Origin: Chitinophagaceae bacterium IBVUCB2 | GTDB taxonomy: Bacteria; Bacteroidota; Bacteroidia; Chitinophagales; Chitinophagaceae | Assembly (NCBI GenBank): GCA_002127295.1 | Contig: NFUV01000001.1 | Location: 806,001 to 870,000 of the forward strand | Direction of reading: 5' to 3' | Length of the DNA stretch: 64,000 nt | Shown: positions 1 to 64,000 of the stretch, piece after piece | Numbering within the stretch: the stretch's first letter is position 1 | Layout: each line of letters opens with the position of its first letter | Translations under genes and position numbers: made by a program | The notes under the pieces: generated by a model | The model's input: only the letters and a program-made list of their open reading frames with translations | Told to the model about the DNA's origin: nothing | Databases searched by the model: none

Positions 1-336
1 TTCCATCTCCGGTGGTATAGCACGGCTGATGATCAAGAAAACTGTTCTGTTTGATTTGACCACTTCATCTGCATCCGGTATTTGCCGGATCACACTTAAG
101 GGCCGCATCGTATCTACATAAACCGAATCCTGAATTTCCACATCGAAGCCTGCTTTCTTTAGTAGAACTTTTGCTTCTTCATAACTTTTGCCAGCAACCG
201 ATGGAACGGTGGCCGCTTTTCCATGCCCGGTAAGCCAATTCAATGAAAGCAGGAATAAAGCAAAAATGGCAATGGCTAGAATAATACCCGTTAGGATATT
301 AACCCACAAAGGACGATGTGTAAGAAATTTAAACAC
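1..336 (-). CDS. PASTA-domain membrane protein (3' part cut by window edge)
   Basis: I read 112 codons here; the C-terminus lies outside the window. After a few basic residues there is one membrane segment (about residues 14-34, ILTGIILAIAIFALFLLSL), then an extracytoplasmic PASTA domain (VPSVAGKSYEEAKVLLKKAGF) and the beginning of a second repeat. PASTA domains bind peptidoglycan or its precursors. The start is GTG at 336: there is a stop codon a few codons upstream and no ATG. The gene begins 33 nt after the ddl stop codon on the same strand, so the two probably share a transcript and both serve the cell wall. It has no kinase domain in the visible part, so it is not a complete PASTA kinase. 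The PASTA call is by motif; the exact function is unknown. Confidence 0.75.
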   Translation of the reverse strand, partial: MFKFLTHRPLWVNILTGIILAIAIFALFLLSLNWLTGHGKAATVPSVAGKSYEEAKVLLKKAGFDVEIQDSVYVDTMRPLSVIRQIPDADEVVKSNRTVFLIISRAIPPEME

Positions 337-368
337 AGTGTGATTTTTGAATTTTTATTAATTCAATT

Positions 369-1358
369 CTATTTCAAGGCTTCCTGAACTAATTTAGTAT
401 AAAACTCTTTTAGACTCCAGCCCATCGCTTTTACCTGTTGCGGCACAATACTAGCTTCACTTTGCCCGGGTATTGTATTTACTTCAAGCATATAGGGCTG
501 TCCTTTTTCTTCGTTATAAATAAAATCAATCCGTACAACCCCTTTACAATTGAAAACCGAATATACTTTTTTGGCGGTGTCTCTGATTTTATCAGCAACT
601 GCTTCGTCCAGTATAGCAGGTGTAGTTTCAGTTGATTTGCCCTGGTATTTAGCCTCAAAGTCAAAAAAAGCTTTATCTGCATCTGCTTTTACTTCTGTAA
701 GTGGTAATACGATAATATTTCCCTGAGATTTAAAAACACCCACCGTAAATTCTCTTCCGCTAATCATTTCCTCAATCAATACCTGGTCATCTTCTTTAAA
801 TGCTTTTTCAATAGCAGCCTCAAGTCCATCAGCTGGGCTGGTTACTTTCGACATTCCAATACTTGAGCCCCCATTATTTGGTTTGATGAAAACCGGAAAA
901 TTCAGATTATTTATTACATCATCAGTAGTGCCAACAGAGTCCTTAATCATTATAACTGATTTTGCAACCTGAATGCCCGATGTACCGGCTATTGCTGTGG
1001 CATATCTTTTATTAAAAGTTAGTGCAGAAGTTGCCGCATCGCAACCAGTATAAGGGATTTTCAGAGTATCAAAATAGCCTTGTAGTTTACCGTCTTCTCC
1101 CGGGGTTCCATGCATACCGATAAATACGGCTTCAAAATTTATTTTCTGATTATCAATTTGTAAAGAGAAATCATTTTTATCTACTTCGAGCTTGCGTCCA
1201 TCGGATAGTTCATAAAACCATCCTAGCGGGTTAATGTCGATTTTATAAACATTGAAATGATTGCGGTCAAGATTATTATCGATGGTAACTGCAGATTTAT
1301 AAGAGATTACCGCCTCGCCTGAAAAACCTCCGGTTACGAGGGCTATGTTTTTCTTCAT
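369..1358 (-). CDS. ddl: D-alanine--D-alanine ligase
   Basis: ATP-grasp ligase that joins two D-alanines for the peptidoglycan stem peptide; cytoplasmic. The 329 residues match the family's usual length. Visible motifs are the N-terminal GGFSGEAVIS loop (about residues 10-19), GMHGTPGEDG (81-90, substrate binding), the ATP-grasp loop FIKPNNGGSSIGMSK (157-171), REFTVGVF, and the C-terminal metal/phosphate site VVRIDFIY followed by MLEVNTIPGQSE. The PASTA protein gene follows 33 nt downstream. The upstream 305 nt hold a terminator for the preceding ferredoxin gene, so ddl must have its own promoter; I could not place it with confidence. Confidence 0.95.
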   Translation of the reverse strand: MKKNIALVTGGFSGEAVISYKSAVTIDNNLDRNHFNVYKIDINPLGWFYELSDGRKLEVDKNDFSLQIDNQKINFEAVFIGMHGTPGEDGKLQGYFDTLKIPYTGCDAATSALTFNKRYATAIAGTSGIQVAKSVIMIKDSVGTTDDVINNLNFPVFIKPNNGGSSIGMSKVTSPADGLEAAIEKAFKEDDQVLIEEMISGREFTVGVFKSQGNIIVLPLTEVKADADKAFFDFEAKYQGKSTETTPAILDEAVADKIRDTAKKVYSVFNCKGVVRIDFIYNEEKGQPYMLEVNTIPGQSEASIVPQQVKAMGWSLKEFYTKLVQEALK

Positions 1359-1494
1359 GTAGGTTATTATGTGTTAACAGTGCAAATATTGCAGAAAAAA
1401 TTAAGATGCCCAACCTAAAGAGAATGAATCAAACAGCATTAACAAAAAATATCATAATCTAATAGTAAAAAGGCATATACAGGGGGAAAATAAG

Positions 1495-1526
1495 AAAGGT
1501 GAAGGCCGTTTCTCCTTCACCTTTTT
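1495..1526. terminator. Intrinsic terminator hairpin in the 1359-1663 gap
   Basis: A perfect 11-bp inverted repeat (AAAGGTGAAGG and CCTTCACCTTT) encloses an 8-nt loop and is followed by T residues on the plus strand. It lies downstream of the ferredoxin gene and upstream of ddl, both on the minus strand, so it most likely ends ferredoxin transcription. I see nothing else convincing in this 305-nt gap. Confidence 0.7.
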
Positions 1527-1663
1527 ACGACGGGAAATATCACCCGCCACTCTTTAGGCAGCTTTCACTGCTACATATCTATTACGATATACTTGTAAGT
1601 TATATAAAAACTAAGCCAAAAGCCTTTTTAAAGAGCATAAATTATGCACACCCGCAGCACAAA

Positions 1664-2011
1664 TTACAGGTGCATCAGTTCTTTTTTGGCTAATAATTGC
1701 TCTACAGTTTCCTGGTACATTTCATCAGGTACACAACAATCAACAGGGCAAACAGCAGCACATTGCGGCTCCTCGTGAAATCCCTGGCACTCTGTGCATT
1801 TATTTGGTGTTATGTAATAAGTATCAACGGATACCGGAGCATTTTTTTGGTCAGCATCCACAACGGTACCATCCAGGAGTGTAAAAGGACCTTTCACGGA
1901 TGTTCCATCGGCGACGGCCCATTCCACGCCGCCTTCATAAATAGCATTGTTTGGACATTCTGGCTCGCAAGCCCCGCAGTTTATACATTCATCAGTTATC
2001 TTAATTGCCAT
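1664..2011 (-). CDS. 2[4Fe-4S] ferredoxin
   Basis: Small electron carrier, 115 residues, cytoplasmic. It has two cluster motifs: Cys9-x2-Cys12-x2-Cys15-x3-Cys19-Pro, and Cys72-x2-Cys75-x8-Cys84-x3-Cys88-Pro. Between them is an insertion of about 50 residues, as in the long 2[4Fe-4S] ferredoxins. The longer spacing in the second motif is typical of 2[4Fe-4S] ferredoxins of the Alvin/Chromatium type; this subtype is inference. The gene is divergent from the acyl-CoA reductase gene and shares a 152-nt promoter region with it. That context suggests the two may be expressed together, although LuxC-type reductases use NADPH rather than ferredoxin. Confidence 0.92.
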
Positions 2012-2042
2012 ATCGGTTCTTATTTTTTGGGTTCAGGTTATT

Positions 2043-2126
2043 CCCGGCACAAATTAATATCTTTTATTGAGCCGGTCAGCTTCTGGTAAATTTTTTACGG
2101 TGTCAACTTCGTTAATTTGCACCGGG
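2043..2126. promoter_or_regulatory. Mirror-like divergent promoter region
   Basis: Two 15-nt segments face outward: TTAATTTGTGCCGGG read on the minus strand (2057-2043) and TTAATTTGCACCGGG on the plus strand (2112-2126). They agree at 13 of 15 positions. Each contains TTAATTTG, which matches the Bacteroidota -7 element TAnnTTTG at 7 of 8 bases. They lie about 39 nt upstream of the ferredoxin and acyl-CoA reductase starts respectively. I read them as paired divergent promoters, possibly with a shared operator in the GxxCCGGG part. Confidence 0.4.
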
Positions 2127-2163
2127 TAAAATTTAAGGCGTTTTGCGAAAATAATTTATTGGA

Positions 2164-3162
2164 ATGAATTTACAACATCGTATTGATTTAATGGTTCGGC
2201 TAGGGCAATATATTTTGGCCAATGGCGAAGAATGGAAGGCTGCAAAAGAAAAAGCATCGTATGAGAACGGGTGGTTCATTCCTGCATTTATTGATTTGTC
2301 CGTACAACATATAGCCAACTCTTTTTTACAACCATCCACCTTAAAAGAATGGACAAAAAAATATTCTTTATCGCCCAATCCCCTGGATTCAAAAAAATTA
2401 GGCATTGTAATGGCGGGTAATATTCCTCTCGTAGGATTTCATGATTTTCTTTGTGTGTTCATTGCCGGTCATAGGGCTATTATAAAACCATCATCCAGGG
2501 ACCAGACATTAATAAAACATCTTGCACAAAAGATAATTGAATGGCAGCCGGAAGCGGTTAACTATGTTCAATTTGCAGAAATATTGAAAGATTGTGACGC
2601 TTATATAGCAACAGGCAGTAATAATTCCTCCCGGTACTTTGAGTACTATTTTGCTAAATATCCGCATATCATTCGTAAAAACAGAACATCAGTGGCCATA
2701 CTTACGGGTAAAGAAACAGCCACTGAACTTGAAAAATTGGCAGATGATGTGCATTTATATTTTGGATTAGGTTGTCGAAATGTCACCAAGATTTATGTGC
2801 CGGAAGAATATGATTTTATCCCATTGCTGGAAGCCTTTAAGAAATACAGCTACCTGGCAGATCATCATAAGTATAAAAATAATTTCGATTATAACCTGGC
2901 TATTCACCTCCTGAACAAAAAGTATTACATGACAAATGGGTCTATTTTGTTAATCGAAGAAACGGCATTGTTCTCTCCTATCAGTCAGTTGAATTACGAA
3001 TTTTATACAGACATAACTACACTCCGTGCAACAATGCAGGGCAATCTTGAGTTGCAATGTGTAGTAGGTGAAGGGAATACCGGCTTTGGAGATGGACAAT
3101 CCCCTTCAGTTTCTGATTATGCAGACGGCATTGATACTCTGGATTTTTTATCCAAACTATAA
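2164..3162 (+). CDS. Acyl-CoA reductase, LuxC family
   Basis: 332 residues with the aldehyde-dehydrogenase-like fold of LuxC acyl-CoA reductases, which reduce fatty acyl thioesters to aldehydes. Visible landmarks are the nucleotide-binding segment GIVMAGNIPLVGFHDF (80-95), IIKPSSRDQ (106-114), the ATGSNNSSRYFEYYF segment (149-163) and the presumed catalytic cysteine Cys204 in FGLGCRNVTKIYVP. The C-terminal GEGNTGFGDGQSPS is also typical. No luciferase genes are nearby, so this is not a lux operon. Bacteroidota commonly carry this lone gene divergent from a ferredoxin gene. The physiological substrate is unknown. Confidence 0.85.
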   Translation: MNLQHRIDLMVRLGQYILANGEEWKAAKEKASYENGWFIPAFIDLSVQHIANSFLQPSTLKEWTKKYSLSPNPLDSKKLGIVMAGNIPLVGFHDFLCVFIAGHRAIIKPSSRDQTLIKHLAQKIIEWQPEAVNYVQFAEILKDCDAYIATGSNNSSRYFEYYFAKYPHIIRKNRTSVAILTGKETATELEKLADDVHLYFGLGCRNVTKIYVPEEYDFIPLLEAFKKYSYLADHHKYKNNFDYNLAIHLLNKKYYMTNGSILLIEETALFSPISQLNYEFYTDITTLRATMQGNLELQCVVGEGNTGFGDGQSPSVSDYADGIDTLDFLSKL

Positions 3163-3199
3163 CACACTAGCAAAAACCAGAAAATCTTAATAAATTTAC

Positions 3200-3276
3200 A
3201 AGACCATAAAGTACGAAGGTCTTAGTAAAGATTTGTTAAACTAAACTGTTGGTAACGAACAATAACCTGACAGTTT
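3200..3276. repeat. Two inverted repeats upstream of the HtrA gene
   Basis: Within the 195-nt gap before htrA, AAGACC (3200-3205) pairs with GGTCTT (3218-3223), and AAACTGT (3243-3249) pairs with ACAGTTT (3270-3276). The first may be a weak terminator for the reductase gene. The second is in the promoter-proximal region of a stress protease gene and could be an operator. Neither matches a site I know. Confidence 0.3.
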
Positions 3277-3357
3277 GTTATTTTGTAAAGTAAAGGCATA
3301 GGATTTGACTAATCGTACTCCGGCTATTAAGTAACAATCATTAAAGTATTAAGAACT

Positions 3358-4872
3358 ATGAAACTTAAACAAATTCTTTTAATCGTAGCAATAAGTGCTG
3401 TTTCCGCAGTAACAAGTGTGTGGGTTTATAGCAAAGTGGCTCCCGGCCAAACATCGTTTGTTCAAACAGCTGATGGTAAATTGCCCATTAACTATGCAGG
3501 GTATTTTGATAATATAGCAGGTGGAGCTGCTGCGGAGCCGATTGATTTTACAAAGGCAGCGAATGCAGCAGTACCCGCTGTAGTTCATATAAAAACAAAA
3601 ATTCCTGCAAAAAAAGTAAGTAACCGCTTAGGAAGAAATAATGGCGGTGGTATGGATGATTTTTTTGAGCAATTCTTTGGACCGCAAGTACAGCAGGAAC
3701 AAAGAGCATCTGGTAGTGGAGTAATTATTAGTGAAGATGGTTATATCGTTACTAACAACCACGTTATTTCTGATGGTGGAGATGGTGTGGCCGACGAGAT
3801 TAATGTAACCCTCAGCAATAAAAAGATTTATAAAGCAAGAATTATCGGAAGAGATCCCAGCAGTGATATTGCTGTTTTGAAAATCGACGGCAAAGCACTT
3901 CCATTTATGCTGTATGGCAATTCTGACAATGTTAAACTGGGTCAATGGGTGCTTGCAATAGGTTATCCTCTTACATTGGAAGCAACTGTAACTGCAGGTA
4001 TCGTTAGTGCTAAAGGAAGATCGATCGGTATTAATGCCCGTCAAAGCCAAACACCAATTGAATCATTCATTCAAACAGATGCTGCCGTAAACCAGGGAAA
4101 TAGCGGCGGTGCTTTAATTAGCACAGAAGGTTTACTCGTAGGTATCAACTCAGCCATTTATGCTCCAACAGGTACATATGCAGGTTATTCCTTTGCAATA
4201 CCGGTTAACATCGTTAAGAAAATTGTGAATGACCTGATTGAATTTGGATCAGTAAAAAGAGGTTTTATTGGCATCAGCTATCCTTCATCTGAAACTGAAA
4301 ACGAAAAATTAGTTAAAGGAGCCGGCGTTGCTGATGGCCAGGGAGTGTATGTAACACTAGTGCCTACTGATGGAGCAGCCGCTACGGCAGGATTAAAAAA
4401 AGGAGATATTATTACCAAGATCAATAACAATGCAGTTTCTTCCGGATTAGAAATGAGTGCACAAATAGCAAGTTTTAAACCCGGGGATAAAGTGAGCATG
4501 GTATATATCAGAAGCAATAAAGAATATACAACTACCATTACCCTAAAAGAATCTGCAGGAAAAACAGAAGTAGCATCCGCCAGTAACCTGAGTGTAATAC
4601 TGGGTGCTGAACTAGAAGCGTTGGATAAAAAGAAAGCGACACAATATGAAATTGCCGGCGGTGTTGTTGTAAAGAAAATAATAAGCGGAGGTGCATTTAG
4701 TCAGACAAGAATGCAGGATGGCTTTATCATTACAAGTGTAAATGGTGTTGAAGTATCTTCCATAGAAGAACTTAGCAAAGCTATTATGGATCTTGACGGA
4801 AGAAGTGTTCAATTAGAGGGAATTTATCCCGGCTATGATGGAGTTTACAGGTATCCGCTGAATCTTGACTAA
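3358..4872 (+). CDS. htrA: Do-family (HtrA/DegP-like) periplasmic serine protease
   Basis: Envelope quality-control protease and chaperone. 504 residues: an N-terminal signal anchor (3-27), a trypsin-like domain (about 70-290) and two PDZ domains (about 300-395 and 405-500). The catalytic triad is visible as His135 (TNNHV), Asp170 (SSDIAVLK) and Ser249 (NQGNSGGAL). The LA-loop region (85-118) is rich in Gly, Phe and Gln, as in DegP. The start gives a normal signal sequence directly at the N-terminus. The gene stands alone; a long hairpin follows it and separates it from the convergent amylase gene. Confidence 0.95.
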   Translation: MKLKQILLIVAISAVSAVTSVWVYSKVAPGQTSFVQTADGKLPINYAGYFDNIAGGAAAEPIDFTKAANAAVPAVVHIKTKIPAKKVSNRLGRNNGGGMDDFFEQFFGPQVQQEQRASGSGVIISEDGYIVTNNHVISDGGDGVADEINVTLSNKKIYKARIIGRDPSSDIAVLKIDGKALPFMLYGNSDNVKLGQWVLAIGYPLTLEATVTAGIVSAKGRSIGINARQSQTPIESFIQTDAAVNQGNSGGALISTEGLLVGINSAIYAPTGTYAGYSFAIPVNIVKKIVNDLIEFGSVKRGFIGISYPSSETENEKLVKGAGVADGQGVYVTLVPTDGAAATAGLKKGDIITKINNNAVSSGLEMSAQIASFKPGDKVSMVYIRSNKEYTTTITLKESAGKTEVASASNLSVILGAELEALDKKKATQYEIAGGVVVKKIISGGAFSQTRMQDGFIITSVNGVEVSSIEELSKAIMDLDGRSVQLEGIYPGYDGVYRYPLNLD

Positions 4873-4894
4873 GCTTCAAGCAGCTTTAACTATA

Positions 4895-4930
4895 AAAAGA
4901 AAAGACATCTTAACCGATGTCTTTTCTTTT
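4895..4930. terminator. Bidirectional terminator between htrA and the amylase gene
   Basis: A 15-bp perfect stem (AAAAGAAAAGACATC with GATGTCTTTTCTTTT) has a 6-nt loop. It has T-rich tails on both strands and lies between convergent genes. Confidence 0.85.
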
Positions 4931-4946
4931 GCTTTATAAACTGATA

Positions 4947-6332
4947 TTATTTTTCGTAAACCAGGTATTCCCATCCTTGCATTTCAAAACTTTTTTCTGA
5001 TGTAAAATCATTAGCAGCACCAGAGAAAACATTTTTATATACCCCTTTCACATTTTCATCCACTATTTCAAAATGAATATCCTTTTGAGCTGAAAGATTT
5101 AAAATTACTAATACCTCTCTCCCATCCTTTTTTCTCAAAAAAGCGAATATGTTTTTTGGTGCTGTTGTTTTAATTCGGAATGTTTGAACAGATGGATCAC
5201 CAGAACGTAACGCCGGATTATTAATTTTCAGCTTTAGTAAGCTGGAATAAAAAGGAGTCATTGCATTATCAGTTCCACGTATTGTATCCTTATCAAAAAA
5301 AGCAATTCGTTTTAAATTACCAATTTCCTGGCCCGAGTATAAAAGAGGAACCCCATTCCAGGTGCAACTGAATACAGCGAGTGCCTTGGCCATATCACCG
5401 TATTTTTCATATTCAGTACCATTCCAGCTATTTTCATCATGGTTGGTGGTAAACCATGCCCGCATAGTACTATCACCCAAATCATCATATTTTTTTAACA
5501 CTGTAGTCAACGTATCAATCGAAAGTTTATCCTGGTAGAAATCCTTCGCCTTGTGCATCCATGTCCAGGTGTAGCTGGCATCAAATGCTTCTCCATATTC
5601 CGGCTTTTCCAGCTCATCAAATTCGCCTAGCCAGAATAGTGGTTTTATTGCATCTAATTCTTGTCTTGCTTCTTTCCAAAAGTCCAGCTCTACCCAAAAA
5701 GCAAGGTCGCAGCGAAAGCCATCAATATCACATTCGTTAATCCAAAATGCCATAGCGTCCTTCATCGCTTTTCTCAAAGCCGGGTTCTTAAAATCCAATT
5801 CAATAATATCATCCATACCAGAGGCTATCTTAAAATCTTTTGTAGCAGAATCTTTTTGATAATATTCAGGATGTTCAGTTGTCCATTTATGATCCCATCC
5901 GGTATGATTGGCTACCCAGTCAATAATAACTTTAAAGCCCATTTCATGGGCCTGTTTAACCAGGCTCTTAAAATCTTCCAGTGTACCAAACTCAGGGTTA
6001 ATAGAAGTGTAATCTGAGCAGGCATAATAGCTTCCCAATGAGCCTTTCTTATTTTTTTGTGCAATAGGTGTTAGCGGCATAAACCACAGCGTCTTTACTC
6101 CCATATCTCTTAGCCTTGGCATCTGTGCTGCAAAAGCATTTAAGGTTCCTTCGGGAGTATACTGCCGCACATTTACTTCATAAATATTAGTTGTATGGAC
6201 CCAGCTCACAGGTTTGAATCTGTTTATCATACTGTTTTTATTTTTCGTGGTTTCATTATCATCTTTCTTCTTCATTAGTTTGCAGGAATTTATTAAACCT
6301 GTAAAACAAATGGCAAGCAAAAGAAATCGCAT
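4947..6332 (-). CDS. GH13 alpha-amylase-family lipoprotein
   Basis: Hydrolase or transglycosylase of alpha-glucans, probably anchored in the envelope. I start it at 6332, so that MRFLLLAICFTGLINSC forms a lipoprotein signal with Cys17. A longer in-frame reading (from 6413) would add 27 residues without signal character and would overlap the divergent ispH region. The 461 residues contain the GH13 regions: VIIDWVANH (region I), GFRCDLAFW with nucleophile Asp209, WLGEFDE with acid/base Glu237, and TTNHDENSW with Asp299. A C-terminal beta domain follows. Substrate specificity cannot be read from the sequence; starch or glycogen-like glucans are likely. An alpha-glucan phosphorylase gene lies 2 kb away. 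Confidence 0.88.
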   Translation of the reverse strand: MRFLLLAICFTGLINSCKLMKKKDDNETTKNKNSMINRFKPVSWVHTTNIYEVNVRQYTPEGTLNAFAAQMPRLRDMGVKTLWFMPLTPIAQKNKKGSLGSYYACSDYTSINPEFGTLEDFKSLVKQAHEMGFKVIIDWVANHTGWDHKWTTEHPEYYQKDSATKDFKIASGMDDIIELDFKNPALRKAMKDAMAFWINECDIDGFRCDLAFWVELDFWKEARQELDAIKPLFWLGEFDELEKPEYGEAFDASYTWTWMHKAKDFYQDKLSIDTLTTVLKKYDDLGDSTMRAWFTTNHDENSWNGTEYEKYGDMAKALAVFSCTWNGVPLLYSGQEIGNLKRIAFFDKDTIRGTDNAMTPFYSSLLKLKINNPALRSGDPSVQTFRIKTTAPKNIFAFLRKKDGREVLVILNLSAQKDIHFEIVDENVKGVYKNVFSGAANDFTSEKSFEMQGWEYLVYEK

Positions 6333-6416
6333 AGGTTGAACTTTTGCGGAAGATAATAAGAAGTTGGGAGTTTTTAAGTTGTATGAGCCTAACAAATGCA
6401 GAAACTGAAACACAAC

Positions 6417-6424
6417 TATCTTTG
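6417..6424 (+). promoter_or_regulatory. Bacteroidota -7 element before ispH
   Basis: TATCTTTG fits TAnnTTTG exactly. Only 4 nt separate it from the ATG at 6429, so a transcript from it would be leaderless or nearly so. I see no clear TTTG at 19-21 nt upstream. Confidence 0.45.
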
Positions 6425-6428
6425 CAGC

Positions 6429-7658
6429 ATGAAAAGTTTCGAGGTACCAATTATTTACCGCAGCCCTTTAATTTCTGCTATTAAAAAGAAGCGAAAAGAC
6501 AAGGACAAAATGAAGAAAGATTTTTCACCTACCTTCCTTGATTTTGGACCCGTCCATATTTACCTGGCAAGGCATTTTGGTTTTTGCTATGGAGTAGAAA
6601 ATGCAATAGAAATTGCTTTTAGAACAGTGGACGAAAATCCCGGAAAAAGAATATTCCTGCTAAGTGAAATGATACATAATCCACAGGTGAATGAGGATTT
6701 AAAATCGCATGGTGTTCAATTTCTACAAGATACATATGGCAAAGAGCTGATACCATTTTCAGAAATAACGAGTGATGATATTGTGTTAATACCAGCATTT
6801 GGTACTACGCTGGAAATTGAACAAAAATTACAGGCCAAAGGAATTCAGACTGAAAAATATAATACCACTTGCCCCTTTGTAGAAAAAGTGTGGAACCGGA
6901 GTGAAGCAATTGCCAAAAAAAATTACACCATAGTTATTCATGGCAAACCTACTCATGAAGAAACAAGGGCCACTTTTTCTCATGCCGCAGCCGGAGCCCC
7001 TGCTATTGTAGTAAAGGATATGTCTGAGGCAAAAAAATTAGCTGCTTATATTTCCGGAGAAAAGAATGCTGAAGATTTTTATATTGAGTTTAAAAATCAA
7101 TATTCCGAAAATTTTGATGTAGCAAAAGATTTGCAACGCATTGGTGTAGTGAATCAAACAACCATGCTTGCCAGCGATACTCAAGCTATTGCAGATTACC
7201 TGAAACAAGTGATTACCCAGCAATATCAACCGGCTATTACTGAAGAACGTTTTGCTGACACAAGAGATACACTTTGTTATGCCACCAACGATAATCAATC
7301 TGCTGTTACAGGAATGTTGGGCATGGAGGCTGATTTAGCTATTGTAGTTGGAGGATATAATTCATCCAACACATCGCACCTGGTAGAATTATGCGAAGAA
7401 AAAATTCCTACTTACTTTATAAATAGCGAGGAAAAAATTCTCTCTGCCAATAAGATACTCCATTATAATTTTCATAACCAGGAGGAAATACTGACAGCTA
7501 ACTATTTACCTTCTAAACAACCAGTAAAAATTCTAATAACCAGTGGTGCTTCCTGCCCGGATGCATTAGTAGAAAGTGTTATAAAAAAAATAACAGGATA
7601 TTATCCTGTTATTACTTCTATTGATGAGTTGATACTACAGTTTGAAAAAAAAACCTAA
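6429..7658 (+). CDS. ispH: 4-hydroxy-3-methylbut-2-enyl diphosphate reductase
   Basis: Last enzyme of the MEP isoprenoid pathway: reduces HMBPP to IPP and DMAPP with an iron-sulfur cluster. The three cluster cysteines are visible at Cys53 (HFGFCYG), Cys148 (NTTCPF) and Cys376 (SGASCPDA), numbered from the ATG at 6429. Family motifs EMIHNPQVNEDL and HGKPTHEETRAT are also present. The protein is 409 residues, longer than the roughly 310-residue E. coli enzyme because of an N-terminal extension (MKSFEVPIIYRSPLI) and insertions. From memory this extension is usual in Bacteroidota and supports this start; ATG 6510 is an alternative. Its stop overlaps the convergent gene at 7655 by 4 nt. Confidence 0.93.
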   Translation: MKSFEVPIIYRSPLISAIKKKRKDKDKMKKDFSPTFLDFGPVHIYLARHFGFCYGVENAIEIAFRTVDENPGKRIFLLSEMIHNPQVNEDLKSHGVQFLQDTYGKELIPFSEITSDDIVLIPAFGTTLEIEQKLQAKGIQTEKYNTTCPFVEKVWNRSEAIAKKNYTIVIHGKPTHEETRATFSHAAAGAPAIVVKDMSEAKKLAAYISGEKNAEDFYIEFKNQYSENFDVAKDLQRIGVVNQTTMLASDTQAIADYLKQVITQQYQPAITEERFADTRDTLCYATNDNQSAVTGMLGMEADLAIVVGGYNSSNTSHLVELCEEKIPTYFINSEEKILSANKILHYNFHNQEEILTANYLPSKQPVKILITSGASCPDALVESVIKKITGYYPVITSIDELILQFEKKT

Positions 7659-8362
7659 TAGGAATTATAATATTCTACTAAATTCTTTAAATCTTTTTCC
7701 TTGTTGCACTTAACATCATTAGAAGAGATGAATTTTATAATCTTTGCATCATTTTTAAAAGCCTCTACCAATGCAGAGCAATTCTTGGTTTGCTCATAAA
7801 GTAACTTGTTTGCATATATATAATAAATAGCGTCAGATTCAAATTTTTTCTGTGGCGGCGCATTAAAAACCTTATGCTCCTTTATAATGACCTTCATTTT
7901 TTTAAGCAAGCCGGCTTTTTTACCATCTGTGATAGCCTGGTAAAATTCGTTTTTATCATCTCCATAACCGGATACATAAACTGATTTATTCAATGGTGAT
8001 CTGTTATCTATAATTTCTAATTCCTTTACAGGAATTGCAACCATCTTTTCTTTTCCGTTTTCATCTCTGAAATGTATCTTACTCTCAAAAAAATTCACTT
8101 TTACCAGTACACTATCATAATTACTGTTGTCCTCCAATTTTATACGGGCATATAACCAATCTGAAGACAAATAAGGAGACCCTTCTACGTTAGCATATAT
8201 GTCGGGATTAAAAGCATCAACATTAGTTGCATTCTTAAGGTTAATTAAGAAAAAGTCGCCAGAATTCATATTCAGGCTTCCATGCAAACCACCTGACCCA
8301 ACCTGACCAATACTTGTTTGTAAGTAGAGGAGAGAAGACAGAATAAAGAATATCTGTTTCAT
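7655..8362 (-). CDS. Secreted protein of unknown function
   Basis: 235 residues with an N-terminal signal peptide (MKQIFFILSSLLYLQTSIGQ). The mature part begins with a Gly/Ser-rich segment and contains mixed alpha/beta sequence with no motif I recognise. Two cysteines near the C-terminus (NCSALVEAF and VKCNKEKD) could form a disulfide. The gene is monocistronic: its 3' end overlaps ispH by 4 nt in convergent orientation and it starts upstream of no other gene on its strand except after a 40-nt gap from the phosphorylase stop. Export is probable; function is unknown. Confidence 0.7.
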   Translation of the reverse strand: MKQIFFILSSLLYLQTSIGQVGSGGLHGSLNMNSGDFFLINLKNATNVDAFNPDIYANVEGSPYLSSDWLYARIKLEDNSNYDSVLVKVNFFESKIHFRDENGKEKMVAIPVKELEIIDNRSPLNKSVYVSGYGDDKNEFYQAITDGKKAGLLKKMKVIIKEHKVFNAPPQKKFESDAIYYIYANKLLYEQTKNCSALVEAFKNDAKIIKFISSNDVKCNKEKDLKNLVEYYNSY

Positions 8363-8402
8363 AAAATCAACATTTTAGTGTCAGTAAATTTATTGAAATT
8401 TT

Positions 8403-10058
8403 CTATTTGTACAATAAATCATAGTATTCATGCGCCATTCTGTTACTATCGAACTGAAAACGAACATCTTGCATACCATTTTTCATTATCTGGCGCCAAG
8501 TGCTGTAATTAGAATAATACAGGGGCAGAATCTCCTTTTCAAGAATATCATACAATTTGTTCAAATCATATTCATCTTGTTCATGTGTAGCCATATTTGC
8601 ATAATCTGCTTTCGGTACTACAAACCCGTTATGTCCATGATTGATAAATTCAGGTATCCATCCATCATCTGTTGAGAAATTGATAGCACCGTTCATAGCA
8701 GCTGTCATTCCACTGGTACCAGAAGCTTCTCTGGGAACTCTTGGATTATTTAACCAGCAATCAGATGCCTGCTTTAAACGTTTAGACAAAGCAAGTTCAT
8801 ACCCAGTAAGTACAGCTACATTTTTATATCTTTTACTAAGGTGTACTAGCTGATTGAATTCACTTATAGCAGGATGATCCATCGGGTAAGGTTTACCTGC
8901 CCAAATTATTTGAACCGGATAATTGGTATTAGCCAATAATTTCTCAAACCTATCTTCATCTGTTGTAATCAATCCGGCCCTTTTGTATCCGGCAAAACGT
9001 CTTGCCCAAACGATAGTAAATACTTCCGGATTAAATATTTTCCCTGTTTGATCAGCTACAATTTCAAAAGCTCTTTTTTTCAAATATTTTTTCCGGTCAT
9101 CAATCCCATAATCATCACCAGCTTCCATAAAACGATACAGTTGCTTATCGGCCCAATACCGCCAGTTTTGTGCATTGGTGATAGAGATTATTGGGCAGAT
9201 ACCCGTATACTTCTCCCACATAGCCCTAGACACATGACCGTGTAGTTGAGATACACCATTTGCCAATCTTGCAAAACGCAATGCGGCTAATGAGTGATTG
9301 AATTGGTCGCTATCATTATCATAAAGCTTTTTCACTTCGTCTACTGTCAACCCGCAGAAATAACTCATTTTATGACAGAGGTAAATATCATGCTTCTCAT
9401 TTCCAGCTTCCTCCGGTGTATGGGTAGTAAAAACCAATCTCTTTTTTACTTCAGCTAAATTGTTATCGAATTTTTTATAGAGATAAAATGCCGCTGATAA
9501 CCCATGGGCTTCATTCAAATGATAAAGCTCCGGATTATAGTTAAGCATGTCAATAAGCTTAGCACCACCAACACCCAGCAAAATAAACTGCGCTACTTTG
9601 GTTGCCACATTTGCATCATACAAACGATGAGTGATGGTTTGAGACACATAATCATTCTCAGGCAAATCAGTTGATAACAAAAACAGCGGCGCAGTTTTAA
9701 AAGTCTCAGGGTTCAGGTATAATACCTTTACCCAAACAGGATGCTCATGTATTGTTATCTGGAACTTAATTCCGGTGTCTTCTAAAAAACTATATTGTTT
9801 TTCATTCCAGGCTGTATCCAGTGTTTGATCCTGGTGCCGCTCCTGGTCATAATAACCATACTTCCACAAAATACCAACACCGATAAGATTTTGACGGAGT
9901 TCATACGCACTGCGTAAATGCGAACCTGCCAAAAATCCTAGGCCGCCACTATATATTTTCAATGGCTGATGTGTAGCAAACTCCATTGAGAAATAAGCGA
10001 CTTTCTTTTTGTAACTATCTTCAATAGGATACGGAACATTAAATTGGGTAAAATTCAT
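8403..10058 (-). CDS. Alpha-glucan phosphorylase-like protein (short GT35 type), PLP lysine absent
   Basis: 551 residues resembling the short alpha-glucan phosphorylases (GT35), which release glucose-1-phosphate from glycogen or maltodextrins. Family landmarks are VAYFSMEFATHQPLKIYSGGL near the N-terminus (motif split as VAYFSMEFAT and KIYSGGLG), HLNEAHGLSA, TTHTPEEAGNE, WARRFAGYKRAGL and EASGTSGM near residue 451. In the usual motif GTSGMK or GTSNMK the lysine holds pyridoxal phosphate. Here the codon is ACA, giving Thr452 (GTSGMTAAMNGA). Unless another lysine substitutes, the protein should not bind PLP normally, so phosphorolysis is uncertain; it could be a diverged glycosyltransferase or a glucan-binding protein. 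The rest of the fold seems intact and there is no frameshift. Confidence 0.8.
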   Translation of the reverse strand: MNFTQFNVPYPIEDSYKKKVAYFSMEFATHQPLKIYSGGLGFLAGSHLRSAYELRQNLIGVGILWKYGYYDQERHQDQTLDTAWNEKQYSFLEDTGIKFQITIHEHPVWVKVLYLNPETFKTAPLFLLSTDLPENDYVSQTITHRLYDANVATKVAQFILLGVGGAKLIDMLNYNPELYHLNEAHGLSAAFYLYKKFDNNLAEVKKRLVFTTHTPEEAGNEKHDIYLCHKMSYFCGLTVDEVKKLYDNDSDQFNHSLAALRFARLANGVSQLHGHVSRAMWEKYTGICPIISITNAQNWRYWADKQLYRFMEAGDDYGIDDRKKYLKKRAFEIVADQTGKIFNPEVFTIVWARRFAGYKRAGLITTDEDRFEKLLANTNYPVQIIWAGKPYPMDHPAISEFNQLVHLSKRYKNVAVLTGYELALSKRLKQASDCWLNNPRVPREASGTSGMTAAMNGAINFSTDDGWIPEFINHGHNGFVVPKADYANMATHEQDEYDLNKLYDILEKEILPLYYSNYSTWRQIMKNGMQDVRFQFDSNRMAHEYYDLLYK

Positions 10059-10170
10059 AGTGTCTTTTTTACACGAAGCTGCAATATAATAGGAAATTTT
10101 TAAATGAGAGTGGCAAGCAGTGTTTGATTAGAGTTTATCCACGCAATGTGAAAAACAAACAACTGTTCTG

Positions 10171-11154
10171 CTATTTCTTAACTGCACCCTTTGATTTATC
10201 CACTTTTGGTGTTGGATTTTTTTTACGGGGAAAGCGGCCATCAAATAAACATTTCATTCCCCGTCGTGAGCCGCATCCACTTTCTGTTAAAGTAACTGAG
10301 GAGGAATTAAAAGTAAACTTTATTGAACAGGGGTCGCCTTCTTCCTTATACTCGGCTATTGAACTTGATCTCAGCATAGCTTCGCCTTTTAACTCCCCGG
10401 TACACTCACCATTATTTTTTTCGAAGTGTATAAAAAAAGAAATGCGGTCGCTTTTTCTTCCATCTCTTATAGATACAAGATTCATTTTACTACTACTGTA
10501 ATCAGCCGATAGCTTATGTGTTCTTGGTAATGTGTCAATCGGGTTTATGAGTTCTGTTACTTTATCTTCCAGTGCATCCGTCATAATGAGCATGAAATTT
10601 TTTGCATCTGCATTTAATACAAATACATCTTTGCCTTCACTAACCCCACCATCAGCATTTTTTCGCAAAACTGTTTTTGTGATAGTGTACTTTTTATCCA
10701 TCTGTACCGACTGTGCTGTTGCAGAACTTTGATCCGGACGTAATGCCGTCATAGGTGCCAGAAACTGCTGATTCTTGTCGAATGACAATAAGAATACAGC
10801 TTTTTTATCAGCCGTTACTGTTTTTACAAATAAATACGTTTCTGCACCCGGAACTTCTACTTTACCGAGTGGATATATTTTGGGTTTAACTCCTTTTGCA
10901 TATACTTTGGTTAATACAGAGTCTGGCACAAACTGTGTAAAAACTTTATATCCTATTAAAAGCGAATCTTTTTCCTTTTTTTGAAGAATACTGTCTGCAG
11001 CTATATAAGGCAGTTTAAGTGGTTGAAAAAATTCAATAAAATCAGACACATCTACCGGGTCCTCACCAGCAAGTGATGGCTTCTTTTTTTGTTTGCACCC
11101 TGTAATGATTACAAGTGCCATAGCGATGAGTAAATATTTACTATAAGAAGCCAT
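10171..11154 (-). CDS. Lipoprotein of unknown function
   Basis: 327 residues. The N-terminus is a clear lipoprotein signal (MASYSKYLLIAMALVIITGC, Cys20), followed by a Lys-rich linker. The mature protein looks beta-rich, with repeated Asp/Lys-rich strands (KKAVFLLSFDKNQQ, GKDVFVLNADAKNF), and ends in a basic tail of Lys and Pro. Two CxxG-like segments near the C-terminus (ESGCGSRRGMKC) could form a disulfide. It is monocistronic and divergent from the DtxR-family regulator. I do not recognise the family. Confidence 0.75.
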   Translation of the reverse strand: MASYSKYLLIAMALVIITGCKQKKKPSLAGEDPVDVSDFIEFFQPLKLPYIAADSILQKKEKDSLLIGYKVFTQFVPDSVLTKVYAKGVKPKIYPLGKVEVPGAETYLFVKTVTADKKAVFLLSFDKNQQFLAPMTALRPDQSSATAQSVQMDKKYTITKTVLRKNADGGVSEGKDVFVLNADAKNFMLIMTDALEDKVTELINPIDTLPRTHKLSADYSSSKMNLVSIRDGRKSDRISFFIHFEKNNGECTGELKGEAMLRSSSIAEYKEEGDPCSIKFTFNSSSVTLTESGCGSRRGMKCLFDGRFPRKKNPTPKVDKSKGAVKK

Positions 11155-11211
11155 AATTGGATATTAAAGTCCCCAAAGTAAAGGATTTGAGCGGACAAGG
11201 CAATAGTAAAT

Positions 11212-11242
11212 TTTGTCGTACAATTATATTTTTTTAGATTTG
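11212..11242 (+). promoter_or_regulatory. Promoter of the metal-regulator operon
   Basis: TTTG (11212-11215), a 19-nt spacer and TAGATTTG (11235-11242) give an exact Bacteroidota promoter. Transcription would begin near 11247, about 15 nt before the start codon of the DtxR-family gene. Confidence 0.75.
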
Positions 11243-11249
11243 TCTAAAA
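11232..11249. promoter_or_regulatory. Palindromic operator over the -7 box
   Basis: A perfect palindrome: TTTTAGA, 4-nt centre TTTG, TCTAAAA. It contains the -7 element TAGATTTG and ends 12 nt before the DtxR-family start codon. The AT-rich form with TTAGA half-sites resembles known MntR/DtxR-type operators. A metal-loaded regulator bound here would block RNA polymerase, so autorepression of the regulator-transporter operon is likely. Confidence 0.65.
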
Positions 11250-11261
11250 TTATTTTTAGTC

Positions 11262-11924
11262 ATGCTGAACTATTCTACCAGCGAAGAAAACTACATTAAA
11301 GCCATCTTCCATTTACAGCGGCAGGATGGAACGGTAACAACCAATGAACTTGCAAATGAACTGAAGACTAAACCTGCTTCTGTTACCGACATGATGAAGA
11401 AGCTAAAAGTAAAGAAATTGCTAAACTACCAACCCTACCAGGGCTTCCGGTTAACGAATGATGGTAACAAAGTCGCATTAGGTATTATTCGCCGACACCG
11501 TCTTTGGGAATATTTCCTGGCTGAAAAACTAAAATTTTCCTGGGATGAAGTGCATGAAGTAGCTGAAGATTTAGAACATGTGAGCAATAAAAAATTAATT
11601 GATAAGCTAGATGAATACCTGGGCTTTCCCCGTACCGATCCACACGGCGATCCGATTCCGGATGCTAACGGCAAAATTGAAATAAGTAAAAAAATCTGTT
11701 TGACGGAAATGACACTTAACACAATTGCGATTGTAAGTAGTGTAAGCGACCAATCAAGTGAAATACTGGAATTACTGGAACATAAAAAAATAGCAATCGG
11801 CACCAGGCTGGAAGTAAAAAAGAAATTTGATTTCGATAATTCAATGGAAGTGAAAATTGGGCGGCAACCTGCTTTCACCATTAGTAAACAATTAGCAGAA
11901 AATATTTTTGTTTTGAGCAACTAA
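11262..11924 (+). CDS. DtxR/MntR-family metal-dependent transcriptional regulator
   Basis: 220 residues. The N-terminal winged helix (TSEENYIKAIFHLQ, then TTNELANELKTKPASVTDMMKKL) is followed by the metal-binding dimerisation domain with RRHRLWEYFLAEKL, DEVHEVAEDLEHV and DPHGDPIPDANG. A C-terminal SH3-like (FeoA-type) domain runs from about residue 145 (LTEMTLNTIAIV, then IGTRLEVKKKF). Such proteins repress metal-uptake genes when loaded with Fe(II) or Mn(II). Metal choice cannot be settled by eye. The stop is 5 nt before the ZIP transporter start, so they form an operon. A palindrome over its own promoter suggests autorepression. Confidence 0.92.
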   Translation: MLNYSTSEENYIKAIFHLQRQDGTVTTNELANELKTKPASVTDMMKKLKVKKLLNYQPYQGFRLTNDGNKVALGIIRRHRLWEYFLAEKLKFSWDEVHEVAEDLEHVSNKKLIDKLDEYLGFPRTDPHGDPIPDANGKIEISKKICLTEMTLNTIAIVSSVSDQSSEILELLEHKKIAIGTRLEVKKKFDFDNSMEVKIGRQPAFTISKQLAENIFVLSN

Positions 11925-11929
11925 ATTAT

Positions 11930-12754
11930 ATGGAAACAATTGAAAAATTTTTAACCGAAATAGGTCCGGTTTGGGCAGCATTAATTGCCACTACTTTTAC
12001 CTGGCTGGTAACTTCTCTAGGTGCATCGTTGGTTTTTTTCTTTAAAACAATGAGCCGGGGTGTGTTGGATCCTATGCTGGGATTTACGGGTGGTGTGATG
12101 GTAGCTGCTAGTTTCTGGTCGCTATTGAACCCTGCAATAGAAATGTCGGAAAAAATGTACCCGGGGATGAGCTGGATGCCCGCCGCTGTTGGCTTTTTAT
12201 TAGGAGCACTTTTCATTTTTGTGTTAGACAAGTTCACTCCCCATCTCCATATTAATTTTGGTGTAGATGAAAAAGAAGGTTTAAAAACAAAGCTCCACAA
12301 AACAACACTTCTTATTCTTGCTATTACATTACACAATATCCCGGAAGGCTTAGCAGTAGGAGTATTATTTGGTGCTGCTGCATTAGGTATGGAAGATGCA
12401 TCTGTATCTGGTGCTATTGCATTAGCCATTGGTATTGGTATTCAAAATTTTCCGGAAGGTATTGCCGTATCAATGCCCTTAAGAAGGCATGGCGTAACCC
12501 GTTTAAAAAGTTTTTGGTACGGACAACTTTCTGCAATTGTAGAACCTGTAGCAGGTGTGATCGGGGCTGTAGCGGTTATTTATATGCAACCTATTCTGCC
12601 ATTTGCATTGGCATTTGCAGCCGGTGCAATGATCTTTGTAGTAGTGGAAGAAGTAATACCGGAAACACAAAGAGATAAATATACTGACCGCTCAGTTTTA
12701 GGTTTTATCGGAGGATTTCTGGTAATGATGATTTTGGATGTAGCCTTAGGCTAA
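11930..12754 (+). CDS. ZIP-family divalent metal transporter (GufA/ZupT-like)
   Basis: 274-residue inner-membrane protein with about eight membrane segments. It carries the two ZIP metal-site motifs: HNIPEGLAVGV and QNFPEGIAVSM, in the fourth and fifth helices. A third segment, VVVEEVIPETQR, is also typical. It would import zinc, iron or manganese. It is 5 nt downstream of the DtxR-family regulator and under the same palindrome-containing promoter, so its expression should follow metal status; this makes iron or manganese more likely than zinc. It abuts the convergent Crp-like gene with no spacer. Confidence 0.9.
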   Translation: METIEKFLTEIGPVWAALIATTFTWLVTSLGASLVFFFKTMSRGVLDPMLGFTGGVMVAASFWSLLNPAIEMSEKMYPGMSWMPAAVGFLLGALFIFVLDKFTPHLHINFGVDEKEGLKTKLHKTTLLILAITLHNIPEGLAVGVLFGAAALGMEDASVSGAIALAIGIGIQNFPEGIAVSMPLRRHGVTRLKSFWYGQLSAIVEPVAGVIGAVAVIYMQPILPFALAFAAGAMIFVVVEEVIPETQRDKYTDRSVLGFIGGFLVMMILDVALG

Positions 12755-13354
12755 TCAGGTAGCAGTTTTTTTATGCCCCCGTATTAAATGTTTAAAACGA
12801 CTAAAAGTTTCTGGCTTGATGTTAAGATAAGATGCCAGAAACTTTTGCGGCACCCGCTGCATTAACTCAGGATTCTTAGTAACAAAATTCAGGAAACGTT
12901 CACGGGGTGTCATTTTTACCAGTTGGATTTGCCATCGGTCCTTAATAACCATAGCATAGGTAATTAGTAACCTTGCCAATCGTTCCATTCGGTGTGAGGA
13001 AGCGTAAACTCTTTCCAAATCATCGTAAGTAATGGAAACAACGGTACTCGGCTCAATAGTTTCAATAAAATAATCAGAAGGCTGGCGACTATGAAAAGAT
13101 TCCTGGCTTACAATTAAGTGCCCTTCCATAGAAATCTGTGTATTGATTTCATGGTTGCCTTTTACATAATACTTGCGAATTAATCCTTTGGCGATGAAAT
13201 TGAAATGGTTTTCTACCTCTCCCTCTTTAGTTAGCAATTCCTTTTTACCAAAGCGGCGAACCTTTATCACTGGCAATAAGTTCTTATTGAACTCTGCTTC
13301 AGAAAGGTCAGTAAACTTGCCTAGGTAAGACTGAAATAACTTAATTGAATCCAT
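12755..13354 (-). CDS. Crp/Fnr-family transcriptional regulator
   Basis: 199 residues: an N-terminal cyclic-nucleotide-binding-type beta barrel (about 25-115, with LTKEGEVENHFNFIAKGLIRKYY), a connecting helix, and a C-terminal helix-turn-helix (QKFLASYLNIKPETFSRFKHLI). It lacks the FNR cysteines, and I do not see the usual RxS phosphate-binding residues of cAMP receptors, so the effector is unknown. Many Bacteroidota genomes carry several such Crp-like regulators. The gene is alone on its strand. Confidence 0.88.
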   Translation of the reverse strand: MDSIKLFQSYLGKFTDLSEAEFNKNLLPVIKVRRFGKKELLTKEGEVENHFNFIAKGLIRKYYVKGNHEINTQISMEGHLIVSQESFHSRQPSDYFIETIEPSTVVSITYDDLERVYASSHRMERLARLLITYAMVIKDRWQIQLVKMTPRERFLNFVTKNPELMQRVPQKFLASYLNIKPETFSRFKHLIRGHKKTAT

Positions 13355-13385
13355 GACACTAAATCTTGTCGATAATCAGATACTG

Positions 13386-13393
13386 CAAAAATA
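13386..13393 (-). promoter_or_regulatory. -7 element of the Crp-like gene
   Basis: Read on the minus strand this is TATTTTTG, an exact TAnnTTTG, with its G 31 nt before the start codon. TTG lies upstream with spacing close to 21 nt (ATTGATTT), so the -33 element is imperfect. Confidence 0.5.
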
Positions 13394-13413
13394 ACTACTA
13401 TAATTGATTGAAA

Positions 13414-13632
13414 TCAATGTTTTTTGCCTGATAAGTAGTTTCTACTATGAGGTAAAGCAGTTTTAGGGGCTTCGTTTATGTTTTTTTGGTGTTTTAATTT
13501 CCATCCCAGAGACTTCGAAAATGCTGAATAGAATTCCTGCAATAAAAGTGTGCGGCGCAAGGTGATGATAGCAGCAAAAACGATGATGACAAAATTAAAC
13601 ATCAAATAGCGAGTCCTAAAACCCTTCGACAT
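13414..13632 (-). CDS. Possible small membrane protein (doubtful)
   Basis: A 72-codon reading frame starting at ATG 13632 with one hydrophobic segment (about residues 10-25, LMFNFVIIVFAAIITL) and a basic tail. It fills most of the 334-nt gap between the Crp-like gene and icd. I recognise no relatives, and it overlaps the presumed upstream region of both neighbours, so it may be chance. Confidence 0.2.
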   Translation of the reverse strand: MSKGFRTRYLMFNFVIIVFAAIITLRRTLLLQEFYSAFSKSLGWKLKHQKNINEAPKTALPHSRNYLSGKKH

Positions 13633-13639
13633 AATCCCT

Positions 13640-13647
13640 TAGTTTTG
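13640..13647 (+). promoter_or_regulatory. -7 element before icd
   Basis: TAGTTTTG matches TAnnTTTG exactly and lies 41 nt before the icd ATG. No TTTG is found 19-21 nt upstream. Confidence 0.4.
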
Positions 13648-13688
13648 CATCCTCATTAGATATAAACCTCTAAAAAACAAGAACGAAT

Positions 13689-14921
13689 ATGGCACAAAAG
13701 ATCACAGTAGCAAACCCGGTTGTTGAGTTGGATGGAGATGAAATGACCCGAATAATCTGGAAGTTCATTAAGGATAAATTAATACTGCCTTACCTGACCG
13801 TAGATATAAAGTATTTTGATCTTGGCATGGAATACCGTGACCAAACTGATGACCAGGTTACAGTTGATGCGGCTAATGCAATTAAACAATATGGTGTAGG
13901 TATTAAATGTGCCACTATTACTCCTGATGAAGCCAGGGTAAAAGAATTTTCCCTAAAGCAAATGTGGAAGAGCCCGAACGGAACGATCCGTAATATTTTA
14001 GATGGCACTGTTTTCCGTGAGCCTATTGTAATTAGCAATATTCCACGCCTTGTTACAAACTGGACTGCGCCAATCATTGTAGGCCGTCATGCTTTTGGCG
14101 ACCAATACCGGGCTACAGATACAGTGATAAAAGGAAAAGGGAAGTTAACCATGACTTTTACTCCAGAAGGTGGCGGCGATGTACAAACTTTTGAAGTGTT
14201 CAACTTTAAAGGTGATGGCGTAGCAATGAGTATGTACAATACCGACGAAAGTATTATGGGGTTTGCAAGAAGCTGTTTCAATATGGCATTGAGTAAAAAA
14301 TGGCCGTTATACCTTTCTACAAAAAATACAATACTTAAAAAATATGATGGCCGTTTCAAAGACATCTTTGAAGACATTTATCAAAATGAATTTAAAACTG
14401 CTTTTGATGCAGCAGGTATTGTGTACGAACACCGTTTGATCGATGACATGGTAGCCAGTGCGTTAAAATGGAATGGCAATTTTGTATGGGCTTGTAAAAA
14501 TTATGATGGTGATGTGCAAAGTGATACTGTTGCTCAAGGTTTTGGTTCATTAGGATTAATGACATCTGTTCTTGTTACACCTGACGGAAAAACTATGGAA
14601 GCAGAAGCTGCACACGGAACTGTTACCCGTCACTACCGTGACCACCAGGCAGGGAAACCTACATCTACCAATCCGATCGCCAGCATATTCGCATGGACCA
14701 GAGGTTTGGCTTTCCGTGGGAAACTAGATGGCAATCAACCACTGATTGATTTCTGTAATACACTCGAGGCAGTTTGTATTGAAACAGTAGAAGAAGGTAA
14801 AATGACAAAGGATCTTGCAGTTTGTATACATGGTAACAAAGTAAAACATGGCGACCATTACTTGTACACAGAAGAATTCTTAGAGGCGATTGATAGTAAT
14901 TTGAAGAAGAAGTTAGGTTAA
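13689..14921 (+). CDS. icd: NADP-dependent isocitrate dehydrogenase (eukaryotic-like type)
   Basis: TCA-cycle enzyme converting isocitrate to 2-oxoglutarate with NADPH production. 410 residues, the size of the dimeric eukaryote-like subfamily rather than E. coli Icd. Visible are [16 protein letters not shown] at the N-terminus, the substrate loop [20 protein letters not shown] (split as KSPNGTIRN and GTVFREPI), metal-site IDDMVA and the coenzyme segment [13 protein letters not shown]. The last includes His and Arg residues that select NADP in this subfamily. The gene is followed by a strong terminator, so it is monocistronic. Confidence 0.96.
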
Positions 14922-14941
14922 TAAATAACCGGATAAAAAAT

Positions 14942-14982
14942 AAAATACCCCCTCCCGATCAAACCGAGGCGGGGTATTTTTT
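14942..14982 (+). terminator. icd terminator
   Basis: A 10-bp stem (AAAATACCCC with GGGGTATTTT) encloses a GC-rich loop and runs into TTTTTT. Confidence 0.85.
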
Positions 14983-15040
14983 ATACCTGATATATTAAAC
15001 CCTTTCGGCAAAAGTTGGGCTAACTATTCGCACATTTATT

Positions 15041-17890
15041 TTAATCTTCCATCATTACAAAAGCTCCCCAGTAAAAAGGCTCTTTATACCTGGTCATTAA
15101 TTGTTGCTGCGCCTGCTTGAATGCTTTTTGTTTATCTCCTGATTTTACCCAATTAGTATAAAAAATATTCATGAGTTGTTGCGTGGCTACATCATCTACT
15201 TTCCACAAACTCATTATCAATGCCTGAGCACCAGCTACTAAAAAAGCCCTTTGTAATCCATAAACACCTTCACCGGTTTTAACTTCGCCTAATGCTGTTT
15301 CGCAGGCACTAAGCACCACAAGATTGGTTCCTTTCAGATCAAGATTCATTGCTTCATAAGAAGTAATAATGCCATTGCTATTATTATCAAGACTTGGAAC
15401 TATTTTATCTGCTTCAGATGCACCTGTAAGCATTAATCCCGAACGCAACAAGACATTGTCTTTTGCATTATCAGCATGTACACCAATTGGCCAGCTTGCT
15501 TTTTCTACGTCCTTTAAAAAATAACCATGCGTAGCAATATGCAGAATCGAAATTTTTTGTGCTGATTTCAAGTTTGCCTCCGTGGCATCAGCCTGGGTTA
15601 GTTCTGATACAGTATAACCGGAAGATTTTAAAACTTTATTGATGCCATCCACTTCGGTTTTAGTAGCCGGCAGCTGTGGAATTTTGGTGGATCCATAATC
15701 CGGAAACCCGATCAGGGTTGCTTTTTTTGCTGCGGAATTACTTGTTTGCTTTTCCTTTCCTACAATATCTCTTGAGTTACCGAGCAGTACTATATCATAT
15801 TGATTCAATAAAAAATCGCCTCCTGCTTTTTTTAAGGTATACAGATTTACCTGGTTGTATACACCATCCAATGAAACATATATTTTTTTCTTCTCTTTCA
15901 CCTCCGCTTCAATAGGTGCCCAGAAATGATTGTATGATTGTTCATCATTGATCTTATTCTTCATCGAGAGGCGATAAGTTTTGGAATGTTTCCCTTCCAG
16001 ATCAACACCATTATTAATGATAGCCATTTTTGGCTCTGCATTATTTTTTGATGCAATGAGGACGAGATAACGACAATCATCTGTAAATACCTGGTCAAAA
16101 TTTCGTAAGCGGATGATTTCAATAGCTGCTTCCTCGGGCTTCAGTTCTTTTTGTATTTCACTGTACTTTACTTTAGAAGTAAAATAGAACTGTGCGAAAT
16201 CCTTAGAGCTTTGTGATAATTTCTTCTCCATTGCATTAGTTACCCTCTCCAATGAATCGAGATTAACCCCTTGTTCTTTCAAATCCTCTTTGGAATAGGC
16301 GTATAAGGTAGTTAGCTGCTCTTTCTGATCAATCCAGGCGGCATAGTCTTTAACAAGTTCTTCATTGCCACTGTTGAGAATACCTGCACTTACTTTACGG
16401 GTAGAACTTATCAGAAGTCCTTTGGTAGCTATCCGATATTCATACAGATCAAAAATGATTTTTTTATTTACAGCTAATGCCTCCACTGCAAAATTGTAAA
16501 AACGTTGAAACCGTGGAGAGAGAATATCCCAATATTTTGTTTTCTCCGCTTCACTCATTGGCGGAAAATATTTGTTGATAAATTCAAGCGACTTCTCCAT
16601 TACTTCCTGATAAGCAGTGTATGCTTTTCCCAACTCCTTTTTCTTCCAGTATAAAATGGCAATATCTTCCTGCGATTGTACAAATAAGGGATGAGCAGTG
16701 CCTAATGTTTCCTCACGGGTCTGTAAAGCCGCATGCAATAATGGTTCTGCTTCTGAATATCTTCCTTTGTAGCGATAATAATTACCCAGGTCACTGATAA
16801 CTTTTGCATAGGCCGGACTATTTTCACCGTAACTGGTTTTATAAATTTCTGCCGACCGTTTCAGCATATCTTCTACCCTATCCTCCCGTTTCATCAACAT
16901 GGCAAGAATGGCTACATTATTGAGCAGGTTGGCAAACTCAGGCTTACCTTTTTCAATCCGTTTTTCCAGTCCCTGGTAAATTCTTTCCGCTTCTGTATAT
17001 TTTTCCATCTGTTGGTATAACAAAGCGAGGTTGGAAAAAAATTTCAGTAAATGCTTTGCTTTGGTGGTTTCCTTTTTTACACCAATGCCAATTGCAGCTT
17101 CAAGATTTTTGACTGCTTCAGGCAATCGGCCCATGGATTGAAATAAAATAGCCTGGTTATTAAGCACCAGTGCATAAGGAATTTCGTTTTCCTGCTTATT
17201 AGCTTTAATAATAGTAAGTGCATCATTAAATTCTTTCTCCGATTCATTATACTGGCCCAGATTATAATGCAATACTGCATAATTGTTTGTAGAAGCTGCT
17301 ACACTCATATTCTCTGCACCTAATCGTTCTTCTCTTAACTGCAAAGCCTGTGCAGTATACTTTTCCGCTTGTGAAAATCGGCCCATTGATGTATATAATA
17401 ATCCCTGGCTGGAAATAGTTTTTACATAGCCAAGATCACTACTTAGTCCTGCCCGTTCAAAATAATCTCTTGCTGAGTTCAATCTTTTTTCTGCATATAC
17501 AAATCGACCAGTTGCATAGCCTGACTGTCCTAATTGCAAATTCAGTCTTGCATTTTCTTCATCATTCAGATCTGCGTCTTTAATTAATGAATTAGCGATA
17601 CCACTTAACCGCAAAAATTTTGCACCGAATTCTCCCCGCCCCTGCCCGCCAAATAAACCGGAGTTATCACTTAACAAAATAGCATAATCAATATCAGTGG
17701 AATCGAATCCGGCCTTAAAATCGTCGAGTTCTTTGTAGGCTGTTTCTCTTGCTTTTGTTTTGGCATTGTATTTTGCCTGGTTGGCTTCGCTCTGGCCTTT
17801 GTTAACTACTTTGTCTTTTATTCTTTTAAGGATTTGTGCCGGAGTTTGTTGTACAACAAATAATAGGAGGAAGATGAAAAAAATTTTCAT
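15041..17890 (-). CDS. Secreted TPR-CHAT domain protein
   Basis: 949 residues with a signal peptide (MKIFFIFLLLFVVQQTPAQ). About residues 150-430 are tandem tetratricopeptide repeats of the 42-residue kinesin-light-chain-like kind (YATGRFVYAEKRLNSA, YTSMGRFSQAEKY, YRYKGRYSEAEPLLHAAL). A helical linker leads to a CHAT domain (about 620-949), a caspase-like protease fold. The catalytic pair is intact: His788 in ILHIATHGYF and Cys863 in VVLSACETALGE. CHAT proteins act in programmed proteolysis and some defence systems, but signal-peptide-bearing TPR-CHAT proteins are widespread in Bacteroidota with no known role. No target or partner gene is adjacent. Confidence 0.9.
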   Translation of the reverse strand: MKIFFIFLLLFVVQQTPAQILKRIKDKVVNKGQSEANQAKYNAKTKARETAYKELDDFKAGFDSTDIDYAILLSDNSGLFGGQGRGEFGAKFLRLSGIANSLIKDADLNDEENARLNLQLGQSGYATGRFVYAEKRLNSARDYFERAGLSSDLGYVKTISSQGLLYTSMGRFSQAEKYTAQALQLREERLGAENMSVAASTNNYAVLHYNLGQYNESEKEFNDALTIIKANKQENEIPYALVLNNQAILFQSMGRLPEAVKNLEAAIGIGVKKETTKAKHLLKFFSNLALLYQQMEKYTEAERIYQGLEKRIEKGKPEFANLLNNVAILAMLMKREDRVEDMLKRSAEIYKTSYGENSPAYAKVISDLGNYYRYKGRYSEAEPLLHAALQTREETLGTAHPLFVQSQEDIAILYWKKKELGKAYTAYQEVMEKSLEFINKYFPPMSEAEKTKYWDILSPRFQRFYNFAVEALAVNKKIIFDLYEYRIATKGLLISSTRKVSAGILNSGNEELVKDYAAWIDQKEQLTTLYAYSKEDLKEQGVNLDSLERVTNAMEKKLSQSSKDFAQFYFTSKVKYSEIQKELKPEEAAIEIIRLRNFDQVFTDDCRYLVLIASKNNAEPKMAIINNGVDLEGKHSKTYRLSMKNKINDEQSYNHFWAPIEAEVKEKKKIYVSLDGVYNQVNLYTLKKAGGDFLLNQYDIVLLGNSRDIVGKEKQTSNSAAKKATLIGFPDYGSTKIPQLPATKTEVDGINKVLKSSGYTVSELTQADATEANLKSAQKISILHIATHGYFLKDVEKASWPIGVHADNAKDNVLLRSGLMLTGASEADKIVPSLDNNSNGIITSYEAMNLDLKGTNLVVLSACETALGEVKTGEGVYGLQRAFLVAGAQALIMSLWKVDDVATQQLMNIFYTNWVKSGDKQKAFKQAQQQLMTRYKEPFYWGAFVMMED

Positions 17891-18081
17891 ACTCGAATTT
17901 TTGGATGTGAAGGTTTTAGTGGGTTCAAGTTACTGCAATAATCTTTAATTATTTGTTATAGGCTTTCTCAAATCTGCCTTATATCATTAACAACAGCAAC
18001 TCATCCTGTGCATACCTCACTTGTAAAAATGCTGGAAGCAAGTTAGAATTATTAGTAGCTTGAGTATTCAAAACTAATGAT

Positions 18082-19191
18082 ATGAAAAAATATCTTTCTG
18101 CTCTCATTGGAATATTCCTATCTGCCATTTCATTGGCACAAATACCATTGACAGTAGCGCCAAGTGGTGGTAATAAAAAAGCCGCTGTAAGTGAACGTGT
18201 TGGTCTTACTGATGTGGTAATTACTTATGACCGACCCGGTGTAAAGGGCCGTGAAGGAAAAGTTTGGGGAGAATTGGTTCCTGTTGGTTTTACTGACCCC
18301 GGATTTGGCAACAGTAAATCGGCACCCTGGCGGGCCGGTGCAAATGAAAACACCACTTTTAAATTTACCAATGATGTAAAAATACAAGGACAATCATTAC
18401 CCGCTGGTAAATATGGTTTCTTTATTGCTTACAGCCCGGAAGAATGCACTCTTATCTTCTCCAAAAATTCAACTTCCTGGGGACATTATTTTTATAATGC
18501 TGCCGAAGATGCATTACGGGTAAAGGTAAAACCACAGGCATTGGAGAAAAGTGTGGAGTGGTTGAAGTATGAGTTTATGAACGAAACTGAAAATTCAGCT
18601 ACCGTGGCCTTGCAGTGGGAAAAATTGTCGATCCCTTTTACCATTGAAGTGGATTATGTAAAAGACCAATTGGAATCATTTCGCAGAGAATTAAGAACTG
18701 AGAATGGCTTTATCTGGCAGAGCTGGGACCAAGCGGCTGCCTGGTGCTTACAGCGTAGTGTAAATCTTGAGGAAGCATTGTTGTGGGCTGATACAGCTTC
18801 AAGTGCCATATTTGGTGGAGATAAAGCATTTATTGCATGGAGCACTAAAGCACAGATTCAAGAAAAATTAGGTCGCAATGAAGAAGCTGCAGCAACTATG
18901 AAAATGGCAATGGCTTTTGCCAGTATGAATGAGATACATCAATACGGCCGTCGCTTATTACAACAAAAGAAAACGAAAGAGGCATTAGAGATTTTTAAAA
19001 CCAATTACTCAAAAAATCCTAACCAGTTTACTACACTGATGGGATTGGTAAGAGGTTATTCCGCAGTGGCTGACTATAAGAATGCATTAAAGTATGCGAA
19101 TCTTGCATTGCCATTAGCTCCGAATGAACAGAATAAAACAAGTGTAACGGCGATGATTGTGAAGTTGAAAGAAGGCAAAGATGTGAACTAA
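18082..19191 (+). CDS. Secreted DUF2911-domain protein with C-terminal TPR-like helices
   Basis: 369 residues. A signal peptide (MKKYLSALIGIFLSAISLAQ) is followed by a DUF2911 domain (about 25-195) with typical segments VVITYDRPGVKGREGKVWGEL (read as ITYDRPGVKGREGKVWG), PWRAGANENTTF and LPAGKYGFF. The C-terminal 150 residues are helical with TPR-like pairs (AWSTKAQIQEKLGRNEEAAATM, YSAVADYKNALKYANLAL, given here in part). DUF2911 is very common in Bacteroidota and its function is unknown. The gene is alone and converges on the TlpA-like gene across a large hairpin. Confidence 0.85.
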   Translation: MKKYLSALIGIFLSAISLAQIPLTVAPSGGNKKAAVSERVGLTDVVITYDRPGVKGREGKVWGELVPVGFTDPGFGNSKSAPWRAGANENTTFKFTNDVKIQGQSLPAGKYGFFIAYSPEECTLIFSKNSTSWGHYFYNAAEDALRVKVKPQALEKSVEWLKYEFMNETENSATVALQWEKLSIPFTIEVDYVKDQLESFRRELRTENGFIWQSWDQAAAWCLQRSVNLEEALLWADTASSAIFGGDKAFIAWSTKAQIQEKLGRNEEAAATMKMAMAFASMNEIHQYGRRLLQQKKTKEALEIFKTNYSKNPNQFTTLMGLVRGYSAVADYKNALKYANLALPLAPNEQNKTSVTAMIVKLKEGKDVN

Positions 19192-19210
19192 TAAATCATA
19201 GATAGTAAAG

Positions 19211-19270
19211 CAGAAGTACGAAAACCCGATACTGCGAAGCTTGTTATTCTTAGTAGATTTCGTACTTCTG
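19211..19270. terminator. Long inverted repeat between convergent genes
   Basis: A perfect 13-bp inverted repeat (CAGAAGTACGAAA at 19211-19223, TTTCGTACTTCTG at 19258-19270) encloses 34 nt. It lies between two convergent stop codons and may act as a bidirectional terminator. It lacks a good T tract, so it could instead be a small repeat element. Confidence 0.5.
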
Positions 19271-19288
19271 AATTTTGAATTCGCTAAA

Positions 19289-20383
19289 TTAATTGCACCC
19301 CAATATTTCGCAGAGCTTAGCTTCCAAATCCGGGCCACGAAGATTTTTAGCAACAATTTTTCCTTCCGGATCCACTAAGAAATTTTGCGGTATTCCTTTT
19401 ACTTTATACAGTTGGGCTGCTGCATTATTCCAGAATTGTAAGTCGCTTACTTGTGTCCAGGTAAGTTTATCCGTATGTATTGCTTCTAACCATTTTTCTT
19501 TCTGACCAGGCCTGTCAAGTGATACACCCAAAACAGTGAAATTTTTCTTACTAAATTTATTAAAGTTCTCAACTACATTCGGATTTTCATCCCTGCAGGG
19601 ACGGCACCAGCTGGCCCAAAAATCCACCAATACATATTTACCCCGGAAGGATGAAAGTGATACAGGAATACCCGTTGTATCGGGCTGAGTAAAATCAAGC
19701 GACTGTGTACCTACTGCACCAATCTTTGTTTCAGCAATAAATTCTTGCAATTGTTTACCTGATTCGGAATTGCGAACTGTTACATCTAATTTATTAAACC
19801 TGTTCTCCAGCATTATCGGATCTTCATTAAACTGGTAGGTTGCATTTAAAACAAAAGGACTGATACCCGATTTTGGATTGCCATTAATAAACTTATCAAT
19901 TTCGGCCTGGATGTTTTGTTGCGAAGTGGTGTAAGTTGTCATCAGTCCATCTCTTTCTGCACCGGGCATTGTATTATTAATGGTATTGGCAAGAGCACTT
20001 AATTGCTGTGCCAGGGGCATAAAGGCTGCAATAAATGCAGTAAACTCTGTATGCGATTTGGAACCCTCAACTTTATGCTTGCCCGGTTCTTTTGTATCCG
20101 CTTTGAAAGATATAATACTGCTTTCTACATATAGTTCGATGGGCTTATCGTTGCCAATTACTAAAAAACAAAGTACAGGCTCCGTTACATTTCCTTTCAA
20201 CGTAAATTTCCCTTTTACCAATTTGGAAGAGGCCAGCTCGGAGTTATCTCCGTTCTTATACAATTTAATATCAGTGCCCTCGGTAAAGCCATCTAATTTT
20301 CCATCAATCGTAAAAGGTTTGGGAGTTACTTGTGCTAATGCAAAAAGGGGGCACAAGAATAGAAGAATCAATAATTTTTTCAT
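19289..20383 (-). CDS. DUF4369-TlpA-type thioredoxin-like protein
   Basis: 364 residues when started at ATG 20383, giving a clean signal peptide (MKKLLILLFLCPLFALAQ). A longer in-frame reading would add 56 residues without signal character and overlap trpA, so I reject it. Residues about 25-120 resemble DUF4369 (FTIDGKLDGFTEGTDIKLY), and the C-terminal 140 residues are a TlpA/AhpC-like thioredoxin domain with WASWCRPC (cysteines 260 and 263) and a cis-proline segment KGIPQNFLV. Such periplasmic or surface-exposed oxidoreductases are abundant in Bacteroidota; the substrates are not known. Confidence 0.88.
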   Translation of the reverse strand: MKKLLILLFLCPLFALAQVTPKPFTIDGKLDGFTEGTDIKLYKNGDNSELASSKLVKGKFTLKGNVTEPVLCFLVIGNDKPIELYVESSIISFKADTKEPGKHKVEGSKSHTEFTAFIAAFMPLAQQLSALANTINNTMPGAERDGLMTTYTTSQQNIQAEIDKFINGNPKSGISPFVLNATYQFNEDPIMLENRFNKLDVTVRNSESGKQLQEFIAETKIGAVGTQSLDFTQPDTTGIPVSLSSFRGKYVLVDFWASWCRPCRDENPNVVENFNKFSKKNFTVLGVSLDRPGQKEKWLEAIHTDKLTWTQVSDLQFWNNAAAQLYKVKGIPQNFLVDPEGKIVAKNLRGPDLEAKLCEILGCN

Positions 20384-20465
20384 ACTAATCAAAAGTTTCA
20401 TTAATGGTACGATTGTCAATAATAGGTGCAAATTTATACAATGCGTTCGGATAGTTAAAGCCTTC

Positions 20466-21236
20466 TCAGCCCAATATGGACGAAAGGAATGATTTTGTGG
20501 CTGCATTAACATTCGTGCTGTTTTCCAACGCTTTAATGTAGGCACTGCCAATTATGGCACCGTCAGCCAGCTTACAAACGGCATCGAAGCTCTCTTTATT
20601 GCTGATTCCAAAGCCCACTAAAACCGGGTTTTTAAGACTATATGATCTCAGCCTTTTCAGGTATTCTTCCGGACTGGCAGATTTTTTTTCGCTGCCTGTA
20701 GTGGACGAAGAGGATACGGCATATAAAAAACCGGAACTAAGACTATCTAATTTTTTGATTCGCTCTTCAGAAGTTTCTGGTGTTACCAGGAAAATAAAAT
20801 CGAGATTATATTTTTTAATGATGGCTCCGTACTCTGTTTCAAATTCATACTCGGGCAAGTCGGGCAGAATTAGCCCATCAATACCAACGGCGGCGGCATC
20901 GGCACAAAAATTTTCGAATCCGTATTGTAATACCGGATTCATATAACCCATTAATATTACCGGGATAGAAATTTCTTTTCTGAATGCTTTTAATTGCTCA
21001 AATAAAATTGCAATGGTCATTCCGTTGGCTAATGCTACGCTTCCACTGTGTTGAATTACCGGACCGTCTGCTAAAGGATCGCTGTAAGGCATTCCGAGTT
21101 CTATAATGCTTGCACCGTTAGCTTGAAGTGCATTCATGACTTCCAATGTAGAATTTAATTGTGGATAGCCTGCAGTGCAGTAAACATTAATGATACTTTT
21201 CTTACTATTTTTAAACAGGTCATCAATTCTGCTCAT
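20466..21236 (-). CDS. trpA: Tryptophan synthase alpha subunit
   Basis: Cleaves indole-3-glycerol phosphate to indole, which passes to TrpB. 256 residues, TIM barrel. The catalytic Glu and Asp are seen in IIELGMPYSDPLADGPVIQ. The phosphate-binding loops VGFGISNKE and DGAIIGSAYIKAL are present. It is the last gene of the trp operon. Its start lies inside the 3' end of the small membrane-protein gene (14-nt overlap), so the two are probably translationally coupled. Confidence 0.96.
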   Translation of the reverse strand: MSRIDDLFKNSKKSIINVYCTAGYPQLNSTLEVMNALQANGASIIELGMPYSDPLADGPVIQHSGSVALANGMTIAILFEQLKAFRKEISIPVILMGYMNPVLQYGFENFCADAAAVGIDGLILPDLPEYEFETEYGAIIKKYNLDFIFLVTPETSEERIKKLDSLSSGFLYAVSSSSTTGSEKKSASPEEYLKRLRSYSLKNPVLVGFGISNKESFDAVCKLADGAIIGSAYIKALENSTNVNAATKSFLSSILG

Positions 21237-21762
21237 TCGTCATGATTTTTTTAATTCTTCCGGCAATTTTACGTTGCCTTATTCCATATAAATATTGAAG
21301 TAATGAGCCTATAAAAACAGCAATCCATAAAACTTTAGAAACAGTAGAGAGTTTTAATAAAAACACAATAGGAATACCTATTGCACTAATGACAACCCAT
21401 TGTAAACCTTCCATCATATTGGAACTGCTCTCAACAGTGTTCTCCATTTCAATTGTCTTTACTTCATACCAAAGATTAGCAGCAAAGTTTATGATTGCTT
21501 CATCGTTCTCAAAAGGTTTCAAAGCTTCAACAACTTCCAAATAAGTTTTATTTTGACCGTATAGCTCTTTTGCAGTTTCAAAAAGTCTATCCCATGATTC
21601 ATGCAAACCTTTTTTTGCAATTACCTCTGCATATGCTGAATCGCAAAATTGCTCTAATACTTCTATAACTTGAGGATGAGACTTCCCCGCATTAAATAAG
21701 TCTTTAGCTACAGTATACAATCTTACTTTTTCTTCAGCCGATAAGGAATTTACTTGTTGCAT
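21223..21762 (-). CDS. Small membrane protein within the trp operon, unknown
   Basis: 179 residues. The N-terminal 120 residues are helical and soluble-looking, with two related stretches (LYTVAKDLFNAGKSHPQVIEVLEQF and LFETAKELYGQNKTYLEVVEALKPF, each quoted from its core: AKDLFNAGKSHPQVIEVLE and AKELYGQNKTYLEVVEALK). That suggests an internal duplication with a period of about 50 residues. Two membrane segments follow (about 125-142 and 146-164), then a basic C-terminus. It sits between trpB (8 nt) and trpA (14-nt overlap), so it is co-transcribed with the operon. I do not know the family, and a role in tryptophan synthesis is not implied. Confidence 0.7.
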   Translation of the reverse strand: MQQVNSLSAEEKVRLYTVAKDLFNAGKSHPQVIEVLEQFCDSAYAEVIAKKGLHESWDRLFETAKELYGQNKTYLEVVEALKPFENDEAIINFAANLWYEVKTIEMENTVESSSNMMEGLQWVVISAIGIPIVFLLKLSTVSKVLWIAVFIGSLLQYLYGIRQRKIAGRIKKIMTNEQN

Positions 21763-21770
21763 ACTAGTTA

Positions 21771-22964
21771 TTATGTTATTGTTTCCATATAAGTTGCTAA
21801 ATCCTTATCCCCTCTCCCACTCAAACAAATCACTACCACATCTTCTTTTTTAAATTTCATTTGCTTCAATGCCGATAATGCATGGGCCGTTTCCAATGCC
21901 GGAATAATTCCTTCCAGCTTCGCTAACTCAAATGCTGCTGTTAATGCATCCTCATCCGTAACACTTAAAAAAGTACCCCGACCACTTTTAAATAAATGTG
22001 CATGCAATGGACCAATACCCGGATAATCTAAACCGGCAGAGATACTATGCGGCTCCACCACTTGTCCATCATCCGTTTGCATCAGCAAGCTTTTACTACC
22101 ATGTAAAATACCCGGCTTCCCTAATGCGGTTGTTGCTGCACTCAATCCACTATCAATACCATGACCCGCCGCTTCCACAGCTATCAATTGTACACTCAAC
22201 TCATCTAAAAAATGATAAAATGCACCGGCTGCATTACTGCCACCACCAACACAAGCCATTACATGAGTTGGCAACTCGCTACCGGTTTTCTCCAGCAATT
22301 GTTTTCGCATTTCTTCACTTATCACACTTTGAAATCTTGCTACCATATCTGGGTAAGGATGCGGCCCCACTACGCTGCCGATTATATAATGCGTATCATG
22401 CGGATTGTTGATCCAATCCCGTATTGCTTCATTCGTTGCGTCTTTCAATGTTTTACTGCCGCTGGTGGCCGGTATCACTGTTGCACCCAGCATTTTCATT
22501 CTCGCTACATTCGGTGCTTGTCTTTCAATATCCTTTTCTCCCATGTACACAATGCATTCCACCCCTTTCAATGCACAGACCGTAGCTGTTGCTACTCCAT
22601 GCTGACCAGCACCTGTCTCTGCAATAATTCTTTTCTTCCCCAATCGCTGCGCCAATAATATCTGACCGATCGTATTATTTATTTTATGTGCCCCGGTATG
22701 GCAAAGGTCTTCCCGTTTCAAATAAATAGTAGTACCAAATTGCTCACTCAACCGTTCTGCTAAATACAATGGTGTTGGTCTGCCCACATAATCCCGCAGC
22801 AAGTATTGAAACTCTTTTTGAAATTCCTTTTCATAAATAATTCCCATGTACTTTGTTCGCAAATCTTCTACATTGCGATGCAGCATTTCCGGAATATATG
22901 CACCTCCGAACAAGCCGTAATAACCTTGTGCATTTGGTTGCTGATATGTTGCTCTCGTTGACAT
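21771..22964 (-). CDS. trpB: Tryptophan synthase beta subunit
   Basis: PLP enzyme joining indole and serine to tryptophan. 397 residues, standard TrpB1 length. The PLP lysine lies in [17 protein letters not shown], and the phosphate-binding glycine loop is [13 protein letters not shown]. The [13 protein letters not shown] substrate loop with its catalytic glutamate is also intact. It is separated from the preceding operon gene (GIY-YIG type) by 124 nt, the longest gap inside the operon. Confidence 0.97.
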
Positions 22965-23088
22965 TAAATTATTTTTTTGAACCCAGTTTCAGTACTACTA
23001 TCATCACCTGTTGCGTCGCACTCGTCGAGGTTCTGTTCTCTATTCAGCATTACTCGTCTATCACCAAAAAAGAATTATCTATTCTAAT

Positions 23089-23712
23089 TTATAGTTTTTT
23101 AAGCCGTCTAAAATTATACTCTGTACCGTCATAATCTTTTTTTATTTCATAATCATGATAATACTCTTTACAAACAGCAATAAGAATAGCCTTTGCTTTG
23201 TTAATAGAACATGAATATACTTCTTCAGCATCTTGCAATTTATTATCATGCTCGTAATTAAATGCCCTTGAGTATTCATTTAACTTGAATTTTATTTTGG
23301 GCTCAAGGCTACCAGCAGTGGAACTAAATATTACAAAAATGAACTCCCAATCATTTAACCCTGCGTATTTAGTTCTATTTAATGATTCGCTTCTTATTTC
23401 AATTCCTTTCGAATACCCAACTTTTAAAACCTTCCCATTTTTTGACCCGGCGATATAAATTATACCGCTATAATCATTTCGTTTCTGAAATTCTAAATGC
23501 TTTGTATCACATTGTATGCAATGCCCATTTCTTGTCCTAAGAGTGTGGTTTCCTCTTTTGCAAGGAGTGACGTTAAAAGCAACCACCTTCCCTTGTTGCT
23601 TCATTTGAATGTAATAATAGCTTTTGGAGAACCCTTTAGCATCAAAAACCTTCTCCAAAGGAACATTATGCTTTTTTAAGAATTCAAGTTGTTCTTGTGA
23701 CAAACCTTTCAT
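23089..23712 (-). CDS. GIY-YIG-like (T5orf172/MUG113) protein with zinc-finger-like motif
   Basis: 207 residues. About residues 82-150 resemble the T5orf172/MUG113 branch of the GIY-YIG nuclease superfamily: GIIYIAG, then KVLKVGYS, an arginine in the following helix (IRSESLNR) and a glutamate further on (SLEPKIKF, Glu137). Just before it, Cys51, His56, Cys65 and Cys68 form a plausible zinc finger (PCKRGNH, then GHCIQC). The gene lies in the trp operon between trpF and trpB, where it has no obvious metabolic role, so it was probably inserted there. The 124 nt after it, up to trpB, hold no gene and include an unusual GC-rich stretch near 23010-23035. Activity and target are unknown. Confidence 0.6.
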   Translation of the reverse strand: MKGLSQEQLEFLKKHNVPLEKVFDAKGFSKSYYYIQMKQQGKVVAFNVTPCKRGNHTLRTRNGHCIQCDTKHLEFQKRNDYSGIIYIAGSKNGKVLKVGYSKGIEIRSESLNRTKYAGLNDWEFIFVIFSSTAGSLEPKIKFKLNEYSRAFNYEHDNKLQDAEEVYSCSINKAKAILIAVCKEYYHDYEIKKDYDGTEYNFRRLKKL

Positions 23713-23743
23713 CTTACAATTTTAGTTTTTGGACCTTATCCAT

Positions 23744-24373
23744 TTACCTCTTCAAACCCTGTTTAAACGACAGCACCAATCCCATATCCTTCACTCCCGG
23801 TTCTTTCTCAAAACGACTATTAATGTCTACGCCAAAATAATCAGGATGTTTGAAGTCCTTTATTCTGGCTGCATCTTCTACACCAATACCACCACTTAAA
23901 AAGAAAGGTTTTTCAATTTTTGCTTTTGTCAAAATGCCCCAGTCAAATTGCTGGCCGGTGCCACCAAATGTTTCTTTTAGTCCACCGGTATCAAATAAAT
24001 AATAATCACATACCGCATCATATGGTGCAACAAGCTCATCGATATCCACTCCATCCGTAACCCGAAAAGCCTTTATCACTTCTACTTCACTACTCAGGTC
24101 TTCGCACATTTCAGGGCTTTCGTCACCATGCAGCTGCACTACCTCTAACCCATAATCATCAATAGCATCTAACACATCAATCATCTCAGGGTTCACAAAC
24201 ACACCCACTTTTTTTAGATCAAAGTCTGCATTCTTTATATCTTTCTTAGAAAGCTTATCACCAATATATCTCGGAGAGTCTTTAAAAAAAATCAATCCTG
24301 CAAAATCAATATCCAATCCATCTAATTGTTGCAGTTGTTTCATTTCTGTGATACCACATACTTTAATATTCAT
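23744..24373 (-). CDS. trpF: Phosphoribosylanthranilate isomerase, second copy
   Basis: 209-residue TIM barrel that converts phosphoribosylanthranilate to CdRP. Both catalytic residues are visible: Cys7 (KVCGIT) and the Asp in YLFDTGG. The phosphate-binding parts SPRYIG, FGGTGQQFDW, FFLSGGIG and VDINSRFEKEPGVKD are complete and closer to the usual TrpF pattern than those of the first copy. It follows the first copy by 10 nt on the same transcript. Confidence 0.93.
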   Translation of the reverse strand: MNIKVCGITEMKQLQQLDGLDIDFAGLIFFKDSPRYIGDKLSKKDIKNADFDLKKVGVFVNPEMIDVLDAIDDYGLEVVQLHGDESPEMCEDLSSEVEVIKAFRVTDGVDIDELVAPYDAVCDYYLFDTGGLKETFGGTGQQFDWGILTKAKIEKPFFLSGGIGVEDAARIKDFKHPDYFGVDINSRFEKEPGVKDMGLVLSFKQGLKR

Positions 24374-24383
24374 CGTTACTATT

Positions 24384-25019
24384 TTATTTTCTTAATTCGT
24401 TTACAAATAATTGGATCATATTGATATCTTTTACCCCGGCCACTACCTCGAATTTGTTTCCCAGGTCAACCGCAAATAATTTTTTTGCAACCGGTTCATC
24501 CGCAAATTCATTCAGTTTCGCTGCATCACCCGGCTCTATTCCTCCACTCAATAAAAACAATTTATCAATTTGCTTATCCTTCAATACAGCAAGATCCAGC
24601 TTCTTTCCTGTTCCCCCATAACCAACTCCTAATGTATCGAACATAAACATATCAGCGTATTCATTGTATGGCCTTGCCATCCATTCAATCGGGTCGTTCG
24701 AACTTAACCGAAAAGCTTTTATTACAGTTACATAATCAGAAAGCTTATCACAGAACCGTTCTGTTTCATCCCCATGCAGTTGTACCATATCCAACCGGTA
24801 GTCTTCTACCGTCTTCATAATGTTCTCGTATGTTTCGTTTACAAACACACCAACCTTACCAATACGGCCGCCGATCTTTTTCATTTTATCCGGTGCAATT
24901 TTCAATCCCATATATCTTGGCGATTTGGGATAAAAAATAAAACCCGCCAGGTCAATACCCATTTCTTCAAGGGCATTTACCTGTTCCGGCAATGTCATGC
25001 CGCAGACTTTGATTCTCAT
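24384..25019 (-). CDS. trpF: Phosphoribosylanthranilate isomerase, first copy
   Basis: 211 residues, homologous over its whole length to the next gene. Cys7 (KVCGMT) and the Asp in FMFDTLG are present, as are KSPRYMG, YGGTGKKLDL and FLLSGGI. The C-terminal loop differs from the usual PGVKD pattern (VDLGNKFEVVAGVKD), which lies near the ligand phosphate, so its activity or specificity may have shifted. Its start overlaps the trpC stop by 1 nt (TAATG), so the two are translationally coupled. Confidence 0.9.
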   Translation of the reverse strand: MRIKVCGMTLPEQVNALEEMGIDLAGFIFYPKSPRYMGLKIAPDKMKKIGGRIGKVGVFVNETYENIMKTVEDYRLDMVQLHGDETERFCDKLSDYVTVIKAFRLSSNDPIEWMARPYNEYADMFMFDTLGVGYGGTGKKLDLAVLKDKQIDKLFLLSGGIEPGDAAKLNEFADEPVAKKLFAVDLGNKFEVVAGVKDINMIQLFVNELRK

Positions 25020-25813
25020 TACGCTTTTGCATTTAGTTGCTTTATAAAATCAGCAAAAGCAATCGTTGGGTCGGCTTCTTTCATAAAAGTCTCGCCGATC
25101 AAAAAACCTTTGTATCCTGCTCCCCTTAAAGTTACAATAGCATCGGCATTACTGATGCCACTTTCGCTAATGGCCGGTTTTCCTGGAGGAATTTTATCAA
25201 TAAGTTTCAAAGATGTTTCAATATTCACTTCAAAAGTCTTCAGGTTGCGGTTGTTTACTCCCACCATGTCCACTTCGTCACAAATATGCTCCAGCTCTTC
25301 TTCATTATGTATCTCAAGAATTGATTCGAGACCAATACTTCTCGTATAAGTTGCAAAATCTTTTACTTCAGCAGGCGTAAGACAAGCTGCTATAAGTAAA
25401 ATCACATCAGCGCCAAAAGCTTTGGCTTCGGCGATCTGCCATTTATCAATAATAAAATCTTTACGCAGCACCGGAATATCACTCACCACTTTTGCCTGTA
25501 TAAGGTCGTCCAAATCTCCACCAAAAAATTCATCATTGGTCAATACAGAAATTCCAGCTGCATGCTTATTATAACCAACAACAACCGGTTCTACTTCCAG
25601 TTCTTTTGTTTTGAACCATCCTTTACTTGGACTTTTTCTTTTAAACTCTGCTATAATCCCTGTGCTACCTGGCAATAATAAACTCTGCACCAACGAACGG
25701 TTTCTTATCTGCCAGAAAAACCCATCTCTTTCAAACCTTTCGATGCTACTCATCGGTTTGAACTTTTCCACTTCTTTTCTTTTTGCCGCAATAATTGTTT
25801 CTAAAATATCCAT
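25019..25813 (-). CDS. trpC: Indole-3-glycerol-phosphate synthase
   Basis: Closes the indole ring from CdRP. 264 residues, TIM barrel. Visible are IIAEFKRKSPSKG with the catalytic lysine, VLTNDEFFGG, VLRKDFIIDKWQI with the second catalytic lysine, LEIHNEEEL, VGVNNRNLKTFEV and ISESGI. It is a separate protein, not fused to TrpF as in E. coli. Confidence 0.97.
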   Translation of the reverse strand: MDILETIIAAKRKEVEKFKPMSSIERFERDGFFWQIRNRSLVQSLLLPGSTGIIAEFKRKSPSKGWFKTKELEVEPVVVGYNKHAAGISVLTNDEFFGGDLDDLIQAKVVSDIPVLRKDFIIDKWQIAEAKAFGADVILLIAACLTPAEVKDFATYTRSIGLESILEIHNEEELEHICDEVDMVGVNNRNLKTFEVNIETSLKLIDKIPPGKPAISESGISNADAIVTLRGAGYKGFLIGETFMKEADPTIAFADFIKQLNAKA

Positions 25814-25860
25814 TGGTATAAATCAAAATTCAAAAAAATAAAACCCAAAAAAATCCACCA

Positions 25861-26853
25861 TTAAGTCATTTGTATAAGTTTATTCAGGCACTTATTTGCT
25901 CTCCCGCTTTCCAAACTTTCTACAGCTTCGCCATAGGCTTCCTCATAGGTTTTATAATTTCCCGTGCAATGTAAAGCCATGGCTGCATTCGCCAATACCA
26001 CCGCATTCTGTGCAAATGTCCCTTCTCCTTTTAATATAGTGGTGAAAATCCTCGCCGCTTCTTCCACACTGTTTCCACCACTTATATCCTCCGGCGAAAC
26101 CATCCGTTTTCCTAATTGCTCCGGTGTCATTATTCTTTCACCCTCATTGGTTATTACTTTGGTATCGTTAGTTAAAGAAATTTCATCGTACCCATCCAAA
26201 CTGTGAATGATAGTGAATGCCTTTCCTGTTTGTTGTAATAAATAATTATAGATCCTCGCCATTTCTAAGCTATACACTCCAACCAATTGAAATCTCGGAT
26301 GTGCAGGATTGGCCATTGGACCAAGCATGTTGAAGAAAGTCCGCATGGCCAGGTTCTTTCTAATCGGGCCAACTGTTTTTAAAGCCGGGTGAAATAACGG
26401 TGCATGCAAGAAACAAATATTCGCTTCTTCAATTTCCTTTTTCAGTTTATTATTATCATTCCTGAAGTTGTATCCCAACTGCTCCATCACATTACTGGCG
26501 CCGCTTATAGAGGAAGCACCATAATTACCATGCTTTGCCACTTTTTGTCCAGTGCCGGCAACAATAAAACAAGAGAGTGTAGAAATGTTAAAGGTGTTCT
26601 TTCCATCACCACCTGTACCAACAATGTCGAGTGTGTCATACTCACTCAAATCTGCTTTTACGCAAAGCTCTAACAATGCATCTCTAAAACCTTGCAGTTC
26701 CTCAATAGTAATGCTTCGCATCAGGTACACGGTCATAAAAGCAGTCACTTCATGCTCGTTGTACATTCCTTTACCAATGTTCACTAATGCATCTTTTGCC
26801 GCCTCCCGGCTTAACGTTTTATGCTCAAATAAATATTGAAGTATTTTCTTCAT
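25861..26853 (-). CDS. trpD: Anthranilate phosphoribosyltransferase
   Basis: Transfers phosphoribose from PRPP to anthranilate. 330 residues, the family's usual size. Visible are the PRPP loop DIVGTGGDGKNTFNIST, KHGNYGASSISGASNVMEQLGY (read as KHGNYGASS), and FLHAPLFHPALKTVGPIRK (anthranilate site). It is not fused to TrpG. A 47-nt AT-rich spacer precedes trpC. Confidence 0.97.
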   Translation of the reverse strand: MKKILQYLFEHKTLSREAAKDALVNIGKGMYNEHEVTAFMTVYLMRSITIEELQGFRDALLELCVKADLSEYDTLDIVGTGGDGKNTFNISTLSCFIVAGTGQKVAKHGNYGASSISGASNVMEQLGYNFRNDNNKLKKEIEEANICFLHAPLFHPALKTVGPIRKNLAMRTFFNMLGPMANPAHPRFQLVGVYSLEMARIYNYLLQQTGKAFTIIHSLDGYDEISLTNDTKVITNEGERIMTPEQLGKRMVSPEDISGGNSVEEAARIFTTILKGEGTFAQNAVVLANAAMALHCTGNYKTYEEAYGEAVESLESGRANKCLNKLIQMT

Positions 26854-26884
26854 TGTATCATTTTCAAATTTCCAGACTGTACTA

Positions 26885-27457
26885 TTAGTTTTTCAACCAG
26901 TTTCTTAAAATATCTTCTCCCATCGGCGTCAAAACACTCTCCGGATGAAACTGCACCCCTTGCACATCATAGTTTTTATGTTGCAATGCCATGATGTAAT
27001 TATTTTCATCCCTGGCTGTAACTTCTAATTCTCCTGGAAAATTTTTCTCTGCAATTATCCAACTATGATATCGGCCCACTTCTAATGTTTCAGGCAATCC
27101 TTCAAATAGAGGTGATTTCCTTTCCTTATCAACCATTACCGGAGTGGCCACTCCATGATAAACAGTTGAAAGATTAGTCAACGTTCCGCCAAATGCTTCA
27201 CCTATCGCCTGGTGGCCGAGACAAACACCAAGAATTGATTTTGTTGCAGCATATTCTTTTATCAAAGACAATAATAATCCGGCTTCTTCCGGAATACCCG
27301 GACCGGGAGATAAAATGATCTTATCATAGTCCTTTACTTGCTCCATTGCTATCTGGTCGTTACGATACACATCTACTTTTGTATGCGTTATCTTCTCCAC
27401 CAGGTGAACAAGGTTGTAAGTGAACGAATCATAATTATCAAAAACAAGAATTTTCAT
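26885..27457 (-). CDS. trpG: Anthranilate synthase component II (glutamine amidotransferase)
   Basis: Supplies ammonia to TrpE. 190 residues, class I amidotransferase. The triad is visible: Cys in LGVCLGHQAIGEAFGG, and His/Glu in QFHPESVLT. DNYDSFTYNLVH at the N-terminus and LSPGPGIPEEAG are typical. Its start lies 1 nt after the trpE stop, so the subunits are translated together. A dual role in folate synthesis (PabA) is possible but not shown. Confidence 0.96.
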   Translation of the reverse strand: MKILVFDNYDSFTYNLVHLVEKITHTKVDVYRNDQIAMEQVKDYDKIILSPGPGIPEEAGLLLSLIKEYAATKSILGVCLGHQAIGEAFGGTLTNLSTVYHGVATPVMVDKERKSPLFEGLPETLEVGRYHSWIIAEKNFPGELEVTARDENNYIMALQHKNYDVQGVQFHPESVLTPMGEDILRNWLKN

Positions 27458-27458
27458 A

Positions 27459-28874
27459 TCAAATATTTTCTGCTAACACAATAGCTTTTTTTAATGCTCC
27501 TAATTTGTTATTCACTTCCTGCAATTCACTTTCCGGATTGCTGGCTGCCACCACCCCTGCTCCGGCCTGGTAAGTGAGTGTATTATTCCTGCTTAAAAAT
27601 GTTCTGATCATTATTGCATGATTACAACTGCCATCAAATCCAATAAAGCCGATAGCACCACCGTAATAAGTTCTGGATGTTGGCTCATACGAATCGATCA
27701 ATTCCATGGCTTTGAATTTTGGCGCACCACTTAATGTACCAGCAGGAAATGTTTTTGCTACCATCTCAAATGGATTACTTCCTGTTCTTATTTTACCAAC
27801 TACTTCACTTACCAAATGAATAACATGCGAAAAATATTGCACCTGGCGATAATGTGCAACTTGTACATCATCACACAGTCTACTTAGATCATTTCTTGCC
27901 AGATCAACCAGCATTACATGTTCGGCATTTTCCTTGGCATCTTTTAATAAAGCTTCAGTAGCGATTTTATCCGCTTCATCATCTCCCGTTCTTTTAAATG
28001 TGCCGGCAATCGGATGAACAACAGCTTTGCCATTCTGAATCACCAACTGTGCTTCGGGAGAAGAACCCATTAGTTTATAATCCCCATAATCAAAAAAGAA
28101 TAGATATGGTGATGGATTAACACTTCGCAATGCCCTGTACACATTAAACTCATCACCAATAAATTTTTGCTGAAATCTTCTGCTCAATACAATTTGAAAA
28201 ACATCTCCTCTATGACAACTGGCAATTCCTTTCTTCACCATTTCTTTATATTCATCATCGGTCATGTTTGAACTTTCTTCTCCTTTTGTGCTAAAAGGAT
28301 AAACAGGAACATCCTTACTTCGTATCAACGACTCAACAGCTGCTACATCACTGTCTATTCCGTTGATTTTATTTTCACAAATGAATAACTCATCTTTAAA
28401 ATGATTAATAGTAATTACATATTGGTAAAGGCGGTACCGCATTAAAGGGATAGTATCAGGTTTTGGGTCCCTGGTTTCGAGTTTTACAGTTTCAAAGAAC
28501 TGAACTGCATCATAGGCAGTATACCCAAACAGTCCTTGTGCAAATTTCTCTTCCTTCAATTCACCTTTCTTGCTATCAAATTTTTGCATGAAGTTCCAGA
28601 GCAGTTGCGGCACCTCGTTCGAGTTCGTCAATGCAATTTTTTCTGGTTTTTGTCCGGGAATTTTGAACTCGATACTTTTTGATGAACTAATTTCCATTCC
28701 ACCAATTGCATTGATACAGATAAATGAATAACTGTTTTCGGACGAATGATGGTCTGTACTTTCCAACAGGATAGTATCCCGGAATTTATCCCGTAGCCGC
28801 AAGTAGATGCCTACCGGTGTAAATACATCTGCCAGTAATCGTTTACAGGTCGTATTTATTTCTATTTTCTTCAT
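27459..28874 (-). CDS. trpE: Anthranilate synthase component I
   Basis: Chorismate to anthranilate, the committed step. 471 residues. Family motifs include GDVFQIVLSRRF, LMGSSPEAQLV, HPIAGTFKRTGDD, HVMLVDLARNDLSR, FPAGTLSGAPKFKAME, YYGGAIGFIGFDG and the C-terminal YQAGAGVVAASNPESE. Near the N-terminus, LLESTDHHSSENSYSFI includes the LLES segment linked to tryptophan feedback inhibition. It is the first structural gene of the operon, 16 nt after the leader terminator's 3' region. Confidence 0.97.
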   Translation of the reverse strand: MKKIEINTTCKRLLADVFTPVGIYLRLRDKFRDTILLESTDHHSSENSYSFICINAIGGMEISSSKSIEFKIPGQKPEKIALTNSNEVPQLLWNFMQKFDSKKGELKEEKFAQGLFGYTAYDAVQFFETVKLETRDPKPDTIPLMRYRLYQYVITINHFKDELFICENKINGIDSDVAAVESLIRSKDVPVYPFSTKGEESSNMTDDEYKEMVKKGIASCHRGDVFQIVLSRRFQQKFIGDEFNVYRALRSVNPSPYLFFFDYGDYKLMGSSPEAQLVIQNGKAVVHPIAGTFKRTGDDEADKIATEALLKDAKENAEHVMLVDLARNDLSRLCDDVQVAHYRQVQYFSHVIHLVSEVVGKIRTGSNPFEMVAKTFPAGTLSGAPKFKAMELIDSYEPTSRTYYGGAIGFIGFDGSCNHAIMIRTFLSRNNTLTYQAGAGVVAASNPESELQEVNNKLGALKKAIVLAENI

Positions 28875-28890
28875 TTGCTATAAAATAAAA

Positions 28891-28910
28891 GCCCCGAACA
28901 ATGTCGGGGC
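28891..28910 (-). terminator. trp attenuator (intrinsic terminator in the leader)
   Basis: Read on the minus strand, GCCCCGA and TCGGGGC form a perfect 7-bp stem with a 6-nt loop. TTTTATTTT follows directly, and the trpE ATG comes after a few more bases. It would end transcription before trpE when tryptophan is plentiful. Confidence 0.85.
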
Positions 28911-28952
28911 CTGAATATAATGGTACAATACGGTTATGACATTACAGACCCC
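28906..28952 (-). promoter_or_regulatory. trp antiterminator pairing
   Basis: On the minus-strand transcript, GGGGUCUG (28952-28945) at the end of the leader peptide can pair over 8 bp, including one G-U, with CAGGCCCC (28913-28906). The second segment contains the 5' arm of the terminator, so the two structures exclude each other. A ribosome stalled at the Trp codons leaves GGGGUCUG free. A ribosome reaching the peptide stop codon, which follows it directly, covers it. Confidence 0.75.
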
Positions 28953-28998
28953 TTAGAGTTGTATGCCACCACCAAATATTGTTTGAATGCTTTATCAC
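28942..28998 (-). CDS. trpL: trp leader peptide
   Basis: An 18-residue peptide, (M)IKHSNNIWWWHTTLRGL, read from GTG 28998 to TAA 28942. It has three consecutive Trp codons (TGG TGG TGG, complementary to 28966-28974). It lies between the operon promoter and the attenuator. Only 4 nt separate the -7 element from the GTG, so the leader mRNA would be leaderless or nearly so. It is too short to be found by length-limited gene calling. An overlapping longer frame on the same strand ends nearby, but it starts upstream of the promoter and has no Trp run. Confidence 0.8.
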   Translation of the reverse strand: MIKHSNNIWWWHTTLRGL

Positions 28999-29002
28999 AG
29001 GG

Positions 29003-29033
29003 CAAATATAGAAGCAAAATCGACATTCGCAAA
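29003..29033 (-). promoter_or_regulatory. trp operon promoter
   Basis: On the minus strand: TTTG (29033-29030), a 19-nt spacer and TATATTTG (29010-29003), an exact match to the Bacteroidota promoter. It precedes the leader peptide and drives trpE through trpA. Confidence 0.8.
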
Positions 29034-29065
29034 TTCTTTTTACTTTTATTCCTTAATCTATTAAT

Positions 29066-29347
29066 ATGCTGATTCATCATAAACAAGTTGGCTCTAAGGG
29101 TATGTTTTATGTAGGCGAAGAGGATAATATCCAGGCTGAAATAGTTTATACAATGCCTGGCGAAGAAAAAATGATTATTGAACATACCGAGGTAAGTGAT
29201 GAACTGCGGGGGCAAAATGTAGGATACCAATTGGTGCATTCTGCTGTAGAATATGCCCGCAAGCATAACCTTAAGATAATTCCGCTATGCCCGTTTGCTA
29301 ATGCTGTATTTAAGAAAAAGCCGGAATTCGCTGATGTACTTAATTGA
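29066..29347 (+). CDS. Small GNAT-type acetyltransferase-like protein
   Basis: 93 residues of the short GCN5-related family (YjdJ / NATD1 type). Visible features are the strand FYVGEEDNIQAEIVYTM (in part), the acetyl-CoA-binding segment EVSDELRGQNVGYQLVHSAV (quoted core: LRGQNVGYQLVHSAV) and the C-terminal IIPLCPFANAVFKK with the conserved Cys-Pro-Phe. These proteins are thought to acetylate small molecules or protein amines, but the substrate is unknown. The gene is divergent from the trp operon. Confidence 0.85.
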   Translation: MLIHHKQVGSKGMFYVGEEDNIQAEIVYTMPGEEKMIIEHTEVSDELRGQNVGYQLVHSAVEYARKHNLKIIPLCPFANAVFKKKPEFADVLN

Positions 29348-29509
29348 TTGCACTAGTAGAGAAAATGCTGCTTTTTTCTTCTCAATTGATATTTCTTTTT
29401 CATGTGTAGCCCTGTTTACAGGCAATAAGCTCCGTTTAAAAAAAATCATACCTATTGCATCGCTGTGTGGCTATTACTTGCTTACCTTAGGTTACAAAAT
29501 TTACCACTT

Positions 29510-31966
29510 ATGCCAAAAAAATCTATTGCTTTTATCAGCACTTTATTCTTCCTGATTTTTACTTTGTTTGTAAAAGCACAGGATGATGGTGGATATAAAA
29601 CACCGCCAAAAGATATTGCTGATATGTTATTAGCAAAGAGTTCTCCCAACGTAAGCCTGGATGATAAAGGCGAATGGATGTTGTTCACACAAAGTAGCAG
29701 TTACCCTTCTGTGGAAGAACTTGCAAGACCCGAATTAAAAATTGCGGGGCTCCGCATCAACCCGGAAAATTTTTCACCAAGCCGGCAGAACTATGTAAAT
29801 GAGCTATACTTAAGAAGTGTAAGTACTAACAAGGAATTTAAAATAACCGGTCTCCCATCTCCTTTGTTTGCAGGAAGTATAAGCTGGAGTCCCAATGATA
29901 AGAAAATTGCTTTCATACATACTACAAACAGCAGAGTGGATTTGTATGTAATTGACGTAGCTACCCAAAAAGCTACTAAAGTAAATAAGACTGCATTAAA
30001 TGTAATTGGTGGAGGTGCATTTCAATGGCTGGATGATAATACCCTGTTATACAAAACAACATTGAAAGCTGCCAATGCAGCACCTGCAAAACCACCTGTA
30101 CCAAAAGGCCCAACTGTACAGGAGAATTATGGCAAAGCTACTCCGCGGCCTACTTACCAGGACTTAATTAAAAGTCCCTACGATGAACAGTTGTATGAAT
30201 TTTATGCCACTACACAATTGGTAAAAAATGTAAATGGCGCAGAGACAAAAATTGGTCAGCCTGCTATTTACAGCAGTTTCTCCGTTTCTCCTGATAAAAA
30301 ATATATGATCGTAAGAACGTTAAAGAAACCATTTTCTTACACCGTTCCTGCTAATGGTTTTCCATCGGTTGTTGTAATTACAGATATGAATGGAAAAACA
30401 GTAAAGCATTTAGCTGATCTGCCATCTGCTGAAACTGCACCCAGCGGCAATGACAATGTTCAGATGTTTCCACGCAGTTTTGACTGGAGAGATGATGAAG
30501 CCGCTACCGTTACCTGGTGTACTGCCCTGGACAGTGGCTTTATAAAAAAGAATGTCGACTACCATGATGCTGTGTACGCATTAACTGCCCCATTTAATAC
30601 AACTCCAAAAGAACTGTTCAAAACAAAAATGCGTTTCCGTGGTGTTAACTGGGGCAATGCAAATTTTGCATTAGTCAATGAAGGTCTTACCGGCAAACAA
30701 CGTACACAAACAAACAAATACAATCCATCAACCGGTGAAATTTCAATGCTGATGGAAAGAAATACAACCGATGCCTATTCAAATCCTGGTTTTCCTGTCA
30801 CAGAAAAAAATCAGTATGGCCGTGATGTAATTAAGTTGATCGATAATGGCAGCAAGCTGTTGATGAATAATCCTACGGGAAGTTCGCCCAAAGGCGACCT
30901 TCCTTTCCTGGCAACTTTTGATATAGCGACTAAGAAGACTGATATTATCTGGCGTTCAAACGAAGGTTATTTTGAAAATGTAGTTCGTGTAATGGATGCC
31001 GACAAGCTGGTTTTATTGACCCGCCGTGAAAGTGAAAAGGAAATGCCAAACTACTGGATTAAAAATTTGAAATTAAAAGTAGCAGACAGACAATTAACAA
31101 CCTTCTCCAATCCTTACCCACAACTAGAAGGTGTAAGCAAAGAAAAAATAAGATATAAAAGAGCCGATGGTGTTGACCTTACAGGTGACCTTTACTTACC
31201 AAAAGGTTATGATGCAAAACGAGATGGCAAACTACCTGTATTAATATGGGCTTACCCTGCTGAATATAATTCAGCTGCTGATGCAGCACAAATTCGGGGT
31301 AGCGAACACAAGTTTACTTTAGTTGGCGGTGGCTCCCCTATTTTTTATGTTACACAAGGTTATGCTGTATTGAACAATGCAGAGATGCCGATCGTAGCTA
31401 CCAGCAAAGACAAAAAACCTAATGATAATTTTATTGAGCAGTTAACGATGAATGCAGAAGCTGCTATCAACGTATTGGATTCAATAGGTATTGGCGACAG
31501 AAACCGTGTGGCAGTGGGTGGACATAGCTATGGTGCATTTATGACTGCTAATCTTCTTGCTCATACCAAACTGTTTAAAGCCGGCATTGCAAGAAGCGGT
31601 GCTTATAACCGCTCCTTAACTCCATTTGGTTTTCAAAATGAAGACCGTACATATTGGCAGGCGTTGGATTTATACACTGACATGAGTCCGTTTACACATG
31701 CAGATAAAATCAAAACTCCTATTCTTTTAGTCCATGGCGAAATGGATAACAATACCGGTACATTCCCCATACAGAGCGAAAGAATGTTTAATGCTATAAA
31801 AGGAAATGGTGGCACTGTAAAATTTGTAAGTCTTCCTTATGAATCGCATGGCTATGCTGGTCGGGAAAACGTATTGCATACATTGGCTGAACAGTTTAAC
31901 TGGCTGGAGAAATATGTGAAGAATGCTGATAAGAAGCAGAAAGATGATGGCAAGAAAGCTTTTTAA
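29510..31966 (+). CDS. Secreted S9-family peptidase, glutamyl endopeptidase-like (S9D)
   Basis: 818 residues when started at ATG 29510, which gives a signal peptide (MPKKSIAFISTLFFLIFTLFVKAQ). An earlier in-frame start would put 15 residues before it and spoil the signal. The N-terminal part is a beta-propeller; the C-terminal part is an alpha/beta hydrolase. The triad is visible: Ser in GGHSYGAFMTANLLAH (GHSYG), Asp in LVHGEMDNNTG and His in PYESHGYAGRE. The stretch GIARSGAYNRSLTPFGFQNE is nearly the same as in plant chloroplast glutamyl endopeptidase, which points to subfamily S9D. Likely role is periplasmic peptide degradation. Confidence 0.9.
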   Translation: MPKKSIAFISTLFFLIFTLFVKAQDDGGYKTPPKDIADMLLAKSSPNVSLDDKGEWMLFTQSSSYPSVEELARPELKIAGLRINPENFSPSRQNYVNELYLRSVSTNKEFKITGLPSPLFAGSISWSPNDKKIAFIHTTNSRVDLYVIDVATQKATKVNKTALNVIGGGAFQWLDDNTLLYKTTLKAANAAPAKPPVPKGPTVQENYGKATPRPTYQDLIKSPYDEQLYEFYATTQLVKNVNGAETKIGQPAIYSSFSVSPDKKYMIVRTLKKPFSYTVPANGFPSVVVITDMNGKTVKHLADLPSAETAPSGNDNVQMFPRSFDWRDDEAATVTWCTALDSGFIKKNVDYHDAVYALTAPFNTTPKELFKTKMRFRGVNWGNANFALVNEGLTGKQRTQTNKYNPSTGEISMLMERNTTDAYSNPGFPVTEKNQYGRDVIKLIDNGSKLLMNNPTGSSPKGDLPFLATFDIATKKTDIIWRSNEGYFENVVRVMDADKLVLLTRRESEKEMPNYWIKNLKLKVADRQLTTFSNPYPQLEGVSKEKIRYKRADGVDLTGDLYLPKGYDAKRDGKLPVLIWAYPAEYNSAADAAQIRGSEHKFTLVGGGSPIFYVTQGYAVLNNAEMPIVATSKDKKPNDNFIEQLTMNAEAAINVLDSIGIGDRNRVAVGGHSYGAFMTANLLAHTKLFKAGIARSGAYNRSLTPFGFQNEDRTYWQALDLYTDMSPFTHADKIKTPILLVHGEMDNNTGTFPIQSERMFNAIKGNGGTVKFVSLPYESHGYAGRENVLHTLAEQFNWLEKYVKNADKKQKDDGKKAF

Positions 31967-31987
31967 TAAAACTGATTTTAATATTGA

Positions 31988-32013
31988 AACCCTGGCTTTT
32001 GCCGGGGTTTTTT
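31988..32013 (+). terminator. Terminator of the S9D peptidase gene
   Basis: A 9-bp stem with one T-G pair (AACCCTGGC with GCCGGGGTT), a TTTT loop and a T run. Confidence 0.8.
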
Positions 32014-32128
32014 ATTTAAACCTTATTCCATAAATTTAATATAGCTTACAAGTCACTTTATGTTATTCCCACCTTTGAAAAAGCTCTGCGCTTTAGAAGC
32101 ATTTTTTTATTACTACTAAAAAAAAATT

Positions 32129-33829
32129 ATGAAAAAGATTATACAGAGCACTTACTTCTTTTTATTCTGTGTACTGGTTTTCATATCCTGTAAAGAAAAA
32201 AGCAGTAGCCCGGACGAAAAAACCATCACTGCCATCGACCTCAAACGAGGTGATGTTGTATTGTGTGGTCCGCCTGATAAGGAATTTGGCTCAGTAGCTT
32301 TTATAAGTTCATGCAGTGATAAAGTAAAAAAGGATTTCAACCTTGCTCTTGCATTGCTTCATTCTTTCGAATATGATGAAGCAGAAAAAGTTTTTGCAAA
32401 AGTTATCGATATAGATCCAACATGCGCCATGGCATACTGGGGAGTAGCTATGTCCAATTATCATCCCCTCTGGGCTCCCCCTACCGAGGCGGAGCTAAAA
32501 AAAGGGGCTAAAGCAATTGCAATAGCTCAAACACTTTCGCCAAAATCAAAAAATGAATCTGCGTATATTGAGGCTATGGCTACCCTCTATAAAGATTGGA
32601 AGACTACAACCCATGCTACCCGTAGTAGCAACTACGAAAGAGCAATGGGGAAAATATATACAGAATATCCTTCCGAAAAAGAAGCTGCCATATTTTATGC
32701 TTTGGCACTCGATGGAACGGCAGACCCAGCTGATAAATCTTACAAAAATCAAAAGAAAGCTGCTGCTATTTTAAATGCACTTTACCCGGGAGAGCCCAAT
32801 CACCCCGGAATTGTACATTACATTATTCATACCTACGATTCTCCAGAGCTTGCGTCATTAGGTTTAGAAGCAGCAAGAAAATATGCCTCGGTTGCTCCCT
32901 CTTCTGCACATGCACAGCATATGCCCTCTCATATTTTTACCCGGCTGGGATTGTGGGATGAGTGTATCAATTCAAATCGCATTGCTGCTGCTTCTGCAAA
33001 ATGCTATGCAGAAAATACAGGCATGAAAGGCCATTGGGATGAAGAGCTGCATGCCCTGGATTATTTAGTTTATTCATACCTGCAAAAGGGAGATAATAAA
33101 TCAGCAAAAGAGCAATGGGATTACCTCGTTTCGTTTAAAGATGTTTTTCCGGTAAATTTTAAAGTAGCATACGCCTATGCATCGATACCTTCCCGCTATG
33201 TGCTGGAAAACAAAATGTGGAAAGAAGCTGCTGCTATTCAACCTCACTCCACTATAGTTTCATGGGAAAAATTTCCGTGGCAAAAAGGCATTATTCATTT
33301 TGCAAGGTTAATGGGATCTGTTAACACAGGCAATATTGATGCAGCAAGAAATGAATTAAAAAATTTATCCGACTTACAGAATTTACTTACGCAACAAAAG
33401 GACTCCTATAAAGCCAACCAGCTACAAATTCAAATGAAAACAGGTGAGGCCTGGATTTTATTTAAAGAAGGTAAAGGCAATGAAGCATTAAATCTTATGA
33501 ATAGTGCCGCTGATATGGAGGATAAAACAGAAAAACATGCCGTAACTCCTGCTGAAGTATTACCAGCAAGAGAGTTATTAGCAGATATGTTATTGCAACT
33601 AAATAAACCTGCAGATGCGCTGACTATGTATGAAGCGGTTTTAAAAAAACAACCTAATAGGTTCAATGGATTGTATGGAGCAGCGGTGGCCAGTGAAAAA
33701 AGTAATAACAGTGAAAAGGCCATCAGTTATTACAGGCAGTTGCTCTCAATTGCAACTACATCCGGTTCCAGCAGGCCTGAATTGGAAAATGCAAAGTCAT
33801 TTTTAAAAAAGAACAATAGCACTTTATAA
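32129..33829 (+). CDS. TPR-containing lipoprotein
   Basis: 566 residues with a lipoprotein signal (MKKIIQSTYFFLFCVLVFISC, Cys21). The mature protein is mostly helical repeats: ALALLHSFEYDEAEKVFAKV and CAMAYWGVAMSNYHPLW near the N-terminus, a His-rich central segment (HAQHMPSHIFTRLGLWDECI) and C-terminal TPRs (LQLNKPADALTMYEAVLKK). The central motifs SSAHAQHMPSHIF and GHWDEELHALDYL are conserved-looking, so it may be more than a scaffold. I recognise the general family, common in Bacteroidota and Proteobacteria, but no function is established. Confidence 0.85.
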   Translation: MKKIIQSTYFFLFCVLVFISCKEKSSSPDEKTITAIDLKRGDVVLCGPPDKEFGSVAFISSCSDKVKKDFNLALALLHSFEYDEAEKVFAKVIDIDPTCAMAYWGVAMSNYHPLWAPPTEAELKKGAKAIAIAQTLSPKSKNESAYIEAMATLYKDWKTTTHATRSSNYERAMGKIYTEYPSEKEAAIFYALALDGTADPADKSYKNQKKAAAILNALYPGEPNHPGIVHYIIHTYDSPELASLGLEAARKYASVAPSSAHAQHMPSHIFTRLGLWDECINSNRIAAASAKCYAENTGMKGHWDEELHALDYLVYSYLQKGDNKSAKEQWDYLVSFKDVFPVNFKVAYAYASIPSRYVLENKMWKEAAAIQPHSTIVSWEKFPWQKGIIHFARLMGSVNTGNIDAARNELKNLSDLQNLLTQQKDSYKANQLQIQMKTGEAWILFKEGKGNEALNLMNSAADMEDKTEKHAVTPAEVLPARELLADMLLQLNKPADALTMYEAVLKKQPNRFNGLYGAAVASEKSNNSEKAISYYRQLLSIATTSGSSRPELENAKSFLKKNNSTL

Positions 33830-33845
33830 TGGGTCTTTCCGGAAA

Positions 33846-33880
33846 CCAAAAAAGCCATCCGCTAAATAGCAAATGGCTTT
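33846..33880 (-). terminator. rpsL-rpsG operon terminator
   Basis: AAAGCCAT and ATGGCTTT form an 8-bp stem; read on the minus strand it runs into TTTTTT. It lies 24 nt after the rpsG stop and faces the TPR lipoprotein gene. Confidence 0.75.
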
Positions 33881-33903
33881 GAGGAAGTGTGTTCTTGTAT
33901 CTT

Positions 33904-34371
33904 TTATACCCGGAAGTGAGCAAAAGCTTTATTAGCTTCAGCCATACGATGGGTATCTTCTTTCTTTTTGAATGCTGCACCTTCACCTTTGCTTGCTGCA
34001 ACGATCTCACCAGCTAGTTTATCAGCCATGCTGCGTCCGTTACGGTCGCGGCTGTAACGAATTAACCATTTTATGCTCAGGGAAATTTTTCTGTCCTGGC
34101 GTACTTCTGCAGGAATCTGGAAAGTAGCGCCACCGATACGGCGGCTACGAACTTCAACACCCGGTGTTACATTGGCTAAAGCTCTTTTCCAAACCTCGTA
34201 TCCGTCTTCATTGGTTTGTTTAGCTACTTTATCCAAAGCATCATAAAATATATTGAAGGCGCCACTTTTCTTTCCTTCCCACATCAGGTTATTTACAAAA
34301 CGGGTAACCAGTTTGTCGTTAAACTTTGGGTCTGGAGCTAAAGGGAGCTTTTTGGCTTGTGCTTTCCGCAT
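33904..34371 (-). CDS. rpsG: Ribosomal protein S7
   Basis: Primary 16S rRNA-binding protein of the small-subunit head. 155 residues, normal bacterial length. Typical segments are [53 protein letters not shown] (core: [16 protein letters not shown]) and [30 protein letters not shown] (core: [16 protein letters not shown]). It is 82 nt after rpsL on the same strand. A terminator follows, and fusA, which usually comes next, is not present here. Confidence 0.98.
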
Positions 34372-34453
34372 GAAATTTAATTTTTAAAGTATCTGCTGTA
34401 GCTGAATTTCTTCAAGTATTAAAACTTTACTCAGTACAAATTGTATAATTGAA

Positions 34454-34834
34454 TTATTTTTTCGCTTTTTCTTTCTTCGTTCCGTATTTAGAACGACTCT
34501 TCTTCCTGTCTTTTACACCAGCCGTATCTAATGAACCACGAACGATATGGTAACGTACACCTGGTAAGTCTTTTACACGACCACCACGGATCAATACTAT
34601 TGAGTGCTCTTGCAGGTTATGACCTTCTCCCGGAATGTAAGCGATTACTTCCACTTTGTTGGTCAAACGAACTTTGGCAACTTTACGAAGAGCAGAGTTA
34701 GGCTTTTTAGGCGTAGTTGTATATACACGGGTACATACACCACGACGCTGCGGGCACTGGTCCAAAGCTCTTGATTTGCTTTTGGCTCTGATTATCTCTC
34801 TTCCTTTTCTTACTAACTGTTGAATAGTAGGCAT
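34454..34834 (-). CDS. rpsL: Ribosomal protein S12
   Basis: Decoding-centre protein. 126 residues. The streptomycin-relevant lysines appear as wild type in [13 protein letters not shown] and [13 protein letters not shown]. Cysteines in [13 protein letters not shown] are of the usual zinc-free or weak-site form. A complete promoter lies just upstream. The basic C-terminal tail is normal. Confidence 0.98.
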
Positions 34835-34858
34835 TATGAACCTTTATTTTTGGGACGG

Positions 34859-34890
34859 CAAAGGTAACGGCGAAGGGCTTAATATCCAAA
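34859..34890 (-). promoter_or_regulatory. rpsL promoter
   Basis: On the minus strand: TTTG (34890-34887), a 20-nt spacer and TACCTTTG (34866-34859), giving a short untranslated leader of roughly 20 nt. Confidence 0.75.
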
Positions 34891-34993
34891 AAAATGATGT
34901 CTCATTTTGAAGTTTTGAAGATTTTGGGGATAAAAGAGGTTTTGTCACCCTTTTTCTTCGCAGATTCTTACCGAACTAATTAGAAATCAATGC

Positions 34994-36058
34994 TTATATT
35001 TTCTGCATCCAATTGTATTTATCTTCCCTTCTACCCTCTCTGATGTCGGTCAACCATTTTTTAACCATCGGGGCAGTCTTCCAATTCTCTACATCAAACT
35101 TCATAACAAAGTCTTTGTAGCGCAATTCCTTAATCAATGAAATTGTAGCTGCAGTACCCGTTCCAAATACCTCATACAACAAATTGGCCTTGTATGCTTC
35201 TATTATATCATCAATACTAAGCTCCTTTTCTTCAACCGTAAAGCCCATTTCCTTTAATAAAGTAATAGTGCTTTGACGGGTCACCCCGTCCAGTATTGTT
35301 CCCTGGTCGAGAGAGGGGGTAATAGCAGTGTTGCCAATAATGAAAAACACATTCATCGTACCGCACTCCTGTACATATTTATGTTCAAAAGCATCGGTCC
35401 ATAATACCTGGTCGTATCCTTTCTTTTTCGCTTCCGCAGTTGCATACATAGCAGCACCATAGTTCCCGGCTGCTTTTGCATAGCCCACACCACCCGGTAC
35501 GGCTCTTACATATTGCTCTTCTACATAAATACGCATTGGTGCACTATAATAAGGACCGGTGGGACTTAATATGATCATGAATTTATAGCTGTCAGAAGGA
35601 CGGACACCGATCAATTCATCAGACGAAAACATGAACGGCCTGATATATAATGAATGATCTTCCTTATTAGGGATCCAGTTCTTATCCAGTTCGATCAACT
35701 GCCGCATTCCTTCCATAAAAATATCTTCCGGAACGGCAGGCATTTGCATTCTTTCTGCAGAGGCATTAAAACGTTTGTAGTTATCCTGCGGACGGAAAAT
35801 GAAAGCATTACCTTCCGCATCTTTATACGCCTTGATTCCTTCAAAAATAGCCTGACCATAATGCAAAGCAGCGACAGATGGACTTAGCAACAACGGTTGG
35901 TATGGTTTTATTTCAACATTTTTCCACTCGCCATTTTCATAATCTGCCTCCAGCATGTGGTCAGTAAAATATTTACCGAATGGCATATTTTCGAGGCTTA
36001 TATCCTGTAGCTTGCTTCTTTCTGCTTTAGTAATTGAAATATCCATAGCTGCTGTCAT
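34994..36058 (-). CDS. ilvE: Branched-chain amino acid aminotransferase
   Basis: Transaminates leucine, isoleucine and valine with 2-oxoglutarate; PLP enzyme of fold type IV. 354 residues, the size of the eukaryote-like subfamily (BCAT II). The PLP lysine is in WTDAFEHKYVQECGTMNVF (the lysine after EH). Also visible are ALHYGQAIFEGIKAYK, IRPFMFSSDELIGVRPS (core: YIRPFMFSSDE), GPYYSAPMRIYVEEQYVRA (core: PMRIYVEEQYVRA), ILDGVTRQSTI and EVFGTGTAATI. It is monocistronic and divergent from the next gene. Confidence 0.95.
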   Translation of the reverse strand: MTAAMDISITKAERSKLQDISLENMPFGKYFTDHMLEADYENGEWKNVEIKPYQPLLLSPSVAALHYGQAIFEGIKAYKDAEGNAFIFRPQDNYKRFNASAERMQMPAVPEDIFMEGMRQLIELDKNWIPNKEDHSLYIRPFMFSSDELIGVRPSDSYKFMIILSPTGPYYSAPMRIYVEEQYVRAVPGGVGYAKAAGNYGAAMYATAEAKKKGYDQVLWTDAFEHKYVQECGTMNVFFIIGNTAITPSLDQGTILDGVTRQSTITLLKEMGFTVEEKELSIDDIIEAYKANLLYEVFGTGTAATISLIKELRYKDFVMKFDVENWKTAPMVKKWLTDIREGRREDKYNWMQKI

Positions 36059-36130
36059 AATAGTTTATTTTTACCGGGGCAAAGAAACGAAAAAAACTAA
36101 CACTCATTTGTACAAATTATTAAGGGTATT

Positions 36131-36658
36131 ATGGATTTAAACAACATTGAACTATCGGGCACCATGGTAGCGGATTTGTATCAATCTTCTCTGGTGGATG
36201 GTACGGTGGCAAAAGAAAAAGCAGCTGTGTTATCGGTTAGTGCCAAACCTATTGGAGAAGAAAATATCACCTGGAAATCACTTGGCAATAATCAACGAAA
36301 TATATTGATTATTGTAAAAAGTAGTGATGCTGTTTATTTGCCCGATAATGAGCTGGATTTTTTAACAGGCATATTAGGCGCCTGCAAATTTAGTCTTGCT
36401 GATGTAGCCATTGTAAATCTTGCTGGTTACCCGGACGCATCTTATAAAGAATTAACTACTTTTTTCAAAAGCAAAATTGTTTTGTTGTTTGATATTGAGC
36501 CCGCAAATTTTGGATTGCCCATGAGTTTTCCGCATTATCAACTACAACCATTCGCTAACAATTCATTTTTATATTCTCCTTCGTTAAAGAATCTTGAAAA
36601 TGATAAAGTAGAAAAAAGTAAACTGTGGGTTTGTTTGAAAAGATTGTTCAACTTATAA
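36131..36658 (+). CDS. Conserved hypothetical protein, possibly HolD-like (Pol III psi)
   Basis: 175 residues, no signal or membrane segment. The order of elements resembles E. coli HolD: a hydrophobic strand (ILIIVKSSD), a helix (NELDFLTGILGACKFSLADVAIVNL, core LDFLTGILGACKFSLADV), a second strand (SKIVLLFDIEP), then a segment YSPSLKNLENDKVEKSKLW that recalls HolD's SPALTDL...ALW ending. This is a by-eye pattern match with low identity, not a demonstrated homology. The gene begins a tightly spaced run: rdgB follows by 14 nt, then the sigma factor and repeat protein. If it is psi, it would be part of the replisome clamp loader. Confidence 0.55.
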   Translation: MDLNNIELSGTMVADLYQSSLVDGTVAKEKAAVLSVSAKPIGEENITWKSLGNNQRNILIIVKSSDAVYLPDNELDFLTGILGACKFSLADVAIVNLAGYPDASYKELTTFFKSKIVLLFDIEPANFGLPMSFPHYQLQPFANNSFLYSPSLKNLENDKVEKSKLWVCLKRLFNL

Positions 36659-36672
36659 ATAGAAGAAAATAG

Positions 36673-37248
36673 ATGGAATTAATTTTTGCGACGAATAATC
36701 AGCATAAAATCGATGAAATCCGTTCGCTGCTTACAAATGAGTTTGATTTAATTACATTGAAAGAAGCAGGTATTGATATAGACATTCCTGAGCCTTACGA
36801 CTCATTGGAAGAAAACGCCTCCGGAAAGTCGAAAACGATATACGATATGAAGGGTGTTAATTGTTTTAGTGAAGACACAGGCTTAGAAGTGGCAGCGTTA
36901 AATGGCGAACCGGGAGTAAAAAGTGCCCGCTATGCCGGAGAAGGCCGCTCATTTGACGCTAACATTGAAAAGCTTTTGATTAATTTGGCTGATAAAAAGG
37001 ATTGGTCAGCCCGTTTCAGAACCGTTATTTCGCTTATTATTGACGATCAAGAAACATTGTTCGAAGGAATCTGTGAAGGCAAAATAATTGCTGAAAAAAG
37101 AGGTGGTCAGGGTTTTGGATACGACCCTGTGTTCATACCAACTGGAAGCACCAAAACTTTTGCTGAAATGTCAATGCAGGAAAAGGCACAATATAGCCAC
37201 CGGGCAAAGGCTACTGAGAAACTGGTAGCATTTTTGAATAATTTATAA
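36673..37248 (+). CDS. rdgB: Non-canonical purine NTP pyrophosphatase (HAM1/RdgB)
   Basis: Hydrolyses dITP, ITP and XTP to monophosphates and so keeps deaminated purines out of DNA and RNA. 191 residues. Motifs are FATNNQHKIDEI at the N-terminus, DIPEPYDSLEENASGKSKTIY (core: EENASGKSKTIYD), FSEDTGLEVAALNGEPGVKSARYAG (core: EDTGLEVAALNGEPG) and GQGFGYDPVFIPTG. Upstream 14 nt is the HolD-like gene; the sigma factor starts 8 nt downstream. Confidence 0.95.
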   Translation: MELIFATNNQHKIDEIRSLLTNEFDLITLKEAGIDIDIPEPYDSLEENASGKSKTIYDMKGVNCFSEDTGLEVAALNGEPGVKSARYAGEGRSFDANIEKLLINLADKKDWSARFRTVISLIIDDQETLFEGICEGKIIAEKRGGQGFGYDPVFIPTGSTKTFAEMSMQEKAQYSHRAKATEKLVAFLNNL

Positions 37249-37256
37249 TTAAACTT

Positions 37257-37835
37257 TTGATTTTGACTCCCGAACGCAACCAAAATATTACCGAAAGCGA
37301 CTTACTTCAAGGATGCATGGAAGGCAACCGACGGATGCAGGAAGAACTGTATCGCCGATTTTCTCCCCGGATGTATGCGGTTTGTCTGCGATATGCCGGC
37401 AATTCCGAAGAAGCAGCGGATATATTACAGGAAGGATTTATTAAGGTCTTTAGAAAATTAGATAGCTTTCGCAGTGAAGGCTCTTTTGAAGGTTGGGTAC
37501 GGCGCATTTTTGTGAACACAGCTATTGAGCATTTTCGCCGCCGCCGCTACCTGATGCCTGTTACTGAAAAAGAAGAAAATACAATTGAAGGAAAGTATAC
37601 TTCGGTTTTAGACGAGCTGGCAGAGAAAGATATTTTGGCATTAGTGAGTGAACTGTCTCCCGGCTACCGCACTGTTTTTAATATGTATGTGGTAGAAGGA
37701 TACACACATAAAGAAATTGCAGATATGCTTGGAATAAGCGAAGGAACAAGCAAATCTCAGTTATCAAGAGCCAAAGTGATATTGCAGGATATGGTGAGAA
37801 CATTTATAGATAAACAAAGAACTAAGTCGAAATAA
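37257..37835 (+). CDS. ECF-type RNA polymerase sigma factor
   Basis: 192 residues. Region 2 is in the N-terminal half (LYRRFSPRMYAVCLRYAGNSEEAADILQEGFIKVF, core: DILQEGFIKVFRKL, then SFEGWVRRIFVNTAIEHFRR core: GWVRRIFVNTAIEHF). Region 4 is at the C-terminus (RTVFNMYVVEGYTHKEIADMLGISEGTSKSQLSRA, core: EGYTHKEIADMLGIS). The start is TTG at 37257: the first in-frame ATG would remove part of the conserved first helix (ESDLLQGCMEG). TTG 37263 is an alternative. The stop overlaps the next gene's ATG (TAATG), so the pair is translationally coupled, as is usual for sigma and anti-sigma genes. Confidence 0.92.
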   Translation: MILTPERNQNITESDLLQGCMEGNRRMQEELYRRFSPRMYAVCLRYAGNSEEAADILQEGFIKVFRKLDSFRSEGSFEGWVRRIFVNTAIEHFRRRRYLMPVTEKEENTIEGKYTSVLDELAEKDILALVSELSPGYRTVFNMYVVEGYTHKEIADMLGISEGTSKSQLSRAKVILQDMVRTFIDKQRTKSK

Positions 37836-38878
37836 TGAACAGCGGATTATCACATAAAATGTACAACTATGAAATAGTCCCTCCCGCCGGAGTCTGGGAA
37901 AACATTGCCGCTGAATTAAACGAAGCTGAAGTCACTAAAAATCTACCTTCCAAACTTTACAATTTACAACTTGCAGCCCCTGCCGGTATTTGGGATAATA
38001 TTGCCACTCAACTTGACGAAACAAAATTATTCCAAAATATAGGTTTAAAATTAAACAACGTACAGCTGATGCCGCCTGCTGGTATTTGGGAACGTATTGT
38101 TGCTAACATTGATGAATCTCTACTTGTAAGTCAACTTGCGGAAAAATTACAAAAAACTGAAATTACCCCCCCTGTTAATGTTTGGAATAATATAACCGCT
38201 GAGTTAGATACGATGCATGAGGCTGCAATACCTGAACGTAGAAAGCTTTCTCCGTTCATAAGATATGCCGCTGCTGCTTCTATTATTGGTTTGATTGCAT
38301 TCAGCGCAGTACAATTATTTAAAAATAACAGCAATGTTGAAAATGGTGGCATTGTAAAAGAATCAACTGCTGTTCCGGAAAAAATAAAATCTATTACTCC
38401 TCCTTTAAAAGAAGAAGCAACCACTTTTGATACTCCTGAAGCTATAGCTGTGGCAGAAGAAGTTCGCAATGATGCTGCGCTTGAGGCTAGCAAAAAAACG
38501 TATGCGAAATTAGATAAGCCTGTATCTGCAAAAATGGATATGGCCGCTGCATTTTATTTTAATAATGCTCTCAGTGCCGGTACTACAAGAGGGCTTGGTG
38601 ATATGTTTGATGTCCCTGATGAAGATCCAATAACCAATAACAACAATCTAAACAGCCGCTATATTATGTTGATGACACCGGATGGTAACATTATCCGCAT
38701 GTCAAAAAAACTAAGTAACCTTATTTGTTGCGTATCCGGCGAAGAACAAGATGACGACTGTATGCACCAGTTAAAGCAATGGAAAGACAAACTGGCTAAT
38801 GCTTATGCAGGTCATTCACCCAGTAATTTTATGGATATTCTAAGTCTTGTAAGCTCCCTCCAGGAGAATAACAATTAG
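37835..38878 (+). CDS. Membrane protein with four 32-residue repeats, candidate anti-sigma factor
   Basis: 347 residues. The N-terminal cytoplasmic part holds four repeats with exact 32-residue spacing of the central tryptophan (Trp21, Trp53, Trp85, Trp117). The shared core is PPAGVWENIAAEL, with variants APAGIWDNIATQL, PPAGIWERIVANI and PPVNVWNNITAEL. A basic stretch precedes one membrane helix (144-162, YAAAASIIGLIAFSAVQLF). The remaining 185 residues would be periplasmic and are rich in Ala, Lys and Asp/Asn, with two adjacent cysteines (NLICCVSGE) and another later. It has no zinc-binding HxxxCxxC motif of standard anti-sigma domains. The location directly after the ECF sigma gene, with a 1-nt overlap, and the topology support an anti-sigma role; that is inference. 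Confidence 0.65.
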   Translation: MNSGLSHKMYNYEIVPPAGVWENIAAELNEAEVTKNLPSKLYNLQLAAPAGIWDNIATQLDETKLFQNIGLKLNNVQLMPPAGIWERIVANIDESLLVSQLAEKLQKTEITPPVNVWNNITAELDTMHEAAIPERRKLSPFIRYAAAASIIGLIAFSAVQLFKNNSNVENGGIVKESTAVPEKIKSITPPLKEEATTFDTPEAIAVAEEVRNDAALEASKKTYAKLDKPVSAKMDMAAAFYFNNALSAGTTRGLGDMFDVPDEDPITNNNNLNSRYIMLMTPDGNIIRMSKKLSNLICCVSGEEQDDDCMHQLKQWKDKLANAYAGHSPSNFMDILSLVSSLQENNN

Positions 38879-38917
38879 TCTGCCTTGTTTCCTTATTTTT
38901 ATTGCAAAGAATAAATC

Positions 38918-39349
38918 ATGGCCAGAGTAAAAATCGACCTGCCTGAAAATTTTATATTTCAATGTAATCTTCCTGTTCGTATTACCGATATTAACTATGG
39001 CGGGCATGTTGGAAATGATGCTGTGTTAAGCATACTGCATGAAATAAGAATGCAATTCTTCAAAAACTTTGGCTATAGTGAAATGGAATTTGCAGGCGTC
39101 GGAATGCTAATGGCAGACGTGGCGATTGAATTTAAAAGCGAATTGTTTTACGGTGATGTAATAAACGCATCTGTTACTGCCGGAGATTTCTCTAAAATAG
39201 GATTTGATATTTTTTACAAATTGGAAAAACTTGCAGGCGAACAGAAAAAGTTAGTTGCTGTGGCTAAAACAGGAATGATTTGCTATGATTATGAAAAGAA
39301 AAAGATTGTAGGTGTGCCGGATGAAGCGAGGCAGAAATTATCGCTCTAA
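38918..39349 (+). CDS. Thioesterase of the hot-dog fold (4HBT type)
   Basis: 143 residues, a single hot-dog domain. The catalytic/loop region ITDINYGGHVGNDAVLSILHE corresponds to the motif with Asp and Asn found in acyl-CoA thioesterases (core: DINYGGHVGNDAVLSILHE). Later strands (MLMADVAIEFKSELFYGD, core: VAIEFKSELFYGD) fit. It probably hydrolyses a fatty acyl-CoA or related thioester; the substrate is unknown. It begins 39 nt after the repeat protein, on the same strand, and abuts the convergent aroE. Confidence 0.88.
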   Translation: MARVKIDLPENFIFQCNLPVRITDINYGGHVGNDAVLSILHEIRMQFFKNFGYSEMEFAGVGMLMADVAIEFKSELFYGDVINASVTAGDFSKIGFDIFYKLEKLAGEQKKLVAVAKTGMICYDYEKKKIVGVPDEARQKLSL

Positions 39350-40084
39350 CTAACTATTCCAAATCCGCCAATTCTCTTCAGCTTGCAACACCAGCATCTC
39401 TTCACCGTTCTTAATAACAGCGGCTCTCTCATCTCCTTTTTGTAGAAATAATGTTTTTACCGGGTTATAAGTCAGGTCGTATAACAAATGATCAGATGAA
39501 ATAAACTCGTAAGGGATATCGGGATATGTATCAACGTTCGGATACATTCCCAGCGGCGTTGTATTAATGATGATTTTACTTTTCCTGATGATATCAGCAT
39601 CAAGTTCTCTATAAGTTAAAGTTGAGCCTTTATGCGGCTTACGACTCACTACATCATAACTTATTCCCAGTCGCTTCAATGCAAAAATGATTGCAGCAGT
39701 GGCACCACCATTGCCTAATACCAATGCATGCTGATGATGTGGTTTTAAAAAAGGTACCATGCTTTTTTCAAATCCAATATAATCTGTATTAAACCCGTAG
39801 AGTTTGCTTTCTCTAATACTGATGCAATTACAGGCTGTCAATCCTTCCGGAATACCTCTTACATCATCTATAAATTGTAAGACAGATTGTTTGTGTGGAA
39901 TAGTAACTGCAATTCCTTTTAAGTCAGGATTTCTTTCAATAAGTATTGGAAAATCTGCAATCGACTCGAAGGAAAAATTTTCGAACCTGCAATCGGTTAA
40001 CCCTTCCCTTTCAAACTTCTTCGTAAAATATTTCTTCGAAAAAGAATGAGACAAAGGATAACCGATCAGTCCGAACAATGGCAT
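39350..40084 (-). CDS. aroE: Shikimate dehydrogenase
   Basis: Fourth step of aromatic amino acid synthesis: 3-dehydroshikimate to shikimate with NADPH. 244 residues, slightly short. Substrate-binding motifs GYPLSHSFSKKYF and AVTIPHKQSVL, and the nucleotide-binding segment VLGNGGATAAIIFAL, are visible; the latter is the GNGGA form of the family. NTTPLGMYPNVD and LYDLTYNP are also typical. It shares a 1-nt overlap (TGATG) with the upstream comA gene. It supplies chorismate for the trp operon in the same window, though it is 11 kb away. Confidence 0.93.
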   Translation of the reverse strand: MPLFGLIGYPLSHSFSKKYFTKKFEREGLTDCRFENFSFESIADFPILIERNPDLKGIAVTIPHKQSVLQFIDDVRGIPEGLTACNCISIRESKLYGFNTDYIGFEKSMVPFLKPHHQHALVLGNGGATAAIIFALKRLGISYDVVSRKPHKGSTLTYRELDADIIRKSKIIINTTPLGMYPNVDTYPDIPYEFISSDHLLYDLTYNPVKTLFLQKGDERAAVIKNGEEMLVLQAEENWRIWNS

Positions 40085-40857
40085 CAGGCTTTTTCTTTTT
40101 TATCCAGGAAAAGATCAAATGTATCTCCACGAAGGCCGATACGCATTGCTTCCAATGGAATTACTTCGCTTGGTGCAATGTTTCCAAGATTTACATTGCA
40201 ACCTATCAATTCAATAAAATATAGCTGTTGTGCTTTTTGCGGAGCCTCCCAGATAATTTTTTCTGCTGGTATCTGGGTTAAAATTTCCTGCACCAATCCT
40301 TCTCTTACTTCACCACTACCACGATAAATGCCCACATTACCTGCTTCCCTTGCTTCTGCAATCACATAAGTTGAACCAGCTTCCAGTTCAGCTTTCATCA
40401 ACTCAATCCATTTATACGGGGGAATAATATGTGCTGCATCTTTGCTACCCACTTCACTCAATACAGTTCCGTGTTGCGTTAATTTTTCAATATACCCACA
40501 CTTCTCAGCATGAGGAATAGTAACTGAACCGTCACTTACTTCCATATAGCTGATGCCATATTTTTTACAAAGATTTATATAATCGTCGAATTGATTACGG
40601 ATCAAAAAAGCTTCAAACAAGGTACCTCCAAAATAAATAGGCAAATCATATGACCGGTACACTTCTAATTTTTCTTCGAGGTTTGGTGTAACGAAAGCGG
40701 TCCCAAATCCCAACTTTACAATATCCACATGCGGATGGGATACACTTAAAAAATTTTTTGCTTCCTGCACACTCAATCCTTTATCCATTACCATTGTTAA
40801 CCCGGATGTACGAGGCTTGGGTGTTCTTTCCGGAATTTGAGAGAGATTAAAATTCAT
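40084..40857 (-). CDS. comA: Phosphosulfolactate synthase
   Basis: Adds sulfite to phosphoenolpyruvate to give (R)-phosphosulfolactate, the first step of coenzyme M synthesis in archaea. 257 residues, TIM barrel. Family segments include KPRTSGLTMVMDKGLS, VDIVKLGFGTAFV, LPIYFGGTLFEAFL, ISYMEVSDGSVTIP, LSEVGSKD and VIAEAREAGNVGIY. Bacteroidota do not make coenzyme M, so the product is probably used differently, possibly for sulfolactate or cysteate and sulfonolipids. Its stop overlaps the aroE start by 1 nt, so the two are co-translated. The -7-like TATTTTTG at 40944-40937 on the minus strand may be the promoter. Confidence 0.9.
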   Translation of the reverse strand: MNFNLSQIPERTPKPRTSGLTMVMDKGLSVQEAKNFLSVSHPHVDIVKLGFGTAFVTPNLEEKLEVYRSYDLPIYFGGTLFEAFLIRNQFDDYINLCKKYGISYMEVSDGSVTIPHAEKCGYIEKLTQHGTVLSEVGSKDAAHIIPPYKWIELMKAELEAGSTYVIAEAREAGNVGIYRGSGEVREGLVQEILTQIPAEKIIWEAPQKAQQLYFIELIGCNVNLGNIAPSEVIPLEAMRIGLRGDTFDLFLDKKEKA

Positions 40858-40998
40858 GCTACCATTGTTTGATTAAGAAATTCGTATACCCACTGTACTA
40901 ACTGTTGTTTCTTACACAGAGTTTGATACAGGCACGCAAAAATAGGGAAGAATAGCCATAGGCGAGTTGAACAGCTGTGGAGAAAGAAAGTCTACTGT

Positions 40999-42420
40999 TT
41001 AAATAGATTTATTTCTTTTGGATCGTGCCAGCACATCTACTATTTGCTGATTTTGCATTACAGAGGGATTTAACTCCAGGAACTTTTTTAAAAGTTTTGG
41101 CGCTTTTTGGATGGCCTCTTCCAGTTGCAAAACAGCTTCTTTCGATTTACCTAAAGCCAGCAGCACGGCTGCTTTGTAAAAAACAAATAAAGGTTTATCT
41201 CCTGTAACATGTAATGCTGCATTTGTTTGTTCCAACGCCTCATCGTAATATTCAGATTTGTACAGGCACCTGATCAATGCCTCCCAACCACCAACATTTC
41301 GTGGCCTGCTTCTTACTACATTCATAAAATACTGAACAGCTTCTTTATATTGCTTCAGATGCATTTTACATTCTCCTGCCAGTAAATTATAATCAGGCTG
41401 CAGGCGATGGATCTTCATTGCCGTATCTAATTGTTTCAGACAACTTTCCCATTGACCTTCGTTGAAATAGGTACATGCTATTTTGTAAAAAAGTTTGCTG
41501 TCATCTTGCCGCATGTGAGAGGCTTTGCGATAATGAAATCTTGCTTGTGCAAAATTTTTCAATTTATCATAACAATGTCCGATGGCTTCATAAATCACAT
41601 CTTCCGGCTTTGCCAGTTCAATTACTTTCTCCAGCATTTCTATGGCCTCTTTATATTTTCTGAGCCGGATATAAGCATCTCCTATATTGCGATAAGCATA
41701 ATCAAATTTTTCATCAATTGTTATTGCATATTGATAAGCATCAATTGCTTTTTCATACAATTTCAATCCCTGGTAGGCTGCGGCAAGGTTGAACCATGCT
41801 AATTCACTATATGGATATTCATCAATAATATGCTGGTGCAAACGAATGCTTTCTTCATTACGTCCCGTAAAATCTGTCCAGAAACAAATTTTATATAGCG
41901 CTTCTTCATTCGTAGGCTCTTCTTCCAAAATCATTTTCAGGCAGTCGAAGACTTTATCAAAATCTTCGTAGTCATCATAAACGTCGGCCAGCTCAAACAA
42001 CAGTTCAATTTTCTCTTCTCCTTCAAATAAACTGAGAGCTTCTTCTAGTAAAACAACGGCTTTCTCCTGCTGGTCTAATGCGAGATAGGCATCTGTTTTC
42101 AGAATATATAAATTAATATTACTGCTATCGAGAAGTGATGCGTCTTCGAGAATGGAGAGAGCTTCCCGATATTGGCGGGCGGCTATAAGTATATCCGCTT
42201 TTTTAATCATCAGTAAAGAAGAGTAAGGAAACTGAGCACTACCGATTTCGGCAGCCTCTAGGGCCTTAGGGATATCATCCTTTTCCTGGAAATATTCAAT
42301 TATTTTTTCAAATGCATCTTCTTCTATAAATGAGTTTTGGCGGCCATTTTTAAGATTATCGTACTGTTTAAGCAGTTCCCGAAGCTGTTCCCGATCTTCC
42401 CGGTAAGGATTATCTTTCAT
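40999..42420 (-). CDS. Cytoplasmic TPR protein
   Basis: 473 residues from ATG 42420, where the N-terminus MKDNPYREDREQLREL reads as charged and soluble. An earlier in-frame ATG (42471) would add 17 residues of a different character. Nearly the whole protein is tetratricopeptide repeats (about ten units, such as AWFNLAAAYQGLKLYEKAIDAY and YRNIGDAYIRLRKYKEAIEML). No signal peptide. These proteins act as scaffolds; the partner is unknown. No neighbour suggests one. Confidence 0.85.
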   Translation of the reverse strand: MKDNPYREDREQLRELLKQYDNLKNGRQNSFIEEDAFEKIIEYFQEKDDIPKALEAAEIGSAQFPYSSLLMIKKADILIAARQYREALSILEDASLLDSSNINLYILKTDAYLALDQQEKAVVLLEEALSLFEGEEKIELLFELADVYDDYEDFDKVFDCLKMILEEEPTNEEALYKICFWTDFTGRNEESIRLHQHIIDEYPYSELAWFNLAAAYQGLKLYEKAIDAYQYAITIDEKFDYAYRNIGDAYIRLRKYKEAIEMLEKVIELAKPEDVIYEAIGHCYDKLKNFAQARFHYRKASHMRQDDSKLFYKIACTYFNEGQWESCLKQLDTAMKIHRLQPDYNLLAGECKMHLKQYKEAVQYFMNVVRSRPRNVGGWEALIRCLYKSEYYDEALEQTNAALHVTGDKPLFVFYKAAVLLALGKSKEAVLQLEEAIQKAPKLLKKFLELNPSVMQNQQIVDVLARSKRNKSI

Positions 42421-42641
42421 GTATCCGGTCGTTTGGTGAGCAAAACTTTTAAAGAGCCAGTCAGACAGCAAAATCCCTTTGCCCCCTGAAATGTGTTATT
42501 ACCAACAAGTTAAATAAAAAACAGGGACTATTTCGGCTCAGACTTTTCCCCATATGTGCAAATAATGAGCTTTTATTTGATTTGAATGTAACAAAATGGC
42601 TGTTCAGCCGTTAATAAACTATTAAAATTCTGGATAAACGG

Positions 42642-42674
42642 TTTGCTTTATATTAACTTTTGTCTTTACTTTTG
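42642..42674 (+). promoter_or_regulatory. Promoter of the small hydrophobic-leader gene
   Basis: TTTG (42642-42645), a 21-nt spacer and TACTTTTG (42667-42674). The -7 element ends 7 nt before the ATG at 42682, giving an almost leaderless transcript. Confidence 0.55.
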
Positions 42675-42681
42675 TAAATCA

Positions 42682-43056
42682 ATGAACCACCCAAAACTAA
42701 ATATTTTTTGGAGAATGCTCAGCAGGAAGCTGACAGTCATACTGTTATTGGCTGTTTCTGCTTTTGCGGCATATGCAACATTGGGTGATGGTAAATCTAA
42801 AGCATCGGCAACTCCAAAAAAATCATTGCTTTCTAATAAAGCAACTGTTGTGCCGGGATCATTTTCTTTAAAATCAGGCTATACTTATCGTGGTAACCAG
42901 GTTATTAAAACCAATTCTGAAAATAAGTATATCAGTTTAAATACGGTAGTTACTACACAAAGAGGTAACACCGTCTACATTGTTCCTTTAAAAAAGAAGG
43001 TTATCCTTAACAATGTGAAAATTGACATTGGCAATCGCCAATTGAAAAGAAATTAA
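42682..43056 (+). CDS. Small secreted or membrane-anchored protein, unknown
   Basis: 124 residues from ATG 42682, chosen because the promoter lies directly upstream. ATG 42715 is an alternative: GGAGA precedes it. A hydrophobic segment (about residues 16-34, KLTVILLLAVSAFAAYATL) acts as a signal or anchor. The rest is basic, with Lys and Asn-rich strands ending in a repeat of hydrophobic/basic residues (YIVPLKKKVILNNVKIDI). No family recognised. Its stop overlaps the convergent gene at 43053. Confidence 0.65.
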   Translation: MNHPKLNIFWRMLSRKLTVILLLAVSAFAAYATLGDGKSKASATPKKSLLSNKATVVPGSFSLKSGYTYRGNQVIKTNSENKYISLNTVVTTQRGNTVYIVPLKKKVILNNVKIDIGNRQLKRN

Positions 43057-43715
43057 TTTCCTTTTCCCAAACTTTCTTCATAGGTCATTACCCGATAACC
43101 AGATTTTGGTAAGTCGAACTTTGCCTGCATCACAGGGTTAAAATTGATACTTGAAACTGTATAGGTAACCATCATTTTTCCCATTGATGCTTCATATTGC
43201 ATAGCCAGACCTGGTAAATCTTTGGTCAGGTATTGAAAATCCTTGCTAACAGCTTCTATTTCCTTGGTAAAGTAAACAGTAAAGGTGCTGTTATCAGCCA
43301 GCATACCAATTGCTTTCTGACAATTATAACCTGCAATAACTTTGTATTCGTTCAAATAAGTGAACTTAATACCTTCATATTTCTTATTCGACTCTCTCCA
43401 GTTTTGCTGTGTCATTTTTATCATGTACTTCTGATCGCCGTATTCTTTTAAAACAGTTACAGCGGAAGTTTTACCATCGATAATAGTAGCTTGTGTACCC
43501 AATGAGCTAATCATTTCGGAACGACTTGAACTTCCTTTAAGATAGATAACACTTGTAGCACCATCTAGCAAGTCAGCAGCCTGGGGAGTTTTATTGCTTG
43601 TATTAATTACTATATCGTAAGAAATAGTTCCCTCTGTAAGCTTTTTTTGAGCTGATAGCTGCGTAAATGCTGTAAAGGCTAAAACACTTGTGATAATATG
43701 TGTGATTTGTTTCAT
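43053..43715 (-). CDS. Secreted GLPGLI-like protein
   Basis: 220 residues with a signal peptide (MKQITHIITSVLAFTAFTQLSAQ). Strand-rich mature part resembling the GLPGLI family of Bacteroidota: GTISYDIVINTS at the start, a central NEYKVIAGYNCQKAIGML (cleavable-looking Cys-containing motif), VYFTKEI and the LPGLAMQYEA segment that corresponds to the family's name motif. The role is unknown. Its gene is monocistronic and converges with the preceding small gene by a 4-nt overlap. Confidence 0.75.
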   Translation of the reverse strand: MKQITHIITSVLAFTAFTQLSAQKKLTEGTISYDIVINTSNKTPQAADLLDGATSVIYLKGSSSRSEMISSLGTQATIIDGKTSAVTVLKEYGDQKYMIKMTQQNWRESNKKYEGIKFTYLNEYKVIAGYNCQKAIGMLADNSTFTVYFTKEIEAVSKDFQYLTKDLPGLAMQYEASMGKMMVTYTVSSINFNPVMQAKFDLPKSGYRVMTYEESLGKGN

Positions 43716-43812
43716 TTTGTTTGTTCTGTGGTTATATATCTAAAAGACGTGCCAATTTAACCAATAAGTTGCAGTTGAACCATGTATGACAAAACTTTGT
43801 GGAGACAAACTG

Positions 43813-43847
43813 AAAAACCGGGTTGCAACTAGCAAAACCCGGTTTTT
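43813..43847 (-). terminator. Terminator downstream of yidC
   Basis: A 12-bp perfect stem (AAAAACCGGGTT with AACCCGGTTTTT), 11-nt loop, with T tracts in both directions. It ends yidC transcription on the minus strand. Confidence 0.85.
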
Positions 43848-43869
43848 CTTATGAGCATCTTAACAAAAC

Positions 43870-45720
43870 TTATCTTTTATTTTTTTGCTGAACTTCTTTC
43901 ATCTTTTTTTGCTGTTCCTGCATCTGTTCCATCCGCTCTTGCCATTTAGATTTGGTTTTCGGCTTCTTCCTGTTCTCCTCAATCTTTGCCATTATTTTAT
44001 CATGGTTAATAATATGATTCTGGATTATATATTGGATAGCCAGGGTAATTACGTTTGATACCGTATAGTACCATGTTAAAGCCGAGGGAAGCTGGTTAAA
44101 GAAGAATAACAAGAATACAGGGAAGATATATGGCATGTATTTCAATACCGGGTTGCTCTGGTCCGGCGTCATGCTCATACTGTACCATGAAATAAGGAAG
44201 CTGGTAAATACAGCAGTAAGATTGAATATACTGATATGACTACCGAAGAATGGGATTCTGAAGCCAAGTTTAATTGGATCATCAAATGCTGATAGATCGG
44301 TACTCCATAAAAACTCAGCACCCCTTAAGCCTACATCTGCATTAAACAAGCTGAATAGTGCAAAGAAAATAGGAATTTGTAATAATGCAGGCAAACATCC
44401 CCCCAGAGGGTTAACGCCAGCTTCTCTAAAAATTTTCATCTGCTCCATGCTCATTGCCTGTCTGTCCTCTCCAAATTTTTCCTTTAGTTTGGCAATCTCT
44501 GGTCGAAGCAATTTCATTTTAGCACCACTTAGGTAGCTTTTATATAACAACGGAGATGTAACGAGTTTGATAAATATTGTCAACAAAGCAATTGCCAGGC
44601 CCATACCTCCAGCTATTCCTTTTAGAAAATCAAAAATGGGAAGAATTATGTACTTATTTAAAGGCCGAACAAAAGCATAAATTCCCTGCCCAAGGTTTAC
44701 TAGTTTTTCGTAATTCTGGTCATATTTCTGGAGAACATGATAATCAGAAGGACCATAATAAATGCTTAACGGAACGACGGCCGGAGAACCGGCTTTAACA
44801 GAGAGCTTCATGTTCGCTGTTGACTGAACAATTGTTTTTGCAGTATCGTCCGGAACAGTCCAATCGATTTTTCCTGAAGAAAAATTATCCTTCGCTGTAA
44901 GAATGGTAAAGAAGAAACGTTGACGAACACCCACCCACTTCACAGACTCATCGAACTCTTTACTACTTTTTCTGGCAATGGTATGATAATCAAAACTCCC
45001 ATCTTCTACATAACCTACTTGAGTATTTTGCTTTTCGAATGAAATATCTGACTCTTGTTGTGCAGCAGTGTACTGCCAGGTTAAATTCATATTTCCCTGT
45101 GTCAGCAATTGGTTAACGCCATTCAATTTGATATTGAAATCAAGCATGTAATCGTCCTTTTTTAGAATATACTCATGCGTAATTGAAGGTGTACCGGCGC
45201 TGTCTGAGGCAAGTGAAAATGTAATTAGCTGTGAGCTATCCGCATTTCTCTTTAAATCGCTTACTGCAAAAAAAAGATCCCCTGTTTCAGCAGTTTTGTT
45301 TGCGGCTGTATTGATCGTATAACTAAGCTTATCAAAATCGGTAGCGGCTAATTTTACTAAAGAGCTATCAATGCCTTTGTAATTTTTAAGCTCAACTTTC
45401 TTTACCTGCCCCCCTTTATTGCTGAAAGTGATCTTCATCAACTTATTTTCGGCAGTAACGGTTTTCTCTGTAGAATCTACTGTAGCTGAGAAAGCGCCGG
45501 CATTGGTAACTTTTGCAATTGAATCAGCAATCCTGTTAAGCGAATCCTGTATAGGTTTATTTATCCTATCGATGGAATCTTTAATCGCAGCTTCTTTTTT
45601 CTGTTCTGCAATTCTCGCTTTATTTATCTCAGCCTGTCCTTTATTGGTATATACAAAATAGCCAATAAAAAGTGCCGCCAGTATTACAAAACCCAGGACG
45701 GTGTTACGGTCAAACTTCAT
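43870..45720 (-). CDS. yidC: Membrane protein insertase YidC
   Basis: Inserts proteins into the inner membrane, alone and with SecYEG. 616 residues, with an N-terminal membrane anchor (VLGFVILAALFIGYFVYT), a large periplasmic beta-sandwich (about 75-350), and the conserved core of five helices at the C-terminus. Core markers include GGMGLAIALLTIFIKLVTSPLLYKSY (core: LAIALLTIFIKLVTSPL), the arginine before helix 1, REAGVNPLGGCLPALLQIPIFFAL (core: NPLGGCLPALLQIPIFFAL) and the tail rich in Lys, Gln and Met. Its own -7 element lies upstream, and a terminator separates it from pyrG, so it can be expressed independently. Confidence 0.96.
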   Translation of the reverse strand: MKFDRNTVLGFVILAALFIGYFVYTNKGQAEINKARIAEQKKEAAIKDSIDRINKPIQDSLNRIADSIAKVTNAGAFSATVDSTEKTVTAENKLMKITFSNKGGQVKKVELKNYKGIDSSLVKLAATDFDKLSYTINTAANKTAETGDLFFAVSDLKRNADSSQLITFSLASDSAGTPSITHEYILKKDDYMLDFNIKLNGVNQLLTQGNMNLTWQYTAAQQESDISFEKQNTQVGYVEDGSFDYHTIARKSSKEFDESVKWVGVRQRFFFTILTAKDNFSSGKIDWTVPDDTAKTIVQSTANMKLSVKAGSPAVVPLSIYYGPSDYHVLQKYDQNYEKLVNLGQGIYAFVRPLNKYIILPIFDFLKGIAGGMGLAIALLTIFIKLVTSPLLYKSYLSGAKMKLLRPEIAKLKEKFGEDRQAMSMEQMKIFREAGVNPLGGCLPALLQIPIFFALFSLFNADVGLRGAEFLWSTDLSAFDDPIKLGFRIPFFGSHISIFNLTAVFTSFLISWYSMSMTPDQSNPVLKYMPYIFPVFLLFFFNQLPSALTWYYTVSNVITLAIQYIIQNHIINHDKIMAKIEENRKKPKTKSKWQERMEQMQEQQKKMKEVQQKNKR

Positions 45721-45741
45721 TCGTCATTTTTTTGGAGTGGG

Positions 45742-45749
45742 CAAAGATA
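45742..45749 (-). promoter_or_regulatory. -7 element of yidC
   Basis: TATCTTTG on the minus strand, 21 nt before the ATG; exact TAnnTTTG. No matching -33 element at the usual distance. Confidence 0.5.
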
Positions 45750-45853
45750 GGAGTTCTGAAGCAAGACTTTAGGATGAAAAGCAGATAGTCGGTGAGAGGT
45801 GTTTTTTGACTTATGAAAAGTGAAAATAAGGTATTAATCAATGCAGTATGAGC

Positions 45854-45886
45854 ATTAAAAAGGTCGGACCAAGACTGTCCAACCTT
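45854..45886 (-). terminator. pyrG terminator
   Basis: AAGGT-GGAC and GTCC-ACCTT pair with one internal mismatch; read on the minus strand they run into TTTTTAA. It lies 24 nt after the pyrG stop. Confidence 0.7.
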
Positions 45887-45909
45887 ATTATATTATAATA
45901 CCTGATAAC

Positions 45910-47924
<2,015 letters not shown>

Positions 47925-49202
47925 ATGAAAAAAATCCTCCTTACTATTTTTCTTTTTGGTCTTTTCAGCTTTTCACAGGCTCAAAAAACTTATATCTGGT
48001 GCGGCACACTGATTGACGGAATATCTAATGAGCCAAGAAAAGCTATGACCATAATTGTGGAGAAAAACAAAATAGTAGCAGTAGAAAATGGCTATACCAA
48101 TGCGGGAGCTACTGATCAAACCATTGACCTTAAAACAAAAACCGTTACACCTGGCTGGATTGATATGCATGTGCATATGGAACATGAAACCAATCCTAAC
48201 CGGTACATGGAAACCTTTACATACAATCCTGCTGATTATGCTTACCTATCCGTAAAGTTTTCTGAAGTAACATTGATGACTGGTTTCACTACCGTAAGAG
48301 ATCTTGGCGGGACCGGAGTGAATATTTCATTGCGCAATGCAATAAATAAAGGGATTATAAAAGGCCCGAGAGTTTACACCGCCGGAAAATCAATTGCTAC
48401 AACGGGTGGCCATGCCGACCCAACTAATGGCTACCGGAGTGATATGATGGGTGATCCCGGACCTGCAAATGCAGTAGCAAACGGGGCTGATGAATGCAGG
48501 CAAGCGGTTCGTCAGCGGTATAAAGAAGGAAGTGATCTGATAAAAATTACAGCAACTGGTGGTGTATTAAGCGTTGCTAAAAGTTCCAGCAATCCACAAT
48601 TTACCGAAGAAGAAATAAAAGCTATTGTTGAAACAGCTAAGGATTATGGTTTTAAAGTTGCAGTTCATGCACACGGGGCTGAAGGAATGAAAAGAGCTGT
48701 TAGAGCGGGGGTGAATTCCATTGAGCATGGAACAAATATGGATGATGAGTCCATTGCCTTATTTAAACAATATGGCACCTGGTATGTGCCTACACTTACC
48801 GCCGGAGCAGCTGTTGCTGACTCCGCAAAAAAACCAGGGTATTATCCTGAATTAGTGACACCTAAAGCACTGGAGATTGGACCAAAGATTAAAGCCACAT
48901 TTGCGAAAGCCTATAAGGCCGGCGTAAAGATTGCGTTTGGGACAGATGCCGGTGTATATAAACACGGTATGAACTGGCTTGAATTTTCGCATATGATAGA
49001 AGCAGGAATGCCGGCAATGGAAGCTATAAAGGCTGCTACTATTAATGCAGCAGATTTGTTAGGAGAAAAAGATAAGCTGGGAAGCATCGAAATTGGAAAG
49101 TTAGCTGATATAGTTGCTGTTGATGGCGATCCGTTAAAAGATGCAAAAGTCTTTGGGAAAGTCATTTTTGTGATGAAAGATGGTGTGGTATATAAAAAAT
49201 AA
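47925..49202 (+). CDS. Secreted amidohydrolase-family protein
   Basis: 425 residues with a signal peptide (MKKILLTIFLFGLFSFSQAQ). A metal-dependent hydrolase with the amidohydrolase fold: metal ligands HVHME (after PGWID), a lysine in SDLIKITATGGV, HAHGAEGM, SIEHGT and the aspartate in FGTDAGVYKHG. It resembles the imidazolonepropionase/prolidase-like group of secreted Bacteroidota amidohydrolases, some of which cleave Xaa-Pro or carboxypeptidase-type dipeptides. Substrate is not evident from the sequence. It is monocistronic. Confidence 0.88.
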   Translation: MKKILLTIFLFGLFSFSQAQKTYIWCGTLIDGISNEPRKAMTIIVEKNKIVAVENGYTNAGATDQTIDLKTKTVTPGWIDMHVHMEHETNPNRYMETFTYNPADYAYLSVKFSEVTLMTGFTTVRDLGGTGVNISLRNAINKGIIKGPRVYTAGKSIATTGGHADPTNGYRSDMMGDPGPANAVANGADECRQAVRQRYKEGSDLIKITATGGVLSVAKSSSNPQFTEEEIKAIVETAKDYGFKVAVHAHGAEGMKRAVRAGVNSIEHGTNMDDESIALFKQYGTWYVPTLTAGAAVADSAKKPGYYPELVTPKALEIGPKIKATFAKAYKAGVKIAFGTDAGVYKHGMNWLEFSHMIEAGMPAMEAIKAATINAADLLGEKDKLGSIEIGKLADIVAVDGDPLKDAKVFGKVIFVMKDGVVYKK

Positions 49203-49253
49203 AAGCCAGAATCGCAGTATGCAATTCCGGCCTACAAGTTTAAAAATCGTTCT

Positions 49254-49592
49254 TTAAATCTTTACACAGGCATCTGTACAAGTATGGCCGCTTTCGCCGT
49301 GTGCATATGTATGATTGCCATCTTTGCAATCAGCACCACAGGTATGGGCAGTTCCACAAACATCGGTACAAGTATGTCCTACCTCAGTATGTGCATAGAC
49401 ATGATTACCGTCTTTGCAATCAGCACTGCAGGTATGAGCAACTGCTGCAGCTATTTTTGATGCTGATGGTTGAGTAGTTGCTTCTACTTTTTCAGTAGTA
49501 GTAGCATCAGTTTTGTCATCTTTCTTTTCATCTTTGCAGGCAGTAAAACTTAAAGCTGCAAGAATTAAAATGGATGAGAGTAGCTTTTTCAT
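49254..49592 (-). CDS. Cys/His-repeat lipoprotein, probably metal-binding
   Basis: 112 residues from ATG 49592 (an ATG two codons upstream is equally possible). The lipoprotein signal MKKLLSSILILAALSFTAC is followed by a Lys/Thr-rich linker. Two tandem 30-residue repeats follow. Each has an HTC-x3-C pair, then NH-x3-H, then a second HTC-x3-C pair. In the 114-residue numbering the cysteines are 57, 61, 77, 81, 87, 91, 107 and 111, and the repeated histidines are 55, 66, 70, 75, 85, 96, 100 and 105. Such density strongly suggests metal binding (zinc, copper or similar), possibly in the periplasm or outer membrane. I know no named family. Confidence 0.75.
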   Translation of the reverse strand: MKKLLSSILILAALSFTACKDEKKDDKTDATTTEKVEATTQPSASKIAAAVAHTCSADCKDGNHVYAHTEVGHTCTDVCGTAHTCGADCKDGNHTYAHGESGHTCTDACVKI

Positions 49593-49672
49593 ATGCAAAT
49601 AATTTTAGTTTCATTAAAAATAAAATGAAACTGTTAGCTTAGAAAATTGATTTCTGCACTATTGCTGCAAAA

Positions 49673-50467
49673 TCAATCTTTCGCTATTTTTTTATAGCTG
49701 GTTATAATCCCTTTTATGAGCGAAGAGCTAAAGCCCTGGTGTTCCATTTCGTTCAAACCGGCAATGGTACAGCCTTTGGGAGTCGTTACTTTATCGATTT
49801 CCTGTTCAGGATGAGAGCCATTTTGTAACAATAGCTCAGTGGCACCTTTTACTGTTTGGGCTGCAATTATTGAAGCGGTTGCCGCATCAAACCCTATTTC
49901 AATTCCGCCCTGTATATTGGCCCGTATGTACCGCATCGCATATGCAGTGCCACAGGCTGCTAATATTGTAGCTGCTTCCATCAGCTTTTCATCAATGGTG
50001 ACAACCCGGCCAAGGTGATTGAATAGATCATGAACATATTTTGTTTCAGCACTGCTTACTTTATCACTGCAAATACAAGTCATGCTTTGTTGTATGGCAA
50101 TGGCAGTATTTGGCATAGCCCTGAAGAGTGAAGTTTTTTCACCGATAATACCTTTAATATCATTTAGGGTTACCCCGGTTACAACCGATATAAGCATCTT
50201 ATTATTTCCCAATTCTTTCTTTATACCATTTAGTACATCATTCACCTGGAAAGGCTTTATGGCAAGAATTATTACTTCGCTTTGTTTTACTGCTTCGCTA
50301 TTATTATCTGTAACCTTCACATGTCTTTGTTCAAATGATTTAAGGGTTGCAACATTCCTTTTGGTGATAGTAATTTCTAAAGGTTTGCTGAATTTGCTCT
50401 TCAACAACCCCTCGGCTATTGCTGTACCAAGATTTCCTCCACCTATTATTGCTATTTTTTTTGCCAT
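49673..50467 (-). CDS. proC: Pyrroline-5-carboxylate reductase
   Basis: Last step of proline synthesis: reduces pyrroline-5-carboxylate with NAD(P)H. 264 residues from ATG 50467 (MAKKIAIIGGGNLGTAIAEG), with the Rossmann GGGNLG loop. Conserved parts include ILAIKPFQVNDVL, FRAMPNTAIAIQQSMTCI, DEKLMEAATILAACGTAYA (core: LMEAATILAACGTAYA) and VTTPKGCTIAGLNEMEHQGF (core: VTTPKGCTIAGLNEMEH). An earlier in-frame ATG adds 11 residues that disturb the Rossmann start, so I reject it. Confidence 0.95.
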   Translation of the reverse strand: MAKKIAIIGGGNLGTAIAEGLLKSKFSKPLEITITKRNVATLKSFEQRHVKVTDNNSEAVKQSEVIILAIKPFQVNDVLNGIKKELGNNKMLISVVTGVTLNDIKGIIGEKTSLFRAMPNTAIAIQQSMTCICSDKVSSAETKYVHDLFNHLGRVVTIDEKLMEAATILAACGTAYAMRYIRANIQGGIEIGFDAATASIIAAQTVKGATELLLQNGSHPEQEIDKVTTPKGCTIAGLNEMEHQGFSSSLIKGIITSYKKIAKD

Positions 50468-50670
50468 TGCTCTTGTTTTGGTAAAGATAAAGAACCACAT
50501 TTTGTTCCGGCTTGTTTAGGCCAAAGGACTTTAAAGAACCCAATGCTTACACAAAATGAAATAAATATTTATAAATTAAAACCAAACCACACTGTCAAAC
50601 GTAATTAACGCATTATTCAACTAATGCCCAAGTGAAACACATCAGGGTATAAAAACCAAAAAAAATAGTT

Positions 50671-51276
50671 ATGCAAAAGAATTTTTTTTCTTTCCTTGCT
50701 CTAGCAGCAATCAGCTCTTCATTTTTTGTTGCCTGTAACAATGAGGCCAAAACCGATAAAGAAACAACAACTGACACCGTAAAGATGGAGGAACCAAAAA
50801 TGGAAGAGGAAAAAGGTGTTATGGTAGGCGGAGCAAACATGGTAGCATCAAAAGACATTGTGGATAATGCAGCAGGTTCTGCTGATCATACCACTTTGGT
50901 AGCTGCTGTAAAAGCTGCAGGATTAGTAGAAACTTTAAAAAGTGCAGGTCCTTTTACTGTATTTGCTCCAACAAACGAAGCATTTAATAAGTTATCAGCT
51001 GGCACCGTTGACAATTTATTAAAGCCTGAAAACAAAGCGGCACTTACTGGTATTCTTACTTACCATGTAGTAGCTGGTGCTTTTAAATCTACTGACTTGA
51101 AAGATGGTCAAAAAGTTACAACCGTACAAGGCGAAGAATTGTCCATTGGCTATAAGGATAGCAAATGGACAGTTACAGATGCAAAAGGTGGTGTAGCAAA
51201 CATTACTATTGCTGATGTTATTTCAAGCAATGGCGTTACCTATGTAATTGACGCTGTGTTGATGCCAAAAAAATAA
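50671..51276 (+). CDS. Fasciclin-domain lipoprotein
   Basis: 201 residues. Lipoprotein signal (MQKNFFSFLALAAISSSFFVAC, Cys22), an acidic Glu/Lys/Met-rich linker, and one fasciclin (FAS1) domain from about residue 60: KDIVDNAAGSADHTTLVAAV, GPFTVFAPTNEAFNKL, ILTYHVVAGAF, and VTYVIDAVLMP. FAS1 domains mediate adhesion or protein contacts; in bacteria the ligand is usually unknown. Monocistronic, followed by a terminator. Confidence 0.92.
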   Translation: MQKNFFSFLALAAISSSFFVACNNEAKTDKETTTDTVKMEEPKMEEEKGVMVGGANMVASKDIVDNAAGSADHTTLVAAVKAAGLVETLKSAGPFTVFAPTNEAFNKLSAGTVDNLLKPENKAALTGILTYHVVAGAFKSTDLKDGQKVTTVQGEELSIGYKDSKWTVTDAKGGVANITIADVISSNGVTYVIDAVLMPKK

Positions 51277-51310
51277 TATACTAATATTCGGTGGTTTGAA
51301 TATTTCAATT

Positions 51311-51338
51311 AAAGGGGTGAGTAATCACTCCTTTTTTT
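51311..51338. terminator. Terminator after the fasciclin gene
   Basis: A 10-bp stem (AAAGGGGTGA with TCACTCCTTT, one G-T pair), GTAA loop, T7 tail on the plus strand. It lies just before the convergent hldD stop. Confidence 0.8.
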
Positions 51339-51339
51339 A

Positions 51340-52329
51340 TTAGTAATACTCCTTTTTTTGTAAATATTTTTTTACATAATCCGCCACTCCTTCTTCCAGT
51401 GTGTGGAAACCATTGGAATAGCCAGCCTCTTTCAGCTTGGTCATATCTGCCTCAGTAAAGTATTGATATTTGTCACGGATATCCTCTGGTGTATCAATGT
51501 ATTCAATATCCGGTTGCTTATTGAGACTATTAAAAATAGCAGTGATCAAATCTTTAAAAGCCCTTGCTTTACCGGTACCAAGATTATACAAGCCGGATGC
51601 TACAGTTCCGTTTGTATTTTCCATTAACCAACAACAAACAGCAGCTACATCTTCCACATAAATAAAATCCCGTAATTGCTCACCATCTTTAAAATCCGGG
51701 TGATGTGATTTAAAGAGTTTCACTTTTCCCACTTTCTGAATTTGGTTGTAGCCATGAAAAACCATACTTGCCATTCTGGCTTTGTGGTATTCATTAGGGC
51801 CATAGACGTTGAAGAATTTTAATCCTGCCCAGAAAGGTGGTTGTGTGGATTGCTTCAATGCCCACTTATCAAATTCATTTTTTGAAACCCCGTAAGGATT
51901 CAAAGGTTGCAATTGCTCAACAATATCATGATCATCTTTATACCCTAATTCCCCATTGCCATAGGTTGCTGCCGAAGAAGCATAGACCAACGGAATATTT
52001 CTTTCAACACAAAATGTCCATATGTTTTTTGAATACTCAACATTCAATTTTTCATGAACAGCATAATCAAATTCTGTAGTATCTGTTCTTGCACCCAGGT
52101 GAAAAACAAAATCTATTTTCGTAGGGGTCTCTTTTAACCAGGCAAACAACTCTTCTCTTTCAACTTTTGCTGAAAATTCTTTTGAGTCGAAATTGAACCA
52201 CTTGTCTTCTTCGCTAAAGTCATCCGCAATAACAATATTGGTAAATCCCTTCTTATTAAGATAGCCGAGTAAATAGCTTCCTATAAAACCTGCAGCACCC
52301 GTCAATAAAATTGTTTTTCCTTTATCCAT
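51340..52329 (-). CDS. hldD: ADP-L-glycero-D-manno-heptose 6-epimerase
   Basis: Last enzyme for the heptose of the lipopolysaccharide core. 329 residues, short-chain dehydrogenase fold. The nucleotide-binding TGAAGFIGSYLLGYL, the active-site SSAATYG and YGVSKNEFDKW (Tyr-x3-Lys), FFNVYGPNEYHKARMASM and QLRDFIYVEDVA are typical of HldD/RfaD. Its ATG follows the purL stop directly. The pairing with purL is not functionally obvious. No other heptose genes lie in the window. Confidence 0.92.
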   Translation of the reverse strand: MDKGKTILLTGAAGFIGSYLLGYLNKKGFTNIVIADDFSEEDKWFNFDSKEFSAKVEREELFAWLKETPTKIDFVFHLGARTDTTEFDYAVHEKLNVEYSKNIWTFCVERNIPLVYASSAATYGNGELGYKDDHDIVEQLQPLNPYGVSKNEFDKWALKQSTQPPFWAGLKFFNVYGPNEYHKARMASMVFHGYNQIQKVGKVKLFKSHHPDFKDGEQLRDFIYVEDVAAVCCWLMENTNGTVASGLYNLGTGKARAFKDLITAIFNSLNKQPDIEYIDTPEDIRDKYQYFTEADMTKLKEAGYSNGFHTLEEGVADYVKKYLQKKEYY

Positions 52330-54564
52330 TTATATAGAGCTTAATGCCGAGCCGGCTTCTTCTTTTGATAAAAAGTTTTCAATCGCAGTATCATACTGTT
52401 CCTTCCATGATTCAATTGTTCCCCATTCCATTCCATCAACCTCAACAGAACCGCTTGTAACAACACCCAATTCTTCAAAAGGATGATCTCCTATTGCAGC
52501 TTTCACTTCTTTCAACTTACCGGCTTTTACCGAAACCACTACCCGGCTTTGTTTTTCACCAAACCATTGTGCATCTTTTCTGATATTATAATCAGCAGCA
52601 ACAACATCAAAACCAAGATTGCGATGAAAAGCAGATTCCAGCAAGGTTACAAATAAACCACCTTCACTTACATCATGTGCGGACTCAATTAAATTCTTGT
52701 TTATTAGTTCAGTTATTTTCTGCTGCAATTTCAACTCTTCTTCCAACTCGAAATGTGGGGCAGGAGATAAATCAACTCCACAAATTTTTGCCAGGTACTG
52801 TGATGAGTTAATATCATTGTTAGAATAACCGATCAATAAAATTACATCCCCTTCTTCTTTAAAATCCAACGTCATTTTATTGTTGACATCTTCCAGCAAT
52901 CCCACCATACCGATTGTTGGCGTAGGATATACTGGTCCATCCGGATTTTGATTGTAGAAACTTACATTACCACCTGTAACAGGTGTATCAAATTTTCTGC
53001 AAGCCTCTCCCATACCTTTTATTGCATGTATAAATTGATAATAAACTTCCGGGTCGTAGGGATTTCCAAAATTAAGACAGTTGGTAACGCCTAATGGCTG
53101 ACCACCTGTGCAAACAATATTTCTTGCGGCTTCACTCACTGCGATCATTGCGCCTTTATATGGGTCTGCGTATACATAACGGCTGTTGCAATCTGTGGTA
53201 ACAGCTAATGCTTTGGTTGTTCCTTTTACAATGACTAAAGGTGCGTCTGTTGGTGCATTGGTCGAAGTATTATTAGTACCAACCATACTGTCGTACTGAT
53301 TATATACCCAACGTTTCGATGAAATAGAAGGAAGACTTACAATTTGTTCTGCAATAGATTTTAAATCTTCTGGAACCTCAACCGTATCAGGGTTGAATTT
53401 TTTTATATCAGCAAAGTATTTAGGTTCGCTATACTCTCTATCATATTGTGGAGCACCACCACCTAATACGAGTTCATGTGCAGGTAATGAGGCTTCTAAT
53501 TCTCCATTCATGAAGAAATTAAGAATGCCATCATCAGTTACTTCCCCAATTACAGAACAAGGCAGATCCCATTTGGTAAAAACTTTTATCACTTCTTCTT
53601 CTCTTCCTTTCTCTGCAACAAGCAACATTCTCTCCTGGCTTTCGCTTAACAAAAGCTCCCATGTTTTCATATTGTTCTGGCGGGTTGGCACTTTGTCCAA
53701 ATCAATTCTCATACCTACTTCACCCTTTGCACTCATTTCTGCAGTAGAACAAATGATTCCAGCTGCTCCCATATCCTGCATACCAACAACAGCTCCTGTT
53801 TGTATTACTTCCAAACATGCTTCTAATAATTTCTTTTCCTGGAAAGGATCACCAACCTGTACGGCTGGTAATTCCTGGGTGCTTTCTGCTGTGATGTCTG
53901 CGGATGCAAAAGATGCACCACCAATCCCATCTTTTCCGGTTGCACTGCCCACAAACATTACCGGGTTTCCTTTTCCGAGTGCGGTAGCAGAAACAGTTTC
54001 TCCGGCTTTTACAATACCCACACTCATTGCATTTACCAAGGGGTTGGTATGATAACATTCATCAAAATAAATTTCTCCACCTACGGTTGGCACACCGAAA
54101 CAGTTTCCATAATGCCCGATACCATGTACGACACCTGATAATAAATGCTGCGTTTTATCTTCATCTAAATTTCCAAACCGTAATGAGTTCAATGAAGCAA
54201 TAGGTCTTGCTCCCATTGTAAAAATATCTCTGTGTATTCCCCCCACACCAGTTGCCGCTCCCTGGAAAGGTTCAATAGCAGAAGGGTGATTGTGTGATTC
54301 AATTTTAAAAACAACACCAAGGCCTCCTCCGATATCCATTAACCCGGCATTTTCCTCACCAGCTTTTACCAACATTCTTCCACCTTCTCTTGGCAAGGTC
54401 TTCAACCATTTAATGGAATTTTTATAGCTGCAATGCTCACTCCACATACCAGAGAAAGCACAGAGTTCATTGAAGTTAGGTGTACGGCCTAATTTTTCTT
54501 TGATCAATTCAAATTCCTGCTCTGTTAAGCGTAGCTGTTGTGCTGTTTTTACTGTTACTTCCAT
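52330..54564 (-). CDS. purL: Phosphoribosylformylglycinamidine synthase subunit (short PurL)
   Basis: Fourth step of purine synthesis, converting FGAR to FGAM. 744 residues is the short bacterial form that needs separate PurQ and PurS, not the ~1300-residue fused form of Proteobacteria; neither partner is in this window. Motifs are MWSEHCSYKNSIKW, KIESHNHPSAIEPFQGAATGVGG (core: KIESHNHPSAIEPFQGAA), GGEIYFDECY, GKGNPVMFVGSATGKDGIGG (core: VGSATGKDGIGG), QDMGAAGI, VTGGNVSFYN and ESAHDVSEGGL. A -7 element TAAATTTG (54592-54585, minus strand) lies 20 nt before the ATG. Confidence 0.96.
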   Translation of the reverse strand: MEVTVKTAQQLRLTEQEFELIKEKLGRTPNFNELCAFSGMWSEHCSYKNSIKWLKTLPREGGRMLVKAGEENAGLMDIGGGLGVVFKIESHNHPSAIEPFQGAATGVGGIHRDIFTMGARPIASLNSLRFGNLDEDKTQHLLSGVVHGIGHYGNCFGVPTVGGEIYFDECYHTNPLVNAMSVGIVKAGETVSATALGKGNPVMFVGSATGKDGIGGASFASADITAESTQELPAVQVGDPFQEKKLLEACLEVIQTGAVVGMQDMGAAGIICSTAEMSAKGEVGMRIDLDKVPTRQNNMKTWELLLSESQERMLLVAEKGREEEVIKVFTKWDLPCSVIGEVTDDGILNFFMNGELEASLPAHELVLGGGAPQYDREYSEPKYFADIKKFNPDTVEVPEDLKSIAEQIVSLPSISSKRWVYNQYDSMVGTNNTSTNAPTDAPLVIVKGTTKALAVTTDCNSRYVYADPYKGAMIAVSEAARNIVCTGGQPLGVTNCLNFGNPYDPEVYYQFIHAIKGMGEACRKFDTPVTGGNVSFYNQNPDGPVYPTPTIGMVGLLEDVNNKMTLDFKEEGDVILLIGYSNNDINSSQYLAKICGVDLSPAPHFELEEELKLQQKITELINKNLIESAHDVSEGGLFVTLLESAFHRNLGFDVVAADYNIRKDAQWFGEKQSRVVVSVKAGKLKEVKAAIGDHPFEELGVVTSGSVEVDGMEWGTIESWKEQYDTAIENFLSKEEAGSALSSI

Positions 54565-54584
54565 GGAGGCTATAGATTGAGCGG

Positions 54585-54592
54585 CAAATTTA
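54585..54592 (-). promoter_or_regulatory. -7 element of purL-hldD
   Basis: TAAATTTG on the minus strand, exact TAnnTTTG, 20 nt upstream of the purL ATG. The -33 element is not clear. Confidence 0.5.
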
Positions 54593-54723
54593 CGGCATGT
54601 ACACCATGGTATAAAACAGAACTTGTCAACTTTATGCTGACAACTGGTATCAGTTTAAAAATAGTTGTGGTATACTTCTCATGCGCAGTATTTATCTCTT
54701 ATTTTGCGCTATAAACCTTTACG

Positions 54724-56024
54724 TTGGAGTACCTGATTTTTGTTGCTTACCTTATACTTTTTGCCTGGCTGACTACCAAAGTAAAATTCTTTACCCAAAC
54801 CGGGCTGAGCAAACCACAGCTTATTATTATTTTTCTTTTAAAGATAATGGCTGGTATTTTTTACGGATGGATCGGTCTTTATTATGGCGGCCTAGCTCAA
54901 ATGCAGGATACGTGGGGTTTTCATGCAAGTGGTATACAAGAGTATCATTTATTATATAATAACCCCGGGGAATACTTTACCAATCTTTTTCGTGACCCTA
55001 CGATGGTGGGGTTAATAAATTTTTCAGCTCTAATGATTCTTACTGGAATGATCTGAAGGGAAATACTTTTATTAAAATCCTTTCCATTCTTAATGTATTT
55101 AGTTTCGGACATTACTATGTGAATGTTATTTTTTACTCGTTTATTACTCTTTTTGGCGCCATCGCCATTTTCAGGGTGATGATTGATGTCTTTCCCGGCA
55201 AAAGAACTCCTGTTTTGTTAGCCACCTTCCTGGTACCATCTTTTCTATATTGGACAAGTGGACTACATAAAGAGGGTCTTATTTTCACAGGCATTTCCCT
55301 TATTGTTTATGTAATATATTTTTCCTTCAAAGATCAACGGTTGGGCATTAAACGATTTCTTTATTTGCTTGCCGGCCTGCTTTTATTATTAACGCTAAGA
55401 AATTTTATCATCATTATTATTACTCCTGCCATTGTAGCCTGGCTCTTAGCTAACCGCCGGCCAAAATATGGTATTGCTATTTTTACCGCTGTGTATATAT
55501 TTTTCGGGCTTCTTTTTTTTAATGCCCGGTATATAAATCCTCAACTTGATTTTCCGCAAGCTGTGGTTACCAAGCAACAGGAATTTATGCAATTGAAAGG
55601 AGGCAATTCAAGCATCCCGATAAAGGAATTGGAGCCTACTGCCATCAGCTTCTTAAAAAATACTCCACAGGCGATCAACCTGTCAACGATAAGACCTTAC
55701 CCAAGCGATGTACGGCATATACTTTCGCTGGCCGCTGCTATTGAGATCAACCTGATATTATTAATGTTCTTTCTTTTTCTTTTCTTTAGAACCAACGGTA
55801 TCACTTCAAAAAACCTGGTCTATTTCTGCATTTTCTTCTCTGCTTCTCTTTTACTTACCATCGGCTTTAGTGTAAACAATTTGGGAGCTATTGTTCGGTA
55901 TAGGAGTGTTATTATGCCATTATTAGTTATTCCTATGGCTGCCAGGATCGATTGGCCAAGATTAGGTAAGGTATTTTCAAATAATATTAAAAATAAAAAT
56001 AATGTTAGCAATTCCGTTACTTAA
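54724..56024 (+). pseudogene. Multi-pass membrane protein gene with a single-base frameshift
   Basis: The first part starts at TTG 54724 and reads 110 codons of membrane-type sequence before a stop at 55054. The second part reads from 55119 onward to 56024 as a further 301 residues with about six to eight membrane segments. In the second frame, codons upstream of 55119 remain open back to about 55023 and spell SSNDSYWNDLKGN, continuing the first part. One extra T in the T5 run at 55020-55024 would join the two parts into a protein of about 433 residues. I therefore read this as one gene with a one-base deletion, or a sequencing error at a homopolymer. Membrane topology suggests a polysaccharide-related or transport role, but I know no family. 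Confidence 0.7.
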
Positions 56025-56156
56025 TATCATTTTTATAAAATTTTGATCCACATTTAGATAAATTTTGTTCACATAAATCAAAAAAATAAGCATTATAGTA
56101 AAAAATAATTGGAATAATTGAAGCAATAACCTTTTTTTGTCCAAAATTATATCCAA

Positions 56157-58346
56157 ATGTCACTTCGTTTTAATGCTATCAACAATCTCTCTACCAGCAC
56201 CGATACTAAGGTGGATGCTTCCCCAAAAATCACTGCCCTCTTCGGAAGCAATGTATTTAGTTTAAAAACAGCCCGTGAATTTTTGAGCGATGAAGCTTAT
56301 AAAAGCCTTCAATCTTCTATTAAAGCGGGACAAAAAATAGACAGAGCCGTAGCCAATCAAATTGCCACCGGCATCCGTGCCTGGGCTGAGCTAAAAGGCG
56401 TTACCCATTTTACTCACTGGTTTCAACCATTAACCGGAACCACTGCAGAAAAACATGATTCATTTTTTACCTTAAAAGGTGATGGCACTCCTATTGAACA
56501 ATTTGAAGGTGATGCATTGGTACAACAAGAACCTGATGCTTCTTCCTTTCCAAGTGGAGGTTTAAGAGCAACTTTTGAAGCAAGAGGTTATACTGCATGG
56601 GATCCATCTTCTCCACCCTTCATCATGGAGATCGGGCAAGGGAAAACATTGTGCATCCCTACCATCTTTGTTTCATACACCGGCGAATCATTAGATTATA
56701 AAGCTCCTTTATTAAAAGCATTAGATACATTGAATAAAGCTGCTGTTGAAGTATGTAATTATTTTGATAAGAATATTACTAGAGTAACTCCTACTCTTGG
56801 TTGGGAACAGGAATATTTTGTAGTTGACGAAGCCTTATTCAATGCAAGACCTGACCTGGTAATGACAGGCAGAACGGTATATGGTCATTCATCGGCTAAG
56901 AACCAGCAATTGGAAGATCAATACTTCGGTTCAATTCCTGAAAGAGTATATGCTTACATGAGAGATTTTGAAACGGAATCTTACAAGCTGGGCATTCCTC
57001 TTCGTACAAGACATAATGAAGTAGCCCCCGGCCAATATGAGTGTGCTCCAATATTTGAAGAAGTAAGTGTGGCTGTTGATCACAACTCCTTATTGATGGA
57101 TGTGATGGAAAGAGTAGCCCGCCGTCATGGCCTTAGAGTTTTATTACATGAAAAACCATTTGCCGGCATTAACGGAAGTGGTAAGCACAACAACTGGAGT
57201 ATGGCTACAGATACCGGCGTTAATTTATTAGCACCCGGTAAAACGCCAAAAACCAATTTGATGTTCCTGACCTTTTTTGTAAATACAATTAAGGCTGTAC
57301 ATGATTATGCCGATATATTAAGAGCCTCTATTGCATCTGCACCAAACGATCATCGCCTGGGGGCTAACGAAGCACCACCTGCTATTATTTCTGTTTTCAT
57401 TGGTCAATACCTGAGTAAAGTTTTGAATGATGTGAAAGAAAGAGTTTCAGAAAAAATGGATGAGACTGATGAGAGTATGCTGAAGATCGATATTCATAAG
57501 AGCATTCCTGAATTGTTAATGGATAACACGGATCGTAACCGTACTTCCCCATTTGCATTTACAGGAAATAAGTTTGAATTCAGAGCGGTTGGTTCTTCTG
57601 CTAACTGTGCCAACCCGATGACCGTGTTGAACACCATTATGGCTGATACCTTGAAGAAATTCAAAAAAGAAGTTGATGAATTAATAAGCAAGGGCGAGAA
57701 AAAAGAGATCGCCATCATGCATGTTATCCGTCAATATATTGTTGACAGCGAAAAAGTATTGTTTGAAGGTGATGGCTATAGCGAAGCATGGGCTAAAGAA
57801 GCAGAGAAAAGAGGTTTGGAAAATGTAAAAACTACCCCACTTGCATTGGATGCAATGGTTACTGAAAAAGCCAAGCATTTATTTGAAAGTAATAATATCT
57901 ATTCTCATAGCGAGTTAGAAGCCCGTCACGAAATAGAATTAGAGAAATATATTAAGAAAGTACAAATTGAAAGCCGCATTATGGGTGAGCTGGCAACCAG
58001 CCATATTTTACCTCCTGCGATTCGCTACCAAAATTTGTTGGCTAACAATATCCGTGGCTTGAAGGAAGCAGGATTACCGGAAGCAACTTTTGCCAATCAA
58101 AAACAGATATTGGAAAAAATATCCGAGCATATCAGTAAAACAAGCGACCTGGTAGAAAAAATGATCGAAGCCCGTAAAGTTTGTAATAATATGGATAACA
58201 CAAGAACAAAAGCTATCGCTTACCAAAGCCAGGTAAAAGATGCGTTCTTTGATGATATCCGCTACAATGTTGACAAACTTGAATTATTAGTTGACGACAG
58301 GGAATGGTATTTACCGAAGTATAGAGAAATGCTTTTTTTAAGATAA
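56157..58346 (+). CDS. glnN: Glutamine synthetase, type III
   Basis: Ammonia assimilation: glutamate + NH3 + ATP to glutamine. At 729 residues it is the long type III enzyme, with little similarity to GSI outside the active site. Characteristic segments are SSFPSGGLRATFEARGYTAWD (core: GGLRATFEARGYTAWDP), LGWEQEYFVVDE (catalytic Glu), RHNEVAPGQYECAPIFEE (core: RHNEVAPGQYECAPIF), GINGSGKHNNWSMA and DRNRTSPFAFTGNKFEFRAVGS (core: RTSPFAFTGNKFEFRAVGS). The 132-nt upstream region is very AT-rich; I see no confident promoter. A strong terminator follows. Confidence 0.96.
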   Translation: MSLRFNAINNLSTSTDTKVDASPKITALFGSNVFSLKTAREFLSDEAYKSLQSSIKAGQKIDRAVANQIATGIRAWAELKGVTHFTHWFQPLTGTTAEKHDSFFTLKGDGTPIEQFEGDALVQQEPDASSFPSGGLRATFEARGYTAWDPSSPPFIMEIGQGKTLCIPTIFVSYTGESLDYKAPLLKALDTLNKAAVEVCNYFDKNITRVTPTLGWEQEYFVVDEALFNARPDLVMTGRTVYGHSSAKNQQLEDQYFGSIPERVYAYMRDFETESYKLGIPLRTRHNEVAPGQYECAPIFEEVSVAVDHNSLLMDVMERVARRHGLRVLLHEKPFAGINGSGKHNNWSMATDTGVNLLAPGKTPKTNLMFLTFFVNTIKAVHDYADILRASIASAPNDHRLGANEAPPAIISVFIGQYLSKVLNDVKERVSEKMDETDESMLKIDIHKSIPELLMDNTDRNRTSPFAFTGNKFEFRAVGSSANCANPMTVLNTIMADTLKKFKKEVDELISKGEKKEIAIMHVIRQYIVDSEKVLFEGDGYSEAWAKEAEKRGLENVKTTPLALDAMVTEKAKHLFESNNIYSHSELEARHEIELEKYIKKVQIESRIMGELATSHILPPAIRYQNLLANNIRGLKEAGLPEATFANQKQILEKISEHISKTSDLVEKMIEARKVCNNMDNTRTKAIAYQSQVKDAFFDDIRYNVDKLELLVDDREWYLPKYREMLFLR

Positions 58347-58368
58347 GTTGTTACTGCTTTTTTCTGGA

Positions 58369-58397
58369 ACCGCTTCTGCAAGGAAGCGGTTTTTTTA
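58369..58397 (+). terminator. glnN terminator
   Basis: A 9-bp perfect stem (AACCGCTTC with GAAGCGGTT), 6-nt loop and T7 tail. Confidence 0.9.
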
Positions 58398-58505
58398 TGT
58401 ATGATACTTCAATAGATAGAAAGTTCAACAAAAAGCTCCCTGCATAAACCAGCAGCAATTCATTTCATTTTATACTATTTTTAAAAAGTTTTAAAGAAGA
58501 ATGAT

Positions 58506-60020
58506 ATGAATAAAAAATTATATGCCCCGCTGATCACCTGTTCGATCTTTTTATATGCATGTACTTCAACTAAACCAGTAGCTACTACTTCCGAAACAGC
58601 AGCTGGCCCAAAAGTCATGAGAGAGTTCCGTGCAGCATGGGTAGCAACTGTGGCAAATATTAATTGGCCCAGCAAACCCGGACTACCGGTTGAAGAACAA
58701 AAGAGAGAAGCTATCAAGTTGCTTGATTTTTTATCTACCAATAATTTCAATGCAGTGATATTGCAAGTAAGACCACAAGCGGATGCTTTATATAAAAGTG
58801 ATTTAGAACCCTGGTCCTATTACTTAAGTGGTCAACAAGGCAAAGCTCCTGATCCTTATTATGATCCATTAGAATACTGGATCGATGCTGCACATGAAAG
58901 AGGCATTGAATTGCATGTGTGGTTGAACCCATACAGGGCGCATCATAAAGATGGAAAAGAAGTAACAGAACATTCTATTGTGAACAAAAGGCCAGAGCTT
59001 GTTTTGTTTTTGAAAGAAGGTTATTGGTGGCTGGATCCGGCTCAGCAAGGCACACAAGATCATTCCAATGCCGTAGTGATGGACTTAGTAAACAGGTATG
59101 ATATTGACGGCGTTCATTTTGATGATTACTTCTATCCCTACCCTTCTTATAATGGCAATGCAGATTTTCCCGATACTGCCAGTTGGAAAGTATACCAGCA
59201 AACCGGTGGTAAATTATCAAGAGGCGATTGGAGAAGAAATGCGGTAAATGTTTTTATAGAACGATTGTATAAAAATATTAAAGCGGCAAAGCCACATGTA
59301 AAGTTTGGATTAAGCCCGTTTGGTATATGGCGGCCGGGCTATCCGGAATCAATAACAGGTTTTGATCAGTACGATCAATTATATGCTGATGCAAAACTGT
59401 GGTTGAATAAAGGTTGGATCGATTATTTTACTCCGCAATTATATTGGCCTATCAACAGAATGGGACAAAGTTTTCCGGTATTACTTGGTTGGTGGAGTAA
59501 TGAAAATACAATGAAGCGGCATTTGTGGCCGGGAATAAGTGTGGGCAGTGATACCAGTGCAAAAAACGTAAATGAAATTACAAGTCAGATCATGATTAGT
59601 CGGGGCATGCTGCCAGAAAGTAAAGGGGTGGTGCATTGGAGTATTTCATCGCTTACTAAAAATCCAAACATGACCAAAGGAATAAAAGATGGTCCGTATA
59701 GAACTCAGGCATTGGTTCCTGCAAGCCCCTGGTTGGATAATAAAGCTCCTGTTGCACCTGCTGTAACAGCTAAGCATGATGGCGGTGATGTAAAGATCAA
59801 CTGGTCACATCCTGATGAGAAAGATGTTTTTCATTATGTTGTTTACTATACTTATGGAAACACCTGGAGTTATACCATTGTAAGTGGAAAAGAAAAATCA
59901 TTTACTATTAAAAAACCTTCAGGGCAAAATATACAAATTGTTATCAGCAAAGTTGCTGTAACGGCTGTTGATAGAACGGGGAATGAAAGCGAAGTGAAAC
60001 AAGTGGATATTTCGAATTGA
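58506..60020 (+). CDS. GHL10-type glycoside hydrolase lipoprotein
   Basis: 504 residues. Lipoprotein signal (MNKKLYAPLITCSIFLYAC, Cys19) and a glycosyl hydrolase-like 10 domain (pfam02638 type, YngK-like): EFRAAWVATVANINWPS, NNFNAVILQVRPQADALY, GIELHVWLNPYRAH, DGVHFDDYFYPYP and KFGLSPFGIWRP. A C-terminal fibronectin-like segment (about 420-504) follows. Members act on peptidoglycan-related or other polysaccharides; the target is uncertain. Monocistronic; it faces the frameshifted CHASE2-like gene across 7 nt. Confidence 0.88.
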   Translation: MNKKLYAPLITCSIFLYACTSTKPVATTSETAAGPKVMREFRAAWVATVANINWPSKPGLPVEEQKREAIKLLDFLSTNNFNAVILQVRPQADALYKSDLEPWSYYLSGQQGKAPDPYYDPLEYWIDAAHERGIELHVWLNPYRAHHKDGKEVTEHSIVNKRPELVLFLKEGYWWLDPAQQGTQDHSNAVVMDLVNRYDIDGVHFDDYFYPYPSYNGNADFPDTASWKVYQQTGGKLSRGDWRRNAVNVFIERLYKNIKAAKPHVKFGLSPFGIWRPGYPESITGFDQYDQLYADAKLWLNKGWIDYFTPQLYWPINRMGQSFPVLLGWWSNENTMKRHLWPGISVGSDTSAKNVNEITSQIMISRGMLPESKGVVHWSISSLTKNPNMTKGIKDGPYRTQALVPASPWLDNKAPVAPAVTAKHDGGDVKINWSHPDEKDVFHYVVYYTYGNTWSYTIVSGKEKSFTIKKPSGQNIQIVISKVAVTAVDRTGNESEVKQVDISN

Positions 60021-60027
60021 TATCCCT

Positions 60028-60679
60028 TTAATCTCTCTTCTCGTATTCCAATATCGTTCTTATTGCGTTTGCCTGAATAACTAGACCATATGTATCTGGT
60101 TTCCCTTCAATGTTTTTTTCATTATTTCGCATTGGAGTAAAATGTTTATCCTCATCGCCTGGGCCTAAAAAGCCGACCAGTACAATTTTATCTTTTAGGA
60201 GTTCACAAACATCTTTATTAAGCAAATCTTCCGTTACAAAATAATAATATTGTTGCAGGCTCCTTTGATACAGAATAGGAACTGACTTGCTTACAGTAAG
60301 ATTATGTTTAAACTCCGGTTTCCACAGCTTAATAACTTTTAAAGCGAATGATTCATATAATTTCCCATCCATTTTTGTTATTGGAGTAAAATGGCTTATT
60401 ATACCATCTCTATTCTCAACATTTATATGCCCTTCTTCTTTTGCAAATTTTCTAATTCCTTCAATAGTTCTTTCTTCTTTCCCCATAGAATCAAAATGAT
60501 ACGCTATAATGTCATTCGTAATTAATTTTAAGGATTCAGCAAGAATAGAATCTTCCAATACCTATATTTATAAGAATAATATCTGAGTCAATTTTGTCAG
60601 TACGTGCAACTTCCCTAAACACTTTTTTTGAATTGCATGCCAAAAAAACAACTAAGAACAAAGCAAACAGTTTCTTCAT
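60028..60679 (-). pseudogene. CHASE2-like lipoprotein gene with a frame disruption
   Basis: Two overlapping frames make one apparent gene. The upstream frame (60679-60536) encodes a lipoprotein signal MKKLFALFLVVFLAC and DSDIILINIGIG, then stops. The downstream frame (from 60558) encodes EDSILAESLKLI and the rest, with DGIISHFTPI and LKDKIVLVGFLGPGDEDKHF typical of CHASE2 sensor domains. Removing one base near 60560 joins them. The combined protein (about 216 residues) is also shorter than the CHASE2 domain's usual size in the middle part. It has no kinase or cyclase domain, so it would be a free CHASE2-type lipoprotein, now probably broken. Confidence 0.55.
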
Positions 60680-60847
60680 TTTGCAAATAATTACATTATA
60701 CACCAATTCCAAAATTGATTTATAAATATAATAATTATATCACCTCTATAATCGATTTCTTTTAAGCAAAAAGAATTCTTTAAGATCGTTGCAATGAGCT
60801 TGCAACTCATTTTTGAAAAGAAGTAGAGCTATCTAATATTTCGAATA

Positions 60848-62032
60848 TTATTTCTCAAAATTTGCCTTCATCACCCGCAGCACATTATCGCCGAGAATTT
60901 TTTTAATTGATTTTTTGGAGTAGCCTCTGCTTACCAATTCTTCTGTAATTTTTGGGTAAGTAGTTACATCTTCAAGCCCGATTGGTAAAGAACCAACTCC
61001 ATCATAATCGGAGCCGATGCCGACATAATCATCACCAACCAATTTTACGATATGATCAATATGATCAACCAGCTGTCCTAATGTAGGACGAACTTTTTCC
61101 ATCTCCGTACGGTAATACTCTCTCCACTTTGTTCTCATAATGGATGAATCGCCATTATTAGCCTGCAATAAATTTTGCTGCATAGAATCTCTGAATGTGC
61201 CATTCAACTGACCTTGTCGTTGGTCAAACTCTTTACTGATAAATCCAGAATAAAAATTTATACAAATCACACCACCATTCTTTGCCACCGCTTTTATCTG
61301 CTCATCTTTTACATTTCTAAACACCGGGCAAATATTCCATACAGAACTGTGAGAAAGTATAACCGGTTTGGTAGTTGTTGCAATGGCATCATAAAAAGTT
61401 TGTTCGCCTGTATGAGAAAGGTCAACTATTACTCCCAACTCATTCATCATTTTCACAACTCCTTTACCAAAATCAGTCAACCCTTTTTGTTTCAGGCTTG
61501 CCGGGTTTTCCGTTTCATCTTTTGCACTGCTGGCCCAAGTGGTACTGTTATTCCAGGTAAGTGTCATATACCGCATCCCCATTTTTCGAAGTTGTACCAA
61601 CTTACCCATATCATCTTCTATCATGTGGCCACCTTCTACACCGATCAATGAAACAAGTTTCCCTTGTCGTATTCCTTTTTTTACTTCACTGTAATGAGTA
61701 GCCAGTATCATTGATTTGGGGTTACGGCTTACCAACCTTTGCAATGAATCTATTTCTGCTACCGCATCCTGAAAAAATCCTTCTTTATTTCTCGCCTTCT
61801 CGCTGGTAAAGACCGAGAAAAATTGCACATCCAATCCTCCTTCTTTCCAGCGTACCAGGTCACTATGGCCTTCTGTTGTACGGTTAGATATGTCTATTCC
61901 ATCCAATACACCAGATGACAACACATCATTATGTGTATCTACCAAAGTGGCTTTGCGGTGTAGTTTTTTAACGGATTGGGCCTTGGAGCTGGTACTTGCT
62001 ACAAAAAAGAAGAAGAAAAGTATATATTTCAT
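60848..62032 (-). CDS. Secreted membrane dipeptidase (M19, renal dipeptidase family)
   Basis: 394 residues with a signal peptide (MKYILFFFFFVASTSSKAQ). Zinc-dependent dipeptidase with DTHNDVLSSG (His and Asp ligands), GVEGGHMI (bridging Glu), ILSHSSV and further histidines in the TIM barrel. The segments SDLVRWKEGGLDVQFFSVF and HIVKLVGDDYVGIGSDYDGVGSLP (core: VGDDYVGIGSDYDGVG) are typical. It hydrolyses dipeptides, often with D-residues, in the periplasm. Monocistronic, divergent from the acyltransferase gene. Confidence 0.93.
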   Translation of the reverse strand: MKYILFFFFFVASTSSKAQSVKKLHRKATLVDTHNDVLSSGVLDGIDISNRTTEGHSDLVRWKEGGLDVQFFSVFTSEKARNKEGFFQDAVAEIDSLQRLVSRNPKSMILATHYSEVKKGIRQGKLVSLIGVEGGHMIEDDMGKLVQLRKMGMRYMTLTWNNSTTWASSAKDETENPASLKQKGLTDFGKGVVKMMNELGVIVDLSHTGEQTFYDAIATTTKPVILSHSSVWNICPVFRNVKDEQIKAVAKNGGVICINFYSGFISKEFDQRQGQLNGTFRDSMQQNLLQANNGDSSIMRTKWREYYRTEMEKVRPTLGQLVDHIDHIVKLVGDDYVGIGSDYDGVGSLPIGLEDVTTYPKITEELVSRGYSKKSIKKILGDNVLRVMKANFEK

Positions 62033-62171
62033 GCTGACTGATTATGAAATGAAATTATCAAATTCAGGTGGTAATCTTGGTATTAATAATTGCTGATCTA
62101 AATATGATCTGCTGTTTTATTTTAGGAGCTTATTAATTGATTAAGAAAGCCTTGCCTCTTCCATCACCGCC

Positions 62172-62202
62172 TTTGCTAAAAGGGTCTAAACCCTTACCTT
62201 TG
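62172..62202 (+). promoter_or_regulatory. Promoter of the acyltransferase gene with internal palindrome
   Basis: TTTG (62172-62175), a 19-nt spacer and TACCTTTG (62195-62202): an exact match. Most of the spacer is a perfect 6-4-6 inverted repeat, AAGGGT-CTAA-ACCCTT (62180-62195), a good place for a repressor. Confidence 0.7.
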
Positions 62203-62233
62203 CGCCATTCTTAAAAGGTAATAATTACTTGAT

Positions 62234-63535
62234 ATGGCAGATATTTTTGATCGTTTATTAAAGAATGCGGGACCCCTGGGTCAGCACCGTGAAAGAGCTC
62301 ATGGCTATTTTGCTTTCCCAAAATTAGAGGGGGAAATTGGTAGCCGCATGATATTCCGTGGACAGGAAATGATTGTATGGAGCCTGAATAACTATCTCGG
62401 TCTTGCTAATCATCCGGAAGTTCGTAAAGCAGATGCTGATGGTGCTGCGCAATACGGTCTTGCTTTACCAATGGGTGCAAGAATGATGAGTGGGAACAGT
62501 AATCTGCATGAACAACTGGAAGCAGAGTTAGCCGCATTTGAAGGAAAAGAAGATGCCGCCCTTCTCAACTTTGGTTACCAGGGAATGGTAAGCATCATCG
62601 ACGTTTTATGTAGTCGTCATGATGTGATCGTTTATGATTCAGAAAGTCATGCCTGTATCATTGATGGCTTACGTTTACATCCCGGTCATCGCTATGTGTA
62701 CAAGCACAACGATACAGAAGATTTCGAAAAACAATTACAAAGGGCAACTGCATTAATAGAAAAACAAAAAGCAGGTGGCATTTTAGTTATTACAGAAGGT
62801 GTGTTTGGTATGGCTGGCGACCAGGGTAACCTGAAAGACATTGCTGCCTTAAAAGACAAATATGAATTCCGTTTATTGGTAGACGATGCACATGGCTTTG
62901 GTACATTAGGAAAAACAGGGGCCGGTGCCGGTGAAGAACAAGGCATCCAGGATAAGATAGATCTTTACTTCTCTACGTTTGCAAAATCAATGGCATCTAT
63001 CGGTGCATTTGTTGCCGGCGATAAAACTATTATTGATTATATCAGGTACAATATCCGCAGCCAGATATTTGCAAAGAGTTTACCAATGCCATTGGTAGTT
63101 GGTAACTTAAAAAGATTAGAGTTACTGAGAACACAACCTCAATTAAAAGATAAGTTGTGGGAGAATGCCAGAAAACTACAAGCCGGTTTAAAAGAAAGAG
63201 GATTTGATATTGGCAAAACAGATTCAGTGGTTACACCTATCTACATGAAAGGCGATGTACCTGAAGCAACCGCCATGGTAATGGACATTCGTGAAAATTA
63301 TCATATCTTCTGCTCGATCGTGGTGTATCCGGTTATTCCAAAAGGGCATATCATTTACCGTCTTATTCCTACTGCCGTACATACAGATGAAGACATTCAA
63401 AAAACATTGGAAGCATTTTCTGCTACCAAAAAGAAACTGGATGCCGGCGAGTACAAATCAGAAGCAATACCTGATATGGCCGAAGTAACAGGCAAACGTT
63501 TTGATTATATGAACGACAGACCAAAAAATAAATAA
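62234..63535 (+). CDS. PLP-dependent acyl-CoA/ACP amino acid acyltransferase (serine palmitoyltransferase or cysteate acyltransferase-like)
   Basis: 433 residues of the alpha-oxoamine synthase family, which condenses an amino acid with an acyl thioester. Family motifs are WSLNNYLGLANHPEV, GARMMSGNSNLHEQLE, FGYQGMVSII, VYDSESHACIIDG, VDDAHGFGTLGKTG and the PLP lysine in STFAKSMASIGAF. The length, DDAHG form and TFAKS variant resemble the Bacteroidota SPT/CFAT branch more than BioF or KBL. Serine palmitoyltransferase starts sphingolipid synthesis; cysteate acyltransferase starts sulfonolipid synthesis. I cannot tell them apart by eye. The promoter spacer carries a palindrome, and a terminator follows. 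Confidence 0.85.
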   Translation: MADIFDRLLKNAGPLGQHRERAHGYFAFPKLEGEIGSRMIFRGQEMIVWSLNNYLGLANHPEVRKADADGAAQYGLALPMGARMMSGNSNLHEQLEAELAAFEGKEDAALLNFGYQGMVSIIDVLCSRHDVIVYDSESHACIIDGLRLHPGHRYVYKHNDTEDFEKQLQRATALIEKQKAGGILVITEGVFGMAGDQGNLKDIAALKDKYEFRLLVDDAHGFGTLGKTGAGAGEEQGIQDKIDLYFSTFAKSMASIGAFVAGDKTIIDYIRYNIRSQIFAKSLPMPLVVGNLKRLELLRTQPQLKDKLWENARKLQAGLKERGFDIGKTDSVVTPIYMKGDVPEATAMVMDIRENYHIFCSIVVYPVIPKGHIIYRLIPTAVHTDEDIQKTLEAFSATKKKLDAGEYKSEAIPDMAEVTGKRFDYMNDRPKNK

Positions 63536-63552
63536 GAGGTCAAGTACTTTGT

Positions 63553-63582
63553 AAAAAGCTCCCGCTAAATGGGAGCTTTTTT
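63553..63582 (+). terminator. Terminator of the acyltransferase gene
   Basis: An 11-bp perfect stem (AAAAAGCTCCC with GGGAGCTTTTT), 7-nt loop, followed by T. Confidence 0.85.
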
Positions 63583-63782
63583 ATTAGGCATTTTGAAAAA
63601 GTTGGATTTTATTGTAATCCCTTTCAATATTCCTTTTTCCCTTTTTGATTTTTTAACTTCTGGCTAACGGTTCCCGTTTCTTCCTTCACAACCATACACT
63701 CCTTTACACCGACTATTACATGTACGGCACCCCATTTTTGCTATGATTCCAGTACATTTACCACTCATAAATTATTTCAGAT

Positions 63783-64000
63783 ATGCGTAAGATTTTCTTC
63801 TTTTTATTCTTGCTCCCGCTGATGGCAATTGCCCAGCAAAAACAAATTACTCTTGAAGACATTTACAAGAAAGGAACTTTCCGGGGTGAGTTTGTACCCG
63901 GTTTTGCCGGCGAAACAATGGATAGCCTCTTAATAGCTGCCAACATAAAAGAGCAGGATAAAAAACTGTCGTTGTCAGATTATCAACCTAGTGATGATAA
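63783..64000 (+). CDS. S9B dipeptidyl peptidase IV-like protein (5' part, cut by window edge)
   Basis: 72 codons visible. A signal peptide (MRKIFFFLFLLPLMAIAQ) is followed by KQITLEDIYKKGTFRGEFVPGF, the typical beginning of a Bacteroidota dipeptidyl peptidase IV propeller domain (core: ITLEDIYKKGTFRGEF). The catalytic part is outside the window. Such enzymes remove Xaa-Pro dipeptides in the periplasm. Confidence 0.7.
   Translation, partial: MRKIFFFLFLLPLMAIAQQKQITLEDIYKKGTFRGEFVPGFAGETMDSLLIAANIKEQDKKLSLSDYQPSDD

Follow-up and report, generated by a model that had tools for sequence, protein, structure and literature searches.

The trp leader of Escherichia coli carries two Trp codons and a Shine-Dalgarno site. 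Its attenuator, represented in Rfam by family RF00513 (Trp_leader), combines Trp codons in a short open reading frame (ORF) with a Trp-codon helix, an antiterminator and a terminator, as does the locus described here. All attenuators of Corynebacterium glutamicum analysed by Neshat in 2014 are reportedly leaderless. Attenuators of this organism have been described for trp, ilvBNC, leuA and aroF, the trpE gene being preceded by a leader peptide with three consecutive Trp residues (PMC4046766), and a title cited in the same paper refers to formation of the ilvBNC leader peptide without a ribosome binding site.

Within the Bacteroidota, a Trp leader RNA is likewise on record as the "Bacteroidete tryptophan peptide leader RNA" (RF01692, Bacteroid-trp), which is included in the motif table of Weinberg 2010 (PMC2864571). 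The transcriptome paper on Flavobacterium psychrophilum, a member of the same phylum, speaks of "strong clues" for leader-peptide attenuation, likewise ahead of amino-acid biosynthesis operons (PMC9723704), and ribosomes of Bacteroidia are stated not to recognise Shine-Dalgarno sites (PMC9976891). Among the titles and abstracts listed by our literature search, in which few subscription journals were covered, none dealt with leaderless attenuators of Bacteroidota or with the trp, his or phe leaders of Chitinophagaceae. An earlier note on this DNA had described regulation of this kind as much less studied in the phylum, which is a fair description, but one that passed over RF01692 and the attenuation clues from F. 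psychrophilum.

Here we analysed a stretch of 64,000 nucleotides from Chitinophagaceae bacterium IBVUCB2 (referred to as the window), in which a trp operon is preceded by such a leader. The window aligned over the whole RF00513 model with a score of 32.9 bits (E 2.5e-05), below the cut-off of 41 bits; unlike the E. coli attenuator, it has three Trp codons and no Shine-Dalgarno leader. With the attenuators of C. glutamicum it has the Trp-Trp-Trp leader in common, whereas phylum, promoter and sequences differ. RF01692 gave no match in the window at the gathering threshold, and none on 28860-29060 at E values up to 10. Upstream of trpE in relatives, RF01692 exceeded its 49-bit cut-off in one of six sources (L125) and in four of 20 further loci (L120, L121, L131 and L151), with L105 (43.5 bits) and L154 (40.4 bits) near the cut-off; the 20 loci tested from Chitinophagaceae, Chryseobacterium and their kin all stayed below it. 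The five positive loci all come from one family (f5), probably the Flavobacteriaceae. The trp attenuator in the window is well supported, and its functional kind is already catalogued in the Bacteroidota.

The trp leader in the window

The earlier note had placed upstream of trpE an exact promoter, an 18-residue peptide with a Trp-Trp-Trp run, an 8-bp antiterminator and an intrinsic terminator with which the antiterminator has one arm in common. Every one of these parts was located on the minus strand, confirming that the features are real (Table 1), and the arm GGGGTCTG (28952-28945) does adjoin the TAA stop codon of the peptide (28944-28942), as had been claimed. The two promoter elements, TTTG and TATATTTG, are separated by a 19-nt spacer. 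The leader begins 4 nt after the -7 box with a GTG, which is the sole ATG, GTG or TTG codon between the previous in-frame stop and the Trp run. The run TGGTGGTGG was seen twice in the window against 0.23 copies expected, the second copy lying inside trpB (22240-22248); because two or more copies also arise in 4 of 100 shuffles of the window, the Trp run alone is weak evidence. Among the genes of the operon, trpE found its best match in TIGR00564 with 414 bits, under the cut-off of 517.7, and the two phosphoribosylanthranilate isomerase genes scored below the NCBIfam cut-offs and above the Pfam cut-offs.

Table 1. Positions of the trp leader, the trp operon and the predicted his and phe/tyr attenuators of the same genome (positions are those of the window unless C1 of the own genome is named)
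Feature	Position	Strand	Basis or remark
-33 element TTTG of the Bacteroidota sigma-A promoter	29030..29033	-	sequence
-7 element TATATTTG (TAnnTTTG)	29003..29010	-	sequence
Predicted transcription start, first base of the GTG start codon	28998	-	inferred from box spacing
trp leader peptide ORF VIKHSNNIWWWHTTLRGL, 18 codons/18 aa, GTG start 28998, TAA stop 28944-28942	28942..28998	-	
Three consecutive Trp codons TGGTGGTGG, sensor codons	28966..28974	-	sequence
Trp-codon helix, strand 1	28965..28974	-	consensus fold, pair counts
Trp-codon helix, strand 2, directly 3' of the stop codon	28931..28940	-	fold, pair counts, substitution types
Antiterminator 5' arm GGGGUCUG (DNA GGGGTCTG), adjoins the stop codon	28945..28952	-	
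Antiterminator 3' arm CAGGCCCC, common to the terminator	28906..28913	-	
Intrinsic terminator, stem 28912-28904 / 28897-28889, then T-run	28882..28912	-	
trpE, anthranilate synthase component I, first operon gene, ATG at 28874	27459..28874	-	best profile match and gene order
Remaining trp operon: trpG, trpD, trpC, two trpF-like genes, T5orf172 protein, trpB, unassigned gene, trpA	20466..27457	-	
Two adjacent phosphoribosylanthranilate isomerase (PRAI, trpF-like) genes	23744-24373 and 24384-25019	-	
T5orf172-domain protein gene within the trp operon, near trpB	23089-23712	-	
Unassigned 179-aa protein gene within the trp operon, near trpB	21223-21762	-	
Predicted His attenuator before hisG (L173): MIKHTHNHHHFLLPTSRL	own genome, C1, box from 530730		8 nt between -7 box and ATG
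Predicted Phe/Tyr attenuator before the PDT (pheA-like) gene (L176): MTTTSTYFGFYFYYFFNKRPGMLLLKTN	own genome, C1, upstream of 772240	-	

Conservation of the Trp-run leader in relatives

A search of the genus for trpE gave a match in 30 of 42 genomes, TrpE-like paralogues counted, and wider trpE loci were taken as the best 80 of 580 confirmed matches from genome contigs. Six duplicates, one truncated locus and matches without the N-terminus were removed, and 93 loci were kept, the window's own included. An ORF with a Trp run (TGGTGG) precedes trpE in 86 of these 93 non-duplicate loci; the loci are related, with near relatives still among the 86, so that counts over either set are not independent. 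The run is WWW in 79 loci and WW in 7, the leader ORF begins with ATG in 81 and with GTG in 5, and 83 of the 86 ORFs are distinct, the Trp run being held in frame within a short ORF whose surrounding codons vary. The recurrence of the Trp-run ORF before trpE thus makes the run more than chance, despite its weak statistics in the window. A permissive finder located a terminator in all 86 loci. The earlier note had proposed a comparison of trpE upstream regions among relatives, and in this comparison the paired helices were kept along with the Trp run. The seven loci without the run comprise L018 with W-R-W, five with a single Trp in a similar ORF and L060 with nothing recognisable. L080, L085, L089, L093 and L095 have a leader-like ORF with a single Trp codon, yet also a terminator-like hairpin upstream of trpE.

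At the level of the phylum, 198 genomes were sampled, and 170 of them had a trpE match at 1e-60. We took 60 upstream regions, 45 from the same family, order or class (all matches, the window's genome excepted) and 15 from more distant members. A Trp-rich leader precedes trpE in 45 of the 45 class-level loci (39 WWW, 4 WW and 2 W-x-W) and, by reading, in seven of the 15 more distant loci (L158, L160, L161, L163, L164, L165 and L168). The covariance model R1 was dropped as a survey tool, as it matches other places too, for example positions 31938-32020 of the window. It scores 33.3 bits there on the plus strand, at the end of the gene at 29465-31966, and the match is probably an ordinary terminator.

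Paired helices of the leader

Pairs were counted on an alignment (A1) of 57 of the 86 loci, from which 29 had been left out before counting, either as near-duplicates (L008, L033, L049, L052, L088 and L094) or because their helices were different or oddly placed (L055, L062, L072, L074-L076, L078, L092, L096, L097 and L099-L111). The consensus fold of A1 contained the terminator and, unasked, a further helix in which the Trp codons pair with the stretch just past the stop codon. In the terminator, 96.5% of cells were paired, compared with 32–67% in slid versions, and five pairs had double changes, with none of 500 shuffles reaching the level of the real helix. In the antiterminator, 71.9% of cells were paired, compared with 24–57% in slid versions, and its 22 double-change cells, among them three sequences with A-U in place of a core G-C, were reached by none of 500 shuffles. 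Two measures did not set the antiterminator apart from shuffles of A1: its count of double-change pairs was reached in 70 of 500 shuffles and its count of pair types in 42 of 500. Counts on A1 understate the pairing of this helix, because in one group of loci the GGGG stands one column further to the left.

The earlier note had described the leader as a simple two-structure layout. This layout is incomplete, since the third helix, formed by the Trp codons and the stretch 3' of the stop codon, is conserved across the 57 sequences, with 94.9% of cells paired, compared with 27–61% in slid versions. It had no double changes on A1, and 27 of 500 shuffles reached its percentage; double changes are absent because one strand is fixed by the Trp codons and only the other can vary. 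Transitions are the kind of substitution that preserves pairing with U or G. In the columns of the second strand we counted 105 transitions and 22 transversions, compared with 172 and 288 in the other columns of A1. The Trp-codon helix is the counterpart of the E. coli 1:2 helix, and with it the leader follows the three-helix logic of that attenuator. Neither this conserved helix nor the position of the GTG start 4 nt after the -7 box had been described in the earlier note. Loci whose helix letters differ greatly have re-made the pairing, as in L105 (Chryseobacterium) and L107 (Kaistella), where CAAAGTCTT pairs with AAGACTTTG.

Tested as a duplex, the antiterminator was better than shuffles at p <=0.05 in only 55 of the 86 loci, the test having clipped the terminator arm in the Chitinophaga group, which led to poor scores there. 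A swap control, in which the own pairing reached -14.35 kcal/mol compared with -12.21 kcal/mol, gave only modest support: no more than 26 of 86 loci had their own terminator ranked within the top 10% for the leader, and the reverse held in 22 of 86. The weak specificity is due to most loci sharing GGGG/CCCC. The longest antiterminator run begins 11–15 nt past the last Trp codon in 61 of the 86 loci.

Mutually exclusive helices are common to several kinds of attenuator, and folds alone do not name the sensor. The terminator and antiterminator might accordingly be run by a T-box, a Trp-binding protein (TRAP) or a riboswitch, with the Trp run incidental. We consider this very unlikely. No Rfam family reached its cut-off in the window, which speaks against a T-box or a riboswitch known to Rfam, and a switch operated by anything other than a ribosome is at odds with a Trp run kept in frame while neighbouring codons vary, with the 11–15 nt distance and with the His and Phe/Tyr runs found at the corresponding position ahead of hisG and of the PDT gene (see below). 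An intergenic terminator ahead of an operon can also be incidental, either as the plain terminator of an upstream transcript or as a decoy, accompanied by a chance Trp-rich ORF. The gene on the other side of the leader (29066-29347), which encodes a small acetyltransferase, is divergent, however, so that the terminator serves no upstream gene, and this reading, which is also opposed by the conservation of the leader and by the double changes in both terminator and antiterminator, is exceedingly improbable. The evidence favours a switch operated by a ribosome on the leader peptide.

Ribosome position and folding of the nascent leader

In a thermodynamic model, the nascent transcript was folded as far as the terminator loop, and bases covered by the ribosome, which was given a chosen footprint of 12 nt, were kept from pairing. 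The readout was the share of the terminator 5' arm held by upstream RNA, and a share of 0.5 or more was taken as antitermination. With the ribosome on the Trp codons, the model gave antitermination in 85 of the 86 loci, but in only 6 of them once the ribosome stood at the stop codon, in line with the earlier note, according to which a ribosome at the stop codon would mask the arm and allow termination and one stalled at the Trp codons would not. Sequence and model agree that the antiterminator is placed such that the first of these ribosomes covers it and the second does not. Without a ribosome, antitermination was obtained in 27 of 86 loci, counter to the expected off state. For the leader in the window, the model gave 0.78–0.80 with the ribosome on the Trp codons (0.78 at the last of them), 0.15 at the stop codon and 0.18 without a ribosome. 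The full three-state pattern was found in 62.8% of the 86 real leaders, compared with 5.7% of 860 shuffled ones.

We propose the following sequence of events. Transcription would begin on the leader start codon or no more than a few bases from it, and a ribosome would load on the 5' end of the RNA without a Shine-Dalgarno site. When Trp-tRNA is scarce, the ribosome would stall on the three Trp codons and break the Trp-codon helix; GGGGUCUG would then be free to pair with CAGGCCCC, the terminator would be blocked and trpE would be transcribed. When Trp-tRNA is ample, the ribosome would reach the stop codon and cover GGGGUCUG, and the terminator could form. Without a ribosome, the Trp-codon helix would hold the upstream arm, and termination would be favoured. 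It is very probable that a ribosome-mediated transcription attenuator sets transcription of the trp operon by the supply of charged tRNA-Trp. The likeness to the E. coli attenuator seen in the earlier note is supported by the conserved Trp codons, the terminator, the compensated alternative helix, the distance that fits a ribosome and the presence of a full trp operon.

Promoter spacing and start of the leader

The -7 box was scanned over the range of 0–13 nt before the start codon and scored by letters out of six. At least five of the six letters were present in 73 of the 86 trp loci, 4–10 nt before the start codon, with the full box in 26 loci; in shuffled upstream sequence, five or six letters were found in 22% and the full box in 1.6%. 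A distance of 7 nt was the one observed in 44 of the 73 loci with a good box. The TTTG -33 element matched in all four letters in 63 of the 86 loci, with spacers mostly of 19–20 nt. As a control, we used 43 mechanically called ORFs of at least 200 aa in the window: none had a full box 3–10 nt before its first start codon, and when any early ATG was allowed, a full box preceded one and five or six letters preceded 8.

In F. psychrophilum, the TAnnTTTG box is reported at -12 to -5 (PMC9723704), and by this rule the transcript of the window is predicted to start on the G of the GTG start codon. In Flavobacterium johnsoniae, the -7 box is reported 4–5 nt ahead of the start site, and with a 5-nt spacing from box to start site the transcript is predicted to begin inside the GTG. 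With only 4 nt between the -7 box and the start codon, the leader peptide of the window is predicted to be leaderless or nearly so, and box distances of 4–10 nt likewise predict an untranslated leader of 0 to 6 nt in the 73 loci.

The attenuator could be real and its ORF still have an ordinary short leader, with a transcription start further upstream. In the class-level set, 38 loci had a good -7 box, and its distance to the start codon was bimodal, 4–10 nt in 22 and 16–21 nt in 16, and the latter group would fit an ordinary leader. Leaderless or very short leaders are also a minority in those members of the phylum for which mapped starts are reported, amounting to 5.5% in F. psychrophilum (PMC9723704), to about 3.7% when leaders under 10 nt are counted and to at most 13% with leaders of 10 nt or less in F. 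johnsoniae. For the window itself an ordinary leader is rather unlikely: its complete TTTG-N19-TATATTTG promoter ends 4 nt before the GTG, a good box stands as close as 4–10 nt in most of the trp loci, and similarly short distances recur before the his and phe leaders of the genus (next section).

Leaders of other amino-acid operons

In the same genome, a predicted His leader precedes hisG and a predicted Phe/Tyr leader precedes the PDT gene (Table 1); behind each lies a terminator, for which a matching arm exists upstream. The Phe/Tyr leader has a full promoter, a -7 box 6 nt before the ATG and a strong terminator. Across the genus genomes that were at least 90% complete, a His leader was present in 13 of 14 hisG loci and a Phe/Tyr leader in 17 of 19 PDT loci. 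The -7 box lies 3–9 nt before the start codon in 13 of 13 his leaders, 12 with six of six letters and one with five, and 4–7 nt before it in 17 of 17 phe leaders when the nearer ATG is counted, three phe loci (L203, L205 and L209) having a choice of two in-frame ATGs, one 4 nt and the other 13 nt from the box. The folding model, run on these leaders without a shuffle control, gave antitermination with the ribosome stalled in 13 of 13 his and 17 of 17 phe leaders. Once the ribosome stood at the stop codon, none of the 13 his and none of the 17 phe leaders did so, and without a ribosome antitermination was obtained in 3 of 13 his and 16 of 17 phe leaders.

Two further candidates were not counted. 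An Ile/Leu-rich leader candidate before leuA, MISIALLFKVI (L179), has no clear intrinsic terminator, and the short ORF before an aspartokinase-homoserine dehydrogenase gene (L181), which ends in eight Thr codons and an Arg codon, is followed by a hairpin without a clear T-run; it is a possible Thr leader. No leader was found directly before ilvD of the own genome, a gene that closely follows another.

Genus genomes of 1.7–2.1 Mb that were at least 90% complete matched neither hisG nor PDT and gave no close match for trpE, some of them having a distant trpE paralogue only. These small genomes look like those of amino-acid auxotrophs beside larger prototrophs of the same genus.

Discussion

Judged from the leaders compared here, Trp control by a ribosome on a leader peptide appears to extend past the loci of the Bacteroid-trp model, to Chitinophagaceae and to the trpE loci of the whole class-level sample. 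A switch of this type works only if a ribosome follows RNA polymerase closely, and the comparison of leaders is thus evidence that transcription and translation are coupled in a phylum that lacks Shine-Dalgarno initiation.

We lean towards the view that a common design underlies the Trp, His and Phe/Tyr attenuators of these Bacteroidota: -7 box and leader start codon would be fused, and ribosomes would begin the peptide at the bare 5' end of the emerging transcript, leaderless starts being the rule for attenuators. If this is true, the leaderless start would let the first ribosome load immediately and become coupled to RNA polymerase, and leaderless attenuators would be used in a phylum that does without Shine-Dalgarno sites and in which most mRNAs have leaders. 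Should mapping confirm the near-leaderless start of the three attenuators in this one genome, they would offer a direct and cheap test system for 5'-end initiation in Bacteroidota.
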